Shown: positions 1 to 64,000 of the stretch, in pieces
Layout: the number at the start of each line of letters is the position of its first letter
Position numbering within the stretch: position 1 is the first letter of the stretch
Assembly (NCBI GenBank): GCA_020200235.1
Contig: JAIVJC010000134.1
Location: 1-64,000, forward strand
Length of the DNA: 64,000 bases
Direction of reading: 5' to 3'
Source: Acidobacteriota bacterium
GTDB lineage: Bacteria > Acidobacteriota > Blastocatellia > Pyrinomonadales > Pyrinomonadaceae
Position numbers and translations under genes: made by a program
The notes under the pieces: model-generated
The model's input: only the letters and a program-made list of their open reading frames with translations
What the model was told of the DNA's origin: nothing
Database searches by the model: none

Positions 1-2
1 AG

Positions 3-677
3 AACGAGGATCGCCTCCACCGCCAGCGCTACTACGAGCTGGGGACCGACCTGATGATCTGGAAGATGCCCTCCTTCGAGCTGGAGAAGGAGAAGGCCGC
101 CGAGATGATGTCGAAGGCGAGGAAGTTCAAGGCGCTGATCCTCGACCTGCGCGGCAACCCCGGCGGCTACACCGAGACGCTGAAGCAGATGGTCGGCTGC
201 GTCTCGCCGAAGGACTTGAACGTCGGCGTGCTGAAGCGGCGCAAGGGCGACGAGCCCTTCGTGGCGAAGACGCGCGGCGCGGACAAGGTCTTCACGGGGC
301 AGCTCATCGTGCTCATCGACGGCGCGTCGGGCTCTGCCGCCGAGCTGTTCGCGCGCGTCGTGCAGTTGGAGAAACTCGGCACGGTCGTCGGCGACCGCTC
401 GGCGGGCGCGGTGATGCAGAGCAGGGTCTTCCCGTTCCAGATGGGCGCGGACACGGTCATCTTCTACGCGGCGAGCATCACGGACGCGGACATCGTCATG
501 GCGGACGGCAAGAGTCTGGAAGGCGCGGGCGTCGTGCCCGACAAGCTGATGCTCCCGACGGGCGCCGACCTGGCGGCGCAGCGCGACCCGGTTCTCGCCT
601 ACGCCGCCTCGCTCGCGGGCGTCAAGCTCGACCCCGAGAAGGCCGGCGCGATGTTCCCCGTCGAGTGGCGGAAGTAA
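3..677 (+). CDS. S41-family C-terminal-processing peptidase, C-terminal part (5' end outside the window)
   Basis: Frame is open from base 3; LILDLRGNPGGYTET and GASGSAAELFARVV are typical of the S41 (tail-specific) protease catalytic domain. Confidence 0.85.
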   Translation, partial: NEDRLHRQRYYELGTDLMIWKMPSFELEKEKAAEMMSKARKFKALILDLRGNPGGYTETLKQMVGCVSPKDLNVGVLKRRKGDEPFVAKTRGADKVFTGQLIVLIDGASGSAAELFARVVQLEKLGTVVGDRSAGAVMQSRVFPFQMGADTVIFYAASITDADIVMADGKSLEGAGVVPDKLMLPTGADLAAQRDPVLAYAASLAGVKLDPEKAGAMFPVEWRK

Positions 678-681
678 AAGC

Positions 682-760
682 GAACGATGAACGCGGAACG
701 ATGAACGATGAACTGAAGGCAGTCGCTTTCACTTCATCGTTCATCGTTCCGCGTTCATCT
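682..760. repeat. Heptad-phased inverted repeat (GAACGAT type), element A, between convergent genes
   Basis: Arm gatgaacgcggaacgatgaacgatgaactgaag (686-718) is complementary to cttcatcgttcatcgttccgcgttcatc (to 759), with a short spacer; followed on + by a T-rich tract. Confidence 0.9.
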
Positions 761-766
761 TTTTCT

Positions 767-1588
767 TTAGAGTCTGTGTTCGGCGCGGTAGCGTTGGAGG
801 AGTTCTTCGAGGAAGCCTTCGTAGGTGAAGGAGTCGCGGTCGAAGTCGGGGCGGAGCTTGTAGAGGATGGGCATCGAGACGCGCCAAGCCATCCACTGGC
901 GCACGCCGTCGCTGAAATCCCAGCGGCGGCGCAGGAACGTCTCGACCACCTCGATCTCGCGCTCCGTCATGGACGAGGTGTCGCCCGTGAAGACGACCGG
1001 CTTGAAGGCGCGGCGCATCGCCACGTCGGAAGTCGGCGCGCCGAAGACCGAGTCGAAGGTCGGCGCTTCCGCCTCGCGCTCCCTGACGACCACGGTCGCC
1101 GCGACGAAGTCGCCGACCCTCTGATCGCGGCTGCTCAAGAATACCGAGAGCAGCCCGACCGAGTAGAAGGGGAACGGCATCATGTCGAAGATGCGGACGA
1201 GGTTGCGCGCCGCCGCCTCCCAGAACGTGACGGGTCGCCCGTCCTCGCGGATCACGCGCAGGCGCAGCGCGCGCTTGCCCGGCGTCTGCCCGTGCCACAG
1301 CCACTCGAAGACGGCGAAGTAGCCCGACCAGATGAGGAACCACGCGAGGATGACGGCGGCGATAGCCCACTTCGGGGCTTCCGACATTTTGTCTTTGAAC
1401 TCCGACAGCAGCCCCACCCACTGGAGCACGGCGACGACCATCAGCATCAGGATCACCTGTATGGAATGGTCTGCCGCGCACGCGAGGAAGCGGTTGCCGA
1501 TGGACGCCAGCGCGAAGTGCAGCGGCACGCGCTCCGGCGTCTCGATGACCAGAATCTCTTCGTTGGCTGTGGCTGCTGCTGCTGACAT
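767..1588 (-). CDS. RDD-family membrane protein
   Basis: Hydrophobic segments, PLHFALASIGNRFLACAADHSIQ and TPGKRALRLRVIREDGRPVTFWEAAARNLVRIFD, typical of RDD domains. Confidence 0.8.
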   Translation of the reverse strand: MSAAAATANEEILVIETPERVPLHFALASIGNRFLACAADHSIQVILMLMVVAVLQWVGLLSEFKDKMSEAPKWAIAAVILAWFLIWSGYFAVFEWLWHGQTPGKRALRLRVIREDGRPVTFWEAAARNLVRIFDMMPFPFYSVGLLSVFLSSRDQRVGDFVAATVVVREREAEAPTFDSVFGAPTSDVAMRRAFKPVVFTGDTSSMTEREIEVVETFLRRRWDFSDGVRQWMAWRVSMPILYKLRPDFDRDSFTYEGFLEELLQRYRAEHRL

Positions 1589-1600
1589 CTCTCCCTAATC

Positions 1601-2983
1601 CTACTCGCCCCGGACTTTGCGCGGCAGCACCTGCCTGTCCCACCGCGCGAACTCCGCCTTCAACTGCTCGAACTCCCGCGCGCGCTCCTTCTTCAAGTCG
1701 CCGTTCTCCCTCACGTCCTGCGAGAGGTCGAAGAGGTATTCGTCCTGTCCGTCGTGCCAGTATTTCAAGTCGCCGCGTCGCACCGCGCTCTGCTTGAGGT
1801 GACGCCAGAAGAGCGTGCGCTCAGATCGCGCCGACGCGCCGCCGCCGCCTCGCATCGAGGGCAGCAGATCGATCCCGTCGAGACGGTGCCGCGGGTCGGG
1901 CGGCGTGCCCGTCGCCGAGAGGATCGTCGCCGTCCAGTCCATCGTGATCGCGACCTGCCCGGAGACGCGACCGGCGGGGACGACCCTGGGGAAGCGCACG
2001 ATCGCCGGGACGCGGATGCCGCCCTCGAGCAACTCGTCTTTGCCGCCCACGAAGGGCCAGTTGTAGGAGAAGCGCTCGCCGCCGTTATCGCTCGTGAAGA
2101 CGACGAGCGTGTCGCGCTCGACGCGCGCGTCGCGCAGCGCCTGCAGGGCACGACCGACGCCTGCGTCCATGCTCCGCATCATCTCCGCGTAAACTTTCAG
2201 AGAGCCCCCGCCGCGAAACTCGTCGAAGCCGCGCTTGGGCTTCCGCACGGACGCGGCATCATTGGGTCCCTCCCAGGGCCAGTGCGGCGCGTTGTAGTGG
2301 AGGCTCAGGTAGAAGGGGCGCGTGCGCGGCCGCCTGATGTATTCGACGGCGCGGTCGGTGAGCAGTTCCGTCAGGTAGCCGTTGCGCTCCGGCGGCACGG
2401 GCTGCTCGTTCTCGAAGAAGTCGGGCTCGCCGTTCGAGTCGTCGTGTGTGAAGAAGTCAGCCGCGCCGCTCATGATGCCGTAGAACTCGTCGAAGCCGCT
2501 CTTCAAGGGTCCGTACTTCGGCAGGTAGCCGAGGTGCCACTTGCCGACGAGCGCGGTCTCGTAGCCGTTCGCGCGCAAGAGCGACGCGACGGACGGGAAG
2601 GCGGGGTCGAGTCCGACCTTGCCCCCCTCCTGCTTCCTCCACGGCAGCGGCTCCATCAGCCCGACGGGGTGGCGCGCCGGGTACTGACCCGTCAGGAACG
2701 CGCAGCGCGTCGGCGTGCAGACGGGTGAGGCCGAGTAGGCTTGGGTGAAGCGCGCGCCTTCGGCGGCGAGACGATCAAGATTCGGCGTGCGGTAGTCGGG
2801 GCGACCGTAGCAACTGAGATCGCCCCAGCCGAGATCGTCCGCGAGGATGAAGAGCACGTTCGGGCGCGACGCGGGGCGCGGCTGAGCGGCGAGAGTTTTC
2901 GCCGCACCGGCGGCGAGCGTGCCCGCGACCGCGGCTCCTAAAAATTCGCGGCGGTTAATCACCTTCGTCTCTCGTTTTCTCAT
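1601..2983 (-). CDS. Sulfatase (arylsulfatase-like), Tat-exported
   Basis: Twin-arginine N-terminus (NRREFLGAAVAG), RPNVLFILADDLGWGDLSCYG, and the C-T-P-T-R formylglycine motif. ATG at 2983 with ggaggg upstream is preferred over the longer ORF. Confidence 0.93.
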   Translation of the reverse strand: MRKRETKVINRREFLGAAVAGTLAAGAAKTLAAQPRPASRPNVLFILADDLGWGDLSCYGRPDYRTPNLDRLAAEGARFTQAYSASPVCTPTRCAFLTGQYPARHPVGLMEPLPWRKQEGGKVGLDPAFPSVASLLRANGYETALVGKWHLGYLPKYGPLKSGFDEFYGIMSGAADFFTHDDSNGEPDFFENEQPVPPERNGYLTELLTDRAVEYIRRPRTRPFYLSLHYNAPHWPWEGPNDAASVRKPKRGFDEFRGGGSLKVYAEMMRSMDAGVGRALQALRDARVERDTLVVFTSDNGGERFSYNWPFVGGKDELLEGGIRVPAIVRFPRVVPAGRVSGQVAITMDWTATILSATGTPPDPRHRLDGIDLLPSMRGGGGASARSERTLFWRHLKQSAVRRGDLKYWHDGQDEYLFDLSQDVRENGDLKKERAREFEQLKAEFARWDRQVLPRKVRGE

Positions 2984-2992
2984 GAGCCCTCC

Positions 2993-3064
2993 GGAGTCGC
3001 GCCCTTTGTTCCATGTCTCCTCGAACCAGCTGCGGATTGACGCCTTGTTATCTTCAGCGAGCAA
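2993..3064 (-). pseudogene. Truncated N-terminus of a SnoaL-like (ester cyclase/NTF2-like) gene
   Basis: LAEDNKASIRSWFEETWNKGRDS resembles the first helix of SnoaL-like polyketide cyclase family proteins; it then runs into the sulfatase start region. Confidence 0.45.
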
Positions 3065-3087
3065 TTCTTTTACCAGAGATGGACGAG

Positions 3088-4261
<1,174 letters not shown>

Positions 4262-4263
4262 TC

Positions 4264-4988
4264 CTAAAGGCTGAGTTCGTACTTGCCGCGGTGTCTGGCG
4301 AAGAAGCGTTCGATGAAGTCGATGGCTTCCGCGGGGCCGAGGGAGTGGAGGATGTCCACGTCGAGGTTGGAGGAGAACTTCTTGCGGCGGTCGGGGCGCT
4401 CCAGGTAGCCGCGCCGGTAAATCTCGGCGACGCCCTCAACTTGCGCGCCCGCGATCTCTTTCGGGGCGAGGAAGGCGTTGTTGTATTCCAGCTCGAGGAT
4501 CGTGTAGCCGTGGCGCGCGCACAGTTCAGCCAGACTCTGGATGCTGTAGCCGTAGAAGTGGTGGCGCAGGCGGAAGTGCGGGTCGTACTCGACGTGGAAG
4601 CGGACGGGCGGCGGTATCTTCTCGTTGATCTCCGTGACGACGAGGCGCGGGCGAAAGTCCTTGAGCAGCACGTCGAGCACGAGGTAGTCGTAGCTGTCGA
4701 TGTCGAGGCTGAGCACGTCGAACTCGCGCCCGACGCCGTGCTCGCGCAGCAGCCGCGTGACCGTCTTCGGCGTCACGCGCGCGCGCACCGCCTCGACGTG
4801 CGGGAACGGCTCGTAGGATTTGACGAGCCTCGCCGCACGGCGCGCGGCAGCAGCGCGTCCACGTACCCGCGCAGAATCCGCTCCTCGCCGAAGTTCGAGA
4901 AGCCGCTCTTCTTGAGCAGGAGCTTGGCGCGGTGCAGCCCGTGATCGAGCTGCTGCAGGTATGGTCGTGTGGCTTCGGCTACTTTCAC
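4264..4988 (-). pseudogene. FkbM-like/hypothetical methyltransferase-type gene split across two frames
   Basis: N-terminus in ORF 4773-4988 (LLLKKSGFSNFGEERILRGYVDALLP); continuation in ORF 4264-5064 from ARLVKSYEPFPHVEAV (FDVLSLDIDSYDYLVLDVLL ... TEINEKIPPPVRF). Frames switch near 4840. Confidence 0.6.
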
Positions 4989-5109
4989 TGGTCCGGGGGG
5001 TGCCGCGCGGCAGTCGGGGGGCGGCGCAGAGCGAGATATTCCGACTTGTGGGCGTCGCTGTCAAACGATTGCGGCGCGCGCCGCGGGGAACTAGGGGAGG
5101 TCGCCGCCG

Positions 5110-5748
5110 CTAAACGTCCGAACGGAGAGCCGCCCCGCGCCGGACGACGCGGCGACCCGCGAGCTCGTAGTCGCCGGAGAGGACGAGCGCGACCGCCTCG
5201 GCGTAAGCCTCGTGCTCTTGCGTGAGGATGCGCGCGGCGAGCGTCGCGGGCGTGTCGTCGTCTTTGAGGGCGACGACGCGCTGCGCGATGATCGCGCCGC
5301 CGTCCAGGGTCTCGTCGACGAAGTGGACGGTGCAGCCGGAAAACTTCACGCCGTGCTCTATCGCCTGCCGCTGCGCGTCGAGACCGGGGAAGGCGGGGAG
5401 CAAGGAAGGGTGAATGTTGAGGATGCGACCGCTGAGCGCCCCGACGAAGGCGGGCGAGAGCAGGCGCATGAACCCGGCGAGGCAGACGAGATCGATCTCC
5501 CTCTCCGTCAACGCCGCGACGATCTCGCGCTCGTGCTCCTCGCGCGCGCGCCCCAGGCGTTCGACGGCGAGCGTCTCGATGCCGCGCTCCGACGCGAGGG
5601 AGCGACCCGGCGCGTCCGCCCGGTCGCTCAGGACGAGGGCGATCTCGGCGCCGGGGACGCGACCGTCGGCGACCGCCGCGGCGAGCGCTACCATGTTCGA
5701 GCCGCGCCCGGAGATGAGGACGGCGAGTTTTTTGCGTTCGTGATTCAA
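5110..5748 (-). CDS. purN: Phosphoribosylglycinamide formyltransferase
   Basis: KLAVLISGRGSNMVALAAAV, NIHPSLLPAFPGLDAQRQAIEHGVKFSGCTVHFVDETLDGGAII. Start set at an in-frame TTG at 5748 because the longer ORF extends into repeat DNA. Confidence 0.92.
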   Translation of the reverse strand: MNHERKKLAVLISGRGSNMVALAAAVADGRVPGAEIALVLSDRADAPGRSLASERGIETLAVERLGRAREEHEREIVAALTEREIDLVCLAGFMRLLSPAFVGALSGRILNIHPSLLPAFPGLDAQRQAIEHGVKFSGCTVHFVDETLDGGAIIAQRVVALKDDDTPATLAARILTQEHEAYAEAVALVLSGDYELAGRRVVRRGAALRSDV

Positions 5749-5776
5749 CTCATTTTTGCGTTCGTGACTCAACTCA
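5729..5776. repeat. 24-bp direct repeat, two copies
   Basis: tttttgcgttcgtgattcaactca / tttttgcgttcgtgactcaactca (one mismatch), at the 5' end of purN. Confidence 0.9.
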
Positions 5777-5800
5777 GTTGAGTGGCGGGAGCGTTTGATT

Positions 5801-5930
5801 CGCCGCCGCAGGCGCAGAGGACGAACCCAACGATGAAGTAGGAACGATGAACGATGAACTGAAGGCGAGTGTCTTAACTTCATCGTTCATCGTTCATGCT
5901 TCATCGTTCTTCCATGCGCCTGCGGCGGCG
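5801..5930. repeat. Nested inverted repeat: 16-bp outer arms plus GAACGAT-type inner arms, element C
   Basis: cgccgccgcaggcgca (5801-5816) is the exact reverse complement of 5915-5930; inside it aacgatgaagtaggaacgatgaacgatgaac pairs with gttcatcgttcatgcttcatcgttc. Confidence 0.9.
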
Positions 5931-5975
5931 AGTCTTGAGGTTTCCTGATCTCTCAACCTTGCCGCGGGGTCGTCG

Positions 5976-7161
5976 TCACTTGCGAACCTTCGCGAGCACG
6001 GCTTGCGCCTCTTTGCGGAGCGCGGCGTTTAAAGAAACGTCCGCGCCGCCGTCCTCCTTCGCGGAGGCGGCGGCTTGCGTGGGCGCTCCGCCCGCGACGG
6101 GCACGAGCGTGTAGTCGAGCTTCGCCTCGAAGCGATCCGCCCCGCTCGTCGCTCCCGTAGCGCGACCGAGCAAGCCGCCGATCTTGTTCGCGGTCGATTG
6201 CTTGAGCCCGCTTACGTCCGTGAAGAGCACGTAGTCGCAGTCCTTCTGCTTCGCTTCGGCTTGCGCCGCGTCGGGCGCGGTCTCGTCGAGCGGGATCGCC
6301 TCGACGCCGCCCCCCGAGATCGCCGCGATCAGCGTAACGCGCAGGTTGCCAGCGTCGAGCGACTGCGTCGTCTTGTTGCCGACGCGCACGACCCCGACGC
6401 GGATCGCGCCCGGCTGCTTCGCGCCCAAAGCCGCGGGCGTGTTCATCCCCCCGCGATCGTTGGCGTTTGGTTGCGTGCTGCTCGCGCCGCTCTCGTCGTT
6501 GCTGTTGTCGCGGTTGGCGCGCTGCATCGCCTGCATCATCCCCGCCATGTCGTAAAGCTCCTGCGGGTTCTGCGTCTCGGTGTAGCCGGCGGGCACGTCG
6601 AAGAGCGCGGCGTCGAGCGTGGCGCGCGAGAGCGAGACCACCTCCTGCGTCATCTCCGTCTGGACTTTGCCGTCCGTGCCGTAGAAGCGCGTGGTGACGA
6701 GCACGGGGTAGCCGAGCTTGGCGGTCCCGACGCGGCGGAAGCGCATCGTGTCCTGACAGCCCCCCGCCGGCTGCTGCGGCGTCTGGCGCGACACGGGACG
6801 CTGGTTCATCAGGCACTCGAAGTTGAATTCGAGATCGATGTACCAGCCGTCGGTCTCGTAAGCCGTGTCGTTTTTGTCGCAGGCGTCGGGCGAGTGCTCC
6901 GTGCGCGACTTCATGATGATGTGGCGCGCGGTGTAGCCGAACATCTGTTTGCGCTCGCCCGTGTCGGTCAGCGTCTGGACGTAGGTGACGACGCCGCCGC
7001 GCGTCGGACGAGTGGCGGGCCGTTTCCATGGCGCGACCTTCCGCGCCCGCCTGACCGCCGAACGTCATGCGCTGCTTGATGCGGATGTCGGCGCGCGCCG
7101 CCCCCGCCGCGCAGGCGAGGACGAGCGCTGCCGAGATGAGACTCAAAAGTTGACGACGCAT
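5976..7161 (-). pseudogene. Secreted hypothetical protein, frameshifted
   Basis: Signal peptide MRRQLLSLISAALVLACAAGAARADIRIKQRMTFGG lies in ORF 5953-7161; the body (GGVVTYVQTLTDTGERKQMFGYTARHIIMKSRTEHSPDACDKND ...) is in another frame (ORF 5976-6944). Switch near 6985-7000. Confidence 0.65.
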
Positions 7162-7266
7162 TTCATTTACTCCTTAGTTGGGATTTAAGTGTTTCCTCGC
7201 GCGGCGCGCGCGGCGGCGACTTCGGCGCCCCCGGGAAGCTAACGCGCGAAGCGGCGCGGAAAAAGA

Positions 7267-8301
7267 TCAGACGAGCCGCACGTCCCTCTCGCCCGCGACG
7301 GCGCGACCGATCTCGAAACATTTCTCGCCGCGCGCTTCGACGTGCGACTTGATCGCCCGGACATCCGACTCCGCGCAGACGACGACCATGCCGACGCCCA
7401 TGTTGAACGTGCGGTACATCTCTCGCTCCGAGACGTTGCCGAGTCGCTGCATGAGATCGAAAACGGGCAGCACCTGCCACGAGCCCAGTTTGATCTCGAC
7501 GCCCACGCCTTCGGGCAGGATGCGCGGGACGTTTTCCAGGAGCCCGCCGCCCGTGATGTGCGCGAGCCCTTTGATCAACCCACGGTCGAGTAAGTCTTCG
7601 AGCGGGCGCAGGTAGCTCGCGTGCGGTTGCAGCAGAGCCTCGCCGGCGGTCATGCCGAGTTCCGCGAGGGGCGTCTCCGCGCGGTAGTCCGCGACCTCGA
7701 AGAAGAGTTTGCGCGCGAGCGAGTAGCCGTTCGTGTGCAGCCCCACGGACGGGAGCGCCAGCACCGCGTCGCCCGCTTCGATCCGCTTGCCGTCGATGAC
7801 ATTCTCGCGATCCACGACGCCGACGATGAAGCCCGCGATGTCGTACTCGCCCTCCGAGTAGAAGCCCGGCATCTCCGCGGTCTCGCCGCCCAGCAGCACG
7901 CAGCCGTTCTCGCGGCAGCCGCGCGCGCAGCCTTCGACGACCGCGGCGACGACCTCGGGCGAGAGCTTGCCCGTGGCGACGTAGTCGAGGAAGAAGAGCG
8001 GGCGCGCGCCCTGCACGAGGATGTCGTTGACGCAGTGGTTGACGAGGTCGCGCCCCACGGTGTCGTGAACATTGGTCTCGAAGGCGATCTTCAGCTTCGT
8101 GCCGACGCCGTCCGCCGAGGCGACGAGGACGGGCTGGCGCATCTGCGGAAAAGCGCCGTCGAACATCCCGCCGAAGCTGCCGATCTCGGAGAGCGTGCGC
8201 GCGTTGAAGGTCGTGCGCGCGGATTCGCGGATGCGCTCGACCGCCGCGTTAGCCGCGTCGATGGAGACGCCCGCGTCGGAGTAGGTGATCGATTTAGTCA
8301 T
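7267..8301 (-). CDS. purM: Phosphoribosylformylglycinamidine cyclo-ligase
   Basis: SDAGVSIDAANAAVERI, DGVGTKLKIA, VNDILVQGARPLFFLDY, LLGGETAEMPGFY, AHITGGGLLENVPRILP, FNMGVGMV. Confidence 0.97.
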   Translation of the reverse strand: MTKSITYSDAGVSIDAANAAVERIRESARTTFNARTLSEIGSFGGMFDGAFPQMRQPVLVASADGVGTKLKIAFETNVHDTVGRDLVNHCVNDILVQGARPLFFLDYVATGKLSPEVVAAVVEGCARGCRENGCVLLGGETAEMPGFYSEGEYDIAGFIVGVVDRENVIDGKRIEAGDAVLALPSVGLHTNGYSLARKLFFEVADYRAETPLAELGMTAGEALLQPHASYLRPLEDLLDRGLIKGLAHITGGGLLENVPRILPEGVGVEIKLGSWQVLPVFDLMQRLGNVSEREMYRTFNMGVGMVVVCAESDVRAIKSHVEARGEKCFEIGRAVAGERDVRLV

Positions 8302-8413
8302 GTCCGTGGTCAGTCGTCCGTGGTCAGTTGTTTGTCATCTCGCAACTCGTCAGGTCTCCTCGCGGTTCGTTATTGACCGAGAACAACGGACGACTGACAA
8401 CGGACAACTGACT
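8302..8413. repeat. Heptad-phased inverted repeat (GTCCGTG/GTCAGTT type), element D
   Basis: gtccgtggtcagtcgtccgtggtcagttgtt (8302-8332) opposite gaacaacggacgactgacaacggacaactgac (8381-8412); left arm starts one base after the purM start codon. Confidence 0.9.
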
Positions 8414-8416
8414 GCT

Positions 8417-8791
8417 TCACAGTTTGAAATCCTTCTTACCCTCCGTGCCGCTCAGTTTTTCCAGGCGCTCCTGCATCTTCTTGACGCGGTTTTCCGTGGA
8501 GGCGCGCGCCTTGCGGTCGAGGGACGCTTTGGTGAGCGTGCGCGCGCTCGGCTCGCCGTCGAAGGTGAGTCGCAGGTGGTCGCCGTCGGACGTGCCTTCG
8601 GGGAGGTGCGCGAGCGGCACGTCGAGCGTGGACTCGCGCCCTTCGACGCTGACGACGGCGATTCGGCCGTCCTCCACGCGGTCGACGACGGCGCGCACCT
8701 CGCCGCCCTGCGACTCGTCTTCGCGCGCCCCTTTTTTCTTCCCGCCTTTACGCGCGCCTTCGTGCGCGTCGTCGTCGTCAACCTTCGTCAT
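8417..8791 (-). CDS. DUF3006-type small protein
   Basis: VRAVVDRVEDGRIAVVSVEGRESTLDVPLAHLPEGTSDGDHLRLTFD; sits next to a ComEC-like MBL gene, a common DUF3006 neighbour. Start reset to MTKVDDDD at 8791. Confidence 0.65.
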   Translation of the reverse strand: MTKVDDDDAHEGARKGGKKKGAREDESQGGEVRAVVDRVEDGRIAVVSVEGRESTLDVPLAHLPEGTSDGDHLRLTFDGEPSARTLTKASLDRKARASTENRVKKMQERLEKLSGTEGKKDFKL

Positions 8792-8823
8792 GCGTCTCAC
8801 CCCCCTGAGCGCCCCTGCCGGAA

Positions 8824-9882
8824 TTACTTGCTGTTGGTCGCCTTCTTCGACTGATCCTTCGGCTTCGGCGCGGGCCCGAAGTCGCCATACTGGATGAAGC
8901 CGGAGCGCGCCGAGTCGTCCTTCTGCGCCGCGCGTCCCGCCCACAGCTCCTGCGACGCGGCTTCGCGCTCGCCCCTGATCTGCACGTCGTCGCTCTTGCC
9001 GCGCGTCGTGATCGTGAGCTCGCCCTGCAAGTCCGTGCGGAAGAGTTTGACGCCCGCCGCCTTCAGGCGGTCGAGCGCCTCCGGCGAGGGGTGACCGTAG
9101 CGGTTGTCCGCGCCGCAGGAGATGACCGCCGTTTTGAACTTGCCGACGCGCAGCAGGTCTTCCGAGGAGGCGTAACGTGAGCCGTGGTGCCCGACCTTGA
9201 GCACGTCGGCTTCGAGGCGCGCGCCCTTCTGGATCATGCGCTGCTCGGTCTGCGCCTCCGCGTCGCCCGTGAGGAGCATCGAGAAGTCGCCGTAGTCTAA
9301 TCTGGTGACGACCGAGTTCGCGTTCGGCTCGTTGCCGCCGGAGCGCAGCTGATCCTTGGTGAAGAAGGGCTGGACGGGCGCGAGCACGGTGATACGCGCG
9401 CCGCCGCCGAGATCGAAAGTCTGATCGGGCGTCGCGGCGACGTAGGTCACGCCCTTCTGCTCGATGGCTTTCAAAAAGTCTTCATAGTTCTTCGTCGCGT
9501 TCGGGACGCCGCTGTCGAGCACGTTCTTGACGGTGATGCCGTTGATGACCTCGTCCGCCGAGCCGATGTGATCGGCGTGCGCGTGCGTGGCAATCAGGAG
9601 GTCGATGTGATCGACGTTGCTGCGCTGGAGGGCTGCGAGAATCTTCTTGCCGTTGCGGGGATTGCCCGCATCGACAAGGACGGTCTTGCCGCCCGGGGCG
9701 ATGATCAGGATCGAGTCGCCCTGCCCCACGTCGAGCACGTGCACGCTCAGCTCGGCGCCCGAGGGCGGCGGCAGCTGCGGTCCCGTCCTGCGTTGGAAGT
9801 AGAAGTAGGCCGCGCTCGCGGCGGCTAAGACGACCAGCAGGACTGCCAACGCGCAGCCGCAGCCGCGCCGAGTGTGTGCCAC
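8824..9882 (-). CDS. Metallo-beta-lactamase fold, ComEC/Rec2-like secreted hydrolase
   Basis: LSVHVLDVGQGDSILIIAPGGKTVLVDAG, ATHAHADHIG, VLKVGHHGSRYASSEDLL; N-terminal membrane anchor. Confidence 0.9.
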   Translation of the reverse strand: MAHTRRGCGCALAVLLVVLAAASAAYFYFQRRTGPQLPPPSGAELSVHVLDVGQGDSILIIAPGGKTVLVDAGNPRNGKKILAALQRSNVDHIDLLIATHAHADHIGSADEVINGITVKNVLDSGVPNATKNYEDFLKAIEQKGVTYVAATPDQTFDLGGGARITVLAPVQPFFTKDQLRSGGNEPNANSVVTRLDYGDFSMLLTGDAEAQTEQRMIQKGARLEADVLKVGHHGSRYASSEDLLRVGKFKTAVISCGADNRYGHPSPEALDRLKAAGVKLFRTDLQGELTITTRGKSDDVQIRGEREAASQELWAGRAAQKDDSARSGFIQYGDFGPAPKPKDQSKKATNSK

Positions 9883-9950
9883 TTCAACCTCCTCCGGACA
9901 AAAACGGAAACCGTGAGCCGCGCCCGTTCGGCGCGCTGCGTGCCCGCGGC

Positions 9951-10187
9951 TCAGTCGTAAGCCTGCTCGTCCATGAGCCGGGCGAAGTCAGACCACGAGA
10001 AAGTCTTGGCGCTCTTGCGGCTCTTGCCGCGCCACGTCAGGGAGCCGCGCCCGATGGTGATCGTGCCGAGCTTCTCGCCGCTCGCGAAAATCTCGAAGTC
10101 CATCGCGCTCCCCGCGCGCGTGAACTCCAGGACCTGCATGTGCGCCCTCACCGTGTGCTTCTTGATCGTCGGCTTCGTCTTCGTCAT
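9951..10187 (-). CDS. Small hypothetical protein (78 aa)
   Basis: ATG-initiated ORF between same-strand genes; no family recognised. Confidence 0.5.
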   Translation of the reverse strand: MTKTKPTIKKHTVRAHMQVLEFTRAGSAMDFEIFASGEKLGTITIGRGSLTWRGKSRKSAKTFSWSDFARLMDEQAYD

Positions 10188-10210
10188 GACTTTATAGTCG
10201 CCCCGCGCCG

Positions 10211-10510
10211 TCAGCCGCGCCCTTCGGCGAACCGCTGGACGGTCGTCGCAAGTAGCCGCAAGTCTTCGCTGATTCGTACCAGCGTCGTGCGGACGTCTGC
10301 GTTGATATGACTTTGCGCTTCGATGTGACTGGTGACAACTCGGACAAAGTCGGTCTGCGTGTCCGCATGCATTCGTAGTTGCTGCCCGGTCTCTCGGACT
10401 TCTCCGGTCAACTGATCAACTTCTTCGGTCAGACGGTTAAGCCTGACGTCGAAGTCGGCTTGGTTCTTCAGCAAGAACTCGATTGCGCGTTCCATCTCTT
10501 CGCCGGTCAT
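10211..10510 (-). CDS. Small coiled-coil hypothetical protein (99 aa)
   Basis: MERAIEFLLKNQADFDVRLNRLTEEVDQLTGEVRETGQQL heptad-like composition. Confidence 0.6.
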   Translation of the reverse strand: MTGEEMERAIEFLLKNQADFDVRLNRLTEEVDQLTGEVRETGQQLRMHADTQTDFVRVVTSHIEAQSHINADVRTTLVRISEDLRLLATTVQRFAEGRG

Positions 10511-10540
10511 GGTGAGCGTCTCTACTTTCTTCGTGAGGTA

Positions 10541-11965
10541 TTAGTCCGACGGCACGGGCTCGTGCTCGCGCGCCCACTGGGTCTCTGCGCGGGGCGTGAT
10601 CTCTGTCGGGTAGCGGCCCGTCCAGCAGGAGACGCAGGTCGTGCCGGGCTCGAGACCCGACGCCGCGAGCATCCCTTCGAGCGAGAGGTAGCCGAGCGAG
10701 TCGGCTTCGATGAAGCGGCAAATCTCCTCGACCGACATCTGCGCGCCGATCAGCTCGTCGCGGTTCGGCGTGTCCACGCCGTAGTAGCAAGGGCTGACGG
10801 TCGGCGGGCAACTGATCCTCATGTGGACTTCCGACGCCCCAGCCTCCCTCACCATCCGCACGATCTTCTTCGAGGTCGTCCCGCGCACGATGGAGTCGTC
10901 GATGAGGACGACGCGGCGGCCGTTGATGAGGTGGCGCACGGGGTTCAGCTTCACCCTCACGCCGAAGGCGCGGATCGACTGCCTGGGCTCGATGAAGGTG
11001 CGGTGGACGTAGTGGTTGCGCACGAGCCCGAAGCGGAAAGAGATGCCGCTCTCGGCGGCGTAGCCGATCGCCGCCGAGACGCCGGAGTCGGGCACGGGCA
11101 CGACCAGATCGGCTTGCGCCGGGTGCTCGACGGCGAGCCGCCGGCCCATCTTGTGGCGCGACTCGTTGACCGAGCGGCCGTAGATCAGAGAATCCGGTCG
11201 CGCGAAGTAGACGTGCTCGAAGACGCACATCGAGTGCTCGCGCCGGGGCAGCGGGCGCGACGAGTGCAGCCCCGCGCCGTCGATCACGACGAGCTCGCCC
11301 GGCTCCACGTCGCGGACGTAAGTCGCGCCGATCAGATCGAACGCGCACGTCTCGGAGGCGACGACCCAGGCGTCCTCTAATTTCCCCAGCGCGAGCGGGC
11401 GGAAGCCCCGCGGGTCGCGCACGGCGAAGAGCGCGTCGGGCGTGAGGAAGAGCATCGAGAACGCGCCGTCCGTCTCGCACAGGACTTCGGGAATCGCCTC
11501 GCGCACCGTGAGCGCCTGCGAGCGCGCGATGCCGTGCAGGATGACTTCCGTGTCGGAGGTCGAGGAGAAGATCGCGCCGTCGCGCTCCAAATCCTTTCGC
11601 GCTTCGGTGGCGAAGGGCAGGTTGCCGTTGTGGCAGACGGCGACCTGCCCGTACTTGCATTTGATCTGGAAGGGCTGCGCCTCGCGGATCGAAACCTCGC
11701 CCGCGGTCGAATAGCGGACGTGACCGATGCCGCTCGTGCCCGTCAGGCGATCCAGTCGCTCGGCGTCGAACACGTCGGGGACGAGCCCCATCGCGCGGTC
11801 GGGTCGCATCTCTCTACCGTCCGAGGTGACGATGCCGCACGACTCCTGCCCGCGGTGCTGCAAGGCGTAGAGCCCGAGGTAGATGAGGCGCGCCGCGTCC
11901 GCGTGCCCGTGGATGCCGAACACGCCGCACTCTTCGCGGAGCTTGTCTGAGAGTTGATCGTCCAC
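10541..11965 (-). CDS. purF: Amidophosphoribosyltransferase
   Basis: LREECGVFGIHGHADAARLIYLGLYALQHRGQESCGI, GHVRYSTAGEVSIREAQPF, VVLIDDSIVRGTTSKKIV. Confidence 0.97.
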   Translation of the reverse strand: MDDQLSDKLREECGVFGIHGHADAARLIYLGLYALQHRGQESCGIVTSDGREMRPDRAMGLVPDVFDAERLDRLTGTSGIGHVRYSTAGEVSIREAQPFQIKCKYGQVAVCHNGNLPFATEARKDLERDGAIFSSTSDTEVILHGIARSQALTVREAIPEVLCETDGAFSMLFLTPDALFAVRDPRGFRPLALGKLEDAWVVASETCAFDLIGATYVRDVEPGELVVIDGAGLHSSRPLPRREHSMCVFEHVYFARPDSLIYGRSVNESRHKMGRRLAVEHPAQADLVVPVPDSGVSAAIGYAAESGISFRFGLVRNHYVHRTFIEPRQSIRAFGVRVKLNPVRHLINGRRVVLIDDSIVRGTTSKKIVRMVREAGASEVHMRISCPPTVSPCYYGVDTPNRDELIGAQMSVEEICRFIEADSLGYLSLEGMLAASGLEPGTTCVSCWTGRYPTEITPRAETQWAREHEPVPSD

Positions 11966-12091
11966 GCCGGAAACTTTTCGATGACCCTTCGCGATCAGAC
12001 TGTCTTGCGGTCGGCGTTAGCTTATTTCATCGACGGGCACGCATCAAGCCCGGCGTGTTATCATGCGCGCAAAACGACGGGGAGGGCACTC

Positions 12092-12343
12092 ATGTTGGAA
12101 GTCAAAGTCTACGGCGCGGACTGGTGCGGCGACACGCAGAGGACGCTCGAACACCTGAAGCGGCTCGGCGTCGCGCACCGCTACATCAACGTCGAAGAGG
12201 ACGAGGCGGCGAGCGCCTGGGTCAAGGAGCACAACGAGGGCAAGGAGAAGAAACCAACGCTCGAAATCGCCGGGCAGGTGCTCTCCACGCCGACCGACCG
12301 GGAGCTCGACAGCGCGCTGCGCGAGAAGGGGCTCATGGCTTAA
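12092..12343 (+). CDS. Glutaredoxin-family protein
   Basis: VKVYGADWCGDTQRTLEHLKRLGVAHRYINVEEDEAA; ATG at 12092 preceded by ggaggg. Confidence 0.85.
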   Translation: MLEVKVYGADWCGDTQRTLEHLKRLGVAHRYINVEEDEAASAWVKEHNEGKEKKPTLEIAGQVLSTPTDRELDSALREKGLMA

Positions 12344-12348
12344 ACGTC

Positions 12349-12933
12349 ATGCGCGTCGCGCGGGGGCACACCGTGAGCCGACGCACGCCGAAGCGCCGCG
12401 CGCCGACGGAGCAGCGAGAGTTGAACGACCCGTCCACGAAGAGAGCCATCGTCGTCGTCGCGCTGCGCGCCGCGCTCGTCGCCGCGCTCCTGGGCGCGGG
12501 GCTCGCGGTCTACCGCAAACTGCCGCAGGACGACTCGGGCGCGGCGCTCGCGGGGAGGGCGTCGAAACAGACTCTGCTCCGCATCGTGCTCCGCCGCGAA
12601 GGGCTCGGCGACGCGGGCGTGGCGGACACCGCGGTCGAGCTCTACTCCCTGGACGTGGCGGCGGCGCGCAGGGAGTTCGACGACGAGCGGCGCTACGGTC
12701 AGCGCTTCGAAGACTTCGTCGCGCGGAGGATGGGCGCGCGCCAGCCCGTCTCGGCGAAGCTCAACCGGGAAGGTCAGGCTCTCGTCGCCCTCCCCCCCGG
12801 TCGCTGGTGGGTTCACGCCATGCTCCCCGGCGCGAACGAGCTCGCCTGGCGACTCCCCGTCAACGTCTCCGGGCGCGAGCAGACCGTCGAGCTCACGCCG
12901 TCGAACGCCTACACGAGAACGAAGAGTTTTTGA
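12349..12933 (+). CDS. Hypothetical membrane-anchored protein
   Basis: ATG 12349; one transmembrane segment AIVVVALRAALVAALLGAGLAVY; no family recognised. Confidence 0.6.
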   Translation: MRVARGHTVSRRTPKRRAPTEQRELNDPSTKRAIVVVALRAALVAALLGAGLAVYRKLPQDDSGAALAGRASKQTLLRIVLRREGLGDAGVADTAVELYSLDVAAARREFDDERRYGQRFEDFVARRMGARQPVSAKLNREGQALVALPPGRWWVHAMLPGANELAWRLPVNVSGREQTVELTPSNAYTRTKSF

Positions 12934-12938
12934 ACTTT

Positions 12939-13053
12939 GTCAGTTGTCCGTGGTCAGTTGTCCGTTGTTCGAGCCGCATGAGAGTTGTCGAAAGCGACCA
13001 CTCATGCCACCCGATTAGATAGAACAACTGACCACGGACAACTGACCACGGAC
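12939..13053. repeat. Heptad-phased inverted repeat (GTCAGTT/GTCCGTG type), element E
   Basis: gtcagttgtccgtggtcagttgtccgttgttc (12939-12970) opposite gaacaactgaccacggacaactgaccacggac (13022-13053). Confidence 0.92.
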
Positions 13054-13061
13054 GTCTTTTC

Positions 13062-14027
13062 ATGCGAGCCCTGCGCTACGAAAACGACTCGCTGCGCGTC
13101 GCGGACGTTGGTATGCCGCGCGCGGAGGGCGAGGCGTTGGTGCGCGTGTCGCTGTCGGGGATTTGCAACACCGATCTTGAGATCGCGCGTGGGTACGCGG
13201 GTTTCCGCGGGACGCTGGGGCACGAGTTCGTCGGCGTGGTCGAAGAGGCGGAGGGCGCGGGAGTGCTCGTGGGCCGCCGGGTCGTCGGCGAGATCAACGC
13301 GGGCTGCGGGCGGTGCGCGCTGTTCGCCGCGGGTGATCCGCGCCACTGCGCGGCGCGCACCGTGCTCGGCATCGTCGGGCGCGACGGCGCGCACGCCGAA
13401 TACCTGCGGCTGCCCGCGTCGAATCTTTTGGTCGTGCCGGACGAAATCTCCGACGAGCGCGCGGTCTTCACCGAGCCGCTCGCCGCCGCGTGCGGCATCA
13501 TGGAGCGCGTCGATGTAGAGGACGGCGCGCGCGTCGCGGTCGTCGGCGACGGCAAGCTCGGGCTGCTCTGCGCGCAGGCGCTCGCCGCCCTGAGCGGAGC
13601 CTCCGTCACGCTCGTCGGCAAGCACGAGTCGAAACTCGGGATCGCGCGGCGGCGCGGCGTCGAGACCCTGCGGCTCGATCAGTTGAAAGGTTCAACCTCA
13701 GCGCGCGCCTTCGACGTGGTCGTCGAAGCGTCGGGCTCGCCCTCCGGCTTCGACCTCGCGCTCTCGCTTCTCAGACCGCGCGGCACGCTCGTCCTGAAAT
13801 CGACCTTCCACGGCTCGACGGCGTTCGACTCGGCGCGCGTCGTCGTTGACGAGATCACGGTCGTCGGCTCGCGCTGCGGGCGCTTCGCCCCCGCGCTCGA
13901 ACTGCTCAAGTCGAACCGCGTCGACGTCGAGAGTCTGATCAGCGAAGAGCGCCCGCTCGCCGACGGCGTCCGCGCGATGGCGCGCGCGTCGGAAGGCGGC
14001 GTGATGAAAGTTTTGCTCCGACCGTAA
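13062..14027 (+). CDS. Zinc-type alcohol dehydrogenase-like (MDR) oxidoreductase
   Basis: VSLSGICNTDLEIARGYAGFRGTLGHEFVGVVEEA, AVVGDGKLGLLCAQALAALSGASVTLVGKHESKL. Confidence 0.88.
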   Translation: MRALRYENDSLRVADVGMPRAEGEALVRVSLSGICNTDLEIARGYAGFRGTLGHEFVGVVEEAEGAGVLVGRRVVGEINAGCGRCALFAAGDPRHCAARTVLGIVGRDGAHAEYLRLPASNLLVVPDEISDERAVFTEPLAAACGIMERVDVEDGARVAVVGDGKLGLLCAQALAALSGASVTLVGKHESKLGIARRRGVETLRLDQLKGSTSARAFDVVVEASGSPSGFDLALSLLRPRGTLVLKSTFHGSTAFDSARVVVDEITVVGSRCGRFAPALELLKSNRVDVESLISEERPLADGVRAMARASEGGVMKVLLRP

Positions 14028-14031
14028 AGAA

Positions 14032-14130
14032 GCTGTTAGCTGTTAGCGATTAGCGATTAGCCAGAGACAAGCGGCGGGCTCGGCTGACTACTGATTTGCT
14101 AACAGCTAATCGCTAACAGCTAACAGCTAA
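14032..14130. repeat. Heptad-phased inverted repeat (GCTGTTA/GCGATTA type), element F
   Basis: gctgttagctgttagcgattagcgattagc (14032-14061) opposite gctaacagctaatcgctaacagctaacagctaa (14098-14130); the last A of the right arm is the first base of the next gene's ATG. Confidence 0.92.
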
Positions 14131-15128
14131 TGAGACTGAAACCCAACCTCGCCGCCGACGGGGCGCTCGTGCTGACGACGGTCGTGTGGGGCTCGACCTT
14201 CTTCATGGCGAAGGACATCCTCGCCCGCTGGTCGCCGCTCTCCTACATGACGCTGCGCTTCGTCGTCGCCGCACTGATCCTCTTCGCGCTGTTCCACCGC
14301 CGACTGCTCGGCGCGACGCGCGAGGCGCGCCGGGCGGGCGCGATCTTAGGCGCGCTGATGGGCGCCGGGTTCGCCTTGCAGGCGGCGGGGCAGGTCTACA
14401 CGACCGCTTCGAAGTCCGCGTTCATCACCGGGCTCACCACGCCGCTCGTGCCGTTCGTCGCCTACGCGCTGTTGAGAGCGCGACCGGGTGTGGAGAACCT
14501 GATCGGCGTCGTGCTGGCGACCGTCGGCGGCTTGCTCATCCTCGCGCCGCGCGACGGGGGCGCGATCAATTTGGGCGACCTGCTGACGCTCGCCTCGACC
14601 GCCGCCTTCGCCTTCCACATCACCCTGCTGAGCGTCTACGCCCGCCGCTTCGACGCGGCGCAGATCACTTCGTTGCAACTCGTCTCGACCGCCGCGCTCG
14701 TCGTCGTCGCGTGGCTCGCGCTGCGCGCGTGCGCGCTCGTGTTCGACGGGGGCGCGCTGCCGGAGTTCGTCATGCGTGAGTCCGCGCCGCTCGTGTGGGA
14801 CGCGCGGATCGTGTGGCAGCTCGTCTATCTCTCGATCGTGGCGACGGTCGCGGTCTTCTTCCTCTGGACGTGGGGGCAGGCGCGCACGTCCGCCGCGCAC
14901 GCGGCGGTCATCTTCAGCCTCGAGCCGGTCTTCGCCAACGCCTTCGCCGTCGCCTTCCGCGGCGGGCAGGAGTGGCTCGGCGCGCGCGGCTACGCCGGCG
15001 CGGGGCTCGTGCTCGCTGGCGTCATCGTCTCGGAGCTGCGCTGGACGGAGCGCAGGAGGCGGAGGGCGGAGGGGGGTGGTCTCGGCGCGGAGTACCCGCG
15101 AGAGTCTGCGGGCGAGGCGGACGATTAA
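14130..15128 (+). CDS. EamA/DMT-family transporter
   Basis: Ten hydrophobic segments, LTTVVWGSTFFMAKDIL, SAFITGLTTPLVPFVAYALL, HAAVIFSLEPVFANAFA. Confidence 0.9.
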   Translation: MRLKPNLAADGALVLTTVVWGSTFFMAKDILARWSPLSYMTLRFVVAALILFALFHRRLLGATREARRAGAILGALMGAGFALQAAGQVYTTASKSAFITGLTTPLVPFVAYALLRARPGVENLIGVVLATVGGLLILAPRDGGAINLGDLLTLASTAAFAFHITLLSVYARRFDAAQITSLQLVSTAALVVVAWLALRACALVFDGGALPEFVMRESAPLVWDARIVWQLVYLSIVATVAVFFLWTWGQARTSAAHAAVIFSLEPVFANAFAVAFRGGQEWLGARGYAGAGLVLAGVIVSELRWTERRRRRAEGGGLGAEYPRESAGEADD

Positions 15129-16891
15129 GGTTTCGGCTTCGCGTCGCCGCCCGCCGCGTCGATCTTCTTTTTGTTCGAGCCTTCAACAGTCTTACTTAAC
15201 TCTTCAGCCTTCACACGGTAGATGGTGGCGAGGGCGACCGTCTGGCGCAGCCCGTCCTTGAAGCCTTCCGCCGCCTGCCGCGCGCGCGCCTCGTTCTTCG
15301 CGGCGAGCAGCCTGAAGACCGTCGCGTCGAATCCGGTGCGCCCCTGCCCGGTGTCCGACTCGCTGCGGTTGGCGGCTTCGACGATCTCGTCCAAGAGTTC
15401 GAGCGCGAGCGCGTCGCTCGCGGGAGCGACGTGCGCCGCGAGCTGGCTGAGGCTCAGGAGCACGCGGTCGAGTTCGCGGTTGGCGGGGACGGCGGACGCG
15501 GGGATGCCCGCGGGCGGGGCAATCGGCGTCGTGTCCGCGCGCTTGAGCTGCCCGACCGCCCGGTAGACGAGGCGCGCGGGGCAGCCCTCGTCCTTCGAGG
15601 CGACGCACGCCTTGAGGAGCGGCGGGTAGACTTGCAGGATGAAGCTCGCGTTCTGCAAACGCTCGGCGAGTTGCTCCGCGCCCGCCGCGTCGCCTTTGGC
15701 GGAGAGCGCGAGCGACTCTCTCGCGTCCACGGCTTCGAGCAGTTGTTTCTTCTGCGCGCCGTCGGGCAGCTTGTCGATCAGCTTGCGCGCTTTGGCGAAG
15801 TCGCCGCGGCTGATAGATGCATAAATCAACGACTCGCTCGGCTGATTATTGTCTAAAGATTCTTTGATCTGCTTTTCATAATTTTCTTTATAGGCGTTGT
15901 CGACACTCGCTCGCGTGGGCAGCGAGCCGCCCTGCCCAGGCGCACGGCTCAGCCTCTCCAACTCCATGAACGCGGGCATCAATTCCGGGGCGTACTGTTT
16001 GAGCGGTTCCCAAGCTGATAGCAGAAATAATCTCGACCTCCTCAGCCCGACGGGATCGCCCTGCGCCATTCGATTTAAACTTTCGATCACGTAGCCGACG
16101 TAGGCTCTCATCGCCGCCGGCCCCGGAGGCGACACCGGGGGGGCGGAGTTCGCGCGCGGAAACATCAACTCAAACAGCATGGAACGAACTCTCATCAAAC
16201 TCCTGTCCGCGACGGCGAGGGATGTGGTGCGTAGTGCTTCGATGTATTGGACAATGAGTTTATCCGCCAGGGCGCGATCCCGCGCCGCGATTTCGAGAAT
16301 CACGAATCCGGCGATTAGCTGCGTCGGCTCCGATAAGATCGACTGATTAATGTAATAGCTAGCGGCATCCTTGTCACCCGCATTAAACGCTCTCTCCGCG
16401 AGGGTCGCGTACCTTGAATGCCCCTCGGACTTGCCCAAAAGCTGAGTGCCCAGTTGTGCCAACTCGTCGGCGAAGGCTCTGTCGCGCATGGCGACACTCA
16501 TGATGCGGTTACGCACCTCATTCCTCGCGCGCTCGGTTGATGATGGCGGCGTGGGCGCTGCCCCGACCGGCGCGGCGCGCAGCCTGACCCGCTCGTCCTC
16601 CGCCGGGAGCGCCAGCACGTAAGCCTCGCGCATCAACTTCTTCGACCACTCAGGATCGAGCATCCACGCGGCGTCGGCGATCTCAGCCTTCGCGAGGGCT
16701 CGTGCCAAAGGTTGGTCGATCTTCGCGGCGGCGGCGTCGAGGGATTGAAGATCAAAAACCAACAGAAGTTTCCCGCTCGCCGTATCACCGCCGGGGTTAG
16801 GCTTCAAGTCCTGAGCGTAACTTAAGGAGGTTAGCAGGAAGATCAAGTTTGATAAGAATAACAATCTTCGCATTTGCGTTCGCCTCTTCAT
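15125..16891 (-). CDS. Secreted hypothetical protein
   Basis: Signal peptide MRRLLFLSNLIFLLTSLSYAQ; alpha-helical repeat-like body; no firm family. Start 16891 or 16873. Confidence 0.75.
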   Translation of the reverse strand: MKRRTQMRRLLFLSNLIFLLTSLSYAQDLKPNPGGDTASGKLLLVFDLQSLDAAAAKIDQPLARALAKAEIADAAWMLDPEWSKKLMREAYVLALPAEDERVRLRAAPVGAAPTPPSSTERARNEVRNRIMSVAMRDRAFADELAQLGTQLLGKSEGHSRYATLAERAFNAGDKDAASYYINQSILSEPTQLIAGFVILEIAARDRALADKLIVQYIEALRTTSLAVADRSLMRVRSMLFELMFPRANSAPPVSPPGPAAMRAYVGYVIESLNRMAQGDPVGLRRSRLFLLSAWEPLKQYAPELMPAFMELERLSRAPGQGGSLPTRASVDNAYKENYEKQIKESLDNNQPSESLIYASISRGDFAKARKLIDKLPDGAQKKQLLEAVDARESLALSAKGDAAGAEQLAERLQNASFILQVYPPLLKACVASKDEGCPARLVYRAVGQLKRADTTPIAPPAGIPASAVPANRELDRVLLSLSQLAAHVAPASDALALELLDEIVEAANRSESDTGQGRTGFDATVFRLLAAKNEARARQAAEGFKDGLRQTVALATIYRVKAEELSKTVEGSNKKKIDAAGGDAKPKP

Positions 16892-16931
16892 AAGTCTTCG
16901 ATCTGTGGGATTGGAACCGGCGCGCATGGGT

Positions 16932-16994
16932 TGGAAGTCCGCCACAGGGCTTCGCATGAGACCCGCCACATTAGAAGCGAAGGGCGGACTTCCA
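16932..16994. repeat. Imperfect hairpin/REP-like palindrome
   Basis: tggaagtccgcc (16932-16943) pairs with ggcggacttcca (16983-16994); inner cttcgc/gcgaag; 21-nt loop. Confidence 0.75.
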
Positions 16995-17048
16995 CCGACT
17001 GAAGATGATAATCCCGGCAAAATTCATGCTCAAGATTTTCACACCAGA

Positions 17049-17321
17049 TCAATTCGCTTCGGCTGGATAGTATCCAGCGTCTATGCACGCTTGGTGCGCG
17101 CCCAACGAGCCCTGGTCCTCGCAGAGCCCGCCTCCTGCCGGGCACTTGAAGAAACTATCCCCGGCGGAACTGCCGCAAGACAGCCAGTACGTGTTTCCGC
17201 TCTGGTCAGTCGATCTGTGCTCGACGTAGTTCGCGAGAGCGGGGGTTGAGGCTAGTAGGGCTGAGGCGATGGCGGCGACGAAGAGAAGACGCCGGGCTAA
17301 TTTCATTAGACTGGATCGCAT
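17049..17321 (-). CDS. Small secreted Cys-containing hypothetical protein
   Basis: Signal peptide (RRLLFVAAIASALLASTPALA) then a ~60 aa mature part with four Cys (WLSCGSSAGDSFFKCPAGGGLCEDQGSLGAHQACIDAGYYP). Confidence 0.7.
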   Translation of the reverse strand: MRSSLMKLARRLLFVAAIASALLASTPALANYVEHRSTDQSGNTYWLSCGSSAGDSFFKCPAGGGLCEDQGSLGAHQACIDAGYYPAEAN

Positions 17322-17720
17322 TTTTAGCTCCTTCGGTTAGGCGGAGGTTGAAGGTTAGCCACTTCTTTGTGAGGAGTAGTTGTTGAGGTTACGAACGGAC
17401 TCGCCATTGCGGGCGTGAGTGAATTGAGCGCCGCGCGAACAGTAGTCAAACGCCCCCTCCCTGTCAACACTAATTCTGCCTGACTCCACAAGAAACCGAA
17501 GCCGCATCCCGTTAACGCCGTCGGCTGACCACCAGTACCGAGTCTCTTTGCGGCGCGTCCGCGCTTTAGTTATACTCGCTCGACCGATGTCAGTCGGCGC
17601 GCGACATCTCAGATGACCCGGAAGATGTAGCGGTCGGCGCCGGCGGAAGATTCGGGCACGGGCGCGGCGCGGGCGGCGTTAATTTTCAGACAGGTCCGAC
17701 GGGCGCGAGGAGCTTTTTTT

Positions 17721-19313
17721 ATGTACCAGTTACCGAACGGGGCGAACGGCGAGGCGGAGCGGATGATCCTCAGGCGGCTGCGCGTGTGGATCGCGGCGCT
17801 GGCGGTGGCGTGTCTGGTGATCGGGGCGTCGGTCGGCGCGCTGCTCGCGGGGCGCAACGTCGTGGCGCAGGGCGGCGCGAGCGCGGCGCAGATCGCGCGC
17901 GCGCCGGAGGCGCTCTCGGCATCCTTCGCCGAGATCGCGAGCCGCGTCGAGCCCGCGGTCGTCAACATCGACACGGTCGCCGCGCCCGACGCCGCCGCGG
18001 CGGGCAAGGGCGACGACGACGAGGACAGCAGAGAGGGGAACGACAACAACGGCAACAACCCGCTGATGGACATGTTCCGCAAGCAGATGCGCAGACCCTC
18101 GCGCGGCGTCGGCTCCGGCTTCATCGTCGACGCAAAGGGCTACATCCTGACGAACAAGCACGTCGTCGAGGACGCGACGCGCATCACGGTGCGCCTGCAG
18201 TCGGGCGAGATTTTGCGCGGCACGGTCGTCGGCGAGGACAGCCTGACAGACCTGGCGGTCATCAAGGTCAACTCGGCGCGCGATCTCCCCGTCGTCAAGC
18301 TCGGCGACTCCTCGACCGTGCAGGTCGGCGACTGGGTGCTCGCCATCGGCTCGCCCTTCGGTCTCGATCAGACCGTCACCGCCGGCATCATCTCGACGCT
18401 CGAGCGGCAGACGCCGCTCTCGAACCCGAACTTCCAGCGCTTCCTCCAGACCGACGCCGCCATCAACCGCGGCAACTCCGGCGGGCCGCTCGTCAACATG
18501 CGCGGCGAGGTGATCGGCGTCAACTCGCAGATCGCCACCTCGACCGGCGACTACAACGGCATCGGCTTCGCCCTGCCGTCGAACGAGACGGCGTTCGTCT
18601 ACCGCCAGCTCGTCGAGAGCGGCAAGGTCAAGCGCGGCTACCTCGGCGTCTACCTCGACACGGTGAAGGCTGAGTACGCGCGCGTCTTCAACCTCGCGGA
18701 GGCGAAGGGCGCGATCATCACGGACATGAAGGAAGGTCCCGCGCAGAGGGCGGGCGTGCAGGTCGGCGACATCGTCGTCGAGCTGAACGGCCGGCCGGTG
18801 GTGAACTCGCAGGACCTCGTCAACCGCGTCGCCTCGACGCCCGTCGGTCAGACGATCACGCTCGCCTACCTGCGCGACGTGAACGGCAAGATGGAGCGGC
18901 GCACCGTGAGCCTCCCCGTCGGCGAGCGGCCGCTGACAGCCGCCGAGGGAGCCACGACACCGGAAGACGGCAAGCGCCCGACGATCAAGAAGCTCGGCGC
19001 GAACGCGGGCGACAAGCCGCGCCTCGGCCTCAAGCTGAGCGAGCTGACCACGCAACTCGCCAACGAGCGCGGCTTGAAGAACGTGCGCGGCCTGCTCGTC
19101 ACGGAGGTCGATCCGTCGGGGATCGCTGCCGACGCCGACATCCGCGAGGACATGGTCGTCCAGAAGATCAACCGCGTGCCCGTCAACACCATCGCCGACT
19201 TCACGCGCGTGATGGAGGGCTTGAAGTTCGGCGACGCCGTCGTGATGAACCTCGTCGTCCGGCGCGGCGACGGCGGCGTGCAGCAGACCATCGTCCAGTT
19301 CACGTATCAATAG
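17721..19313 (+). CDS. HtrA/DegQ-like trypsin-like serine protease with PDZ domains
   Basis: GSGFIVDAKGYILTNKHVVEDA, DLAVIKV, TDAAINRGNSGGPLVNMRGEVIGVNSQI, two PDZ regions. Confidence 0.96.
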   Translation: MYQLPNGANGEAERMILRRLRVWIAALAVACLVIGASVGALLAGRNVVAQGGASAAQIARAPEALSASFAEIASRVEPAVVNIDTVAAPDAAAAGKGDDDEDSREGNDNNGNNPLMDMFRKQMRRPSRGVGSGFIVDAKGYILTNKHVVEDATRITVRLQSGEILRGTVVGEDSLTDLAVIKVNSARDLPVVKLGDSSTVQVGDWVLAIGSPFGLDQTVTAGIISTLERQTPLSNPNFQRFLQTDAAINRGNSGGPLVNMRGEVIGVNSQIATSTGDYNGIGFALPSNETAFVYRQLVESGKVKRGYLGVYLDTVKAEYARVFNLAEAKGAIITDMKEGPAQRAGVQVGDIVVELNGRPVVNSQDLVNRVASTPVGQTITLAYLRDVNGKMERRTVSLPVGERPLTAAEGATTPEDGKRPTIKKLGANAGDKPRLGLKLSELTTQLANERGLKNVRGLLVTEVDPSGIAADADIREDMVVQKINRVPVNTIADFTRVMEGLKFGDAVVMNLVVRRGDGGVQQTIVQFTYQ

Positions 19314-19315
19314 CC

Positions 19316-19430
19316 GTCCGTTGTCCGTGGTCAGTCGTCCGTTGTCCGTGCTTGACGAGTCAGTGGCTTTGAGAGAACCTTCAAGCCGCGCGCCAAAAAG
19401 CAACTGACGACTGACGACTGACCACGGACA
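19316..19430. repeat. Heptad-phased inverted repeat (GTCCGTT/GTCAGTC type), element G
   Basis: gtccgttgtccgtggtcagtcgtccgttgtccgtg (19316-19350) opposite caactgacgactgacgactgaccacggac (19401-19429); T tract follows, then ATG at 19440. Confidence 0.9.
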
Positions 19431-19439
19431 AATTTTTTT

Positions 19440-21011
19440 ATGGCACAAGCTCGCAAGGCTCTCAGTAAGACCGCGGCGAAGAAGTCGGGCGGTCGCGCTT
19501 CGGCGCGCGCCTCGGTCAAGACCTACCACAACTACATCGGCGGCGAGTGGGTCGCCGCCTCTTCCGGCGAGTACTTCGAGAACGCGAACCCGGCGGACAC
19601 GCGCGACGTGGTGGGACGCTTCCCCGTCTCGACCGTGGACGACGTGAGCCGCGCCGTCGAAGCCGCGCGCACAGCCGCGGACCGCTGGGGCAAGACGCCC
19701 GCGCCGCGCCGCGCCGAACTCCTCTTCCGCCTCGGCGAGATTCTCATCCGCCACAAGGACGCCTACGCCGCCGACATGACGCGCGAGATGGGCAAGGTCT
19801 TGAAGGAGACCGGCGGCGACGTGCAGGAAGCCATCGATTGCACCTACTACACGGCGGGCGAGGGGCGCCGTCTCCACGGCTTCACGACGCCCGCCGAGAT
19901 GCCCAACAAGTTCGCGATGTGCGTGCGCCAGCCCGTGGGGCTCTGCGGCTTAGTCACGCCCTGGAACTTCCCGATGGCGATCCCTTCGTGGAAGTTGATC
20001 CCGGCGCTCGTGTGCGGCAACACCGTCGTCATCAAGCCCGCGGAAGACACGCCGCTCTCGACGTTCAACCTCGTGAAGGCTTGCGAGGCGGCTGGGATAC
20101 CGCCGGGCGTCGTCAACCTCGTGACCGGCTACGGCGAGACAGCCGGGCGCGCGCTCGTCGAGCACCGCAACGTGCGCCTGATCTCTTTCACCGGCTCGAC
20201 CGAGACGGGCAGGGTCGTCGCCTCGGCGTGCGCCGACCGCAACGCGATCTGCTCGCTGGAGATGGGCGGCAAGAACGTCATCATCGTGATGGAGGACGCC
20301 GATCTGGACCTCGCGGTCGAGGGCGCGGTCTGGGGCGCGTTCGGAACTTCCGGTCAGCGCTGCACCGCCTCGTCGCGCTTAGTCGTTCACAAAAAAGTTT
20401 ACAAGCAGTTCGCGAAGAAGCTGGTCGAGCGCGCGCTCTCCTTGCGCGTCGGCGACGGCGCGGACGCGAACGTGGACATGGGACCCGTCATCAACGCCGA
20501 CGCCGTCCACAAGATCATGGGCTACATCGAGGTGGGCGAGAGGGAGGACGGGGCACGGCTCGCGTGCGGCGGCAACCGTCTCGAGAAGGGCGAGCACGCG
20601 CACGGCTACTTCATCGAGCCGACGGTCTTTACGGACGTGGAAGCCGACATGAGGATCGCGCAGGAAGAAATCTTCGGACCCGTCACCTGCGTCATCCCCG
20701 CAAGCGATCTGGAAGAGGCGATTGAGATCGGCAACGGCGTCCGCTACGGCCTCTCCGCCTCGATCTACACGGCGGACGTGAACCGCGCCTTCCGCGCGAT
20801 GAACGAGATGTACACCGGCATCTTCTACGTCAACTCCTCGACCATCGGCGCGGAGGTTCACCTCCCCTTCGGCGGCACGAAGGGGACGGGCAACGGTCAC
20901 CGCGAGGCGGGCACGCAGGTCTTAGACATCTTCACCGAGTGGAAGTCGGTCTACGTCGACTACAGCGGCAAGCTCCAGCGCGCGCAGATCGACGAAGTGA
21001 ACTTCGAGTAG
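19440..21011 (+). CDS. NAD(P)-dependent aldehyde dehydrogenase
   Basis: [73 protein letters not shown]. Confidence 0.95.
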
Positions 21012-21036
21012 TCCGCGCTGGCAAGTGCGTGCGATT

Positions 21037-21660
21037 ATGTCGAACCAGTCATTCAACAGAACTCTTGTATTCGCGTCCGTGCTGCTGTTGTTGGCGGGCG
21101 CGGGCGCGGCGGGCGGGCGGCAAGCATCGAACCGACCCGTTGCGTTGTCGGCGACGACGACCGCGTCTGACGCGCAAGTCATCAAGGACTCGATCGGAAC
21201 GAACAGGGACAAGGCTTCGCGTGCCGCGCGCGAGGTTGTGCGCCGGGGCGGGCGCATGATCCCGCCGCTGCTGAAGCTTAAAGGTAACCGTCAATGCTTC
21301 TTCGGTGACATGGCGCTCGGCAGCCACGCCGGTTGCTCGGTGCGTTTCATGCCGAGGAAGAGTAAGAAGAGTAATGGATGTTACGAGGTCAGCTCTTCCT
21401 CCACCTTAGAAGTCGCCGCCCTGTTCCTGATTGAAGCCATCTATCGTAACGACCTGGAATTTGCACAGGGGGCGACGCTCGCCGAGTGGGAGGCAGACGG
21501 AGGGGCACGCACGGACGTTAAATACAACGGGCACGAGTTGCTCACCCGCGCCTGGGCTGCCACCGAGCAATGGTACAAAGAGTTCGACCGCGAGGGCTTA
21601 GAGGCATTACGTGTCAAAGACCGCGGGCCATTCGCCGGGACAAGACTCGGGTTCTACTAA
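21037..21660 (+). CDS. Secreted hypothetical protein
   Basis: Signal-like LVFASVLLLLAGAGAAGG; no family recognised; start 21025 or 21037. Confidence 0.65.
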   Translation: MSNQSFNRTLVFASVLLLLAGAGAAGGRQASNRPVALSATTTASDAQVIKDSIGTNRDKASRAAREVVRRGGRMIPPLLKLKGNRQCFFGDMALGSHAGCSVRFMPRKSKKSNGCYEVSSSSTLEVAALFLIEAIYRNDLEFAQGATLAEWEADGGARTDVKYNGHELLTRAWAATEQWYKEFDREGLEALRVKDRGPFAGTRLGFY

Positions 21661-21700
21661 GATCGGCACATTAGATTGAAATGAACGGAGACTCACCACG

Positions 21701-22855
21701 GTGAAAGTCGGACTCCCCAAAGAGATCAAGGACAACGAGTACCGCGTCGGGCTCACCCCGGCGGGCGTGCGCGCTTTGACGGACGCCGGTCACACCGTCT
21801 TCGTCGAGCGCGACGCGGGCGCGGGCTCGGGGTTCGAGACGGACCTCTACGAGCGCGCGGGCGCGCGAATTCTCGACTCGGCTGACGACGTGTGGGGCGA
21901 GGGCGAGATGATCGTCAAGGTCAAAGAGCCCATCGCGCCCGAGTACCCGCGGATGCGCGAGGGGCAGACGCTCTTCACCTACCTCCACCTCGCGCCCGAC
22001 GTGGAGCTGACCAAACAACTGCTCGAACGCAAGGTGACGGGCGTCGCCTACGAGACGATCACTGACCGACGGGGCACGCTCCCGCTCCTGACGCCGATGT
22101 CCGAGGTGGCGGGGCGCATGGCGATTCAGGTCGGCGCGCACTACCTGGAAAAAATGTCGGGCGGTCGCGGCGTGCTCCTGGGCGGCGTCCCCGGCGTGCC
22201 GGCGGCGAATGTCGTCATCATCGGCGGCGGCGTGGTCGGCACGAACTCCGCGAAGATGGCGGTGGGCTTGGGCGCGCACGTCACGATCATCGACAACAAC
22301 CTGGATCGACTGCGCGAGCTCGACGACATCTTCCTCTCGAAAATCTCGACGCTCGCCTCGTCGGCTTACTCGATCCACGGCGCGATCGCCGAAGCCGACC
22401 TCATCGTCGGCGCGGTGCTCGTGCCCGGCGCCGCCGCGCCGAAGCTCGTCACGAAGTCGATGCTGAAGGACGTGCCGAACGGCGCGGTCATCGTTGACGT
22501 GGCGGTCGATCAGGGCGGCTGCATCGAGACGACGCACCCGACGACCCACTCGAACCCGACCTTCTACGTCGAGGGAGTGCTGCACTACTGCGTCGCCAAC
22601 ATGCCCGGCGCGGTGCCGCGCACCTCGACCTTCGCGCTGACGAACGCGACGCTGCCTTACGCGCTCCGGCTCGCCAACCGCGGCTTCATCGACGCCATCC
22701 GCATCGACCCCGGGTTGAAGGCGGGCGTCAACACCTACGCGGGCAAGCTGACCTACGAGGCGGTCGCAGAGGCGCAGGGGCTCGACTTCACGCCGCTCGA
22801 CGGGATGCTCGAAGGCGGGAGCGCCTCGACTTCGACCGCCAGCCCCGCGCGCTAG
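21701..22855 (+). CDS. ald: Alanine dehydrogenase
   Basis: GTG start; [65 protein letters not shown]. Confidence 0.96.
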
Positions 22856-22881
22856 ACGCGGACTAAAGTCTTGAAGACGAA

Positions 22882-22924
22882 AGAGGCTGACCCGCGGCAG
22901 GCGGGTCAGCCTCTTTAATTTTTG
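22882..22924 (+). terminator. Intrinsic terminator after ald
   Basis: agaggctgacccgc-ggcag-gcgggtcagcctct followed by ttaattttt. Confidence 0.93.
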
Positions 22925-22971
22925 GCGCGGGCGATGCTCTCTTAACTCTCTTAAAATGAGAGCGATTATTT

Positions 22972-23418
22972 TCAGACGACTGCGGCGCTCGCGATGAGTC
23001 GCTTGAGGCAGTCGAGCAGTTCTTCGGCGCGGACGGGTTTGGTGAGTTGCGCGTCGGCGTGCGCGCAGGCGGCGGAGTCGTCGCGCGCCTCGCCGCTGAG
23101 CAGGATGATCGGGAGGCGCGCGTGCTCGGCGCGGCTGCGCAGGATGCGGCACAGCTCGTGCCCGCCGAGGCGCGGCATCACCGCGTCCGTGACGACCGCC
23201 GCGGGCTTCGAGCCGAACGCGATCTTGATCGCCTCGACGCCGTCCGCCGCGCACGAGACCGCGTAGCCCGCGCGCCTGAGGAGCACTTCGAGGTAGCGGC
23301 GCAAGACCTTGTCGTCTTCCACGAGCAGGATCGCCCCGTCGGCGCTCTGCGGCGCGCGCACGGACGCGCACTCTTTAATTTGAATCGAACCGACGTGCTG
23401 CGTGTCGAAATTTTTCAT
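22972..23418 (-). CDS. Single-domain response regulator (receiver)
   Basis: AILLVEDDKVLRRYLEVLLRRAGYAVSCAADGVEAI ... AAVVTDAVMPRLGGHELCRILR ... AQLTKPVRAEELL; start reset to ATG at 23418. Confidence 0.88.
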   Translation of the reverse strand: MKNFDTQHVGSIQIKECASVRAPQSADGAILLVEDDKVLRRYLEVLLRRAGYAVSCAADGVEAIKIAFGSKPAAVVTDAVMPRLGGHELCRILRSRAEHARLPIILLSGEARDDSAACAHADAQLTKPVRAEELLDCLKRLIASAAVV

Positions 23419-23985
23419 CCCGAAAACTCGAACCTGTCTGAAGCGAACGACGCACGAATGAGACGGCGCGCGGACACTTCGTGCGTGCGGCGTGTCCGGT
23501 GGCGCGTTGCGGGTTGTGTGAGAGGGCGGCGTCGGGTCGGCGTGAGCCGAGTCTGTCCGTCGGGGCAAGTTCGTGGTCTGGGCGTCAGCCGGGGAAGGCG
23601 GGGGTCTAAAACTTCGATCAGAACCTCGCGCCGGCGACGGCGGCGACCCAAAATTTAGATTAGAGTTCGGCGCCGACACTGTCAAGAAGCTTCTTCCCGC
23701 GGCGGGCGGCGCGAACGAAAGAGAGTGGAGGCGCGCGCCGCAACGGGTCAAATCCGGTGACTCCGGCTGCAACCGCAAGGCTCGCCGCGTCATCAATTAA
23801 CTCCACCCGCGCGGACTATTCCGGCGACGCCGGCGCGCTAATTTCGAACGAACTCTCGCCCCGCCGGTTGTGTCCGCGCGCGCCTTCGTCGATACTTACG
23901 GTTTCGCGACGGGCGACGGAGACCGTCCGTGCGCGTCGGGTTTTTCGGGCCAGCACTCGAATCGGTTTCAGGTTCAGGAAAGAAG

Positions 23986-25323
23986 ATGTACGAGTTCGCA
24001 GTCACGCCAGCCGTCACGCAGATTCGCCGCCGCGGCGTGGAGATCACGGAGGTCTCGCCCGCGTCGCTCGGCGCGGAGCTGGAGCTCGAGCCGGGCGACC
24101 GCGTGATCAAGGTCAACGGTCGCGCCGTGCGCGACTACCTCGACTTCCGCTTCCAGACGGGCGGCGAGACCGAACTGACCATCGGTGTGCTCAAGCGCGG
24201 CGGCGAGGAGTGGGAGGTCGAGATCGAGCGCGGCGAGGGCGAGGACTTCGGGCTCTCGTTCGAGAACATCGTCCCGCGCCAGTGCGCCAACGAGTGCCTC
24301 TTCTGCTTCTGCAACGGCAACCCCCCGGACGCGCGCCCCGCGCTCTCCTTCCGCGACGAGGACGTGCGCCTCTCCTTCCTCTACGGCAACTACACGACGC
24401 TCACCTCGATCACCGAAGCGGAGATGAGCCGCGTCATCGAGCAACGCTTGACGCCGCAGTACGTCTCCGTCCACGCGACCGACCTGAAGGTGCGCGCCTA
24501 CCTCCTGGGCGTTGACGAGAAGCGCGCCGACATCGGCGGCAAGATGCGCCGGATGATGGACGCCGGGATCGAGATCCACGCGCAGGTCGTGCTGTGCCCT
24601 GAGATCAACGACGGCGAAATCCTGCGCCGCACGATCTACGATCTCGCCGCGGAGCACCCGCGCGTCAGAAGTGTCGCCGTCGTCCCGCTCGGCTTGACGC
24701 GCTACAACACGGACGCCCGCCTGACGACGGTCACGGCGGAGTTCTGCCGCCGCACGATCCGCGAGGTCTCCGCGATCCAGAAAGACTTGCGCGCGCGCCT
24801 GGGGACGAACTTCGCCTTCCTCGGCGACGAGATTTACCTGCGCGCCGGGGTCGCCATCCCCTCGCGCCGACACTACGGCGACTACCCGCAGATCGAGGAC
24901 GGCGTCGGCATGGTACGATCCTTCCGCGAAGACTTCGCGCGCCTGCGGCGCAGGCTCGAGCGCCGCCCCCCTCGTGCTCCCTCGCGGCTGAGCGCGACCG
25001 TCGTCACCGGCAAACTCTTCGCGCCCGTGCTCGCGCCGCTGCTCGAAGGTTTGAACTCCCGCTTCGGCACGCGCCTCAAGACCGTCGCGGTCGAGAACGA
25101 TTACTTCGGACCGGACATCGTCGTCGCCGGGCTGATGACGGGTCGCGACGTGATAGCCGCGCGCGATCGGATCGAGGGCGACTTCGTCGTCCTGCCGGGC
25201 GCGGCGTTCAAGTCGGACGAGCCCGTCATGCTCGACGGCATGACGCTCGAAGAGGTGCAAAAAAGTCTCGGTCTGCCGGTTCGCCCGGCGGACTTCGAAG
25301 CCTTCGCGCGCATGTTTGTTTGA
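23986..25323 (+). CDS. DUF512/PDZ-containing radical SAM-like protein
   Basis: N-terminal PDZ-like GVEITEVSPASLGAELELEPGDRVIKVNG, Cys cluster CANECLFCFCNGNPP, DEDVRLSFLYGNYTTLTSITEAEMSRVIEQRLTPQYVSVHAT. Confidence 0.88.
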   Translation: MYEFAVTPAVTQIRRRGVEITEVSPASLGAELELEPGDRVIKVNGRAVRDYLDFRFQTGGETELTIGVLKRGGEEWEVEIERGEGEDFGLSFENIVPRQCANECLFCFCNGNPPDARPALSFRDEDVRLSFLYGNYTTLTSITEAEMSRVIEQRLTPQYVSVHATDLKVRAYLLGVDEKRADIGGKMRRMMDAGIEIHAQVVLCPEINDGEILRRTIYDLAAEHPRVRSVAVVPLGLTRYNTDARLTTVTAEFCRRTIREVSAIQKDLRARLGTNFAFLGDEIYLRAGVAIPSRRHYGDYPQIEDGVGMVRSFREDFARLRRRLERRPPRAPSRLSATVVTGKLFAPVLAPLLEGLNSRFGTRLKTVAVENDYFGPDIVVAGLMTGRDVIAARDRIEGDFVVLPGAAFKSDEPVMLDGMTLEEVQKSLGLPVRPADFEAFARMFV

Positions 25324-25530
25324 ACCCGCCCGCCGAGTAGTTCCCGCGGCTTCCATAAAATTGCATGAAAATCCGAATTATCGGATGAGCGCCGCCGCCT
25401 GCTAAACGTTAAGTCAAATTAATAGTAGCGGTTAGGTGCTGTGCCGCTAGGGGTACGCCGCTTGCTTCTCCACCCTTCAGCTGACTTTATAAAGACATCT
25501 GCCCGGCAAGTCCTAGAGTTTATTCAGATA

Positions 25531-26553
25531 ATGTCCGAGACGAGAGGCTTAAGTTTTGTAGCGGTCATCATGTCGGCGCTCGCCGTCGCGGCGGCGGGGC
25601 AGAGCCAGCGCGGCCCGGTCGGACCCATCGGCATATCGGGGACTGACCCGACGGCGGTGGGCAGCATCCGCGGCAGGGTGATGACTCCGGAAGGCGTGCC
25701 CTTCAACGGGACCGCGCGCGTCACGCTCCAGTTCACGAACGGCGGGCAGGCGGTCATCTTCACCGACTACGCGGGGCAGTTCCACTTCCCCGCGCTCAAT
25801 ATCGGCAACTACGTCGTGGAGATCGACGCCGACCGCCAGCTCTACGTGCCGTCAACGCAGAGCGTGGAGGTGTTCAGGGGCGTGCCCTCCGTCATCACGA
25901 TCAACCTGAAGTACCGCGAGGCCGCGAAGCGCCCCGCCGAAGCCGGCGGCGCGACGGTGTCGGTCACCGAGCTCGACAAGAACATCCCCGAGAAGGCGCG
26001 TAAGGAGTTCCGGCGCGGCACGCAGGCGGCGCAGGCCGGCAAGACCGCCGAAGCTATCTCGTGCTTCAAGAAGGCGCTCGACATCTACCCCGACTTCATG
26101 ATGGCGCGCAACGATCTCGGCGTGCAACTCCTCGCCGCCTCGCGCCTGGACGAAGCCGCCGAGCAGCTGCGGCTCGCCGTCAAGCTCGACCCGAAGGCGT
26201 TCAACCCGCAACTCAATCTGGGGATCGTGCTGGCGCGCCAGCAGCAGTTCGCCGACGCGGCGAGCGCCCTCGGGAGGGCCGTCTCGCTCAACCCGCAGTC
26301 GGCGGCCGCGCGGCTCTACGCCGGGCAGGTTTACGCCGCGCTGGGCGACGCGGATCGCGCGGAGAGGGAGCTGAAGTCCGCCTACAGCCTCGGCGGGGCA
26401 GACTACGTCGTCGCACTCTTCCACCTCGGCAACCTGTACCTGAACCGGGGCGAGCGCGAGCAGGCGCTCAAGAGTTTCGAAGCTTTCTTGGCAGCCGCGC
26501 CCAACGCGGCTCACGCCCCCGAAGCCCGCAAGCTCGTCGGCGTGCTTCGCTGA
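25531..26553 (+). CDS. Secreted carboxypeptidase-regulatory-like plus TPR protein
   Basis: GSIRGRVMTPEGVPFNGTARVTLQF ... FTDYAGQFHFPALNIGNYVVEI then several TPR units. Confidence 0.85.
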   Translation: MSETRGLSFVAVIMSALAVAAAGQSQRGPVGPIGISGTDPTAVGSIRGRVMTPEGVPFNGTARVTLQFTNGGQAVIFTDYAGQFHFPALNIGNYVVEIDADRQLYVPSTQSVEVFRGVPSVITINLKYREAAKRPAEAGGATVSVTELDKNIPEKARKEFRRGTQAAQAGKTAEAISCFKKALDIYPDFMMARNDLGVQLLAASRLDEAAEQLRLAVKLDPKAFNPQLNLGIVLARQQQFADAASALGRAVSLNPQSAAARLYAGQVYAALGDADRAERELKSAYSLGGADYVVALFHLGNLYLNRGEREQALKSFEAFLAAAPNAAHAPEARKLVGVLR

Positions 26554-26634
26554 ACATGGCAGACAAAAGATTGCTGTTCTTTTGTAGGCTTCTTTGACCA
26601 TTAACACTAACACCTGACTTACTCGGAGGAAAAA

Positions 26635-29600
26635 ATGAGTAATTCCAGAAGCAGAAGGGCAGTGGCTCTCGTCACGGCGCTCGCGCTCACCCTGGGCTTG
26701 TTGTTGCCCCTGTCGGTGACCCCGGCGATGGCGCAGGCCACGACGGGCGTGCTGACCGGCACGGTCGCCGACCCGCAGGGCGGCGCGATCGCCGGCGCAA
26801 AAGTCACCGCGAAGAATCAGGACACCGGCGTCTCGGTGGACACCGTCGCCAACGGCGAGGGGAATTACACGTTCCCGCAACTCGCGCCGGGCAGGTACAC
26901 CCTCACCGTCGAGGCGCAGGGCTTCAAGCGCTCCGAGGTGAAGGACGTCGACGTGCGCATCGGCACGACGATCAACCAGAACGTGGCGCTCGAGGCCGGC
27001 GCGATCACCGAGACCGTGACGGTCACGGCCGGCGGCGCCGAGGAGGTCGCGCAGACCACCTCGCAAATCTCTTCGAGCTTCGAGGCGCGCAAGGTCGAAG
27101 AGCTCCCGTCCAACGCGGCGGGCGGCGGCATCGACACGCTGGCGCTCTTGGCGCCCGGCGTCGTCCCCGGCTTCGGCAACGTGAATAACAACGGCACGAC
27201 GCTGTCAGTCAACGGCAACCGCGCGCGCTCGAACAACTTCACGCTCGACGGCACGGACAACAACGATCTGACCATCGGCGGCCCGAACTTCTTCGTCTCG
27301 AACCAGGATTCGGTGCAGGAGTTCCAGGTCATCACGAACAACTACGGGGCGCAGTACGGTCGCAACCAGGGCGCGATCATCAACATCGTGACCAAGGGCG
27401 GCACGAACGAGTTCCACGGCTCCGCCTTCGAGTTCCACCGCAACTCCTCGGCGCTCGACGCGAAGACGAACCTCCAGCGCGCCGATCCGAACCGCGGCAA
27501 GCGCGACAAGTTCATCTCGAACGTCTTCGGCGGCACTTTCGGCGGGCCCATCGTCAAGAACAAGGCGTTCTTCTTCGTTGACGGTCAGATGATCCGCCCG
27601 AACAAGGACAGCTTCAACGTCAAGTTCCGCTTCCAGAAGTCGCCCGAAACTAACTTCGTCTCGCAGTCGAACGGCTTCATCGGCGACATCCCGTTTTCCA
27701 GCCGCAACCTGAACGGCACTTACACGCGCCAGTTCGGCGGCAGCGTCACCAACGAGTTCAAAGCCGCGTGGCAGAAACTCTCGGTGCTGTTCGGCGGCTG
27801 CACGACCATTGGCACCGACCCGCTCAAGGGCTGCATCCCCAACCCGACGACCGACATCGGCAAGTCGTTCACTAACGTCAGCTTCAATTTCGTCGGCGCG
27901 GCCGGCACAGCCCTGCAGTCGGTCGGCCCCGCGACCAACGTGCCGCAGGGACGCCAGGTGAGAGTCGCGCAATTCGCCGACAACCTCTCGTGGGTCAAGG
28001 GTCGGCACACGATGGTGATGGGCGTTGACTACCGCAACCTGAACAACGCCGTCCCCTTCCTGCCCAACCTCAACGGCGCTTTCCGCTTCCCGTCGCCGAC
28101 GCGCATCGTCCAGAACTTCCCGGACCGCGTGATCGTCGGAGCGGGCGAGCCGGAGATCACCTACAAGGAGAACGATCAGTTCTACTACTTCCAGGACGAC
28201 TGGAAGGTGAAAGACAACCTGACCTTAAACCTCGGCATCCGCTACGAGTTCACGGGCCAGCCCATCAACACGCTGAACAAGATCACCACCGCGCGCGAGA
28301 GCAACCCTGCCACCGCGCTGTGGCGGCAGGATCTGCCGCTCTCGGTGCGCACCGTGCCGTTCATCCCGGCCGACAAGAACAACTTCGCGCCGAGAGTCGG
28401 CTTCGCCTACTCGCCGCGCTGGGGCACGGGTAGTTTCAACAAGCTGCTCTTCGGCGACTCGGACGCGACCGTCATCCGCGGCGGCTACTCCATCGCCTAC
28501 GACCCGGCGTTCTACAACATCCTGCTGAACGTCTCGACCTCCGCCCCGACCGTGTTTTTGAACACCATCAACAACACCGGGACGGCGGCGGCGCCGGGCT
28601 TCCGCCTGCCGGCGAACCCGACCGGCGACGTGGTGCGTAGCGCGCTCGGCTCGTTCATCCAGAAGAACACCTTTGATCCGCGGTTCTTCAGCCGCACCAT
28701 CGTGGGCAACGACTTCCACTCGCCCTACTCGCAGCAGTGGTCGTTCGGCGTGCAGCGGCAGTTCAACCGCAACAACGTCGGCGAGATCCGCTACGTCGGC
28801 AACCGCGGCGTCGGTCTCTTCACGACCGTCAACCGCAACCCGTTCATCGGTCGGGACGACACTGCCGCTGGTCGGGCGGCGAACGGTGGGCTGTACAACG
28901 GCTTCACCGTCGGTGGGATCACCTTCCCGAGCTTCAGGAACTTGCTCCCGCAGGGTGTCACGCCGCTCGTCTGCGTTGACGATCCGGCGACTCTCGACAA
29001 CGAGGGCATCTGCAACGGGCGCATCCAGCGCGCCGGCCTGATCCGCTCGCGCGAGAACACCGGCTTCTCCAACTACCACGGGCTTCAGACGCGCTACAAC
29101 GGGCGGCTGATGAACCAGCTCACCGTCGGCTTGTCCTACACCTTCAGCAAGACCATCGACACGTCGTCCGAGATCTTCGCGTTCGGCGAGAACGCGATCT
29201 CGAAGAACCCGTTCGACGTGACTCAGGGCGAGAAGGGCCTCTCCGGTAACGATCGCCGCCACGCCAGTGCGATGAACGTCATCTGGGACGTGCCCTACTT
29301 CAAGAGCCAGGAAGGCTTCGCCGGTCACGTGCTCGGCGGCTGGCAGGTCAACGCCGTCTACATTCTGGCGAGCGGACGACCCTTCACGCCGTCGCAGATC
29401 TTCAACGCGTTCGGGTTCATACCAACCTACCAGGACAACGGATTCGGGAACAGCTTCTTCGGGTTCGACTCCGTCCGTGCCTTCAGTGGTAACCCCAACG
29501 CGCCGCGCGACACGGTCGGCATCCACACCATCGACGCGGAGCTGATCTACGGGGCGTCGCCGAGCCCGACCGGGTTCTACTCGCTCAACGCGCTCAACAA

Positions 29601-29967
29601 CGGCATCGAGACGCCGGTGACTCCCGCTGATGTGCGCTTCATCATCAACCTGCCGGGCGCGGCGAAGTTCTTCAACAACCCGTTCGGCAACATCGGGCGC
29701 AACAGCGAGCGCGGCAAGGCGCTCAACCAGCTCAACCTCGGGTTCTTCAAGAACACGAAGGTCTTTGAGAGGGTGACCGTGCAGTTCCGCGCCGAGTTGT
29801 TCAACGCGCTGAACCACCCGAACCCCGGTTACGGCGTGGCTATTGAGAGCACACTGCCCGACACGTTCCTTGAGGACGCCGGTGCCCTCGGCAGCCGCTT
29901 CAACGTGCACAAGGATCAGTCGCTCAGCAGCCGCCGCGTCCAGTTGGGTCTTCGCATCATCTTCTAA
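26635..29967 (+). CDS. TonB-dependent receptor, Oar-like, with N-terminal carboxypeptidase-like domain
   Basis: ATTGVLTGTVADPQGGAIAGAKVTAKNQDTG, plug-like NNFTLDGTDNNDLTIGG, VTKGGTNEFHGSAFEFHRNSS, C-terminal VQFRAELFNALNHPNPGYG. Confidence 0.93.
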   Translation: MSNSRSRRAVALVTALALTLGLLLPLSVTPAMAQATTGVLTGTVADPQGGAIAGAKVTAKNQDTGVSVDTVANGEGNYTFPQLAPGRYTLTVEAQGFKRSEVKDVDVRIGTTINQNVALEAGAITETVTVTAGGAEEVAQTTSQISSSFEARKVEELPSNAAGGGIDTLALLAPGVVPGFGNVNNNGTTLSVNGNRARSNNFTLDGTDNNDLTIGGPNFFVSNQDSVQEFQVITNNYGAQYGRNQGAIINIVTKGGTNEFHGSAFEFHRNSSALDAKTNLQRADPNRGKRDKFISNVFGGTFGGPIVKNKAFFFVDGQMIRPNKDSFNVKFRFQKSPETNFVSQSNGFIGDIPFSSRNLNGTYTRQFGGSVTNEFKAAWQKLSVLFGGCTTIGTDPLKGCIPNPTTDIGKSFTNVSFNFVGAAGTALQSVGPATNVPQGRQVRVAQFADNLSWVKGRHTMVMGVDYRNLNNAVPFLPNLNGAFRFPSPTRIVQNFPDRVIVGAGEPEITYKENDQFYYFQDDWKVKDNLTLNLGIRYEFTGQPINTLNKITTARESNPATALWRQDLPLSVRTVPFIPADKNNFAPRVGFAYSPRWGTGSFNKLLFGDSDATVIRGGYSIAYDPAFYNILLNVSTSAPTVFLNTINNTGTAAAPGFRLPANPTGDVVRSALGSFIQKNTFDPRFFSRTIVGNDFHSPYSQQWSFGVQRQFNRNNVGEIRYVGNRGVGLFTTVNRNPFIGRDDTAAGRAANGGLYNGFTVGGITFPSFRNLLPQGVTPLVCVDDPATLDNEGICNGRIQRAGLIRSRENTGFSNYHGLQTRYNGRLMNQLTVGLSYTFSKTIDTSSEIFAFGENAISKNPFDVTQGEKGLSGNDRRHASAMNVIWDVPYFKSQEGFAGHVLGGWQVNAVYILASGRPFTPSQIFNAFGFIPTYQDNGFGNSFFGFDSVRAFSGNPNAPRDTVGIHTIDAELIYGASPSPTGFYSLNALNNGIETPVTPADVRFIINLPGAAKFFNNPFGNIGRNSERGKALNQLNLGFFKNTKVFERVTVQFRAELFNALNHPNPGYGVAIESTLPDTFLEDAGALGSRFNVHKDQSLSSRRVQLGLRIIF

Positions 29968-30004
29968 CGAAGGTGAGACTTTAGAGAACTAGCTTCTCTT
30001 TCGC

Positions 30005-30036
30005 GGGGAGGGGTCGAAAAGACCCCTCCCCTTTTT
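30005..30036 (+). terminator. Intrinsic terminator
   Basis: ggggaggggtc-gaaaa-gacccctcccc-ttttt. Confidence 0.95.
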
Positions 30037-30055
30037 GTTTATGATCCAATGAAGA

Positions 30056-30085
30056 GAGGGCGCGGGGAGAACTCCCCGCGCCCTC
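30056..30085 (-). terminator. Hairpin terminator for the minus-strand VWFA gene
   Basis: gagggcgcggggag-aa-ctccccgcgccctc just 3' of the stop at 30111. Confidence 0.75.
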
Positions 30086-30110
30086 AAGTTTTCCGCGCCG
30101 CGCCGCTCGG

Positions 30111-32102
30111 TCAGTTCGTCACCGTGAAGTCGATGCTGCGCGAGATGACCTGCCGCTTCTTGTCGGCGAGCGGGTCGGTGACGACGAGCGTCAGCACGTA
30201 GCGGCCGGGGTTGACCTTCGAGAGCCCCAACTGCCCGATCTTGACGAGCTGACCCGGCTCCGCGCCCTTCGCCTCCACCGGCTGCTCCGGCTCCTGGAAG
30301 AGCACCTTGCCGCCCTGGCTGACGATGAGCCGCGAGCGCAGTTGCGGCTTGCCGCCCTCGCCCGCCTTCGGGTTGTAGATGATCGCGGCGTAGCGCAGGT
30401 CGTGCCTGCGCGAGATGGCGCGCGACGCCGACAGCGAGACGGGCGTCTTCGAGCCCGGCGAGTCCAGGCTGTAGAGGAGGATGCTGCTCATCGTCAACTG
30501 CTTGTTCGAGAGATCGGGCACCTCGAAGTAGCGCGAGACCGTGCCGAGGCTCCCCGTGCCCACCTCGCGCACGACCAGGCGCACCTGGTAGTAGCCGGGC
30601 GCGAGCTGCGTGCTCGCCGTGTAGCCGAGCCCCGCGGCGAGGGCGCGGCGGTAGTCTTCCTCGGTGAGGTCGGCGGTGACGGTCTGGCTGATGCCGCCGC
30701 GGTTGCGCCCCGCCTGATCGAAGACGAAGCCGACCACCTCGAACGCGGCGTGGTACTTCCCTTCCGGCGTGCGCTCGAACTTGAGCTTGTGCGCGTCGAT
30801 CTGGGCGTTGATGTCGAGCTGCGCCTGGTTGCTTGCCGGCACGAAGCGGTACTGGAGATCAGCCGACACGTCGAGATCGCGCCGGGCGACGGGCGAGCGC
30901 GCGGCGCGGATGATATCGTCCTCCTTAGTGCGGGCCACCGGCGCGCGCTCCTCGCGTGCGAAGAAGCCCTCGGCAGTCGAGACGCGCGCGCCGGGGCGGC
31001 GCACCCTGACCTCGATCTTGTGGAACTTGTTGTCGAACCTCTCGGACGGGCGGAAGGCGAGGCGGTAGTAGGCGCGGCTGCGCGCGAGCACGCGGTCGAG
31101 CGCGTTGCCGAAGTTGTTCACGTTGACGACTGCGAGACCGCCCGTCGTGCCGGCGAGCGCGCGCAGCGTGAGCTGTTCGGTGAGCGACCGCTCGCCCAGC
31201 AGCAGCGGATCGACGCGCCCCGCGGTGTTCGATCCGGCGCGCGTCAGGTCGAAGAGCGGCAGCCCGCCGGAGATGAGCACGAGGTTCTTGCGCCCCGGAA
31301 TCTGGCGCAGGCTGTCGACGACCTGGTTCGAGACCGACAGGGCGACGAGCGCGCGCGGCACCTGGTTCGTCCCCTCGCTCGGCCCCTCGATGGTGTCCGA
31401 AGGGCTGCCGACGGTGTCGGTCGCCGTCGCCACGCCGGTGCCGGCGACATCGACGGCGACTTGCGGGGGACCGATCGCGCCTGTCCCCTCCGAGGAGAGC
31501 GCGAGGTAGGGCGGGATCGACCGCACCGAGAGCTGCGCCACGGCGCGGCGCAGAATCTGCTTGTCGTTGGTGAACTGTTCGAGCAGTCCCTGCCCGCCGA
31601 CGGTGCGGACGACTGCGACCAGATCACCCTCCTGCATCTTGTTGTCGATGAAGTCGGTGAGCATCAGGCGCACGCGCGCGAAGTCGGCGGCCGGGATCGT
31701 CACGTCGTCGACGACGAAGGCGACGACGCGGCGCACGTCCCGCGCCGAGAGATCGCGCGCGACCGAGGTGTCGACGCCCGGCGCGATCTTCACGGCGTTC
31801 GCGCCGGCGCCCGCGAGCGCGCCCTCGGTGCGCCGCCCGGCGTCGACGCTGACGAACTCCAGGAACTGTAGCTCCTGCTTCTTGCCGCCGTCGTAGACTT
31901 CGAAGTCGGACATCTTCAGATCGGTGATGGGCTGATCGTTTTTGTCCAAGACGACGGCGTCAACCTGCACCAGCTCGGTCGTGATGCGCAGCACCTCCTC
32001 GTCGCCGGGCTGCGGCGGAGGGGGCTGCTGCGGTTGCTGTGCCTGAGCCGCGGTGCTGAGCGTGATGGACAGGCAGAGGTAGCAAGCTAGAACTTTTCTC
32101 AT
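30111..32102 (-). CDS. VWFA-related (acidobacterial-type) domain protein
   Basis: EVLRITTELVQVDAVVLDKNDQPITDLKMSDFEVYDGGKKQELQFLEFVSVDAG, VVAFVVDDVTIPAADFARVRLMLTDFIDNKMQEGDLVAVVRT. Confidence 0.9.
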   Translation of the reverse strand: MRKVLACYLCLSITLSTAAQAQQPQQPPPPQPGDEEVLRITTELVQVDAVVLDKNDQPITDLKMSDFEVYDGGKKQELQFLEFVSVDAGRRTEGALAGAGANAVKIAPGVDTSVARDLSARDVRRVVAFVVDDVTIPAADFARVRLMLTDFIDNKMQEGDLVAVVRTVGGQGLLEQFTNDKQILRRAVAQLSVRSIPPYLALSSEGTGAIGPPQVAVDVAGTGVATATDTVGSPSDTIEGPSEGTNQVPRALVALSVSNQVVDSLRQIPGRKNLVLISGGLPLFDLTRAGSNTAGRVDPLLLGERSLTEQLTLRALAGTTGGLAVVNVNNFGNALDRVLARSRAYYRLAFRPSERFDNKFHKIEVRVRRPGARVSTAEGFFAREERAPVARTKEDDIIRAARSPVARRDLDVSADLQYRFVPASNQAQLDINAQIDAHKLKFERTPEGKYHAAFEVVGFVFDQAGRNRGGISQTVTADLTEEDYRRALAAGLGYTASTQLAPGYYQVRLVVREVGTGSLGTVSRYFEVPDLSNKQLTMSSILLYSLDSPGSKTPVSLSASRAISRRHDLRYAAIIYNPKAGEGGKPQLRSRLIVSQGGKVLFQEPEQPVEAKGAEPGQLVKIGQLGLSKVNPGRYVLTLVVTDPLADKKRQVISRSIDFTVTN

Positions 32103-32612
32103 CTTCGTCTCCTCAAGCGTAAAGCTGATGCGGGGCGTCGCACCCGTCGCGAGTCAGGGGGGTCTGGGGTGGCGCGATTATAATTCAACCGCCGCGTTTC
32201 GGCACGCTCATTCCGCGCTTGCGCTTTTAGTTAAATTCGATTAAAACTCACGCGCTTCAGGGCACCCGTCACGGCGGCACGTTTTCCAGAAATCGCAATC
32301 GAAAATTCAGAAAATTGGAGGAACGCGCCCGCCGCGCTCCGCCCGCCCCGACGAACTTTCAACGGGCAGAATCATTTAACTCACGGCGCGAAGCTGGCAT
32401 AACGCTTGCATCTTTCATGACGGTTGATCCTTCGCACTGCATTCCTAAGTCCTTATCGGGTGTCGGGAATTAGTAAATTTCTTCTACCGCACTTTTCGTT
32501 TCGACACAGACGACTCGCCCTCGAAGGGAACCGCAAGCGCGAGTTAACACGCAACACAGTATGGAAGTCGTAAGGCTTCGAACCACTTTTCTCTCTCTGG
32601 AGGAGACCCAGC

Positions 32613-35600
32613 ATGAAGCAAGTTTTACTGAGATCAGCATCTGCCTGCGTGATTTTCGCGCTGTGCAGCCTACTGGCATTTGGCCAGGGGACGACCACGA
32701 CCGGATCGATTACAGGGTCTGTGACCGACCCGACCGGCTCCGTGGTCGCGGGGGCGAGCGTCCTCGTTAAGAATAACGCCACTCAGGTCGAGTACACGGC
32801 GGAGACTTCCGACAACGGTACGTTCTCGGTCCTGGCGCTGGGCACCGGCCTCTACACCGTTACGATCACCGCCCCCGGCTTCAAGCGGGCGGTCGCCAGC
32901 GAGGTGAAGGTCGACGTCGGTAAGACCTCCAGCATCAACGTCGCGCTCGAGCTCGGCGCGGTCACCGAGACGGTGACAGTCGTGGCGACCGGCGAGTTGC
33001 TACAGTCGCAGAGCGCGAACATCGCCAGCACCATCACGGGGCGGCAGATCACAGACCTGCCTTACGCATCCCGTAACGCGCTCGACGTCGTGCTGTTCCT
33101 GCCGGGAACCGCCACGGTCGGACGCCCGCGTTCGTCCTCCGTCAACGGCCTCCCGAAGGGCGCGCTCAACATCACGCTCGACGGCGTGCAGGTTCAGGAC
33201 CCGCTCCTGAAGAACAGCGACGGGTTCTTCACCTACATTCAGCCGAAGACCGACGCCATCGAAGAGGTCACGCTCTCTTCGGCGACCCCCGGCTCCGAGA
33301 GCGCCGGCGGCGGCGCCATTCAGATCAAGTTCGCCACGCGCCAGGGCTCGTCCGAGTTTCACGGCAGCGGCTACATCTACCACCGGAACTCCTTCTTCAA
33401 CGCGAACTACTGGTTCAACAACAGGGACCTCAGAGAAGACCCGGTCGATCACAAAGCGCCGCGCAACCGCGTGCTGCTGACGCAGCCCGGCATCCGCATC
33501 GGCGGTCCCATCCGGATTCCCGGACTGATCAAGAATAACGAGACGGCGTTCTTCTTCGTCAACTACGAAGAGTTCAGACTGCCGGAGAGCTTCACGAGGC
33601 AGCGCACCATCCTCTCGACGGAAGCCCTCAACGGGACCTTCCAGTATGATCGAACCACTTCGAACACACTGCCGGCAGTGGGTAGCTGTGTTCCACACCC
33701 CACTAACCCCGCTCAACAGCGGTGCAGCGTGCCTCTGCTCACCCTCGCAGCCGCGCGCGGATTCACGGGAACACAGGACCCGACGATCAGCGCCCTTCTC
33801 GCCGCGATCCAAGCGTCGACGAGCAACGGCGGCGTGGCGGCTCTCGCCGATCCCAACCTGAAGCAGTTCAGCTTCATCAACACGGGCGGGCAGACGCGCA
33901 GGTTCCCGACCGTGAACCTGACCTGGAACGTCACGAAGAGTCACCAGCTCACGAACGTCTGGAACTACCAGGACTTCGCGTCGGTGGTGGACTTCCTCAA
34001 CAACGCCGACCCCAGGTTCCCCGGCTTCCCGAATTTCGGAAGCCAGTCGTCGAACCGCTTCTCCAATTCGACGACTCTCGTCTCTAAGGTGACCAACTCC
34101 ATCTCCAACGAGGCGCGCTTCGCGCTCGTCGGCGGCACGGTGGTCTTCTTCCCGGAGACGAACCTCGCGCAGTTCGCCAATCAGGGCGGCTTCAACTTAG
34201 GGATCGGCGCCGCCGGCATCACGACGGCGACGGCGGTCAACTCACCGCAGCGTCGCAACAGCCCCGTCCAGACTTTCACCGACAACCTCAACTGGGGCAA
34301 GGGCAACCACAGTTTGACCTTCGGCGGGAGTTTCTCGCGCACCAACCTCTTCAGTTACTTCCCGAACGGCGGTCTCGCCCGGGGCGTGACCCTCGGCATC
34401 GACACGAGCTTAGACCCCGCACGCGTTCTGTTCGACGCCACCAACTTCCCCGGCGCGAATACCACCCAGCTCGCGAACGCGAGGGGCATCTACGCCACCC
34501 TCGTCGGGCGGGTCACGGGCGTCGGCGGGACGGCCGTGCAGGACGAGGACTTGAAGTACACGCTGCAGGGCAACATCGTCGAGCGTGCCGGGCAGAAGGC
34601 CTGGGGCGTGTACGCCCAGGATCAGTACCGCTTCCGCCCCAACGTCACCCTCACCTACGGGCTCCGCTACGAGCTGCAAGGTCCCTACTACGCGAAGAAC
34701 AACGCGTACACCGTGCCGCTCAGCTTCGACAACATCTTCGGCTGCTCGGGCCCGAACAACTTCTTCCACCCGGATGGTTGCACGAACCCGAAGACGCAGG
34801 TGCAGAGGTTGGAGCCGGGATCGAACGCCTACAACACTGACAAGAACAACTTCGCCCCGAACGCGGGCATCGCTTACAGCCCCGACTGGAAGAGCGGGTT
34901 CATGCACCGCATCTTCGGCGACAGCGGTCAGAGCGTGCTGCGCGCCGGCTTCTCGGTCGCTTACACGCAGGACGGCACCAACGTCGGCTCTACGGGTCTG
35001 GGCACGAACCCGGGTGCTTTCTTCAGCGTCGCCCGCAACACGGGAAACAACACGGTGGCCAACGGCGGTGCCTGCGACACCTGCCTGACTCCCGGCACGC
35101 TGTTCAGGAACGGGCTTCCGACGCCGGTGATCAACACGCCGACCTTCCCGTACACTCCGGGCACCGCCGAGCAGGCGATTGCCTTCACCCCGAACCTGCG
35201 CACCGGCTACGTCATGTCGTGGTCGGGCGGCTTCCAGCGTGAGCTCATGAAGGACACGGTGTTCGAAGCGCGCTACGTCGGAAACCGAGCCCGCAAACTC
35301 GCGCGCCTCTTCTTCATCAACGAGGTCAACACGATCGAGAACGGGTTCATCAACGAGTTCCGGCTGGCGCAGCAGAACCTGATCGCCAACAACGCTTTCA
35401 CCGTCACCAGCCCGACCGGCGTCGTGACAAGGCCGCGAGCCGGCAGCTTCGCTTACTTCGGTCCCAACACAGGGACTTCGCCGCTGCCGATCTACTTCGC
35501 TTACTTCCAGGGTCAGCCGGTGGCGAACGCCACCAACCCGGCGCTCTACACCTCGACGAACTTCGCGAGCACGACGTTCTCGACCAGCTTGCTGGGAGTG

Positions 35601-36611
35601 GCGGCGAGCCCGACGGGAGCTGCCGGAGCCCTGTCCGGCAACGCCGCCTCGCGCGACCGCGCGATCACCGCCGGACTGCCGCGGAACTTCTTCGTGGTCA
35701 ACCCGGACCTGCCCGGCGGGGCGTTCATCATCGACAACTCGGCGATTTCCACCTACGACGCGCTGCAGATCGAATTGCGCCGCCGCATGTCGAGGGGCCT
35801 GCTGCTCCAGGCGAACTACACCTTCGGCAAGTCTCTGACGACCGCCGCGGCGAGCAGCTCGATCTCGCAGTCGAACTACGTGAGTCTGCGAGACCCGTCG
35901 CTCAACAAGACGAACTCGCCCTTCGACCTCCGCCACTCGTTCAAGGGCGACTTCATCTACGAGATGCCTTTCGGCAAGGGCCGGATGCTCTTCGGTGATG
36001 TCGGCAACAAGATGAACTGGCTGGTCGGCGGCTGGGGCTTGAACGGGACGTTCCGCGTCCAGAGCGGCTCGCCGTTCAACCTCGGCAACGTCCAGCTGGT
36101 CAACATGACCCGCGAAGACTTGCAGAACATGGTCGAAATCCGCAAGGAGCCGACGGCTGTCTACTTCCTGCCGCAGAACGTGATCGACAACACGATCAGG
36201 GCGTTCAGCCTCAGCACGACCTCGGCGAACGGCTACTCGGGCACGCCTCCCGATCTGACGCAGCCCTTCATCGCCCCGGCCGGCTTCGGCAACTGCCAGG
36301 CGAGGTTCAACGGCGAGTGCGGCGCGAGCAACGTGATCCTCTACGGACCGCGTTTCACCCGCATCGACCTCAGCCTCGTTAAGAAGCTGAGGTTCACCGA
36401 GAACACGAACCTCGAGTTCCGCGTCGAAGCGCTGAACGCGATCAACAACATCAACTTCAAGGTCGGAAGTTTCGCGAGCGACGTGACGAGTCTCGCCGGC
36501 ACCTACTCTTCGCCCGATTTCGGCAAGACGACGGTCGCCTACCAGGACACGTCCACGACGACTGATCCGGGCGGACGCCTGATTCAGTTCGTCCTCCGCT
36601 TAAACTTCTAA
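32613..36611 (+). CDS. TonB-dependent receptor, Oar-like
   Basis: TTTGSITGSVTDPTGSVVAGASVLVKNN, LNITLDGVQVQDPLLKNSDGFFTYI, C-terminal NTNLEFRVEALNAINNINFKVGSF. Confidence 0.93.
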   Translation: MKQVLLRSASACVIFALCSLLAFGQGTTTTGSITGSVTDPTGSVVAGASVLVKNNATQVEYTAETSDNGTFSVLALGTGLYTVTITAPGFKRAVASEVKVDVGKTSSINVALELGAVTETVTVVATGELLQSQSANIASTITGRQITDLPYASRNALDVVLFLPGTATVGRPRSSSVNGLPKGALNITLDGVQVQDPLLKNSDGFFTYIQPKTDAIEEVTLSSATPGSESAGGGAIQIKFATRQGSSEFHGSGYIYHRNSFFNANYWFNNRDLREDPVDHKAPRNRVLLTQPGIRIGGPIRIPGLIKNNETAFFFVNYEEFRLPESFTRQRTILSTEALNGTFQYDRTTSNTLPAVGSCVPHPTNPAQQRCSVPLLTLAAARGFTGTQDPTISALLAAIQASTSNGGVAALADPNLKQFSFINTGGQTRRFPTVNLTWNVTKSHQLTNVWNYQDFASVVDFLNNADPRFPGFPNFGSQSSNRFSNSTTLVSKVTNSISNEARFALVGGTVVFFPETNLAQFANQGGFNLGIGAAGITTATAVNSPQRRNSPVQTFTDNLNWGKGNHSLTFGGSFSRTNLFSYFPNGGLARGVTLGIDTSLDPARVLFDATNFPGANTTQLANARGIYATLVGRVTGVGGTAVQDEDLKYTLQGNIVERAGQKAWGVYAQDQYRFRPNVTLTYGLRYELQGPYYAKNNAYTVPLSFDNIFGCSGPNNFFHPDGCTNPKTQVQRLEPGSNAYNTDKNNFAPNAGIAYSPDWKSGFMHRIFGDSGQSVLRAGFSVAYTQDGTNVGSTGLGTNPGAFFSVARNTGNNTVANGGACDTCLTPGTLFRNGLPTPVINTPTFPYTPGTAEQAIAFTPNLRTGYVMSWSGGFQRELMKDTVFEARYVGNRARKLARLFFINEVNTIENGFINEFRLAQQNLIANNAFTVTSPTGVVTRPRAGSFAYFGPNTGTSPLPIYFAYFQGQPVANATNPALYTSTNFASTTFSTSLLGVAASPTGAAGALSGNAASRDRAITAGLPRNFFVVNPDLPGGAFIIDNSAISTYDALQIELRRRMSRGLLLQANYTFGKSLTTAAASSSISQSNYVSLRDPSLNKTNSPFDLRHSFKGDFIYEMPFGKGRMLFGDVGNKMNWLVGGWGLNGTFRVQSGSPFNLGNVQLVNMTREDLQNMVEIRKEPTAVYFLPQNVIDNTIRAFSLSTTSANGYSGTPPDLTQPFIAPAGFGNCQARFNGECGASNVILYGPRFTRIDLSLVKKLRFTENTNLEFRVEALNAINNINFKVGSFASDVTSLAGTYSSPDFGKTTVAYQDTSTTTDPGGRLIQFVLRLNF

Positions 36612-36630
36612 CTCTTGATCCAACCACCAG

Positions 36631-36670
36631 AGGGGAGAGGCGCGGGTTTCCGCGCTTCTCCCCTTCTTTC
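36631..36670 (+). terminator. Intrinsic terminator
   Basis: aggggagaggcgcgg-gttt-ccgcgcttctcccct followed by tctttccc; one internal mismatch. Confidence 0.8.
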
Positions 36671-36726
36671 CCTCCCCTTCACACATCTCCCATGAATTTC
36701 CGGCGTGGGAATCCCAGAGTCTCCAC

Positions 36727-38637
36727 ATGAAAGCCTGCGACAGACGTAAGTTTCTCTCTCTGGCTTCCCGCTCCGCGACAGCCTTCGCCAGCCTCCCCCT
36801 CCTTCCGCTCGACCTGTTCCCAACTGCCGCCGAGACGACGCCCGTCGGGCAGCCCCTGTCCTACAAGGATCAGCCCGCGACGGAGCGCGCGTGCTGGCTC
36901 GACCTGTGCGCCCCGTTCATCGTCGAGGACGCCGCCCGCGGACTCCACTCCGAGGTGGTGCTCACCTCCGACACCTTCGTCGGCGCCCGCGGCTACGCTG
37001 ACGGCCGCGACGCGACGGAGTACGAATTCTATCTCTACGACGCCGACGGGCGCGCGGTCGGCGCGGCGGGCGCGGCTGCCAGGCTCAAGGTGTCGGCGAT
37101 GCAGACCGCAGTGATCCCGGTGCGCGATCTCATCGCCCCGCACAAAAGCTTCTGGGGCGGGCTGACGATTCGCCTGCGCCCGGTCGGGCGGCAGCCGATG
37201 CACGCGACCGACCTCTTCAGCTCGGCGTTCGTCCGCTGGCAGACCGACGGCTCTTTCGACAACGTGCACGCGAATCCCGATCCCGTCCCGTGGCAGACGC
37301 AGTCGAGTTTTTATTACTCCATGCCGTTCCCGCCCCTGTCGGATTACGAATGCACGGTCGGGCTCTTCAACCCCTACGAAGCCCGGAGCGCGGGCCGCCT
37401 CGTGATGCGCGACGGCGCGGGCGGTAAGCTGATCGAAATCCCTTACGAATTGAAGCCGCGAGCCTCCCTGCTCCTTGCGCTGAACGAGGCGCGCTTCACC
37501 GGCGACGCCTGTGCGGCGTTCGGTCTGTCGGCGCCCGGATCGAAGGCGTCATCAAACGCAGCCCGCGCCGGGCAGGTGATGAGGACGCACCACGAGGCGG
37601 TCGCCGGTTCGCTCTCCTCCGTTGGTAGCCCGCTCACACGCGGCGGGGGGATGCTCACGATCACGAACGATCAGGGGACTGCGAAGAGCTTCGCTTACCT
37701 CGTCATCAAAAAAACGGGTCGCGACAGATTCAGCGTGGAGCACCCGCTCCACCAGCCCGTCAGCAAGCCGCTGCCGTCGGTCGCCCCTTTCACAGCCGAA
37801 GGGAAGTTCAAGGCGAAGAACATCCTGTTCTCCCCCCTACTCTTTCGCGCCAAGCGCGTGGGCGCGATCACGCTCGAATCGAGATTCCACCTGAGCACGG
37901 GACTCCCTTACGAAGAGGCGCTGTGGTTCGCCCCCTACGCCGTGGGCCCGGACGGCTCGGTCGCGTGGAACGCGAACGACGACGCCGGGTTGCCCCCGCA
38001 ACTGCCTGCGGCTCAGTGGGAGCGCGGCGCGATCCGTCTGGGCTCCGAGCAGAGCTGCGTCCTGGATTTCTCCCGGTTGAAACTGGGCGCGGGCTTTTCG
38101 GGCGGCTTGTGTCTCGCGGTCGCGCCCGACTCCACGCACACCTTCATGAAAGTTGAAGTGCGCGTGCCGGAGTGGGGCGCGCACGCGTTCACGCACTTCC
38201 GCCCCGGCTTGCGCGCCGCGCGCGCTTACCAGAAGCCGGCGCAGCGCGGCGGGCTCGCGACCGATTACGTGACCTCGGGGGCGAGCTTCGAGCGGCGAGG
38301 CGACCGAGTCTTCTTCGACGAGTTGATCGGCGTCATCAACATCGACGATCAGGGGATCGAAGCGTCGCCCGTCCTCGAGCTGTTCGGGCGCCAAGGGCTC
38401 GTCAGGCAGATCGCCCTCCCGCCCGTGCCGGGGTTCGCGTGTCGCCACTTCCTGCTTTCCGATCTGCTCAAGGAGCCGCTGACGGTGGGGCGCATGAGTA
38501 TGCGCCTGATCGACGAGCGTGCTACATTGCTGATGTCGACCGTTCACATCGACTACGCCCGGCGCGACATCGCGCTCGACCACGGCTCCGACAGGTTTTC
38601 GACTTTCACGGACTATCATTGCGGCACGCGCGGCTGA
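36727..38637 (+). CDS. Tat-exported hypothetical protein
   Basis: DRRKFLSLASRSATAFASLPLLPLDLF twin-arginine leader; 636 aa, no family recognised. Confidence 0.8.
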   Translation: MKACDRRKFLSLASRSATAFASLPLLPLDLFPTAAETTPVGQPLSYKDQPATERACWLDLCAPFIVEDAARGLHSEVVLTSDTFVGARGYADGRDATEYEFYLYDADGRAVGAAGAAARLKVSAMQTAVIPVRDLIAPHKSFWGGLTIRLRPVGRQPMHATDLFSSAFVRWQTDGSFDNVHANPDPVPWQTQSSFYYSMPFPPLSDYECTVGLFNPYEARSAGRLVMRDGAGGKLIEIPYELKPRASLLLALNEARFTGDACAAFGLSAPGSKASSNAARAGQVMRTHHEAVAGSLSSVGSPLTRGGGMLTITNDQGTAKSFAYLVIKKTGRDRFSVEHPLHQPVSKPLPSVAPFTAEGKFKAKNILFSPLLFRAKRVGAITLESRFHLSTGLPYEEALWFAPYAVGPDGSVAWNANDDAGLPPQLPAAQWERGAIRLGSEQSCVLDFSRLKLGAGFSGGLCLAVAPDSTHTFMKVEVRVPEWGAHAFTHFRPGLRAARAYQKPAQRGGLATDYVTSGASFERRGDRVFFDELIGVINIDDQGIEASPVLELFGRQGLVRQIALPPVPGFACRHFLLSDLLKEPLTVGRMSMRLIDERATLLMSTVHIDYARRDIALDHGSDRFSTFTDYHCGTRG

Positions 38638-38761
38638 GAGCCCGCGCCGCCGACTCGACGGACGGCAGCTCTACCGCGTGCGCCTGTTGCGCACGCCTCC
38701 CGACGACAAACTCCCTCATCCGCACACGCCGGACGCATAAATCTTTTACCGGAGAGGAACC

Positions 38762-39490
38762 ATGTTCAGAAAAGTCCCCGCCTTCGCCATCGCAGCGTTG
38801 CTCGCGTTGAGCGTCGTCGCGCAGAAGCAGTACAAGCCTTACGGCGAGTGGTCGGAGAAGGACGCCCAGAAGATGCTCAACGATTCGCCCTGGGGACGCT
38901 CGCAGATCGAGACGGACACCTCCGAGATGTTCTTCCGGCCCGACGCCGTCACCGCGGGCGGCCCCAGCACCTCCGCGGATAGGACCTCGCGCGGCGCCAC
39001 GAACCAAGCCACGTCGGTCAATTACCGCGTGCGGTTCCTCTCCGCCAGACCCATCCGCGAAGCCCTCGCGCGCGCGATAGAGATAGCGCAGAAGCCACCC
39101 AATCCGCAGCTACCAGCTCAACTGAAGGGCTTCGTCGAGCGCACTTTCAGCGATCACATCGTCGTGAGCGTGACCTTCGACACGAAGGACCCCCGTTTCG
39201 CGAACGTCCCCCGGCAGGCGTTCGCCGCCGCCATCCCCGCCACCCTGAAAGTCACCACTACCCTGATCAGGAGCGACGGGGAGCGACTGTTCCTGGCAGA
39301 CTACCAGCCGCCTTCGAACGACGGCTTGGGCGCGAAATTCATCTTCCCGCGGAAGGGTCGCGACGGGAAGCCTTTCCTCAGCTCCGACTTCTCGCAGGTG
39401 CGCTTCGTCTCCGAGGTGGCGAAGCAGGTCAAGCTGGACGTGAGGTTCAAAGTCTCGGACATGATGTACAACGGCGTGCTTGAGTATTAA
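38762..39490 (+). CDS. Secreted hypothetical protein, paralog 1 (LNDSPWG/DMMYNGVLEY type)
   Basis: Signal peptide, KPYGEWSEKDAQKMLNDSPWGRSQIETD and C-terminal FKVSDMMYNGVLEY. Confidence 0.85.
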   Translation: MFRKVPAFAIAALLALSVVAQKQYKPYGEWSEKDAQKMLNDSPWGRSQIETDTSEMFFRPDAVTAGGPSTSADRTSRGATNQATSVNYRVRFLSARPIREALARAIEIAQKPPNPQLPAQLKGFVERTFSDHIVVSVTFDTKDPRFANVPRQAFAAAIPATLKVTTTLIRSDGERLFLADYQPPSNDGLGAKFIFPRKGRDGKPFLSSDFSQVRFVSEVAKQVKLDVRFKVSDMMYNGVLEY

Positions 39491-39548
39491 CGCTCGCGCC
39501 GCCGCGTCGGGTGAGAAAATCCAAAACAGATTCAAGAGGGCAGGTGTG

Positions 39549-40274
39549 ATGACTAAAATTGCTTGCGCGTGCCTGGTCGCGTTCGCGCTCGGATCGGCCG
39601 TGTTCGCGCAGAAGGAAATGAAGCCGTGGACCGAGTGGACGAAGAAGGACGTCGTCAAGGTTCTGAACGATTCGGCGTGGGGGCAGACCCAGCTCGAGAC
39701 GCAGGAGTCCAGCGGTTCCTCCGGGGCGGTGACGAGTACCGCGGCGCCGCTCAACAGGGACGCGCGCCAGCCGGCTCCGGGCTCGATCAGCGGATCGATC
39801 AAGTACTTCGTCCGCTTCTTCTCCGCCAAACCGATCCGCCAAGCTATCGTGCGCAAGGTGCAACTCGAACAGCCTGACGTGGCCGCCCAGAGGGCTGAGC
39901 AGTCGAAGGCGTTCATCGAGCTGGCTTCCGATCAGTACATCATCATCGCCGTGGCGGCCGAGGTGAGCGACAAGAAGATGGGCGGCGGGCTCGCGCAGGC
40001 GTTCAGCAAGGCGAAGGTCGAGTCGCTGAAGAACGTCATCTACCTCCAGCGCAAGGACGGCAAGCGGGTCTTCCTGCAGGAGTACGCCCCGCCGGGGAAC
40101 GCCGAGATCGGCGCGCGCTTCGTCTTCCCGCGGAAGTTGGACGGGCAGCCGTTCATCACCCCCGACAGCGGCGAGGTGCGCTTCCACGCCGAACTCGGTC
40201 CCGACAAGCAGTCCAAGATCGATTGCCGCTTCAAGATCGCCGACATGATGTACAACGGCACGCTCGAGTACTGA
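39549..40274 (+). CDS. Secreted hypothetical protein, paralog 2
   Basis: KPWTEWTKKDVVKVLNDSAWGQTQLETQ and C-terminal FKIADMMYNGTLEY; ATG 39549. Confidence 0.87.
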   Translation: MTKIACACLVAFALGSAVFAQKEMKPWTEWTKKDVVKVLNDSAWGQTQLETQESSGSSGAVTSTAAPLNRDARQPAPGSISGSIKYFVRFFSAKPIRQAIVRKVQLEQPDVAAQRAEQSKAFIELASDQYIIIAVAAEVSDKKMGGGLAQAFSKAKVESLKNVIYLQRKDGKRVFLQEYAPPGNAEIGARFVFPRKLDGQPFITPDSGEVRFHAELGPDKQSKIDCRFKIADMMYNGTLEY

Positions 40275-40331
40275 GCGGCGGCGGCGCGCGCGCGCGTCAA
40301 TCGACGAGCCCGCGCGCCAGAGAGTGTAAGG

Positions 40332-40395
40332 GCAGCCACGCGGGACTGGCGCGAAGTTGGGGCTCTGCCGCTTCGCACCAGTCCCGCGTGGCTGC
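40332..40395. repeat. Long hairpin without U-tract
   Basis: gcagccacgcgggactggcgcgaag (40332-40356) versus cttcgcaccagtcccgcgtggctgc (40371-40395): 24 of 25 pair; 14-nt loop. Confidence 0.9.
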
Positions 40396-40563
40396 GTGAC
40401 TTTACGGGCAGTCGCGGCGCGCCGGCACGCCACCGCCGGCGCCCTGCCTGCGCCCGCGCGCCGGCGATCCGATTCGGCAGCCGTCGCGGCGCATCGTCTC
40501 GCGGCGCTGTGCTAACATCGGGTTTCGCTGCGCACACCTCAGTCCGAAGTGCCGGGTCGTTTT

Positions 40564-41787
40564 ATGTCCACCAGCACGAGCCCCCCCGCCGAACTCGCGC
40601 TCGCCCCCCTCGGAGCGGGCGATCTCATCGATCGCACCGTCCGCCTCTACCGCCGACACTTCACGACCCTCTTGCGCGCCGCCGCGCCGCCCGTCGTCGT
40701 CTCGGCGCTCGGCTCCGTCATGCTCACCGTCGGCTGGCGGGAGCTCTCGCTGACGGAGAGCGGCGCGCGGCTCGCGCTCTACGGCGCGCTCATCTTCGCG
40801 GGGCTCGTCCTGGCGTGGGGCGGCAACTTCGCCTTCCTGCTCGTGATGGGCGGCGCGTCGCGCAACCTCGTGCTGCACCTGCTGCGCGGCGAGCCCGTCT
40901 CGGCGCGCGCCATCTACCGCGCCGTGCGCTCGCGCTTCTGGTCGCTGGTGGGCGCGCTCATCCTCATCATCCTCTTCGCCGGGGCGGTGAGCATGCCCAT
41001 CGGGTTCGCGTGGCTGATGCTCGTCGGGCTCGGCGTGGGCGGCGTGATGGCGATCACGCAAGGGAGCGCGTTCGGCATCGTCCTCGCCATCATATTGTTC
41101 GTCGCCTTCACGCTCGCCGCGCTCTTCGCCTTCTTCTTCGTCGTCGGGCGCGTGGCGTACGTCCCGCAGGTCATCCTCGTCGAGGGGCGCAAGGCGACCG
41201 AAGCCTTCGGGCGCAGCATGAGCCTCGCGCGCGGCAACGTCCGCCGCCTGACGGCGATGTTCCTCTTCACCACCTTCGCCACCTACTCGGCGCTGATGCT
41301 GCTCGCCGTCCCGCTCGGCTGGTACGGATACCTGCGCGGCGTCAACCCGCTCACGCTGAACGACGTCGAGCTGCCGCTCTGGTACGCCATCGGGCGGCAG
41401 GTCTTGACGCAGGTGGCTTCGATCCTGCTCGCGCCGGTCTGGATGCTCGGCTTGTCGCTCTTGTATGTTGACGAGCGCGTGCGCCACGAGGGCTACGACA
41501 TCGAGTTGATGGCGCAGCAGCGCCTCGGCGACATGCCGGAGCTTCCCGGCGGCGGAGCCGCCCCGCTCGCGCCCGCCGTCTACACAGCCCCCGCGCCCGC
41601 GCACGCACACGCGCCGCGCCCGCGGCAAAATTATCCGCAGCAGACTCAGCCCGCATACGCGCCGCAAGCGACCGCCGCCGCCGCCGCGCAGCCGCGCACC
41701 GATGAGCCGCAGGCTGATGTCGTAGACCTCTCGCCGCCCACGCGCCCCGGCTCGATCTTCGGTCTCGACGAAAGGCCTCGGAGTTGA
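40564..41787 (+). CDS. Multipass membrane protein of the DUF4129/MoxR locus
   Basis: GDLIDRTVRLYRRHFTTLLRAAAPP, several transmembrane segments; overlaps the DUF4129 gene by 4 bp. Confidence 0.8.
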   Translation: MSTSTSPPAELALAPLGAGDLIDRTVRLYRRHFTTLLRAAAPPVVVSALGSVMLTVGWRELSLTESGARLALYGALIFAGLVLAWGGNFAFLLVMGGASRNLVLHLLRGEPVSARAIYRAVRSRFWSLVGALILIILFAGAVSMPIGFAWLMLVGLGVGGVMAITQGSAFGIVLAIILFVAFTLAALFAFFFVVGRVAYVPQVILVEGRKATEAFGRSMSLARGNVRRLTAMFLFTTFATYSALMLLAVPLGWYGYLRGVNPLTLNDVELPLWYAIGRQVLTQVASILLAPVWMLGLSLLYVDERVRHEGYDIELMAQQRLGDMPELPGGGAAPLAPAVYTAPAPAHAHAPRPRQNYPQQTQPAYAPQATAAAAAQPRTDEPQADVVDLSPPTRPGSIFGLDERPRS

Positions 41788-42830
41788 CCCGTTCACGCGC
41801 CACGCTCGTCGTCCTCTTCGTCGCGCTGTGCGGCGCGACCTCGACCGCGCGCGCCGCGTCGCTCGACGGCTACCGCTCGCGCGTCAGCGTCGCGCTCAGC
41901 CACTCCGCCGAGCTCCTGGACGCGCTCAAGGAAACGGGAAGCGTCGACGGGAGACGCGAGGCTCAGGCGCTCGCCGGGGTGCGCGACGCGCTGCCGCCGC
42001 GCGAGCGCGTCGAGTGGGCGGGCGGCGTGACGGACGTCGACAACTCGTGGCTGCGCAAAGAGCTGGAAGCCTACGCCGCACTGCCCGCGGGCGACGCGGG
42101 AGAGAAGAGAAAGATCGCCGCGCGCGTTAACGCGCGACTCGCCGCGCTCAGCAGCCGCCTCGACGAGACGGCGGGCGCCAGCTCGCAGGCGGCGCGCGAC
42201 CGCGAGGCAGAGAAGGGCAGGCTCCAGTCGATCCTGCGTCGCCCCGAATACAACGAGCAGGCTTCGCACGAGACGGCGCTCGGTCGCCTGTGGAAGCAGT
42301 TCAAGGGGCTGCTGAGCAGGCTGCTGGCGGCTCGCGCGCCGATGGCTCCGGGCGCGGCGGGCTTCTTCTCGGTCGTCGCGCGCGTCTTCGTCTACGCGCT
42401 CGCCGTCGCCGTGATCGTCTTCGTCGTGTGGCGATTCGGGCCACGGCTCGTCAACCAACTCTCGACGCGGCGCAGGAAGGGGCGCGGGCGCGAGGCGCGC
42501 GTCGTGCTCGGCGAACGGCTCGCGCCCGACGAGTCGGCCGCCGACCTCCTCGCCGAGGCGGAGCGGCTCGCGCGCGCGGGCGAGCTGCGCGGCGCGATCC
42601 GCAAGGCGTACATCGCCGTGCTGTGCGAGCTCGGGGATCGCAAGCTCATCCGCCTCGCGCAGCACAAGACCAACCGCGACTACCTCAACAGCGTGCGCGA
42701 CCGCGACGATCTCTTCGGGACGCTGCGCCCGCTCACCCAGGACTACGAGCGCCACTGGTACGGCTTCGCCCCCGCCACGCCCGCCGACTGGGACGAGTAC
42801 CGCGCGCTCTGCAACCGGGCCATCCAGTGA
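41784..42830 (+). CDS. DUF4129-containing membrane protein
   Basis: C-terminal LAEAERLARAGELRGAIRKAYIAVLCELGDRKLIRLAQHKTNRDYLNSVR ... RHWYGFAPATPADWDEYRALC. Confidence 0.88.
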   Translation: MTRSRATLVVLFVALCGATSTARAASLDGYRSRVSVALSHSAELLDALKETGSVDGRREAQALAGVRDALPPRERVEWAGGVTDVDNSWLRKELEAYAALPAGDAGEKRKIAARVNARLAALSSRLDETAGASSQAARDREAEKGRLQSILRRPEYNEQASHETALGRLWKQFKGLLSRLLAARAPMAPGAAGFFSVVARVFVYALAVAVIVFVVWRFGPRLVNQLSTRRRKGRGREARVVLGERLAPDESAADLLAEAERLARAGELRGAIRKAYIAVLCELGDRKLIRLAQHKTNRDYLNSVRDRDDLFGTLRPLTQDYERHWYGFAPATPADWDEYRALCNRAIQ

Positions 42831-42857
42831 TGAGTGATGGGTGATGAGTGATGAGTA
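42827..42857. repeat. Left arm of heptad inverted repeat (GTGATGA type), element H
   Basis: gtgatgagtgatgggtgatgagtgatgagt; 28 of 30 match the reverse complement of 43233-43262. Confidence 0.92.
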
Positions 42858-43228
42858 GGATTGAGAAATTTGAAGACTTCATTGCGTGGCAAAAGGCGCG
42901 CTCCCTAACAACAGAAATTTATAAGCTGCCCGAGCAAGGAAGCTTCGCGCGAGACTACGGTCTGAAAGATCAAATAAGGAGAGCCTCCGTATCGATAATG
43001 TCCAACATTGCCGAAGGCTTTGAGCGCGGTCGGGCATCGGAGTTCCACCAATTCTTGGTTATCGCCAAAGCCTCGTGTGCGGAAGTTCGTTCCCAACTCT
43101 ACGTGGCGTTGGACGTGGGCCACCTAACGAAAGATCAGTTCGACGGTTTGCTGAATAAAGCGGCGGAGTTGGGTCGCGTCATCGGAGGGCTACGTGCCTC
43201 AGTTGAACGGAGGCGCGACGGTTCATGA
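42851..43228 (+). CDS. Four-helix-bundle protein, 23S rRNA intervening-sequence (IVP/S23) family
   Basis: [72 protein letters not shown]. Confidence 0.95.
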
Positions 43229-43232
43229 ACGT

Positions 43233-43262
43233 ACTCATCACCCATCACTCATCACTCATCAC
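43233..43262. repeat. Right arm of heptad inverted repeat, element H
   Basis: actcatcacccatcactcatcactcatcac. Confidence 0.92.
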
Positions 43263-43270
43263 TTGAGCCC

Positions 43271-44821
43271 ATGCGCGGACGCTTCTCCATCCTGATCTTC
43301 GTCGTGCTCGTCGGGCTGCTGCTCGTCGCGCTGAACGCCGCGTCTTACGTGCGCGTCGAGCGCGAGCCGGAGCTGGAGACGAACCCCGACCGCTCCACGT
43401 CGAACGCGGGGGCGACGGGGACGCGCGCCGTCTACGAGTACTTCGAGGCTTCGGGTCACAAGGTGATGCGCTGGCGCGAGCCCGTCGAGTCGCTGCTGAA
43501 GGACGGCAAGGCGAGCCCGGCGACGTTCGTCGTCGTCGGCGCGGTGCGTCGCCGCTTCACGGACGAGGAGCGGAAGAATCTGTCGCGCTGGGTCGCGCGC
43601 GGCGGTCGCCTCGTCGTCATAGATCGGATTCCGGAACAGACGCTCGCCGAGGACGAGCGGTGGGGTGTCTCCTCCGTGCCGGTCGGCATCGCGGGCTTCA
43701 ACGCGCGCGCCGACGACGTGGAAGGCCTGCTCGCGGGCACGCAACCTTTTACGCCCACGCAGCCGACGCTCATCACCAACGGCGTCGAGCGCGTCGCGCC
43801 TTCGCGCCTCGCCACGCGACTGCGAGCCGTGGGGAAGGGCGAGACTAACGACACGAACACAGACGACGACGCGGCAGACTCGGGCGACGCGACGGACGCG
43901 ACGCCCACGCCCTCGCAGTCTCCGCCGCCCGCCGCCGGGCGCGGCGAAGGGGACGGGGCGGACGGGGAAGAGACCGAGAGTGAAGCCGAGGAAGGCGAGC
44001 CGCCGCCGCCCACGCCGACGCCGCGACCGGGCGCTTCGCCGCGCCCGTCCGCGCCGCCGGTCGTGATCAGTCCTCAGCGCGGCGGGATCGGCATGGGGCG
44101 CGCGGAAGACTACGCGGAGCCCGACGCGCCCGTCCTCAACTTCACGGACGAGCGCGGCGCACTCGTCGCCGAGTTCACGCGCGGTCGCGGCCGCGTCGTC
44201 GTCCTCTCCGATCCGTTCATCGTCGCCAACAACGGCATCAGCCGCGCCGACAACTTGCAGCTCGCGACGAACCTGATCGCGTCGGGCGGCGGTCTCATCG
44301 CCTTCGACGAATACCACCAGGGGCGCGGCGCGGCGCACAACCAGCTCCTCAGTTACTTCGCGGGCACGCCCGTCGTCGCGATGTTCGCGCAGGGGTTTTT
44401 GATCGCGGCGGTCGTCGTCTGGTCGCGCGGTCGGCGTTTCGCGCGCCCGCTGCCCGCGCCGCGGCCCGACCGCCGCTCGAAGCTCGAATTCGTCGCTTCG
44501 ATGGCGGAGCTACAGCAGCGCGCCCGCGCCTTTGATCTCGCCATCGAAAACATCTACTCTCGCACGCGCCGCGCGCTCGCGCGCTACGGCGGCACGGACC
44601 CCGCCGCCGCGCCCGAAGAGATCGCGTCGGCGGTCGCCGCGCGCTCCGGCACGGATCGGGCGCGGCTCGAACAGCTCCTGCGCGAGTGCGAAGACGCCGC
44701 GAAGGGCGCGCCCGTCGGCGCACGCCGCGCGCTCGAACTCGCCGCGAGTTTGCGCGAGCTCGAGAGCTCGCTCGGCATCCGGATGCGCGAGCGCGAGATC
44801 AAGCAAGCCGCGCGCCGGTGA
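43271..44821 (+). CDS. DUF4350-containing membrane protein
   Basis: GTRAVYEYFEASGHKVMRWREPVESLL ... RWVARGGRLVVIDRIPE ... IASGGGLIAFDEYHQGRGAAHNQLLSYF. Confidence 0.88.
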   Translation: MRGRFSILIFVVLVGLLLVALNAASYVRVEREPELETNPDRSTSNAGATGTRAVYEYFEASGHKVMRWREPVESLLKDGKASPATFVVVGAVRRRFTDEERKNLSRWVARGGRLVVIDRIPEQTLAEDERWGVSSVPVGIAGFNARADDVEGLLAGTQPFTPTQPTLITNGVERVAPSRLATRLRAVGKGETNDTNTDDDAADSGDATDATPTPSQSPPPAAGRGEGDGADGEETESEAEEGEPPPPTPTPRPGASPRPSAPPVVISPQRGGIGMGRAEDYAEPDAPVLNFTDERGALVAEFTRGRGRVVVLSDPFIVANNGISRADNLQLATNLIASGGGLIAFDEYHQGRGAAHNQLLSYFAGTPVVAMFAQGFLIAAVVVWSRGRRFARPLPAPRPDRRSKLEFVASMAELQQRARAFDLAIENIYSRTRRALARYGGTDPAAAPEEIASAVAARSGTDRARLEQLLRECEDAAKGAPVGARRALELAASLRELESSLGIRMREREIKQAARR

Positions 44822-44935
44822 GTTTTAGTTATCAACTTTGAAAGGATGCAGGGCGGCGACGAGCGTTAGCCCGACGGCGCGAAACCTTCAGCCCGTCGAC
44901 CGATCACCCGTCACCCGCCGCCTGTCACCGTCCTC

Positions 44936-45889
44936 ATGCTGCAAAACGTCGCCGCAACGGTCGAACACATCAACACGGAGCTGCGCAAGATCATCGTCGG
45001 GCAGGACGCGGTGGTCGAGCAGGTGCTGGTCGCGCTCTTAGCCGAGGGGCACGCGCTCGTCGAGGGCGTGCCGGGGACGGCGAAGACGCTGATGGTCAAG
45101 ACGCTCGCGCGCATCGTCGGCGCGGAGTTCGGGCGCATCCAGTTCACGCCCGACCTGATGCCCTCGGACATCACCGGCACGAACGTCTTCAACGTCGCCA
45201 ACTCGACGTTCAGTCTTCGCCGCGGCGCGATCTTCACGGACATCCTGCTCGCCGACGAGATCAACCGCACGCCGCCGAAGACGCAAGCCGCGCTCCTCGA
45301 AGCGATGGAGGAGCGGCAGGTGACGATTGACGGCGACCTGCACCCGCTCTCGCCGCTCTTCACTGTGCTCGCCACCGAGAACCCCATCGAGTACGAGGGC
45401 ACCTACCCTCTGCCCGAGGCGCAGCTCGACCGCTTCCTCCTCAAGATTCTGATCGACTACCCGACCGCCGAAGACGAGGCGCGCATCGTCGCCAACTGGG
45501 ACGAGGGTTTTAACTCGCGCCGGCTGGAGCAGATCGACATCCGACCCCTGCCGGACGCGAACGCCATCTCGCAGTGCCGCGCCGACATCCGCCGCGCGCA
45601 CATGGAGCCGGGCGTGCAAAGCTACGTCGTGCAGATCGTCCGCCGCACCAGGGAGCACCCGTCGGTCGCCTACGGCGCGAGCCCGCGCGCGTCCGTCGCG
45701 ATGCTCCTGTGCTCGAAGGCGCTCGCCGCCATGCGCGGCAGAGAGTTCGCCACGCCCGACGACGTGCGCGACATCGCGCGCCCCGTCCTGCGCCACCGCC
45801 TGAGGCTTCGCGCCGAGGCGGAGCTCGACGGTGCGACGCCTGAGAGTGTCATCACGGACATCCTGCAGACGGTCGAAGTGCCGCGCTGA
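44936..45889 (+). CDS. MoxR-family AAA ATPase
   Basis: [90 protein letters not shown]. Confidence 0.97.
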
Positions 45890-45914
45890 CCGAGCGCCGG
45901 CGGCGGGAGGCGAG

Positions 45915-47201
45915 TTGGGGCTCACGAGAACATTCGCACGCCTCGGCTCGCCGAGAGTCGCGGCGCACGACGACGACGACGAGGGTCGCGCCGCCTTCGA
46001 GATCGACGACGGCGTCAGGCTGCGGCGTTTGAAGATCGTGCTGATCGCGGCGCTCGTCTGCGGTCTCGCGATCAGCCGAAGGCTCTGGCTCTCTTCGCCG
46101 CGCACCTACCCGACCGCGCCCGTGAGCGACGCGCTGCCCGGCATACCTTTCCCACTCGATTACCTGTGGCTCGCGGTCGTCATTCTTCTCCTCGCCGCCG
46201 TCCTCGTCTTTGAACGCCCGCGCAAGTTCGTCGTCGCCTTCCTCGTCGCGGCGGGGCTGCTGTGCCTGTGGGATCAGGCGCGCTGGCAGCCCTGGTTCTT
46301 CCAATACTATTTCATGCTCGCGGCTCTGTGCCTCGCCGCGCGCGGCGACGAAGGCGGGGCGGGAAACTCCGCCGCCTTGGACGCGTGCCGCATGATCGTC
46401 GCCGCCACCTACTTCTGGGGCGGCGCGCAGAAGATCAACTACAGCTTCGCGTCGGAGGTCATGCCCGCGCTGCTAGACCCTTACCTCCGCCACCTGCCGC
46501 CGGCCTTCGGCGTCCTGCCGACAGCGCTCGGCGTCGCCGCGCCGCTCGTCGAAGTCTGCGCCGGCGTCGGACTCCTGACGCGGCGCTTCAGGCGCGCGGC
46601 GTGTCTGCTCGCCCTCACGACGAGCGCCGCCGCGCTCGCGCTGCTCGTGCCCGTCCGCGCGAACGTCGTCGTCTGGCCCTGGAACGCGGCGATGGCGGCG
46701 TTCGTCTATATACTTTTCTGGCGCGACGAAACTACTCCGGCGCGCGCCATTCTCGTCGGGGGAAAATCCGTCGCGCGCGTCGCGCTGCTGTTGCTCTTCG
46801 GCGCGATGCCGCTCCTCAGCTTCTTCAACCTCTGGGACTCTTACCTCTCCGCCGCGCTCTACTCGGGCAACACCAGCCGCGCGGGCGTCTACGTGAGCGA
46901 CTCGATGAGAGAGCGTCTGCCCGAGAGCGCGCAAGCGAGCGTGCGGAGGGTGGGCGACAAAAATTTGCTCTCGCTGCTCAGGTGGTCGGACGCGGAGCTC
47001 AACGTCCCGCCCTACCCGGAGCCGCGCGTCTACTTCAAGCTCGCGCGCTGGGTCTGCGCGCGCGCCGAGACAGCGTCGGACGCGGCGCTCTTGATCGAGG
47101 GGCGACCCGGAATGCTCGACGGCGCGAGAACGTCTTCCACTTACGACTGCGGGGAGTTCATCCCGCGACTACGCGCAGAGACGCAGAGAGTTGAACGATG
47201 A
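45915..47201 (+). CDS. Multipass membrane hypothetical protein
   Basis: TTG start 45915 with gggagg upstream; at least six transmembrane segments (AATYFWGGAQKINYSFASEVMPALLDPYL). Confidence 0.7.
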   Translation: MGLTRTFARLGSPRVAAHDDDDEGRAAFEIDDGVRLRRLKIVLIAALVCGLAISRRLWLSSPRTYPTAPVSDALPGIPFPLDYLWLAVVILLLAAVLVFERPRKFVVAFLVAAGLLCLWDQARWQPWFFQYYFMLAALCLAARGDEGGAGNSAALDACRMIVAATYFWGGAQKINYSFASEVMPALLDPYLRHLPPAFGVLPTALGVAAPLVEVCAGVGLLTRRFRRAACLLALTTSAAALALLVPVRANVVVWPWNAAMAAFVYILFWRDETTPARAILVGGKSVARVALLLLFGAMPLLSFFNLWDSYLSAALYSGNTSRAGVYVSDSMRERLPESAQASVRRVGDKNLLSLLRWSDAELNVPPYPEPRVYFKLARWVCARAETASDAALLIEGRPGMLDGARTSSTYDCGEFIPRLRAETQRVER

Positions 47202-47275
47202 AGTAGGAACGATGAACGATGAAGTGAAGGCGACTTCTTCTTACTTCACCGTTCATCGTTCCTACTTCATCGTTT
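47193..47275. repeat. Heptad-phased inverted repeat (GAACGAT/GAAGTAG type), element I, between convergent genes
   Basis: gaacgatgaagtaggaacgatgaacgatgaagtgaag opposite cttacttcaccgttcatcgttcctacttcatcgtt. Confidence 0.92.
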
Positions 47276-47322
47276 CTCCCCGCGCCTCTGTGGCGAATCC
47301 GTTTCACCGTCTCACGCTCACT

Positions 47323-49911
47323 CTAGTTGGGCGGCGGCTGCGCGCCTATCGGATCGCCGGGCGGCGTGGGCGGCGGCGGGGTGCGCCTGCGCGGCGCGTC
47401 GGGCCTGGCGAGGAACCGCTCGATGTCCTCGACGGTCGCGGCGGTGTGTTGTAAGTCCGGCGCGGCGGTCTGGGCGTTGTGCTTCAGAGAGTCGAGTAAG
47501 GTGCGCAGCGCGGCGTTGGCGCCGGCGCGCACCTGGGGCGACGCCGTGTCGTTCGCCGCCGTGTCCATCAGGCGCGTGACGGCGAGCGACTGCACGGCGC
47601 GCGCGACGACAGCCTGCTGCGCGTCGCGCGGGGCGGCGTCGTACCAGGTGCGGCGCACGAGCGCGTCGAGCACTTCTTTGAAGTCGGGGTTGGCGCTGTT
47701 GCGCGAGTGGTAGTCGATCAGGCGCGCGGCGCGGTGCGGCTCGACGAGCGCGGAGACGGCGAGGTCTGCGGCGACGGTCGCGACGTTAACGGGATCGAAC
47801 GCCGGATCGGTGCGCCTCGGGAACATCTCGATGGTGTTGCCCTGGTAGCCGGGCGCGGGCGGCGGGATGAGATCGAGTATGCGCTGCGGCACGGCGAGGG
47901 CGTCGGGTCGCAGGGTGTCGAGCACCGCCGCGAGCGCGGCGCGCTGTTTGGCGGCGGGCACGATCTGCTGGACGAGCTTCGGGCTCGCGCCGCCGAGGGT
48001 GGCGCCGCCGCCGGCGGCGGTGTACGCCGTCCTCTTGACGGAATAGTTGTAGTAGAGCCCGCCGACCGTTTTGACGGCGGCTTGCAGTTGATAACGATGA
48101 TGCAGGTAGAGCGGGAGCAATTTCGCTTCGAGGAGCGAGAGCGGCGTGCCCGCGGGGATGTTGCCGAGCCCGAACTGCGAGAGACCGATGCGGCGCACCT
48201 CCATCTCGTGGCGCAGCATCGCGACGGGGTCGTCGCCGTTGTCCCACAGATTCGCGAGCGGGTTCGCCGCGCCGAACGGTCGCGCGTCCTGATCCGTGAG
48301 GTAGAGCATCCCGCGCGCGACGTTGTCCTCGACGACGCGCGCGAGCTGGACGTTCTCGTCCGCGCCCGGCGGGAATTGCGCGTAGGCGTAAGTGATCGCG
48401 AACTTGTCGTAGGCGCCGATGCCGCGCCCGTAGGCGTTCGAGAGATCGAGCTTGCCGTTTTTGATCTCGACGAGCGGCGCGGGGTAGTCCATCACGGACG
48501 CGCGACCGCCGTAGGTCGAGGCGGCGAAGTTGTGTTCGAGACCGAGCGTGTGACCGACCTCGTGCGCGGCGAGCTGGCGGATGCGCGCGAGCGCCATCTG
48601 CGCGGCGTCCGTCGCGGGGTCGAGCGCGGCGAGATACTCGTCGTCGAGCGTCGCGCCGAAGTCGCACGAGCCGCCGCGCAGAGTTTCGCCGCGCGAGCCG
48701 CCGCGCGTCGCGCCGTCGGCGAAGGGCGGGATGAGGCCGCTGCCGAGGACGTAGTCCTGCCGGATGCGTAAGCTCCCGAGCGTGACGTTGCCCTTGATGA
48801 TCTCGCCGGTGCGCGGGTCGTTGACGTTGTCGCCGATCGACCAGCCGCGCGTCGCGCGGTGCACCCAGTTGATCATGTTGTAGCGGATGTCCATCGGGTC
48901 GGCGCCCTCGGGCAGCACCCTCACCTGAAACGCGTTCTTGAAGCCGGCCGCCTCGAACGCCTCGCTCCACCACGACGCGCCCTCGACCAACGCGCTCCGG
49001 ATCGGCTCGGGCGCGCCCGAATCGACGTAATAAATGATCGGCTTGACGGGCTCCGATACGGCGGCGTTCGGGTCTTTTTTAACCAGGCGGTGGCGGATGA
49101 TCCAGCGCTGCTCGATGGGCTCCGTGATCGGCGTCGCGTAGTCGTAGAAGGTGATGTCGATGACGCCGACGCGGGGGTCGGAGCGGCGCGGGCGGTACTG
49201 GTCGTCGGGCAACTGCACGAGCGAGTGGTGCTCTCGGACGGTCAGGTTCTGCGGGTTCGGCGTCGTCTGCCGCACGAGCCCGCCCGGATCAGTGGAGTTG
49301 AACGTGAGCGACGCCTCGACCTCCGTGTTCTGCGGGAAGTTTTTCGTGCGCGGCAAATGAATCGCGCTGCGCGACTCGTCGAGCGAGAAGCCGCCCTGCT
49401 GCGCGCGCCTCAGGGCTTCGACGACGCCGTGCGCGTCGCGCATGAAGAACGCGGTGGCGTCCACCAGCACGCGCTCTCCCTCCGCCGCCTCGACCTTGAA
49501 GCCCCACAGCACCGAGCGCGCGAACGACTCTTCGACCGCGCGCCGCTCGTTCACGTCGGTCGAGAGCGCGCGGTAGCGCTGGTTCGGCTCGACGAGCAGA
49601 ACCTTCGGTCCCACGCGCTCGAAGAAGACGACGTGCGTCGCGCCGAGCTGCCCGCGGTCGAGCCCGATGGGGTTCGAGCCGACGCCCGTCTGCAAAGAGG
49701 TCTGGTAGAGAAACTCCTGGTTGAAGCGCGCGATCTCGAGGAGCAGTCGCCCGCGCTCGGCGTCCCAGTAGAGGGGGAAGAAGCCGTCGAGCTTCTGCAA
49801 GTCCTTCGTCGCGTCGCGCAAGGTTTTCGGCTGCGACTTCTCTTGCGGGAGGGCGGGAGGAGAGATGGCGGCGAGCGACAGTAAGAGTAACAGCAGGCGG
49901 GCACGTCTCAT
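47323..49911 (-). CDS. Secreted zinc-dependent metalloprotease (DUF5117-type)
   Basis: [31 protein letters not shown] (HExxHxxGxxH); signal peptide; [30 protein letters not shown]. Confidence 0.92.
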
Positions 49912-50111
49912 GTTGATTCCTCGTGAGCCTCGAAGGGTTGGAATGAGCTTTCGGCGTCAGCAGGTTCGGGAGCGGGTGAGATTCTAATACTAAACAGCCG
50001 CGGGGGGTAGTGCGCCGCGCGCGCGAAGAGTTTGCCTGCGCCGGAGGTTTGACCCTACACTGACTGCGACCCACACGCGCCGACGACACTTGCGGACCGG
50101 CTGGGCGGCTC

Positions 50112-51449
50112 ATGGCTCGCCCCGAGCGTATGCGCTTCGTCTTCTCCAAATATTTTTACGCCCTGCTCGCGCTCGGCTTCCTCCCGCTCTCGTTCGCGTG
50201 GGCTGCGCCCGGCTTGCGCTGGGCGACGCTCGCCTACGACCTCGCGCTCTTCGCCGCCGCGTTCGTCGACGCGAGGCGGGGCGCTCTGCCCGAAGGCTTG
50301 ACCGTCGAGCGCGAGTTCGCGGGTCGCTTCCACATCGGCGCGGAGACGGAGGTGCGCGTTAAAGTCTCGAACGCGACGGCGCGCGACGTGCGCCTCGTCG
50401 TCAAGGACGAGTACCCGCCGGCGATGAGGTTGGAGAGCCCGCGCGAGGCGGGGGTCGCGGTCGGGGCGCAGGCGACGGCGGCGCTCGTGTACGGGCTCGT
50501 GCCGCCGCGGCGCGGCCGCTTCGAGTTCGGGCGCGTGGCGGTGCGGCGTCTCTCGCCGTGGCGTCTGGTCTGGCGCGGGGCAGAAGCGTGGCACGCCGAA
50601 GGCGTGAAGGTCTACCCGAACCTGCGGAGAGCGCGCGAGGCGGAGCTGAAGGCGCTCGGCGCGCAGTCGCTCGTCGCCGCGCACCGCCGCAGCGCGTGGC
50701 GCGGCGAGGGGCGCGACTTCGAGTCCCTGCGCGACTACGTGCCGGGCGACGAATTGCGCCACCTGAGTTGGAGCGCGACGGCGCGGCGCGGCAAGCTGAC
50801 GACGCGGCAGTACCAGATCGAGCGCGACCAGACGATCCTCGTCGCGCTCGACGCCGGTCGCCTGATGACGGCGCGCATCGAGGACGAGACGAAGTTCGAC
50901 ACGGCGGTGCACGCCGCGCTCGCGCTGATGAGCGCCGCGCAGCGGGGCGGCGACAACGCCGGCATCATCGTCTTCGGTCGGCGGGTGCGCGCCTACGTGC
51001 CCCCGGCGCGCGGTAGAGAGCAGACGGACGCCGTGCTCGAAGCCCTGCACGCGGTCGAGCCCGAACTGATCGAGCCTTCCTACACGCGCGCCTTCGAGTA
51101 CATCGCCGCCAACTGCAAGCGGCGCGCGCTCGTCGTGATCCTGACCGATCTGGTTGACGAGGAAGGATCGCGCGAGCTGCTCGCGTCCTTGAAGCTACTG
51201 CGCCCGCGCCACCTGCCGCTCGTCGCGACGATCGGCGACCGAGACCTGAGGGCGGCGGTGGTGGGCGCGCCGGAGGACTTGAGGGGGCTCTTCACGCAGT
51301 CGGTCGCCGAGGAGATCATGCTGCAGCGCGAGGCGGCGCTGCGCCTCGTCGAGCGGCAGGGCGGGCTCGCGCTCGACGTGACGGCGGCGACGCTCGCGCC
51401 CGCGCTCCTGGAAACTTACATCCGCGTCAAAGAGCGCGGGCTGTTGTGA
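50112..51449 (+). CDS. DUF58-containing protein
   Basis: GEGRDFESLRDYVPGDELRHLSWSATARRGKLTTRQYQIERDQTILVALDAGRLM. Confidence 0.94.
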   Translation: MARPERMRFVFSKYFYALLALGFLPLSFAWAAPGLRWATLAYDLALFAAAFVDARRGALPEGLTVEREFAGRFHIGAETEVRVKVSNATARDVRLVVKDEYPPAMRLESPREAGVAVGAQATAALVYGLVPPRRGRFEFGRVAVRRLSPWRLVWRGAEAWHAEGVKVYPNLRRAREAELKALGAQSLVAAHRRSAWRGEGRDFESLRDYVPGDELRHLSWSATARRGKLTTRQYQIERDQTILVALDAGRLMTARIEDETKFDTAVHAALALMSAAQRGGDNAGIIVFGRRVRAYVPPARGREQTDAVLEALHAVEPELIEPSYTRAFEYIAANCKRRALVVILTDLVDEEGSRELLASLKLLRPRHLPLVATIGDRDLRAAVVGAPEDLRGLFTQSVAEEIMLQREAALRLVERQGGLALDVTAATLAPALLETYIRVKERGLL

Positions 51450-51476
51450 AGTGAAAAAAAGATTTTGAGGTGACTG

Positions 51477-53333
51477 ATGAGACGGGAAAATTCTAGTCCG
51501 CTTCCTTCCGCGCAGAGCCGCACGCTCCGACACGTCGCGCGCCTGCTATTGCTCGCCGTCATCGCCTGCGGGGCGGCTTCGTCAGCGGCGGCGCAGGGAG
51601 GCGATCAGTTCCGCGTCGACTACACGGTCGAGGTCGCGAGCACGAGCCCTCCCCTCTTCCACGTCACGGCGGACGTGAAGAATTTGCGCGACTCTCAACT
51701 CGATCTCTCGCTCCCGACGTGGACGCCGGGCTGGTACACGGTCGAGAACTACGCGAAGAACATCCTGCGCTTCAAGGTGACGGGCTCGACGGGCAAGCCG
51801 CTCTCGCACCGGATGACGAGGAAGCAGACGTGGCGCGTCTTCGCCGGCGATCACAAGCAGATCAGGATCGAGTTCGACTACTTCGCCAACGTGCTCGCCC
51901 TGAATCAGGCGAAGATCACGAAGGACTACGCCTTCTTCACCGGCACGCAGTTGTTCCTGGAGCCGGTCGGTCACCGCGCGAGCCCCTCGTCGGTGCGCTT
52001 CAAAGTCCCCGAAGGCTGGCAGCTCGTGTCCTCGCTCAAGGAGACGGGCGAGCCCTTCGTCTTCACCGCGCCCGACTACGACACGCTCGTCGATTCGCCG
52101 ACCGAGATGGGGCGCTTCGACGTGGTGCGCTTCGAGGTCGAGGGCAAGCCGCACCTCTTCGTCTCCACGCCCGCGGGCGCGTTCCCCAAGGAGAAGGGCG
52201 AGCGGCTCGCGCCGATGCTCGCGAAGATCGTCGAAGCCCAGCGCGCCGTCTTCAATGATCTGCCCTACGAGAAGTACGTCTACTTCTACTTCTTCGCGCC
52301 GGCGGAGTCGAACGCGGACGGCGGGCTGGAGCACAACAACTCGCACGTCGCCGTCGGCGTGGGCTCGCGCAACCCCGAGCCCGAGCAGTTGACGGGGCTC
52401 GCCTCGCACGAGTTCTTCCACACGTGGAACGTCAAGCGGCTGCGCCCCGCCGAGATGTGGCCCTACGACTACTCGCGCGAGCAGGAGACGCCCTCGCTCT
52501 GGGTCTCCGAGGGCTTCACGAACTACTACGGCTCGCTCTCGAACTACCGCGCGTCCTTGCGCCGGAAGGAAGAGTTCCTGCAGTCGGTCGCGGGCGCGGC
52601 GGGCGGCGTCGAAGGCAACGACGCGCGCGGATACATCTCGCCCTCGGACGCGTCCACCTCGACCTGGCTCTGCTACGACACGCCCTGCGTCTTCCAAATC
52701 TCCTACTACACGCAGGGGCAGAACCTCGGCGCGCTCCTCGACCTCTCGATCCGCCACGACACGGCGGGCGCGCGCAGCCTCGACGACGTGATGCGCACGC
52801 TCTACGCCGACTTCTACAAGCGCGGGCGCGGCTTCACCGCCGAAGACTTCCTCAACGCCTTCGGCAAGCTCGCCGGACGCGACTACCGAGACTTCTTCCG
52901 CGCTTACGTGACGGGCACGGAAGTGCCGCCCTACGATCAGATTTTCGGCTACGCGGGCTACCGGCTGGAGAAGTCCGCGCGCAAGGTGCCTTACCTCGGC
53001 GTCAGCTTCAACGCCACCGAGCAGGGCCTGGAGGTGACGGACATCGCCCCGGACGCGGCAGCCGCGCGCGCGGGCGTCCTGAAGGGCGACGTGGTCACCT
53101 CGCTCGACGAGAAGCCCCTGCGCGCCGCGCCCGGCGGCGAGTTCTCGCTCACGAGCCTCTTGCAGGGGAAGATCGATCAGACCGTCAAACTCGTCGTCAA
53201 ACGCGGCGCGGAGGAGAAGACGCTCGAGGCGAAGGTCGGCTCACGCGAGCTGGCGGACTCACACAATGTCAACTGCCTGCCTCCGGCTCGCGACCGCCGA
53301 GCAGCAGGTAGGTGTAGAGCGCGACGCCGGTGA
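51477..53333 (+). CDS. M61-family metallopeptidase with PDZ domain
   Basis: GLEHNNSHVAVG, LASHEFFHTWNVKRLRPAEMWPYDYSREQETPSLWVSEGFTNYYG; PDZ PYLGVSFNATEQGLEVTDIAPDAAAARAGV. Confidence 0.95.
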   Translation: MRRENSSPLPSAQSRTLRHVARLLLLAVIACGAASSAAAQGGDQFRVDYTVEVASTSPPLFHVTADVKNLRDSQLDLSLPTWTPGWYTVENYAKNILRFKVTGSTGKPLSHRMTRKQTWRVFAGDHKQIRIEFDYFANVLALNQAKITKDYAFFTGTQLFLEPVGHRASPSSVRFKVPEGWQLVSSLKETGEPFVFTAPDYDTLVDSPTEMGRFDVVRFEVEGKPHLFVSTPAGAFPKEKGERLAPMLAKIVEAQRAVFNDLPYEKYVYFYFFAPAESNADGGLEHNNSHVAVGVGSRNPEPEQLTGLASHEFFHTWNVKRLRPAEMWPYDYSREQETPSLWVSEGFTNYYGSLSNYRASLRRKEEFLQSVAGAAGGVEGNDARGYISPSDASTSTWLCYDTPCVFQISYYTQGQNLGALLDLSIRHDTAGARSLDDVMRTLYADFYKRGRGFTAEDFLNAFGKLAGRDYRDFFRAYVTGTEVPPYDQIFGYAGYRLEKSARKVPYLGVSFNATEQGLEVTDIAPDAAAARAGVLKGDVVTSLDEKPLRAAPGGEFSLTSLLQGKIDQTVKLVVKRGAEEKTLEAKVGSRELADSHNVNCLPPARDRRAAGRCRARRR

Positions 53334-54237
53334 TGGCGGCGGTGGCGTACTTGAAGGCGGGGCTGATGGGCGCGGGCGAGATGAAGCCCTCGATGATCCC
53401 GGCGACGACGAGGAGCGGGATGCACCCGACGATCAGGTGAGCCGCGTCGCGACCGCGCAGGCGCAGCGCGTCGAAGCGCGAGAGATCGCCGGGCGCGAGG
53501 ATCGCCGTGCCCACCAGGAGCCCCGCGCCGCCCGCGATGAAGATGCACGAGAGCTCGATCACGCCGTGCCCGACCATGAAGGTGACGAGATCGCCGCCGA
53601 ACCCGGCGCGGTAGGTGAGCGCGAGCACCGCGCCGATGTTGAGACCGTTGAACGCCATCACGAGGAGCGTGCCGACGCCGAGCATCGCGCCCGTGGCGAA
53701 GGCGTTGAACATCACCTGGATGTTGTTCGTCATGATCGCCGCGCCGCCGATCTGGTTCGCCTTGTTCAGAGACTCCCACCAGTGCGTGCCGGAGCTGATC
53801 GTGTCGCGCATGGCGTAGTCGATGCCGACCACCTCGGAGAAGTCGGCGTCGTGCCACGTCCCGTAGAAGCCCGCGACCCCGAAGGCGAGGCAGAAGGCGA
53901 ACGCGGTGGCGGTGTAGCGCCACGTGCGGCGGAAGGTGCGCGGGAAGTCGCGCATGAAGAAGCGGCGCAGGCGCTTGCCGCCCTCCATCGCCTCCGTGCG
54001 GTAGATGCGGCCGTGCGCGCGTATGACGAGGCTGTTGAGGTAATTGACCAGACGCGGATCGCGCGACTCGGCGCGCGCGATTGCCAAGTCGGACGACGTG
54101 CGCCGGTAGATGCGCCCCAGCTCGCGCACCTCCTCGCGGTGGAGGCGTCGCAGGGACATCTCGTCCAGGAGCCGCAGCAACTCTTCCAGACGCTGCCACG
54201 CGCTCTTGCGCTCGTTGATGAACCGGTCAGTGGGCAT
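53269..54237 (-). CDS. Stage II sporulation protein M-like (SpoIIM/DUF95) membrane protein
   Basis: RFINERKSAWQRLEELLRLLD, NNIQVMFNAFATGAMLGVGTLLVMAFNGLNIGAVLALTYRAGFGGDLVTFMVGHGVIELSCIFIAGGAGLLVG. Confidence 0.93.
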   Translation of the reverse strand: MPTDRFINERKSAWQRLEELLRLLDEMSLRRLHREEVRELGRIYRRTSSDLAIARAESRDPRLVNYLNSLVIRAHGRIYRTEAMEGGKRLRRFFMRDFPRTFRRTWRYTATAFAFCLAFGVAGFYGTWHDADFSEVVGIDYAMRDTISSGTHWWESLNKANQIGGAAIMTNNIQVMFNAFATGAMLGVGTLLVMAFNGLNIGAVLALTYRAGFGGDLVTFMVGHGVIELSCIFIAGGAGLLVGTAILAPGDLSRFDALRLRGRDAAHLIVGCIPLLVVAGIIEGFISPAPISPAFKYATAAITGVALYTYLLLGGREPEAGS

Positions 54238-54312
54238 GAGACGATGCAGTGCATCCGCACTTCAGTGTCGAACGCAGACGACTCTACACAGCGCGTCGTT
54301 GGAATGACAAGA

Positions 54313-55245
54313 TCAAACGTCCAGTTCGAGGTGACCGCCGCCGACGAAGCGGCAGCGACCGCCGACGCGCACGCGCGTGATCGTCGCGCCCTCGTGCGCG
54401 ATGCGGATGCGGATGAAGCTCGGTCGCCCTATCTCGATCCCCTGCTCGCTCGTCACGTCCAACTCGCCGCCGGAAGACGCGACGACGCCGTGGCGCAGGA
54501 GGTAGCAGCCGAGGGGACCGCTCGCGCCGCCCGTCGCCGGGTCTTCCGCGACGCCCAGGCCCGGCGCGAACATCCGGCTGTGCACGCCCGATCCGTCGAA
54601 CTCCGTCTCCGTCGTGAAGACGAAGACCTCGTGCGGCAGCCCGCCGAGGACGCGCTCGATCATGTCGATGCGCGGTCGCGCGCGCCGCGCGGCGTCCAGA
54701 CTCTTCAGCGGCACGTAGAGGAAGGGCACGCCGCACGAGACGATCTCGACGGGGAAGCGTCCGTCTATGTCCGACTGCTCGAGCGAGATCATCGCGGCGA
54801 CCGCCGCCTCGTCCTCGACGCGCTCGCCGAAGGTCGGGAGCGGCTGGCTCATCTCGATGAAGTCCGCCGCGCCGTCCTTCCATCCGACGCGGACGGGGAT
54901 CGTGCCGACGCCCTCTTCGAGCCGGATCGTCGTCGCGCCCGCGTCGTCGTCGTCCCGCCCCGGTGATTCGATCATGCGCTCGCGCGCGAGGATGAAGGTC
55001 GTGCCGACCGTCGGGTGCCCAGCCATCGGCAGCTCCCGCGCGGGCGTGAAGATGCGCACGCGGAAATGGTTCGCGTCGTCTTCGGGCGGGAGCACGAAAG
55101 TCGTCTCGGAGAGGTTCATCTCCTTGGCGATCTGTTGCATCAGCTCGTCCGAGAGCCCCGCGCCGTCCGTGAAGACCGCCAGAGGGTTCCCGCCGAACTG
55201 CCGATCTGTAAACACATCTACCAGATGATAACGAAGTTTCTTCAT
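54313..55245 (-). CDS. PhzF-family isomerase/epimerase
   Basis: YHLVDVFTDRQFGGNPLAVFTDGAGLSDELMQQIAKEMNLSETTFVLPP, ELPMAGHPTVGTTFILA, EDPATGGASGPLGCYLL. Confidence 0.95.
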   Translation of the reverse strand: MKKLRYHLVDVFTDRQFGGNPLAVFTDGAGLSDELMQQIAKEMNLSETTFVLPPEDDANHFRVRIFTPARELPMAGHPTVGTTFILARERMIESPGRDDDDAGATTIRLEEGVGTIPVRVGWKDGAADFIEMSQPLPTFGERVEDEAAVAAMISLEQSDIDGRFPVEIVSCGVPFLYVPLKSLDAARRARPRIDMIERVLGGLPHEVFVFTTETEFDGSGVHSRMFAPGLGVAEDPATGGASGPLGCYLLRHGVVASSGGELDVTSEQGIEIGRPSFIRIRIAHEGATITRVRVGGRCRFVGGGHLELDV

Positions 55246-55258
55246 CCGCTTTCCTTGT

Positions 55259-55313
55259 GCGCCTCTGCGACTCCAGCGTGAGAAAAATTTTCACGCTGGA
55301 GTCGCAGAGGCGC
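55259..55313. repeat. 23-bp perfect hairpin, 9-nt loop
   Basis: gcgcctctgcgactccagcgtga-gaaaaattt-tcacgctggagtcgcagaggcgc. Confidence 0.95.
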
Positions 55314-55320
55314 GAAGAGA

Positions 55321-56520
55321 CTACAAACTATCGAGCGCGCGACCGAAGTCTTTGATCAGGTCAGCCTCGTCCTCGATGCCGACGGAGACGCGCACGAGGC
55401 TGTCGCCGACGCCCATCGCCCGCCGCTGCTCGGCGGTCAGAGCCTTCGCCCACATCGCCGCCGGGTGGACGAGCAGCGTCTCGTAGCCGCCGAGGCTCGC
55501 GGCGTAGACGCCGATCCTGAGCGACGCGATGAAGCGCTCCGCCGCCTCGTAGCCGCCGCGCAGCTCCACGCTCAGGACGCCCGTGAACCCGCTCATCTGT
55601 CGGCGCGCCAGCTCGTGCTGCGGGTGCGACTCCAAGCCGGGGTAGAAGACGCGCTCGACCTTCGCGTGGCTTTCGAGGAAGCGCGCGAGCGCGAGCGCGT
55701 TCCGGTTGTGCCGCTCGACTCTCAAGCCCATCGTGCGCAAACCCCGCAGCAGCAGCCACGAGTCGAAGGGACTTAATGACGCCCCCGCCACGAGCCCGAA
55801 CCTCCACGCGCGCCCGATTAACTCACTCGATCCGACGACGAGCCCCGCCGTCACGTCGTGATGACCGCCGATGTACTTCGTCGCGCTGTGGACGACGACA
55901 TCAATTCCAAGCTCGATCGGTCGCTGGTTGACGGGCGTGGCGAAGGTGTTGTCGCACATCGTCACGACATTGCGCGCGCGCGCGACTTCAGCGACCGCGC
56001 GCAGGTCTGTCAGAGTCATCAGCGGGTTCGTCGGCGTCTCCGTGTAGACGAGCTTCGTGTTCGGTCGCATCGCGCGCGCGAAGTTTTCCGGATCGGTGTT
56101 GTCGACGAAGGTGCGCTCCATGCCCCAGCGCGGCAGGAGGTTTTCGAACATCGACAGAGTGTTGCCGTAGAGGCTGCGCTGCGCGACGACGTGATCGCCC
56201 TTTTCCAGCAGCGACATCGCGGCGGTGAAGATCGCGCCCATGCCCGATCCCGTGACGAACGCCGCCTCGCCGCCTTCGAGCGAAGCCGCGAGCCGCTCGA
56301 CCTGCGCGTGCGTCGGGTTGCCGTAGCGCGTGTAGAACTCCGAGGGGTGGACGGAGGTCGCCAGCCCGACGAAGTGTTCGGGCGAGTCCGCGCTGAACGT
56401 GGAGGTCTGCCAGATGGGTGGCGCGACCGAGTGCGTCGCGTTGAGGTCGCGGTCGCCGTGCGCGAGCCGCGTCTGCAAGCCCTCCCACACGTCGTGGTCG
56501 TCCCTTTTCTCGTCGCTCAT
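55321..56520 (-). CDS. Cys/Met metabolism PLP-dependent enzyme (cystathionine gamma-synthase/lyase-like)
   Basis: [84 protein letters not shown]; start at ATG 56520. Confidence 0.93.
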
Positions 56521-56657
56521 GCTCTCTTTTCCTTTCAGCCGCGCCCCACGCGTCGTCAGCAACGCGCCGCAGCGAATGTTATACTTGCCGCGCCCTCGTT
56601 TCGGAAAGAGCCAATTTCGCGGTGGCACATTGTCCGCGACTTACGGCGGCGGTAACG

Positions 56658-58139
56658 ATGGACTTCACGAAACTCAGTCTGAAACGCGACAGCTCGGAGC
56701 CGCTCTACCTGCAACTGCTCGCCGCGCTCGAAGGGGCGGTGCGCGAGGGCGCGCTCGACGCGGGCGAGCGCCTGCCGTCGGAGCGCGAGCTGGCGTCGCG
56801 GCTCGGCTTGAGCCGCACGACCGTGGCGGGCGCGTACCGCGAGCTGGAGGCGCGCGGGCTCGTGCGCAGCCACGTCGGGCGCGGCACGTTCGTCTGCGCC
56901 ACGCCCGAGGCGGCGGACGCGCCCTTCGCGTGGCGCGGCAAGGTCTCGGCGTCGGTCGCCTACTTCGGCTACAGCCATGGCTTGCGCCACCTCATGCTCA
57001 GCGGCTTGAGCCCCGGCGTCATCTCCTTCGCCGCGGGCGCGCCCGCCTTCGAGTGCTTCCCCATCGAAGACTACCTGCGCTTCACCGAGCACGCGCTGCG
57101 CCGCCACGCCTCCGTCGCGCTCGGCATCGCGCCGACCGAGGGGCAGCCGCGCCTGCGCCGCGCCGTCGGCGAGCGCTTCAACACGAAGGCGGAGCGCGTC
57201 CTCATCCTCTCGGGATCGCAGCAGGGCATCGATCTGATCGCGCGCTGCCTGATCGACGCGGGCGACTACGTCGTCGTCGACCGCCCCGGCTACGTCGGCG
57301 CGATCCAGACCTTCCGCGCGGCGGGCGCGAACCTCGTCGGCTGGGACACCGCGCGCGCGAGCCTCGACGAGTTGGAAGACCTGCTCGTGCGCTACCGCCC
57401 GAAACTGATCTACACCGATCCGACCTTCCAGAACCCGACGGGCCGCGTGATGAGTCTGAGGGAGCGGCAGGACCTGCTGAAGCTCGCCGCGCGCTACCAC
57501 ACGCCCGTCGTCGAAGACGATCCGTGGAGCGAGACTTATCTCGACGCGGCGCCGCCCCCGCCGCCGCTCTATCACCTGGACGCGCACAACATCGTCATCC
57601 ACCTCGGCACGTTCTCGAAGACGCTCGCGCCGGGCTTGCGCCTCGGCTGGCTCGCCGCCTCCGAGTACATCGTCGATCAGCTCGCGCTCATCAAGCAGCA
57701 CGAGAACCTGTTCACCGAGGGCTTGGGGCAGTTCGTCATCGCGGATTTCTTAACGAGCGGTCGCTACGACGCGCACATGGACGCGCTGCGCAGGGAGCAC
57801 GCGCGCAAGCGCGACCTGATGCGGCGCGCGCTGGAAAAGTACGCGCGACCGCACGGGCTCACGTTTAACCAGCCGCGCGGCGGGCTTCACTTCTGGTGCC
57901 GGCTGCCGCGCGGGCTCGAAGCGCGCGCCGTGCTGGAAGCCGCCGTCACGGAGGGCGTGGCGTTCGCGCCCGGCGAGATGTTCTACCCGGACGCGGCGGG
58001 CAGGGACGAGTTGCGCCTGTGCTTCTCGTCGGCGCCCGCCGAGAGGATCGAGGAGGGCGTCGCGCGCTTCGAGCGTGCGCTCGCCGTCGCCGCGTCTTCG
58101 ACGCCGCGGCGCGGGCAGATGAACGTGCCGGTCGTGTGA
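56658..58139 (+). CDS. MocR-type GntR regulator/aminotransferase fusion
   Basis: GntR HTH (PLYLQLLAALEGAVREGALDAGERLPSERELASRLGLSRTTVAGAYRELEARGLV) plus class I aminotransferase fold (TFSKTLAPGLRLGW). Confidence 0.93.
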   Translation: MDFTKLSLKRDSSEPLYLQLLAALEGAVREGALDAGERLPSERELASRLGLSRTTVAGAYRELEARGLVRSHVGRGTFVCATPEAADAPFAWRGKVSASVAYFGYSHGLRHLMLSGLSPGVISFAAGAPAFECFPIEDYLRFTEHALRRHASVALGIAPTEGQPRLRRAVGERFNTKAERVLILSGSQQGIDLIARCLIDAGDYVVVDRPGYVGAIQTFRAAGANLVGWDTARASLDELEDLLVRYRPKLIYTDPTFQNPTGRVMSLRERQDLLKLAARYHTPVVEDDPWSETYLDAAPPPPPLYHLDAHNIVIHLGTFSKTLAPGLRLGWLAASEYIVDQLALIKQHENLFTEGLGQFVIADFLTSGRYDAHMDALRREHARKRDLMRRALEKYARPHGLTFNQPRGGLHFWCRLPRGLEARAVLEAAVTEGVAFAPGEMFYPDAAGRDELRLCFSSAPAERIEEGVARFERALAVAASSTPRRGQMNVPVV

Positions 58140-58165
58140 GCGGGGCGGTCGTCGTAGGGAGTCGC

Positions 58166-59782
58166 GTGGAAAAAATCGTCGAGTGCGTGCCGAACTTCAG
58201 CGAGGGTCGCCGATCCGACGTGGTCGCGCGCCTCGTCGCGGCGGTCGACGCGGTCGAAGGCGTCGCGGTGCTCGGCACGCACGCGGACGCGGATCACAAC
58301 CGATCCGTGATCACCTTCGTCGGCGAGCCGCAACGGGTCGTCGAAGCCGCGCTGCGCGCGGCGCGCGTGGCTGTCGAGGCCATCGATCTGCGCGGGCACG
58401 CGGGGCAGCACCCGAGGGTCGGCGCGTTGGACGTGCTGCCGTTCGTGCCCGTGCGCGGCGTGACGTTGGAAGAGTGCGTCGGGCTCGCGCACGAGGCGGG
58501 CGGGCGGCTGTGGGACGAACTGAAAGTTCCCGTCTACTTCTACGAGAGCGCGGCGCGCAAGCCCGACCGCGTGAACCTTGAGGACGTGCGGCGCAAGGGC
58601 TTCGAGCAGTTGCGCGAAGAGATCGGCGTGATGCCGGAGCGCGCGCCGGACGTGGGCGGCGCGCGGCTGCACGAGTCGGCGGGCGCATCAATCGTCGGCG
58701 CGCGCTCGTTCCTCATCGCTTACAACGTGAATTTGAACACGGGCGATCAGCGGATCGCGCGCCGCGTCGCGCGGGCCGTGCGCGGTCGCGACGGCGGCTT
58801 GCGCTACCTGAAGGCGCTCGGCTTCGCGCTGCCGGAGCGGGGCTTGACGCAGGTCTCGATGAACCTCGTGCGCTTCGAGAGGACGACGCTGCACCACGCC
58901 TTCGAGGCGGTGAGGAGGGAAGCCGCGCGCTGGGGCGTCTCGGTCGCGGGCAGCGAGATCGTCGGGCTCGTGCCGCAAGCCGCGCTCGACCGCGCCGCCG
59001 ACTATTTCCTGCGCGTCGAAAACTTCTCGCCCGAACTCGTCCTCGAAAACCGCATCGCCGCCGCACTCGCGCGCAAAGCTTCCGCGACCGCGGGCGCGGT
59101 CGACGAGGAGGCTGCGGAGAAAGTTGAGAAGGTCGCATTGCAACTCGAACGCGAGGCTCAGCCCGCGCCGCCGCAGGTTCAGCCCGCGGTGTCGCGTCAA
59201 CTCGTCGGCGACGTGGCGGGCGGCGGGGCGGCGGCGGCGCAGGCGGCTGTCGTCGCGGCGGCGCTCGGCGAGATGGTGGCGCGCCTGGTCGAGCGCAAGG
59301 CGGGGCAGGAGGACGCGAGCCGCGAGGCGCGCGAGGCTCTACAGGAGTTGGGCGAGTTGCGCGCGCGGCTCGCGGACGCAGCCGACGAGGACGAAGCCGC
59401 GTTCGCCGAAGTGCTCGCGGCGCGCAGGATGCCGCGCGCGGGCGACGAAGAGAGGCGGGAGCGCGAGGTCGCCGTCGAGTGGGCGCTCAAGGGCGCGGCG
59501 AACGTGCCGCTGGAGGTGGCGCGCCACGGCGTGCGCGTCGCGGAGATTCTGGAGACGCTCGCGGAGCTCGGCGATCCGGCGTGGCTCTCGGACGCGGGCG
59601 TCGGCGCGCAGCTCGCGCTCGCGGCGGTGGTCGGCGCGCGCTACAACGTGCTGGTGAACGTCGCGGAGGTTGAAGACGAGGAGTTCGCCGCCGAGCACCG
59701 CGCGCGCGCCGACGATCTGCTGGAGCGCGCCCGCGAGATCGCCGCGCGCGTCGAAGAGATGTTGACTGACTCGATCGGGTGA
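58166..59782 (+). CDS. ftcD: Bifunctional glutamate formimidoyltransferase/formimidoyltetrahydrofolate cyclodeaminase
   Basis: GTG start; VEKIVECVPNFSEGRRSDVV, DADHNRSVITFVGEP, RGHAGQHPRVGALDVLPFVPV; C-terminal cyclodeaminase-like helical domain. Confidence 0.92.
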   Translation: MEKIVECVPNFSEGRRSDVVARLVAAVDAVEGVAVLGTHADADHNRSVITFVGEPQRVVEAALRAARVAVEAIDLRGHAGQHPRVGALDVLPFVPVRGVTLEECVGLAHEAGGRLWDELKVPVYFYESAARKPDRVNLEDVRRKGFEQLREEIGVMPERAPDVGGARLHESAGASIVGARSFLIAYNVNLNTGDQRIARRVARAVRGRDGGLRYLKALGFALPERGLTQVSMNLVRFERTTLHHAFEAVRREAARWGVSVAGSEIVGLVPQAALDRAADYFLRVENFSPELVLENRIAAALARKASATAGAVDEEAAEKVEKVALQLEREAQPAPPQVQPAVSRQLVGDVAGGGAAAAQAAVVAAALGEMVARLVERKAGQEDASREAREALQELGELRARLADAADEDEAAFAEVLAARRMPRAGDEERREREVAVEWALKGAANVPLEVARHGVRVAEILETLAELGDPAWLSDAGVGAQLALAAVVGARYNVLVNVAEVEDEEFAAEHRARADDLLERAREIAARVEEMLTDSIG

Positions 59783-59787
59783 GAGAG

Positions 59788-60114
59788 ATGACGAACGGCG
59801 GACACGAGGGCAACGGTCGGGAGCGCAGGGAGGACGAGCGGGCGCGCGTCTCGCTCGAAGCGTGGTGGGAGGGGATGACGGGCAGGCACGAGGCGCGCGT
59901 CTCCGACATCTCGATGGGGGGCTGCTTCATCGACACGCAGGGCGCGGCGGGGTTGGGCGAGCTGATCGTCTTCGCGATCAGGAAGCCCGACGGCGGGTGG
60001 CTGGCGCTGCGCGGCGAGGTCGTCTCCGTCGATCCGCACACCGGCTTCAGCGTGGTCTACACTTTTCTGACCGACGAGGAGCAGCAGGAGCTGAAACGTC
60101 TCGGCACGATCTGA
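59788..60114 (+). CDS. PilZ-domain protein
   Basis: RREDERARVSLEAWWEGMTGRHEARVSDISMGGCFIDTQG. Confidence 0.85.
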   Translation: MTNGGHEGNGRERREDERARVSLEAWWEGMTGRHEARVSDISMGGCFIDTQGAAGLGELIVFAIRKPDGGWLALRGEVVSVDPHTGFSVVYTFLTDEEQQELKRLGTI

Positions 60115-60131
60115 CGCGCCAGGTTAACGCG

Positions 60132-60542
60132 CTAGCGGGCGCGCCCGCCGAAGTCGAGCCAGAGCAGCGCCGCCCCGAAGAAGCCGCAGCCCAGCGAGTC
60201 AAAGACGGTCCAGTAGAGCGGCATCCCCTCCGTGTGATCGATCAGGAAGAAGACGGGCGCGGCGAGCAGGAACGCGACGCCGTTGAGGATGACGAGCTTG
60301 CGGTAACGCTCGACGTCAGTGGCTAAGACAAACAAAGAGACGCCGTGCATCCCGTAGGCGTAGGACGCCTGCCGGATCATGAACATGAGCACCGCGCCGC
60401 GCGGCATCTCGCCCAAGCCCAGCCACTCGTGCGACGCCTCCATCCACGAGCGCGGCATCACGACCGCCCCGAACGCCAGCAGCTCGACCGCGCCCGCCAG
60501 CCTCAGCAGCCACGCCTGTAGTCGCCTGCGATCCATACTCAT
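60132..60542 (-). CDS. Small multipass membrane hypothetical protein
   Basis: Four hydrophobic segments from MSMDRRRLQAWLLRLAGAVELLAFGAVV. Confidence 0.7.
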   Translation of the reverse strand: MSMDRRRLQAWLLRLAGAVELLAFGAVVMPRSWMEASHEWLGLGEMPRGAVLMFMIRQASYAYGMHGVSLFVLATDVERYRKLVILNGVAFLLAAPVFFLIDHTEGMPLYWTVFDSLGCGFFGAALLWLDFGGRAR

Positions 60543-60791
60543 CACGGTGCCCCCCTTAGCAGCGACCATCACGCGGCGCGTCCCCCGACGACGGATTAGA
60601 GACGAGCGTCCGAAGCGAACCCGTCGAGGCGTCGGGTCGAACGAGTTGTTGGATTTCGTCCGACGCAACCGCGCGCACTTCTACGAATGAACGTGGTAGA
60701 GCGTCGCGCCGGGGATGTTGATGTTGAAAGACGAGCTGAGGGCGCGTCCGTTCGAAGCGCCCGTCGGGCGATGGTCGGTCGGCGCGCGAGC

Positions 60792-61193
60792 CTACTCGGC
60801 GACCGCTTCGGCGAATTGCTTCGTGTCGGTGTACTGCTGGAACCTGACTACTCTTCCTTCCCGCAGACTCCAGACGTGCGCGAACTGCGCGCGCACTTCC
60901 TTGCCCCTGACTTTGTGCTTCCCGCTGTAGGTGCCGAGCACCACGATCCGCTCGCCGGCATCAAGCCACTCCTCCGGCGTGACGGTGAATCCATCCCACT
61001 CGGACGCGAGCCGCATGAACACCCCTTCGAGCACCGCCTGCGGTCCGACGTAGGGGTTGCGATCCGCGTAGATGAAATTCTCCGCCTCGTTCCACTCGAT
61101 GCCCTGATCCATCTGACCGAGGACGGTCGGGACGTCGCCCCGACCGAACGCATCGTACAACCCCCTGACGACTTCGACATTCTCCCTCGACAT
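60792..61193 (-). CDS. SnoaL-like/NTF2-fold protein
   Basis: MSRENVEVVRGLYDAFGRGDVPTVLGQMDQGIEWNEAENFIYADRNPYVGPQAVLEGVFMRL. Confidence 0.88.
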   Translation of the reverse strand: MSRENVEVVRGLYDAFGRGDVPTVLGQMDQGIEWNEAENFIYADRNPYVGPQAVLEGVFMRLASEWDGFTVTPEEWLDAGERIVVLGTYSGKHKVRGKEVRAQFAHVWSLREGRVVRFQQYTDTKQFAEAVAE

Positions 61194-61238
61194 GGCAGCC
61201 TCCTCGAAGAAAGTGGGATACGCCGGCGGCGAAATCAA

Positions 61239-61520
61239 TCGGCTCTTTTTAGCTCGCCCAACAATTCAAACATCTTCTCATCCGACGAGCACAGGAATTT
61301 CAACGCATCCTTCGCGGGCTCGACGACGATCGTCGAATCGAAAGCCTCGCCCGCCGTGCCGCGAAGTTTACCTTCCTTAATCGCCGCCCTGAACATCGCG
61401 GGAGGGCGAGCGACAGTTTCAACGAATCATTCTCGATCCTGTATCTGATGACCAGGTGCCCCTTGTGCTCCTTCTTTTCCGCCCTTCCCGTGTACGTAGC
61501 GCCTTCGTCGGGCGCGGCTA
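61239..61520 (-). pseudogene. Decayed hypothetical gene fragment
   Basis: Minus-strand frames read CKLAAPDEGATYTGRAEKKEHKGHLVIRYRIENDSLKLSLALP then, in another frame, MFRAAIKEGKLRGTAGEAFDSTIVVEPAKDALKFLCSSDEKMFELLGELKRAD*. Confidence 0.4.
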
Positions 61521-61557
61521 GCTTACAGCCTTTAGTCTTCGCTGATCCACCGCAACT

Positions 61558-62283
61558 TCATCGCGGGCCTGCTTCGTACCACCCGCGCCAAGCCTTCTTC
61601 CTCCGCCGAAACATCAGGATGACCAGTGGGTTCGTCCAGATCAACGTGCGCCACAGCCCCCAACGGTCGAAGCGTCGGGCGGAGGGGACAACCTGTACGT
61701 CCTCTATGAAGCTGACGCCGCCCTTTCGCCGCCTCGCGAGCCGTTTCAAGCGCCAATAAAAATCTACGTCCTCGCCCATGAACAGCGTCTCGTCGTAACC
61801 TTTCAGCGCGAAGAAAACGTCCCTTCGGCAAAACTGCGTCGCGCCCTGCGCCATCCCCGTCATCTTCCCGACGACGCGCCAGAGTCGCAGGTAAATTTTC
61901 GACGTGAGCTTTGCGGGCCTGTAATCCGTGTCCACCGCGCCGCCGACGCAAGTGGGCTCAGCCATCGCGTCAACGACGCGCCGCAACAGCTCGTCCGGGA
62001 CGGTCGTGTCGGCGTCGACGAAAACTAAACAATCGCCGCCCGCGGATTCCGCCCCGGTGTTACGAACCTCCGCGACGTTGTGGCTTGTCTCCCTGACGAC
62101 GTTGGCGCCGAAATCGCGCGCGACACGAGCCGTCGAATCCGCGCTGTCGTTGTCGACTACGATGATCTCGACCGAAACGATTTCTTTCGCCCGCAAAAAA
62201 TCTGTCGCCCGCTTGAGACTGGCGAGCGTTTCGCCGATGTAATCTTCTTCGTTGAAAGCCGGGATGATAACTGAAATCAGCAT
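61558..62283 (-). CDS. Family 2 glycosyltransferase
   Basis: MLISVIIPAFNEEDYIGETLASLKRA, VEIIVVDNDSADSTARVA, CLVFVDADTTVPDELL; ATG 62283 (longer ORF rejected). Confidence 0.92.
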   Translation of the reverse strand: MLISVIIPAFNEEDYIGETLASLKRATDFLRAKEIVSVEIIVVDNDSADSTARVARDFGANVVRETSHNVAEVRNTGAESAGGDCLVFVDADTTVPDELLRRVVDAMAEPTCVGGAVDTDYRPAKLTSKIYLRLWRVVGKMTGMAQGATQFCRRDVFFALKGYDETLFMGEDVDFYWRLKRLARRRKGGVSFIEDVQVVPSARRFDRWGLWRTLIWTNPLVILMFRRRKKAWRGWYEAGPR

Positions 62284-62303
62284 CGCTACGTCGCGCGCGG
62301 CGT

Positions 62304-63374
62304 CTAGAGGTGTCGGCGGAGGAAGGTGACGATCTTCCAGCCGTCGAGGTGCTTCCAGGGCGTCTCGCCGAGCGTGTAGTGACCGGACGGGATCCAGACC
62401 ACGTCGAGCGGGTGCCCGCTCTCGCGGACGCTCTCGGCGAAGTCGCGCGAGAGGTCGGGCGGGAAGGTGAGATCGTAGCGCGCGGAGATGAAGCGGATCG
62501 GTCGCGGCGGCAAGTCCGAGAGGCGCGGGGCGTAGGCTTGCGGGCTGACGGGGAGCCACGCCTCGCGCAGCTCTTCGAGCGTGAGCGCGTCGCCGACCCC
62601 GGCGCGGACGTGCGCCGTCGAGATGCCCCGCCACGTCACGTCGGCGACGTAGCCTGAGACGTGGTTGAAGACGCCGGTCTTTATGAGCGGCTCGTGCGCG
62701 AAGGCGAGGAAGGCGACGCACGAGCCGATGCTCGTGCCCAGGACGCCGACGCGCTCGTAGCCCTGGCGCGTGAGCCACAGGACCGCCGCGCGCGTGTCGA
62801 GCACCGCCTGGCGCATCGACTGGAGCGTGCGCCCGACGTTGGTCGAGACGAGGTGCTCGGCGCGCTCCATCTCGGGCGGCCGCCGCCCCGTGTGGTAGGG
62901 GAGCGTGAGCCTGAGCGCGGCGATGCCGAAGCGGTTGAGGACGTGGCAGAGCGCGACGTGGCTCGGCGGCTTCGCGTTCCACTCGGGGAGGACGACGACG
63001 GCGCGGCGCGTGTCGTTCGGCTTGCCGCCGAGCGTGAGTTCGGGGAAGAAGCGCGCGCGCGCGGTGTTGTTCTCGTGCGTGGGCGTGTGGACCGCGCTCG
63101 TCCAGGTCAGCTCGTCGCCTTCGAGGCGGAAGTCTTCGATCTCGGGCGGCGCGTAGAACTCTCGGCTCCGCTCGACGGCGCGGCGCGCGTACTCCGAGAC
63201 GACGCGGCGCGGGTCGTCGCCGTTGGCGTGATCGGAAACGAATTCGACGCCCCACTCGAAGGGGCGCACCACCCGGTTCGTGTCGCGCGTCGCGAGCCGC
63301 CGCTCGCGCGAGTGCATGTAGCGTGTGATCAAGTCTGCGTGAACACCCCTGACTAAGAGATGGGGAGAGTCCAT
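62304..63374 (-). CDS. Alpha/beta hydrolase (abhydrolase-18-like)
   Basis: RAVVVLPEWNAKPPSHVALCHVLNRFGIAALRLTLPYH, GVLGTSIGSCVAFLAFAHEP, IPSGHYTLGETPWKHLDGWKIVTFL. Confidence 0.85.
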   Translation of the reverse strand: MDSPHLLVRGVHADLITRYMHSRERRLATRDTNRVVRPFEWGVEFVSDHANGDDPRRVVSEYARRAVERSREFYAPPEIEDFRLEGDELTWTSAVHTPTHENNTARARFFPELTLGGKPNDTRRAVVVLPEWNAKPPSHVALCHVLNRFGIAALRLTLPYHTGRRPPEMERAEHLVSTNVGRTLQSMRQAVLDTRAAVLWLTRQGYERVGVLGTSIGSCVAFLAFAHEPLIKTGVFNHVSGYVADVTWRGISTAHVRAGVGDALTLEELREAWLPVSPQAYAPRLSDLPPRPIRFISARYDLTFPPDLSRDFAESVRESGHPLDVVWIPSGHYTLGETPWKHLDGWKIVTFLRRHL

Positions 63375-63429
63375 CCTAAAAGGCGGCGGGAAAGTAAGTC
63401 AAAAGCGGAAGGCGGTCGGCAAAAGAGAG

Positions 63430-63471
63430 GGCGGAGGAGACGGGCGAGTTTATTCGCCCGTCTCCTCCGCC
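63430..63471 (-). terminator. Strong hairpin between two minus-strand genes
   Basis: ggcggaggagacgggcga-gtttat-tcgcccgtctcctccgcc (18-bp stem) 3' of the stop at 63500; minus-strand continuation contains a ctctctttt tract. Confidence 0.8.
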
Positions 63472-63499
63472 CCGAAAGCTTCCGCCCCGACCCGCAGCC

Positions 63500-64000
63500 T
63501 TACGGGCGCAGGAGCCAGAAGTTGTAGCTGCCCGTTCCGCTGTAGGAGTAGATCTGCCAGCGGTAGTAGCCTGCCGTGCCCGAGTAGGAGATGGTCTCGC
63601 TCGAAGTCGCGCTCTCGGAGCGCGCGACGATGACCCACGCCGAGCCGTTCCACTTCTGCAAGTAGAGATCGAAGTCAGCGCCGGATGTGGGACCGACGAG
63701 GCAGCCCTTGTGAGAGCCTGAGACGGAGCTGTAGTAGTAGCTGCCGTTCGGGTGGTAGTCGTAGTCGCCCGTGAAGGTGAGCGAGCCCGTGTAGAGCGTG
63801 CCGCCGGAGCAAGCCGTCGGCGTGCCGCCGCCGCCGCCGCCGCCCGTCGTCAGCAGCGAGTAGAGCAGCCGGTTCGGCGAGCCCGTGCCGATGCCGGTGA
63901 GGACGCCGGTCGTCGCCGTCGAGATGATCGCGTTCGCGACCGTGGCGGGCGAAGCCGTCGGGTTGTCCTGCAGGTAGAGCGCGGCGACCCCGGCGACGTG
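63500..64000 (-). CDS. Subtilisin-like (S8) serine protease, C-terminal part with appended C-terminal domain (5' end outside the window)
   Basis: My minus-strand translation from 64000: HVAGVAALYLQDNPTASPATVANAIISTATTGVLTGIGTGSPNRLLYSLLTTGGGGGGGTPTACSGGTLYTGSLTFTGDYDYHPNGSYYYSSVSGSHKGCLVGPTSGADFDLYLQKWNGSAWVIVARSESATSSETISYSGTAGYYRWQIYSYSGTGSYNFWLLRP*; absent from the ORF track. Confidence 0.88.
   Translation of the reverse strand, partial: HVAGVAALYLQDNPTASPATVANAIISTATTGVLTGIGTGSPNRLLYSLLTTGGGGGGGTPTACSGGTLYTGSLTFTGDYDYHPNGSYYYSSVSGSHKGCLVGPTSGADFDLYLQKWNGSAWVIVARSESATSSETISYSGTAGYYRWQIYSYSGTGSYNFWLLRP

What the first reader, a model, noticed from the sequence alone, without database searches (positions are those of the whole stretch)
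14032..14132. Inverted-repeat arm supplies the first base of a start codon (GCTGTTA/GCGATTA family)
Seen directly: right arm ...gctaacagctaacagctaA ends exactly on the A of ATG of the EamA transporter gene (14130), and the left arm begins five bases after the upstream stop at 14027. The element fills the intergenic space and must form part of the transporter's translation initiation region; no purine-rich Shine-Dalgarno is visible. Suggests either precise insertion next to start codons or a role in translation.
Basis: partly seen in the sequence, partly recalled or inferred. Interest (0 to 1): 0.6.

Follow-up and report, generated by a model that had tools for sequence, protein, structure and literature searches.

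The report
Heptamer-armed hairpin element between operon genes
The 98-base hairpin before this transporter gene is one of hundreds of mobile-looking hairpins, built from tandem 7-base units, that fill the gaps between stop and start codons in this genome; full-length copies carry the small 'four-helix-bundle' gene so far known mainly from insertions in ribosomal RNA genes, which suggests these intergenic hairpins and the ribosomal ones are one kind of element.

Summary
The inverted repeat is real: arms 14031-14061 and 14098-14128, 94% complementary, tandem heptamers TTAGCNN, RNA fold z = -7.3. It does not supply the start codon. The stem ends at 14128, and the same ATG is kept in other genera that have different hairpins there. 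No Shine-Dalgarno: confirmed. The genome has 355 TTAGC-array hits against 3 for the control, and about 110 heptamer hairpins per Mb in five or more families. Elements hug starts (47% within -5..15 nt) but hug stop codons more (67%). Where there is room they sit at the stop side 32:8, so abutting the start follows from tight operon gaps. All five 23S-rRNA-IVP (S23, four-helix-bundle) genes of the genome sit between such heptamer arms; so do 57 of 78 IVP genes from many phyla (0.4% in mismatched controls). A relative carries an IVP gene between the same TTAGC arms, 4 nt before nuoB. In one genus the rpsG-fusA gap is 2-4 nt when empty, but holds differently sequenced hairpins, or IVP elements, in most species. 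Best reading: a short, non-coding member of an IVS-like hairpin element class, anchored at stop codons and probably cut by RNase III (inferred). I found no paper joining intergenic heptamer repeats to IVP genes.

The parts
14031..14128 (.). heptamer-armed hairpin element (TTAGC family, short form without ORF)
14031..14061 (+). left arm AGCTGTTAGCTGTTAGCGATTAGCGATTAGC (tandem TTAGCNN)
14062..14097 (+). loop, 36 nt, locus-specific
14098..14128 (+). right arm GCTAACAGCTAATCGCTAACAGCTAACAGCT (tandem GCTAANN); register runs on by AA into the A of ATG
13062..14027 (+). upstream gene: zinc-type alcohol dehydrogenase family protein (PF08240/PF00107)
14130..15128 (+). downstream gene: EamA transporter, start conserved in about 9 relatives
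42826..43263 (+). full-length element of the same class in the window (arms GTGATGA; arms 32 nt each)
42848..43228 (+). 23S-rRNA-IVP / four-helix-bundle protein gene (PF05635 E=2e-35, TIGR02436; weak to bAvd) inside that element
12939..13046 (.). heptamer hairpin, GTCCGT/GTCAGTT family, 15 nt before ATG 13062
19321..19431 (.). heptamer hairpin, GTCCGT family, 8 nt before the next start

Best explanation
The feature is a short, non-coding copy of a class of hairpin elements whose two arms are complementary tandem heptamers (here TTAGCNN). Full-length members carry an S23/IVP four-helix-bundle gene between the arms. Elements settle just 3' of stop codons, mostly in operon gaps; in tight gaps the right arm therefore ends against the next start codon. 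Shown here: anatomy, family sizes, gene content, position bias, presence/absence at orthologous junctions, lack of SD. Inferred: that the elements move as units, with IVP as the element's own protein. Inferred by analogy with rRNA intervening sequences: that RNase III cuts the hairpin in the mRNA, so the downstream cistron is left with a short SD-less leader and the insertion is nearly harmless.
For: IVP genes of the own genome between heptamer arms: 5 of 5; control genes 3 of 488, one of them an IVP. Class-wide: 21 of 29 score >=14 against 5.4% of mismatched pairs, lag-7 identity >=0.6 in both arms in 26 of 29. Many phyla: 57 of 78 against 0.4%, pooled lag-7 identity 0.675 against 0.22-0.27 at most other lags (0.39 at lag 8, 0.645 at lag 14). 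Same TTAGC arms around an IVP gene in G011, 4 nt before the nuoB ATG. GAACGAT arms of an IVP element and of short hairpins 29/31 identical in G000. rpsG-fusA gap 2-4 nt when empty (5 species), otherwise holds varied hairpins or IVP elements; clpP-clpX likewise. Stop anchoring. Coxiella 23S rRNA IVS: S23 ORF, 28-bp terminal stem, tandem GACAGAT heptamers variable between strains, RNase III excision (PMC4990558).
Against: No recombinase, reverse transcriptase or target-site duplication was identified. RVT_1 is absent in G000 (genome 87.6% complete). G002 has 141 TTAGC hits but no PF05635 hit. IVP number and hairpin density correlate only weakly (p = 0.08). Loops of short copies are not visibly homologous to each other or to IVP ends, so short copies are not simple deletion derivatives. 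Variable dinucleotides of paired units match in only 28 of 62. RNase III cleavage in mRNA is untested.
Confidence: 0.62

Rival explanations
1. Cis-acting translation element: the right-arm heptamers are a binding site (S1, Csp or CsrA-like protein) that replaces the Shine-Dalgarno and controls the next gene, as proposed for TAACTGA repeats of Beggiatoaceae.
For: 47% of start-side arms lie within -5..15 nt of the start; abutted genes have ATG in 33 of 34 and SD-like motifs in 2 of 34; in Maribeggiatoa most TAACTGA repeats end just upstream of starts with few RBSs (PMC4679880).
Against: Elements are nearer to stops than to starts and occur in convergent gaps next to stops (13 of 14 within 11 nt); heptamer sequence differs at the same junction in each genus; empty rpsG-fusA junctions exist with 2 nt.
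Confidence: 0.13
2. Host-selected 3'-end hairpin: the elements are kept because a stable stem just after the stop codon protects the upstream mRNA or punctuates operons (REP/BIME-like function); mobility is incidental.
For: Stop anchoring; strong stem; only 1 of 91 inside a gene.
Against: Does not explain IVP genes between the same arms, patchy family distribution, or very different densities among relatives. No U-tract, so not an intrinsic terminator.
Confidence: 0.15
3. REP/RAYT system: hairpins are REPs moved by a Y1 transposase.
For: Two Y1_Tnp genes in the genome; intergenic palindromes in high copy.
Against: Both Y1_Tnp genes are flanked by other, non-heptamer palindromes; the heptamer arms are periodic and flank IVP genes instead.
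Confidence: 0.04
4. Local origin: heptamer arrays arise in place by slippage and template switching, the inverted arm being copied from the first arm; no mobile element.
For: Loops are locus-specific; paired variable dinucleotides agree more than shuffled (28 of 62 against 16.4, with ascertainment bias); heptamer number varies in Coxiella IVS.
Against: Near-identical 31-33-nt arms at many loci, large families patchy among species, and a gene cargo.
Confidence: 0.06

Closest known systems
23S rRNA intervening sequences (IVS) with S23/IVP ORF (Coxiella, Leptospira, Salmonella)
   Same: Hairpin with about 28-bp complementary ends, S23 four-helix-bundle ORF present or absent, and in Coxiella tandem heptamers in the arm (PMC4990558)
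   Different: Here between protein genes, in hundreds of copies, several heptamer families per genome, anchored at stop codons; RNase III excision untested
TAACTGA heptamer repeats of Beggiatoaceae, cyanobacteria and Bacteroidetes; cyanobacterial STRR
   Same: Tandem heptamers, intergenic, close to start codons, without RBS (PMC4679880)
   Different: Described there as direct repeats (one inverted set) and read as translational regulators; no IVP gene reported; here inverted arms and stop anchoring
Heptanucleotide elements of Geobacter metallireducens
   Same: Multicopy elements of four or five tandem heptamers, partly intergenic (PMC2700814)
   Different: Read as regulator sites; no IVP gene reported
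RNase III-processed intergenic MITE hairpins (Correia/NEMIS, ERIC)
   Same: Short hairpins in operon gaps, possibly cut by RNase III (from general knowledge, not tested here)
   Different: Those have fixed terminal sequences; here periodic arms and IVP cargo
REP/RAYT
   Same: Small, numerous palindromes next to stops
   Different: No heptamer arms; the Y1_Tnp genes here have other palindromes

Membership tests
23S rRNA IVS | inserted in a 23S rRNA helix | tested here: not met
   lies between two protein genes
23S rRNA IVS | complementary ends forming one long stem | tested here: met
   31-nt arms, z = -7.3
23S rRNA IVS | S23/IVP ORF in full-length members | tested here: met
   absent in this copy; present in TTAGC-armed L325 of G011 and in five elements of G000
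23S rRNA IVS | excision by RNase III | not testable with these tools
   needs RNA end mapping
TAACTGA/STRR heptamer repeats | tandem heptamers, intergenic, multicopy | tested here: met
TAACTGA/STRR heptamer repeats | the TAACTGA unit in direct orientation | tested here: not met
   unit TTAGCNN, inverted arms
MITE | terminal inverted repeats shared with a full-length element | tested here: met
   29/31 identical GAACGAT arms; TTAGC arms in L325
MITE | target-site duplication and a known transposase | tested here: inconclusive
   empty rpsG-fusA sites show no consistent duplication by eye; no transposase tied to the arms
REP/RAYT | Y1 transposase gene flanked by the same palindromes | tested here: not met
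Rho-independent terminator | GC stem followed by U-run | tested here: not met
   none at the element

The most novel reading that the evidence does not exclude
A class of minimal mobile element without a recognisable recombinase, in which the S23/IVP pentamer acts on complementary tandem-heptamer arms and insertion is directed to stop codons, perhaps through the mRNA or the terminating ribosome. rRNA IVSs, intergenic heptamer repeats and Avd-like proteins would be parts of one system.
Probability: 0.25. Interest if true: 0.9.

Novelty: new variant of a known kind. Interest (0 to 1): 0.7.

Why it matters
PF05635/TIGR02436 four-helix-bundle genes are widespread and have no known function, and heptamer intergenic repeats have been described piecemeal for years. 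If the two are parts of one element, both get a testable context. The junctions rpsG-fusA and clpP-clpX, where related species differ, offer natural presence/absence experiments on how hairpins in essential operons are tolerated and how they choose stop-start junctions.

Tried and rejected
Two gene-calling models failed before the codon model worked. A codon model for genus g9 failed; junctions there were read from open frames. RT-driven copying: no RVT_1 in the genome. RAYT: Y1_Tnp genes have other palindromes. Rfam: only sub-threshold chance miRNA matches at the neighbouring hairpin, none at the element. IVP count against hairpin density: weak. Junction heptamer against own IVP heptamer: clear only in G007 and G021. 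Stops-in-all-frames idea for 7-nt units: dropped because period-8 and period-9 arms and stop-free heptamers exist.

Full report
OBSERVATION. Between the stop of an ADH-type dehydrogenase gene (13062-14027) and the start of an EamA transporter gene (14130) lies an inverted repeat with arms 14031-14061 and 14098-14128, 29 of 31 pairs, loop 36 nt. Each arm is a run of the heptamer TTAGCNN. As RNA the region folds at -57.2 kcal/mol, z = -7.26, with the stem closing at 14128 and the ATG outside it. The A of the ATG merely continues the heptamer register. There is no Shine-Dalgarno and no U-tract terminator.

GENOME SCALE. The genome holds 355 matches to TTAGCNNTTAGCNNTTAGC against 3 for the reversed pattern. 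In 321 kb (the window plus contigs picked without regard to the repeats), the arms of all strong inverted repeats have 0.61 identity at lag 7 against 0.19-0.30 at lags 2-6 and 8-13, and 34 of 70 inverted repeats are heptamer hairpins, about 110 per Mb. Families include TTAGCNN, GTCCGTT/GTCAGTT, GAACGAT, GCGGAAT, GTGATGA and others. Arms are shared genome-wide, loops are locus-specific.

POSITION. With self-trained codon-based gene calls, 91 hairpins in 672 kb: one inside a gene. Median arm-to-stop distance is 5 nt (67% within -5..15), arm-to-start 18 nt (47%). In tandem gaps with at least 15 nt to spare the element is nearer the stop 32:8, p = 1.8e-4. Gaps with 0-20 nt residual length hold 26 elements where 0.4 are expected by length and 8.5 by number. 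In convergent gaps 13 of 14 lie within 11 nt of a stop. Genes abutted by an arm start with ATG in 33 of 34 cases and have an SD-like motif in 2 of 34, against 44% of 451 other genes, p = 5e-6.

SAME JUNCTION IN RELATIVES. The ADH-EamA pair is kept in about eleven genomes of as many genera or species. Nearly every one has a heptamer hairpin in the gap, each with a different heptamer (GTGCTGA, GAGCAGT, GTGATGA, GGCAGTA, CAGCAAT, GTAAACC and others), ending 0-13 nt before the same conserved ATG. One genome without IVP genes (G023) has none. In genus g9 the rpsG-fusA gap is only 2-4 nt in five species (L234, L241, L242, L245, L246). In most others it holds a 43-90-nt hairpin of varying heptamer or period-8 sequence, and in two species an IVP-bearing element whose right arm touches the fusA ATG (L219, L244). 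The clpP-clpX gap behaves alike, with three IVP elements. The classification of these junctions was done by eye.

CARGO. A window element (42826-43263) has GTGATGA arms around a 126-aa protein of the 23S-rRNA-IVP family (PF05635, E = 2e-35; TIGR02436 four helix bundle protein; weak match to bAvd/Avd; nearest solved structure 2gsc). All five PF05635 genes of the genome are so flanked; among 488 control genes three show such arms, one of them an IVP. In the class, 21 of 29 testable IVP loci have arms scoring at least 14 (5.4% of mismatched flank pairs), and in 26 of 29 the best arms are 7-periodic. In 78 loci from Chloroflexota, Planctomycetota, Bacteroidota, Nitrospirota, Cyanobacteria, Verrucomicrobiota, Patescibacteria and others, 57 have such arms (0.4% in controls), pooled lag-7 identity 0.675, with some period-8 arms. 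In G011 an IVP gene lies between TTAGC arms with the same outer end as the element studied here (AGCTGTTAGC), 4 nt before nuoB (nuoB named from its sequence). In G000 the arms of the GAACGAT IVP element match short hairpins at 29 of 31 positions.

INTERPRETATION. The short hairpin is thus a non-coding member of an element class whose full-length members are arms + IVP gene. [quoted passage not shown] Tandem heptamers near starts were described as TAACTGA repeats and read as translational elements (PMC4679880). I found no paper in the searched library that connects intergenic heptamer hairpins with IVP genes; the library is open-access only.

LIMITS. Mobility is inferred from patchy families (TTAGC 355 in G000, 141 in G002, 86 in G011, 33 in G001, 15 in G019, 0 in most) and from filled and empty junctions, not from strain-level events. 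No enzyme is identified: no RVT_1 in G000, and the two Y1_Tnp genes have other palindromes. G002 has many arrays but no IVP hit at 88% completeness. Twelve IVP-less genomes gave 1 hairpin in about 354 kb while IVP-bearing ones vary from 0 to 109 per Mb, and the rank correlation is weak (p = 0.08). Loops of short copies do not visibly match IVP ends, so the short copies are not plain internal deletions. RNase III cutting of these mRNAs is an analogy. Gene starts are called by a simple model, so single distances may be off; the conserved starts of EamA, fusA and clpX do not depend on it.

Noticed in passing
window 42826-43263: IVP/four-helix-bundle gene between GTGATGA heptamer arms, itself filling the gap between two genes (stop 42830, start 43271).
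   Followed up: yes
window 686-759, 4180-4262, 5829-5908, 8301-8406, 12939-13046, 19321-19431, 47194-47274: Seven further hairpins of other families (GAACGAT, GTGACNGGTAAACC, GTCCGT); six were called heptamer-periodic, the one at 4180-4262 is weaker.
   Followed up: partly
L083:5095-5254, L087:2705-2805, L090:2740-2813, L091:15432-15589: Another dispersed palindrome, GTCAGAACCGCCTGCGG...GCGGGCGGGT, not heptamer-periodic (REP-like).
   Followed up: no
L339:1400-2016; L093:13162-13333; L094:960-1107: A Y1_Tnp gene flanked by TTAGCCCACGGCGTAAGCCGTGGGT, a palindrome that also occurs in short dispersed copies: looks like a REP/RAYT set in the same genome.
   Followed up: partly
L063:4846-4928; L085:7812-7912; L057:12472-12563: Composite hairpins in which one heptamer family lies nested inside the arms or loop of another, with complementarity kept across the junction; suggests serial insertion.
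   Followed up: no
L207, L211, L118, L271, L274: IVP elements or hairpins with period-9 arms (GTCTGTCGA, GTCTAGGAA): the unit length is not always seven.
   Followed up: no
G010, G017, G021, G032 (control column): The reversed control pattern CGATTNN is itself an abundant tandem heptamer family in several relatives.
   Followed up: no
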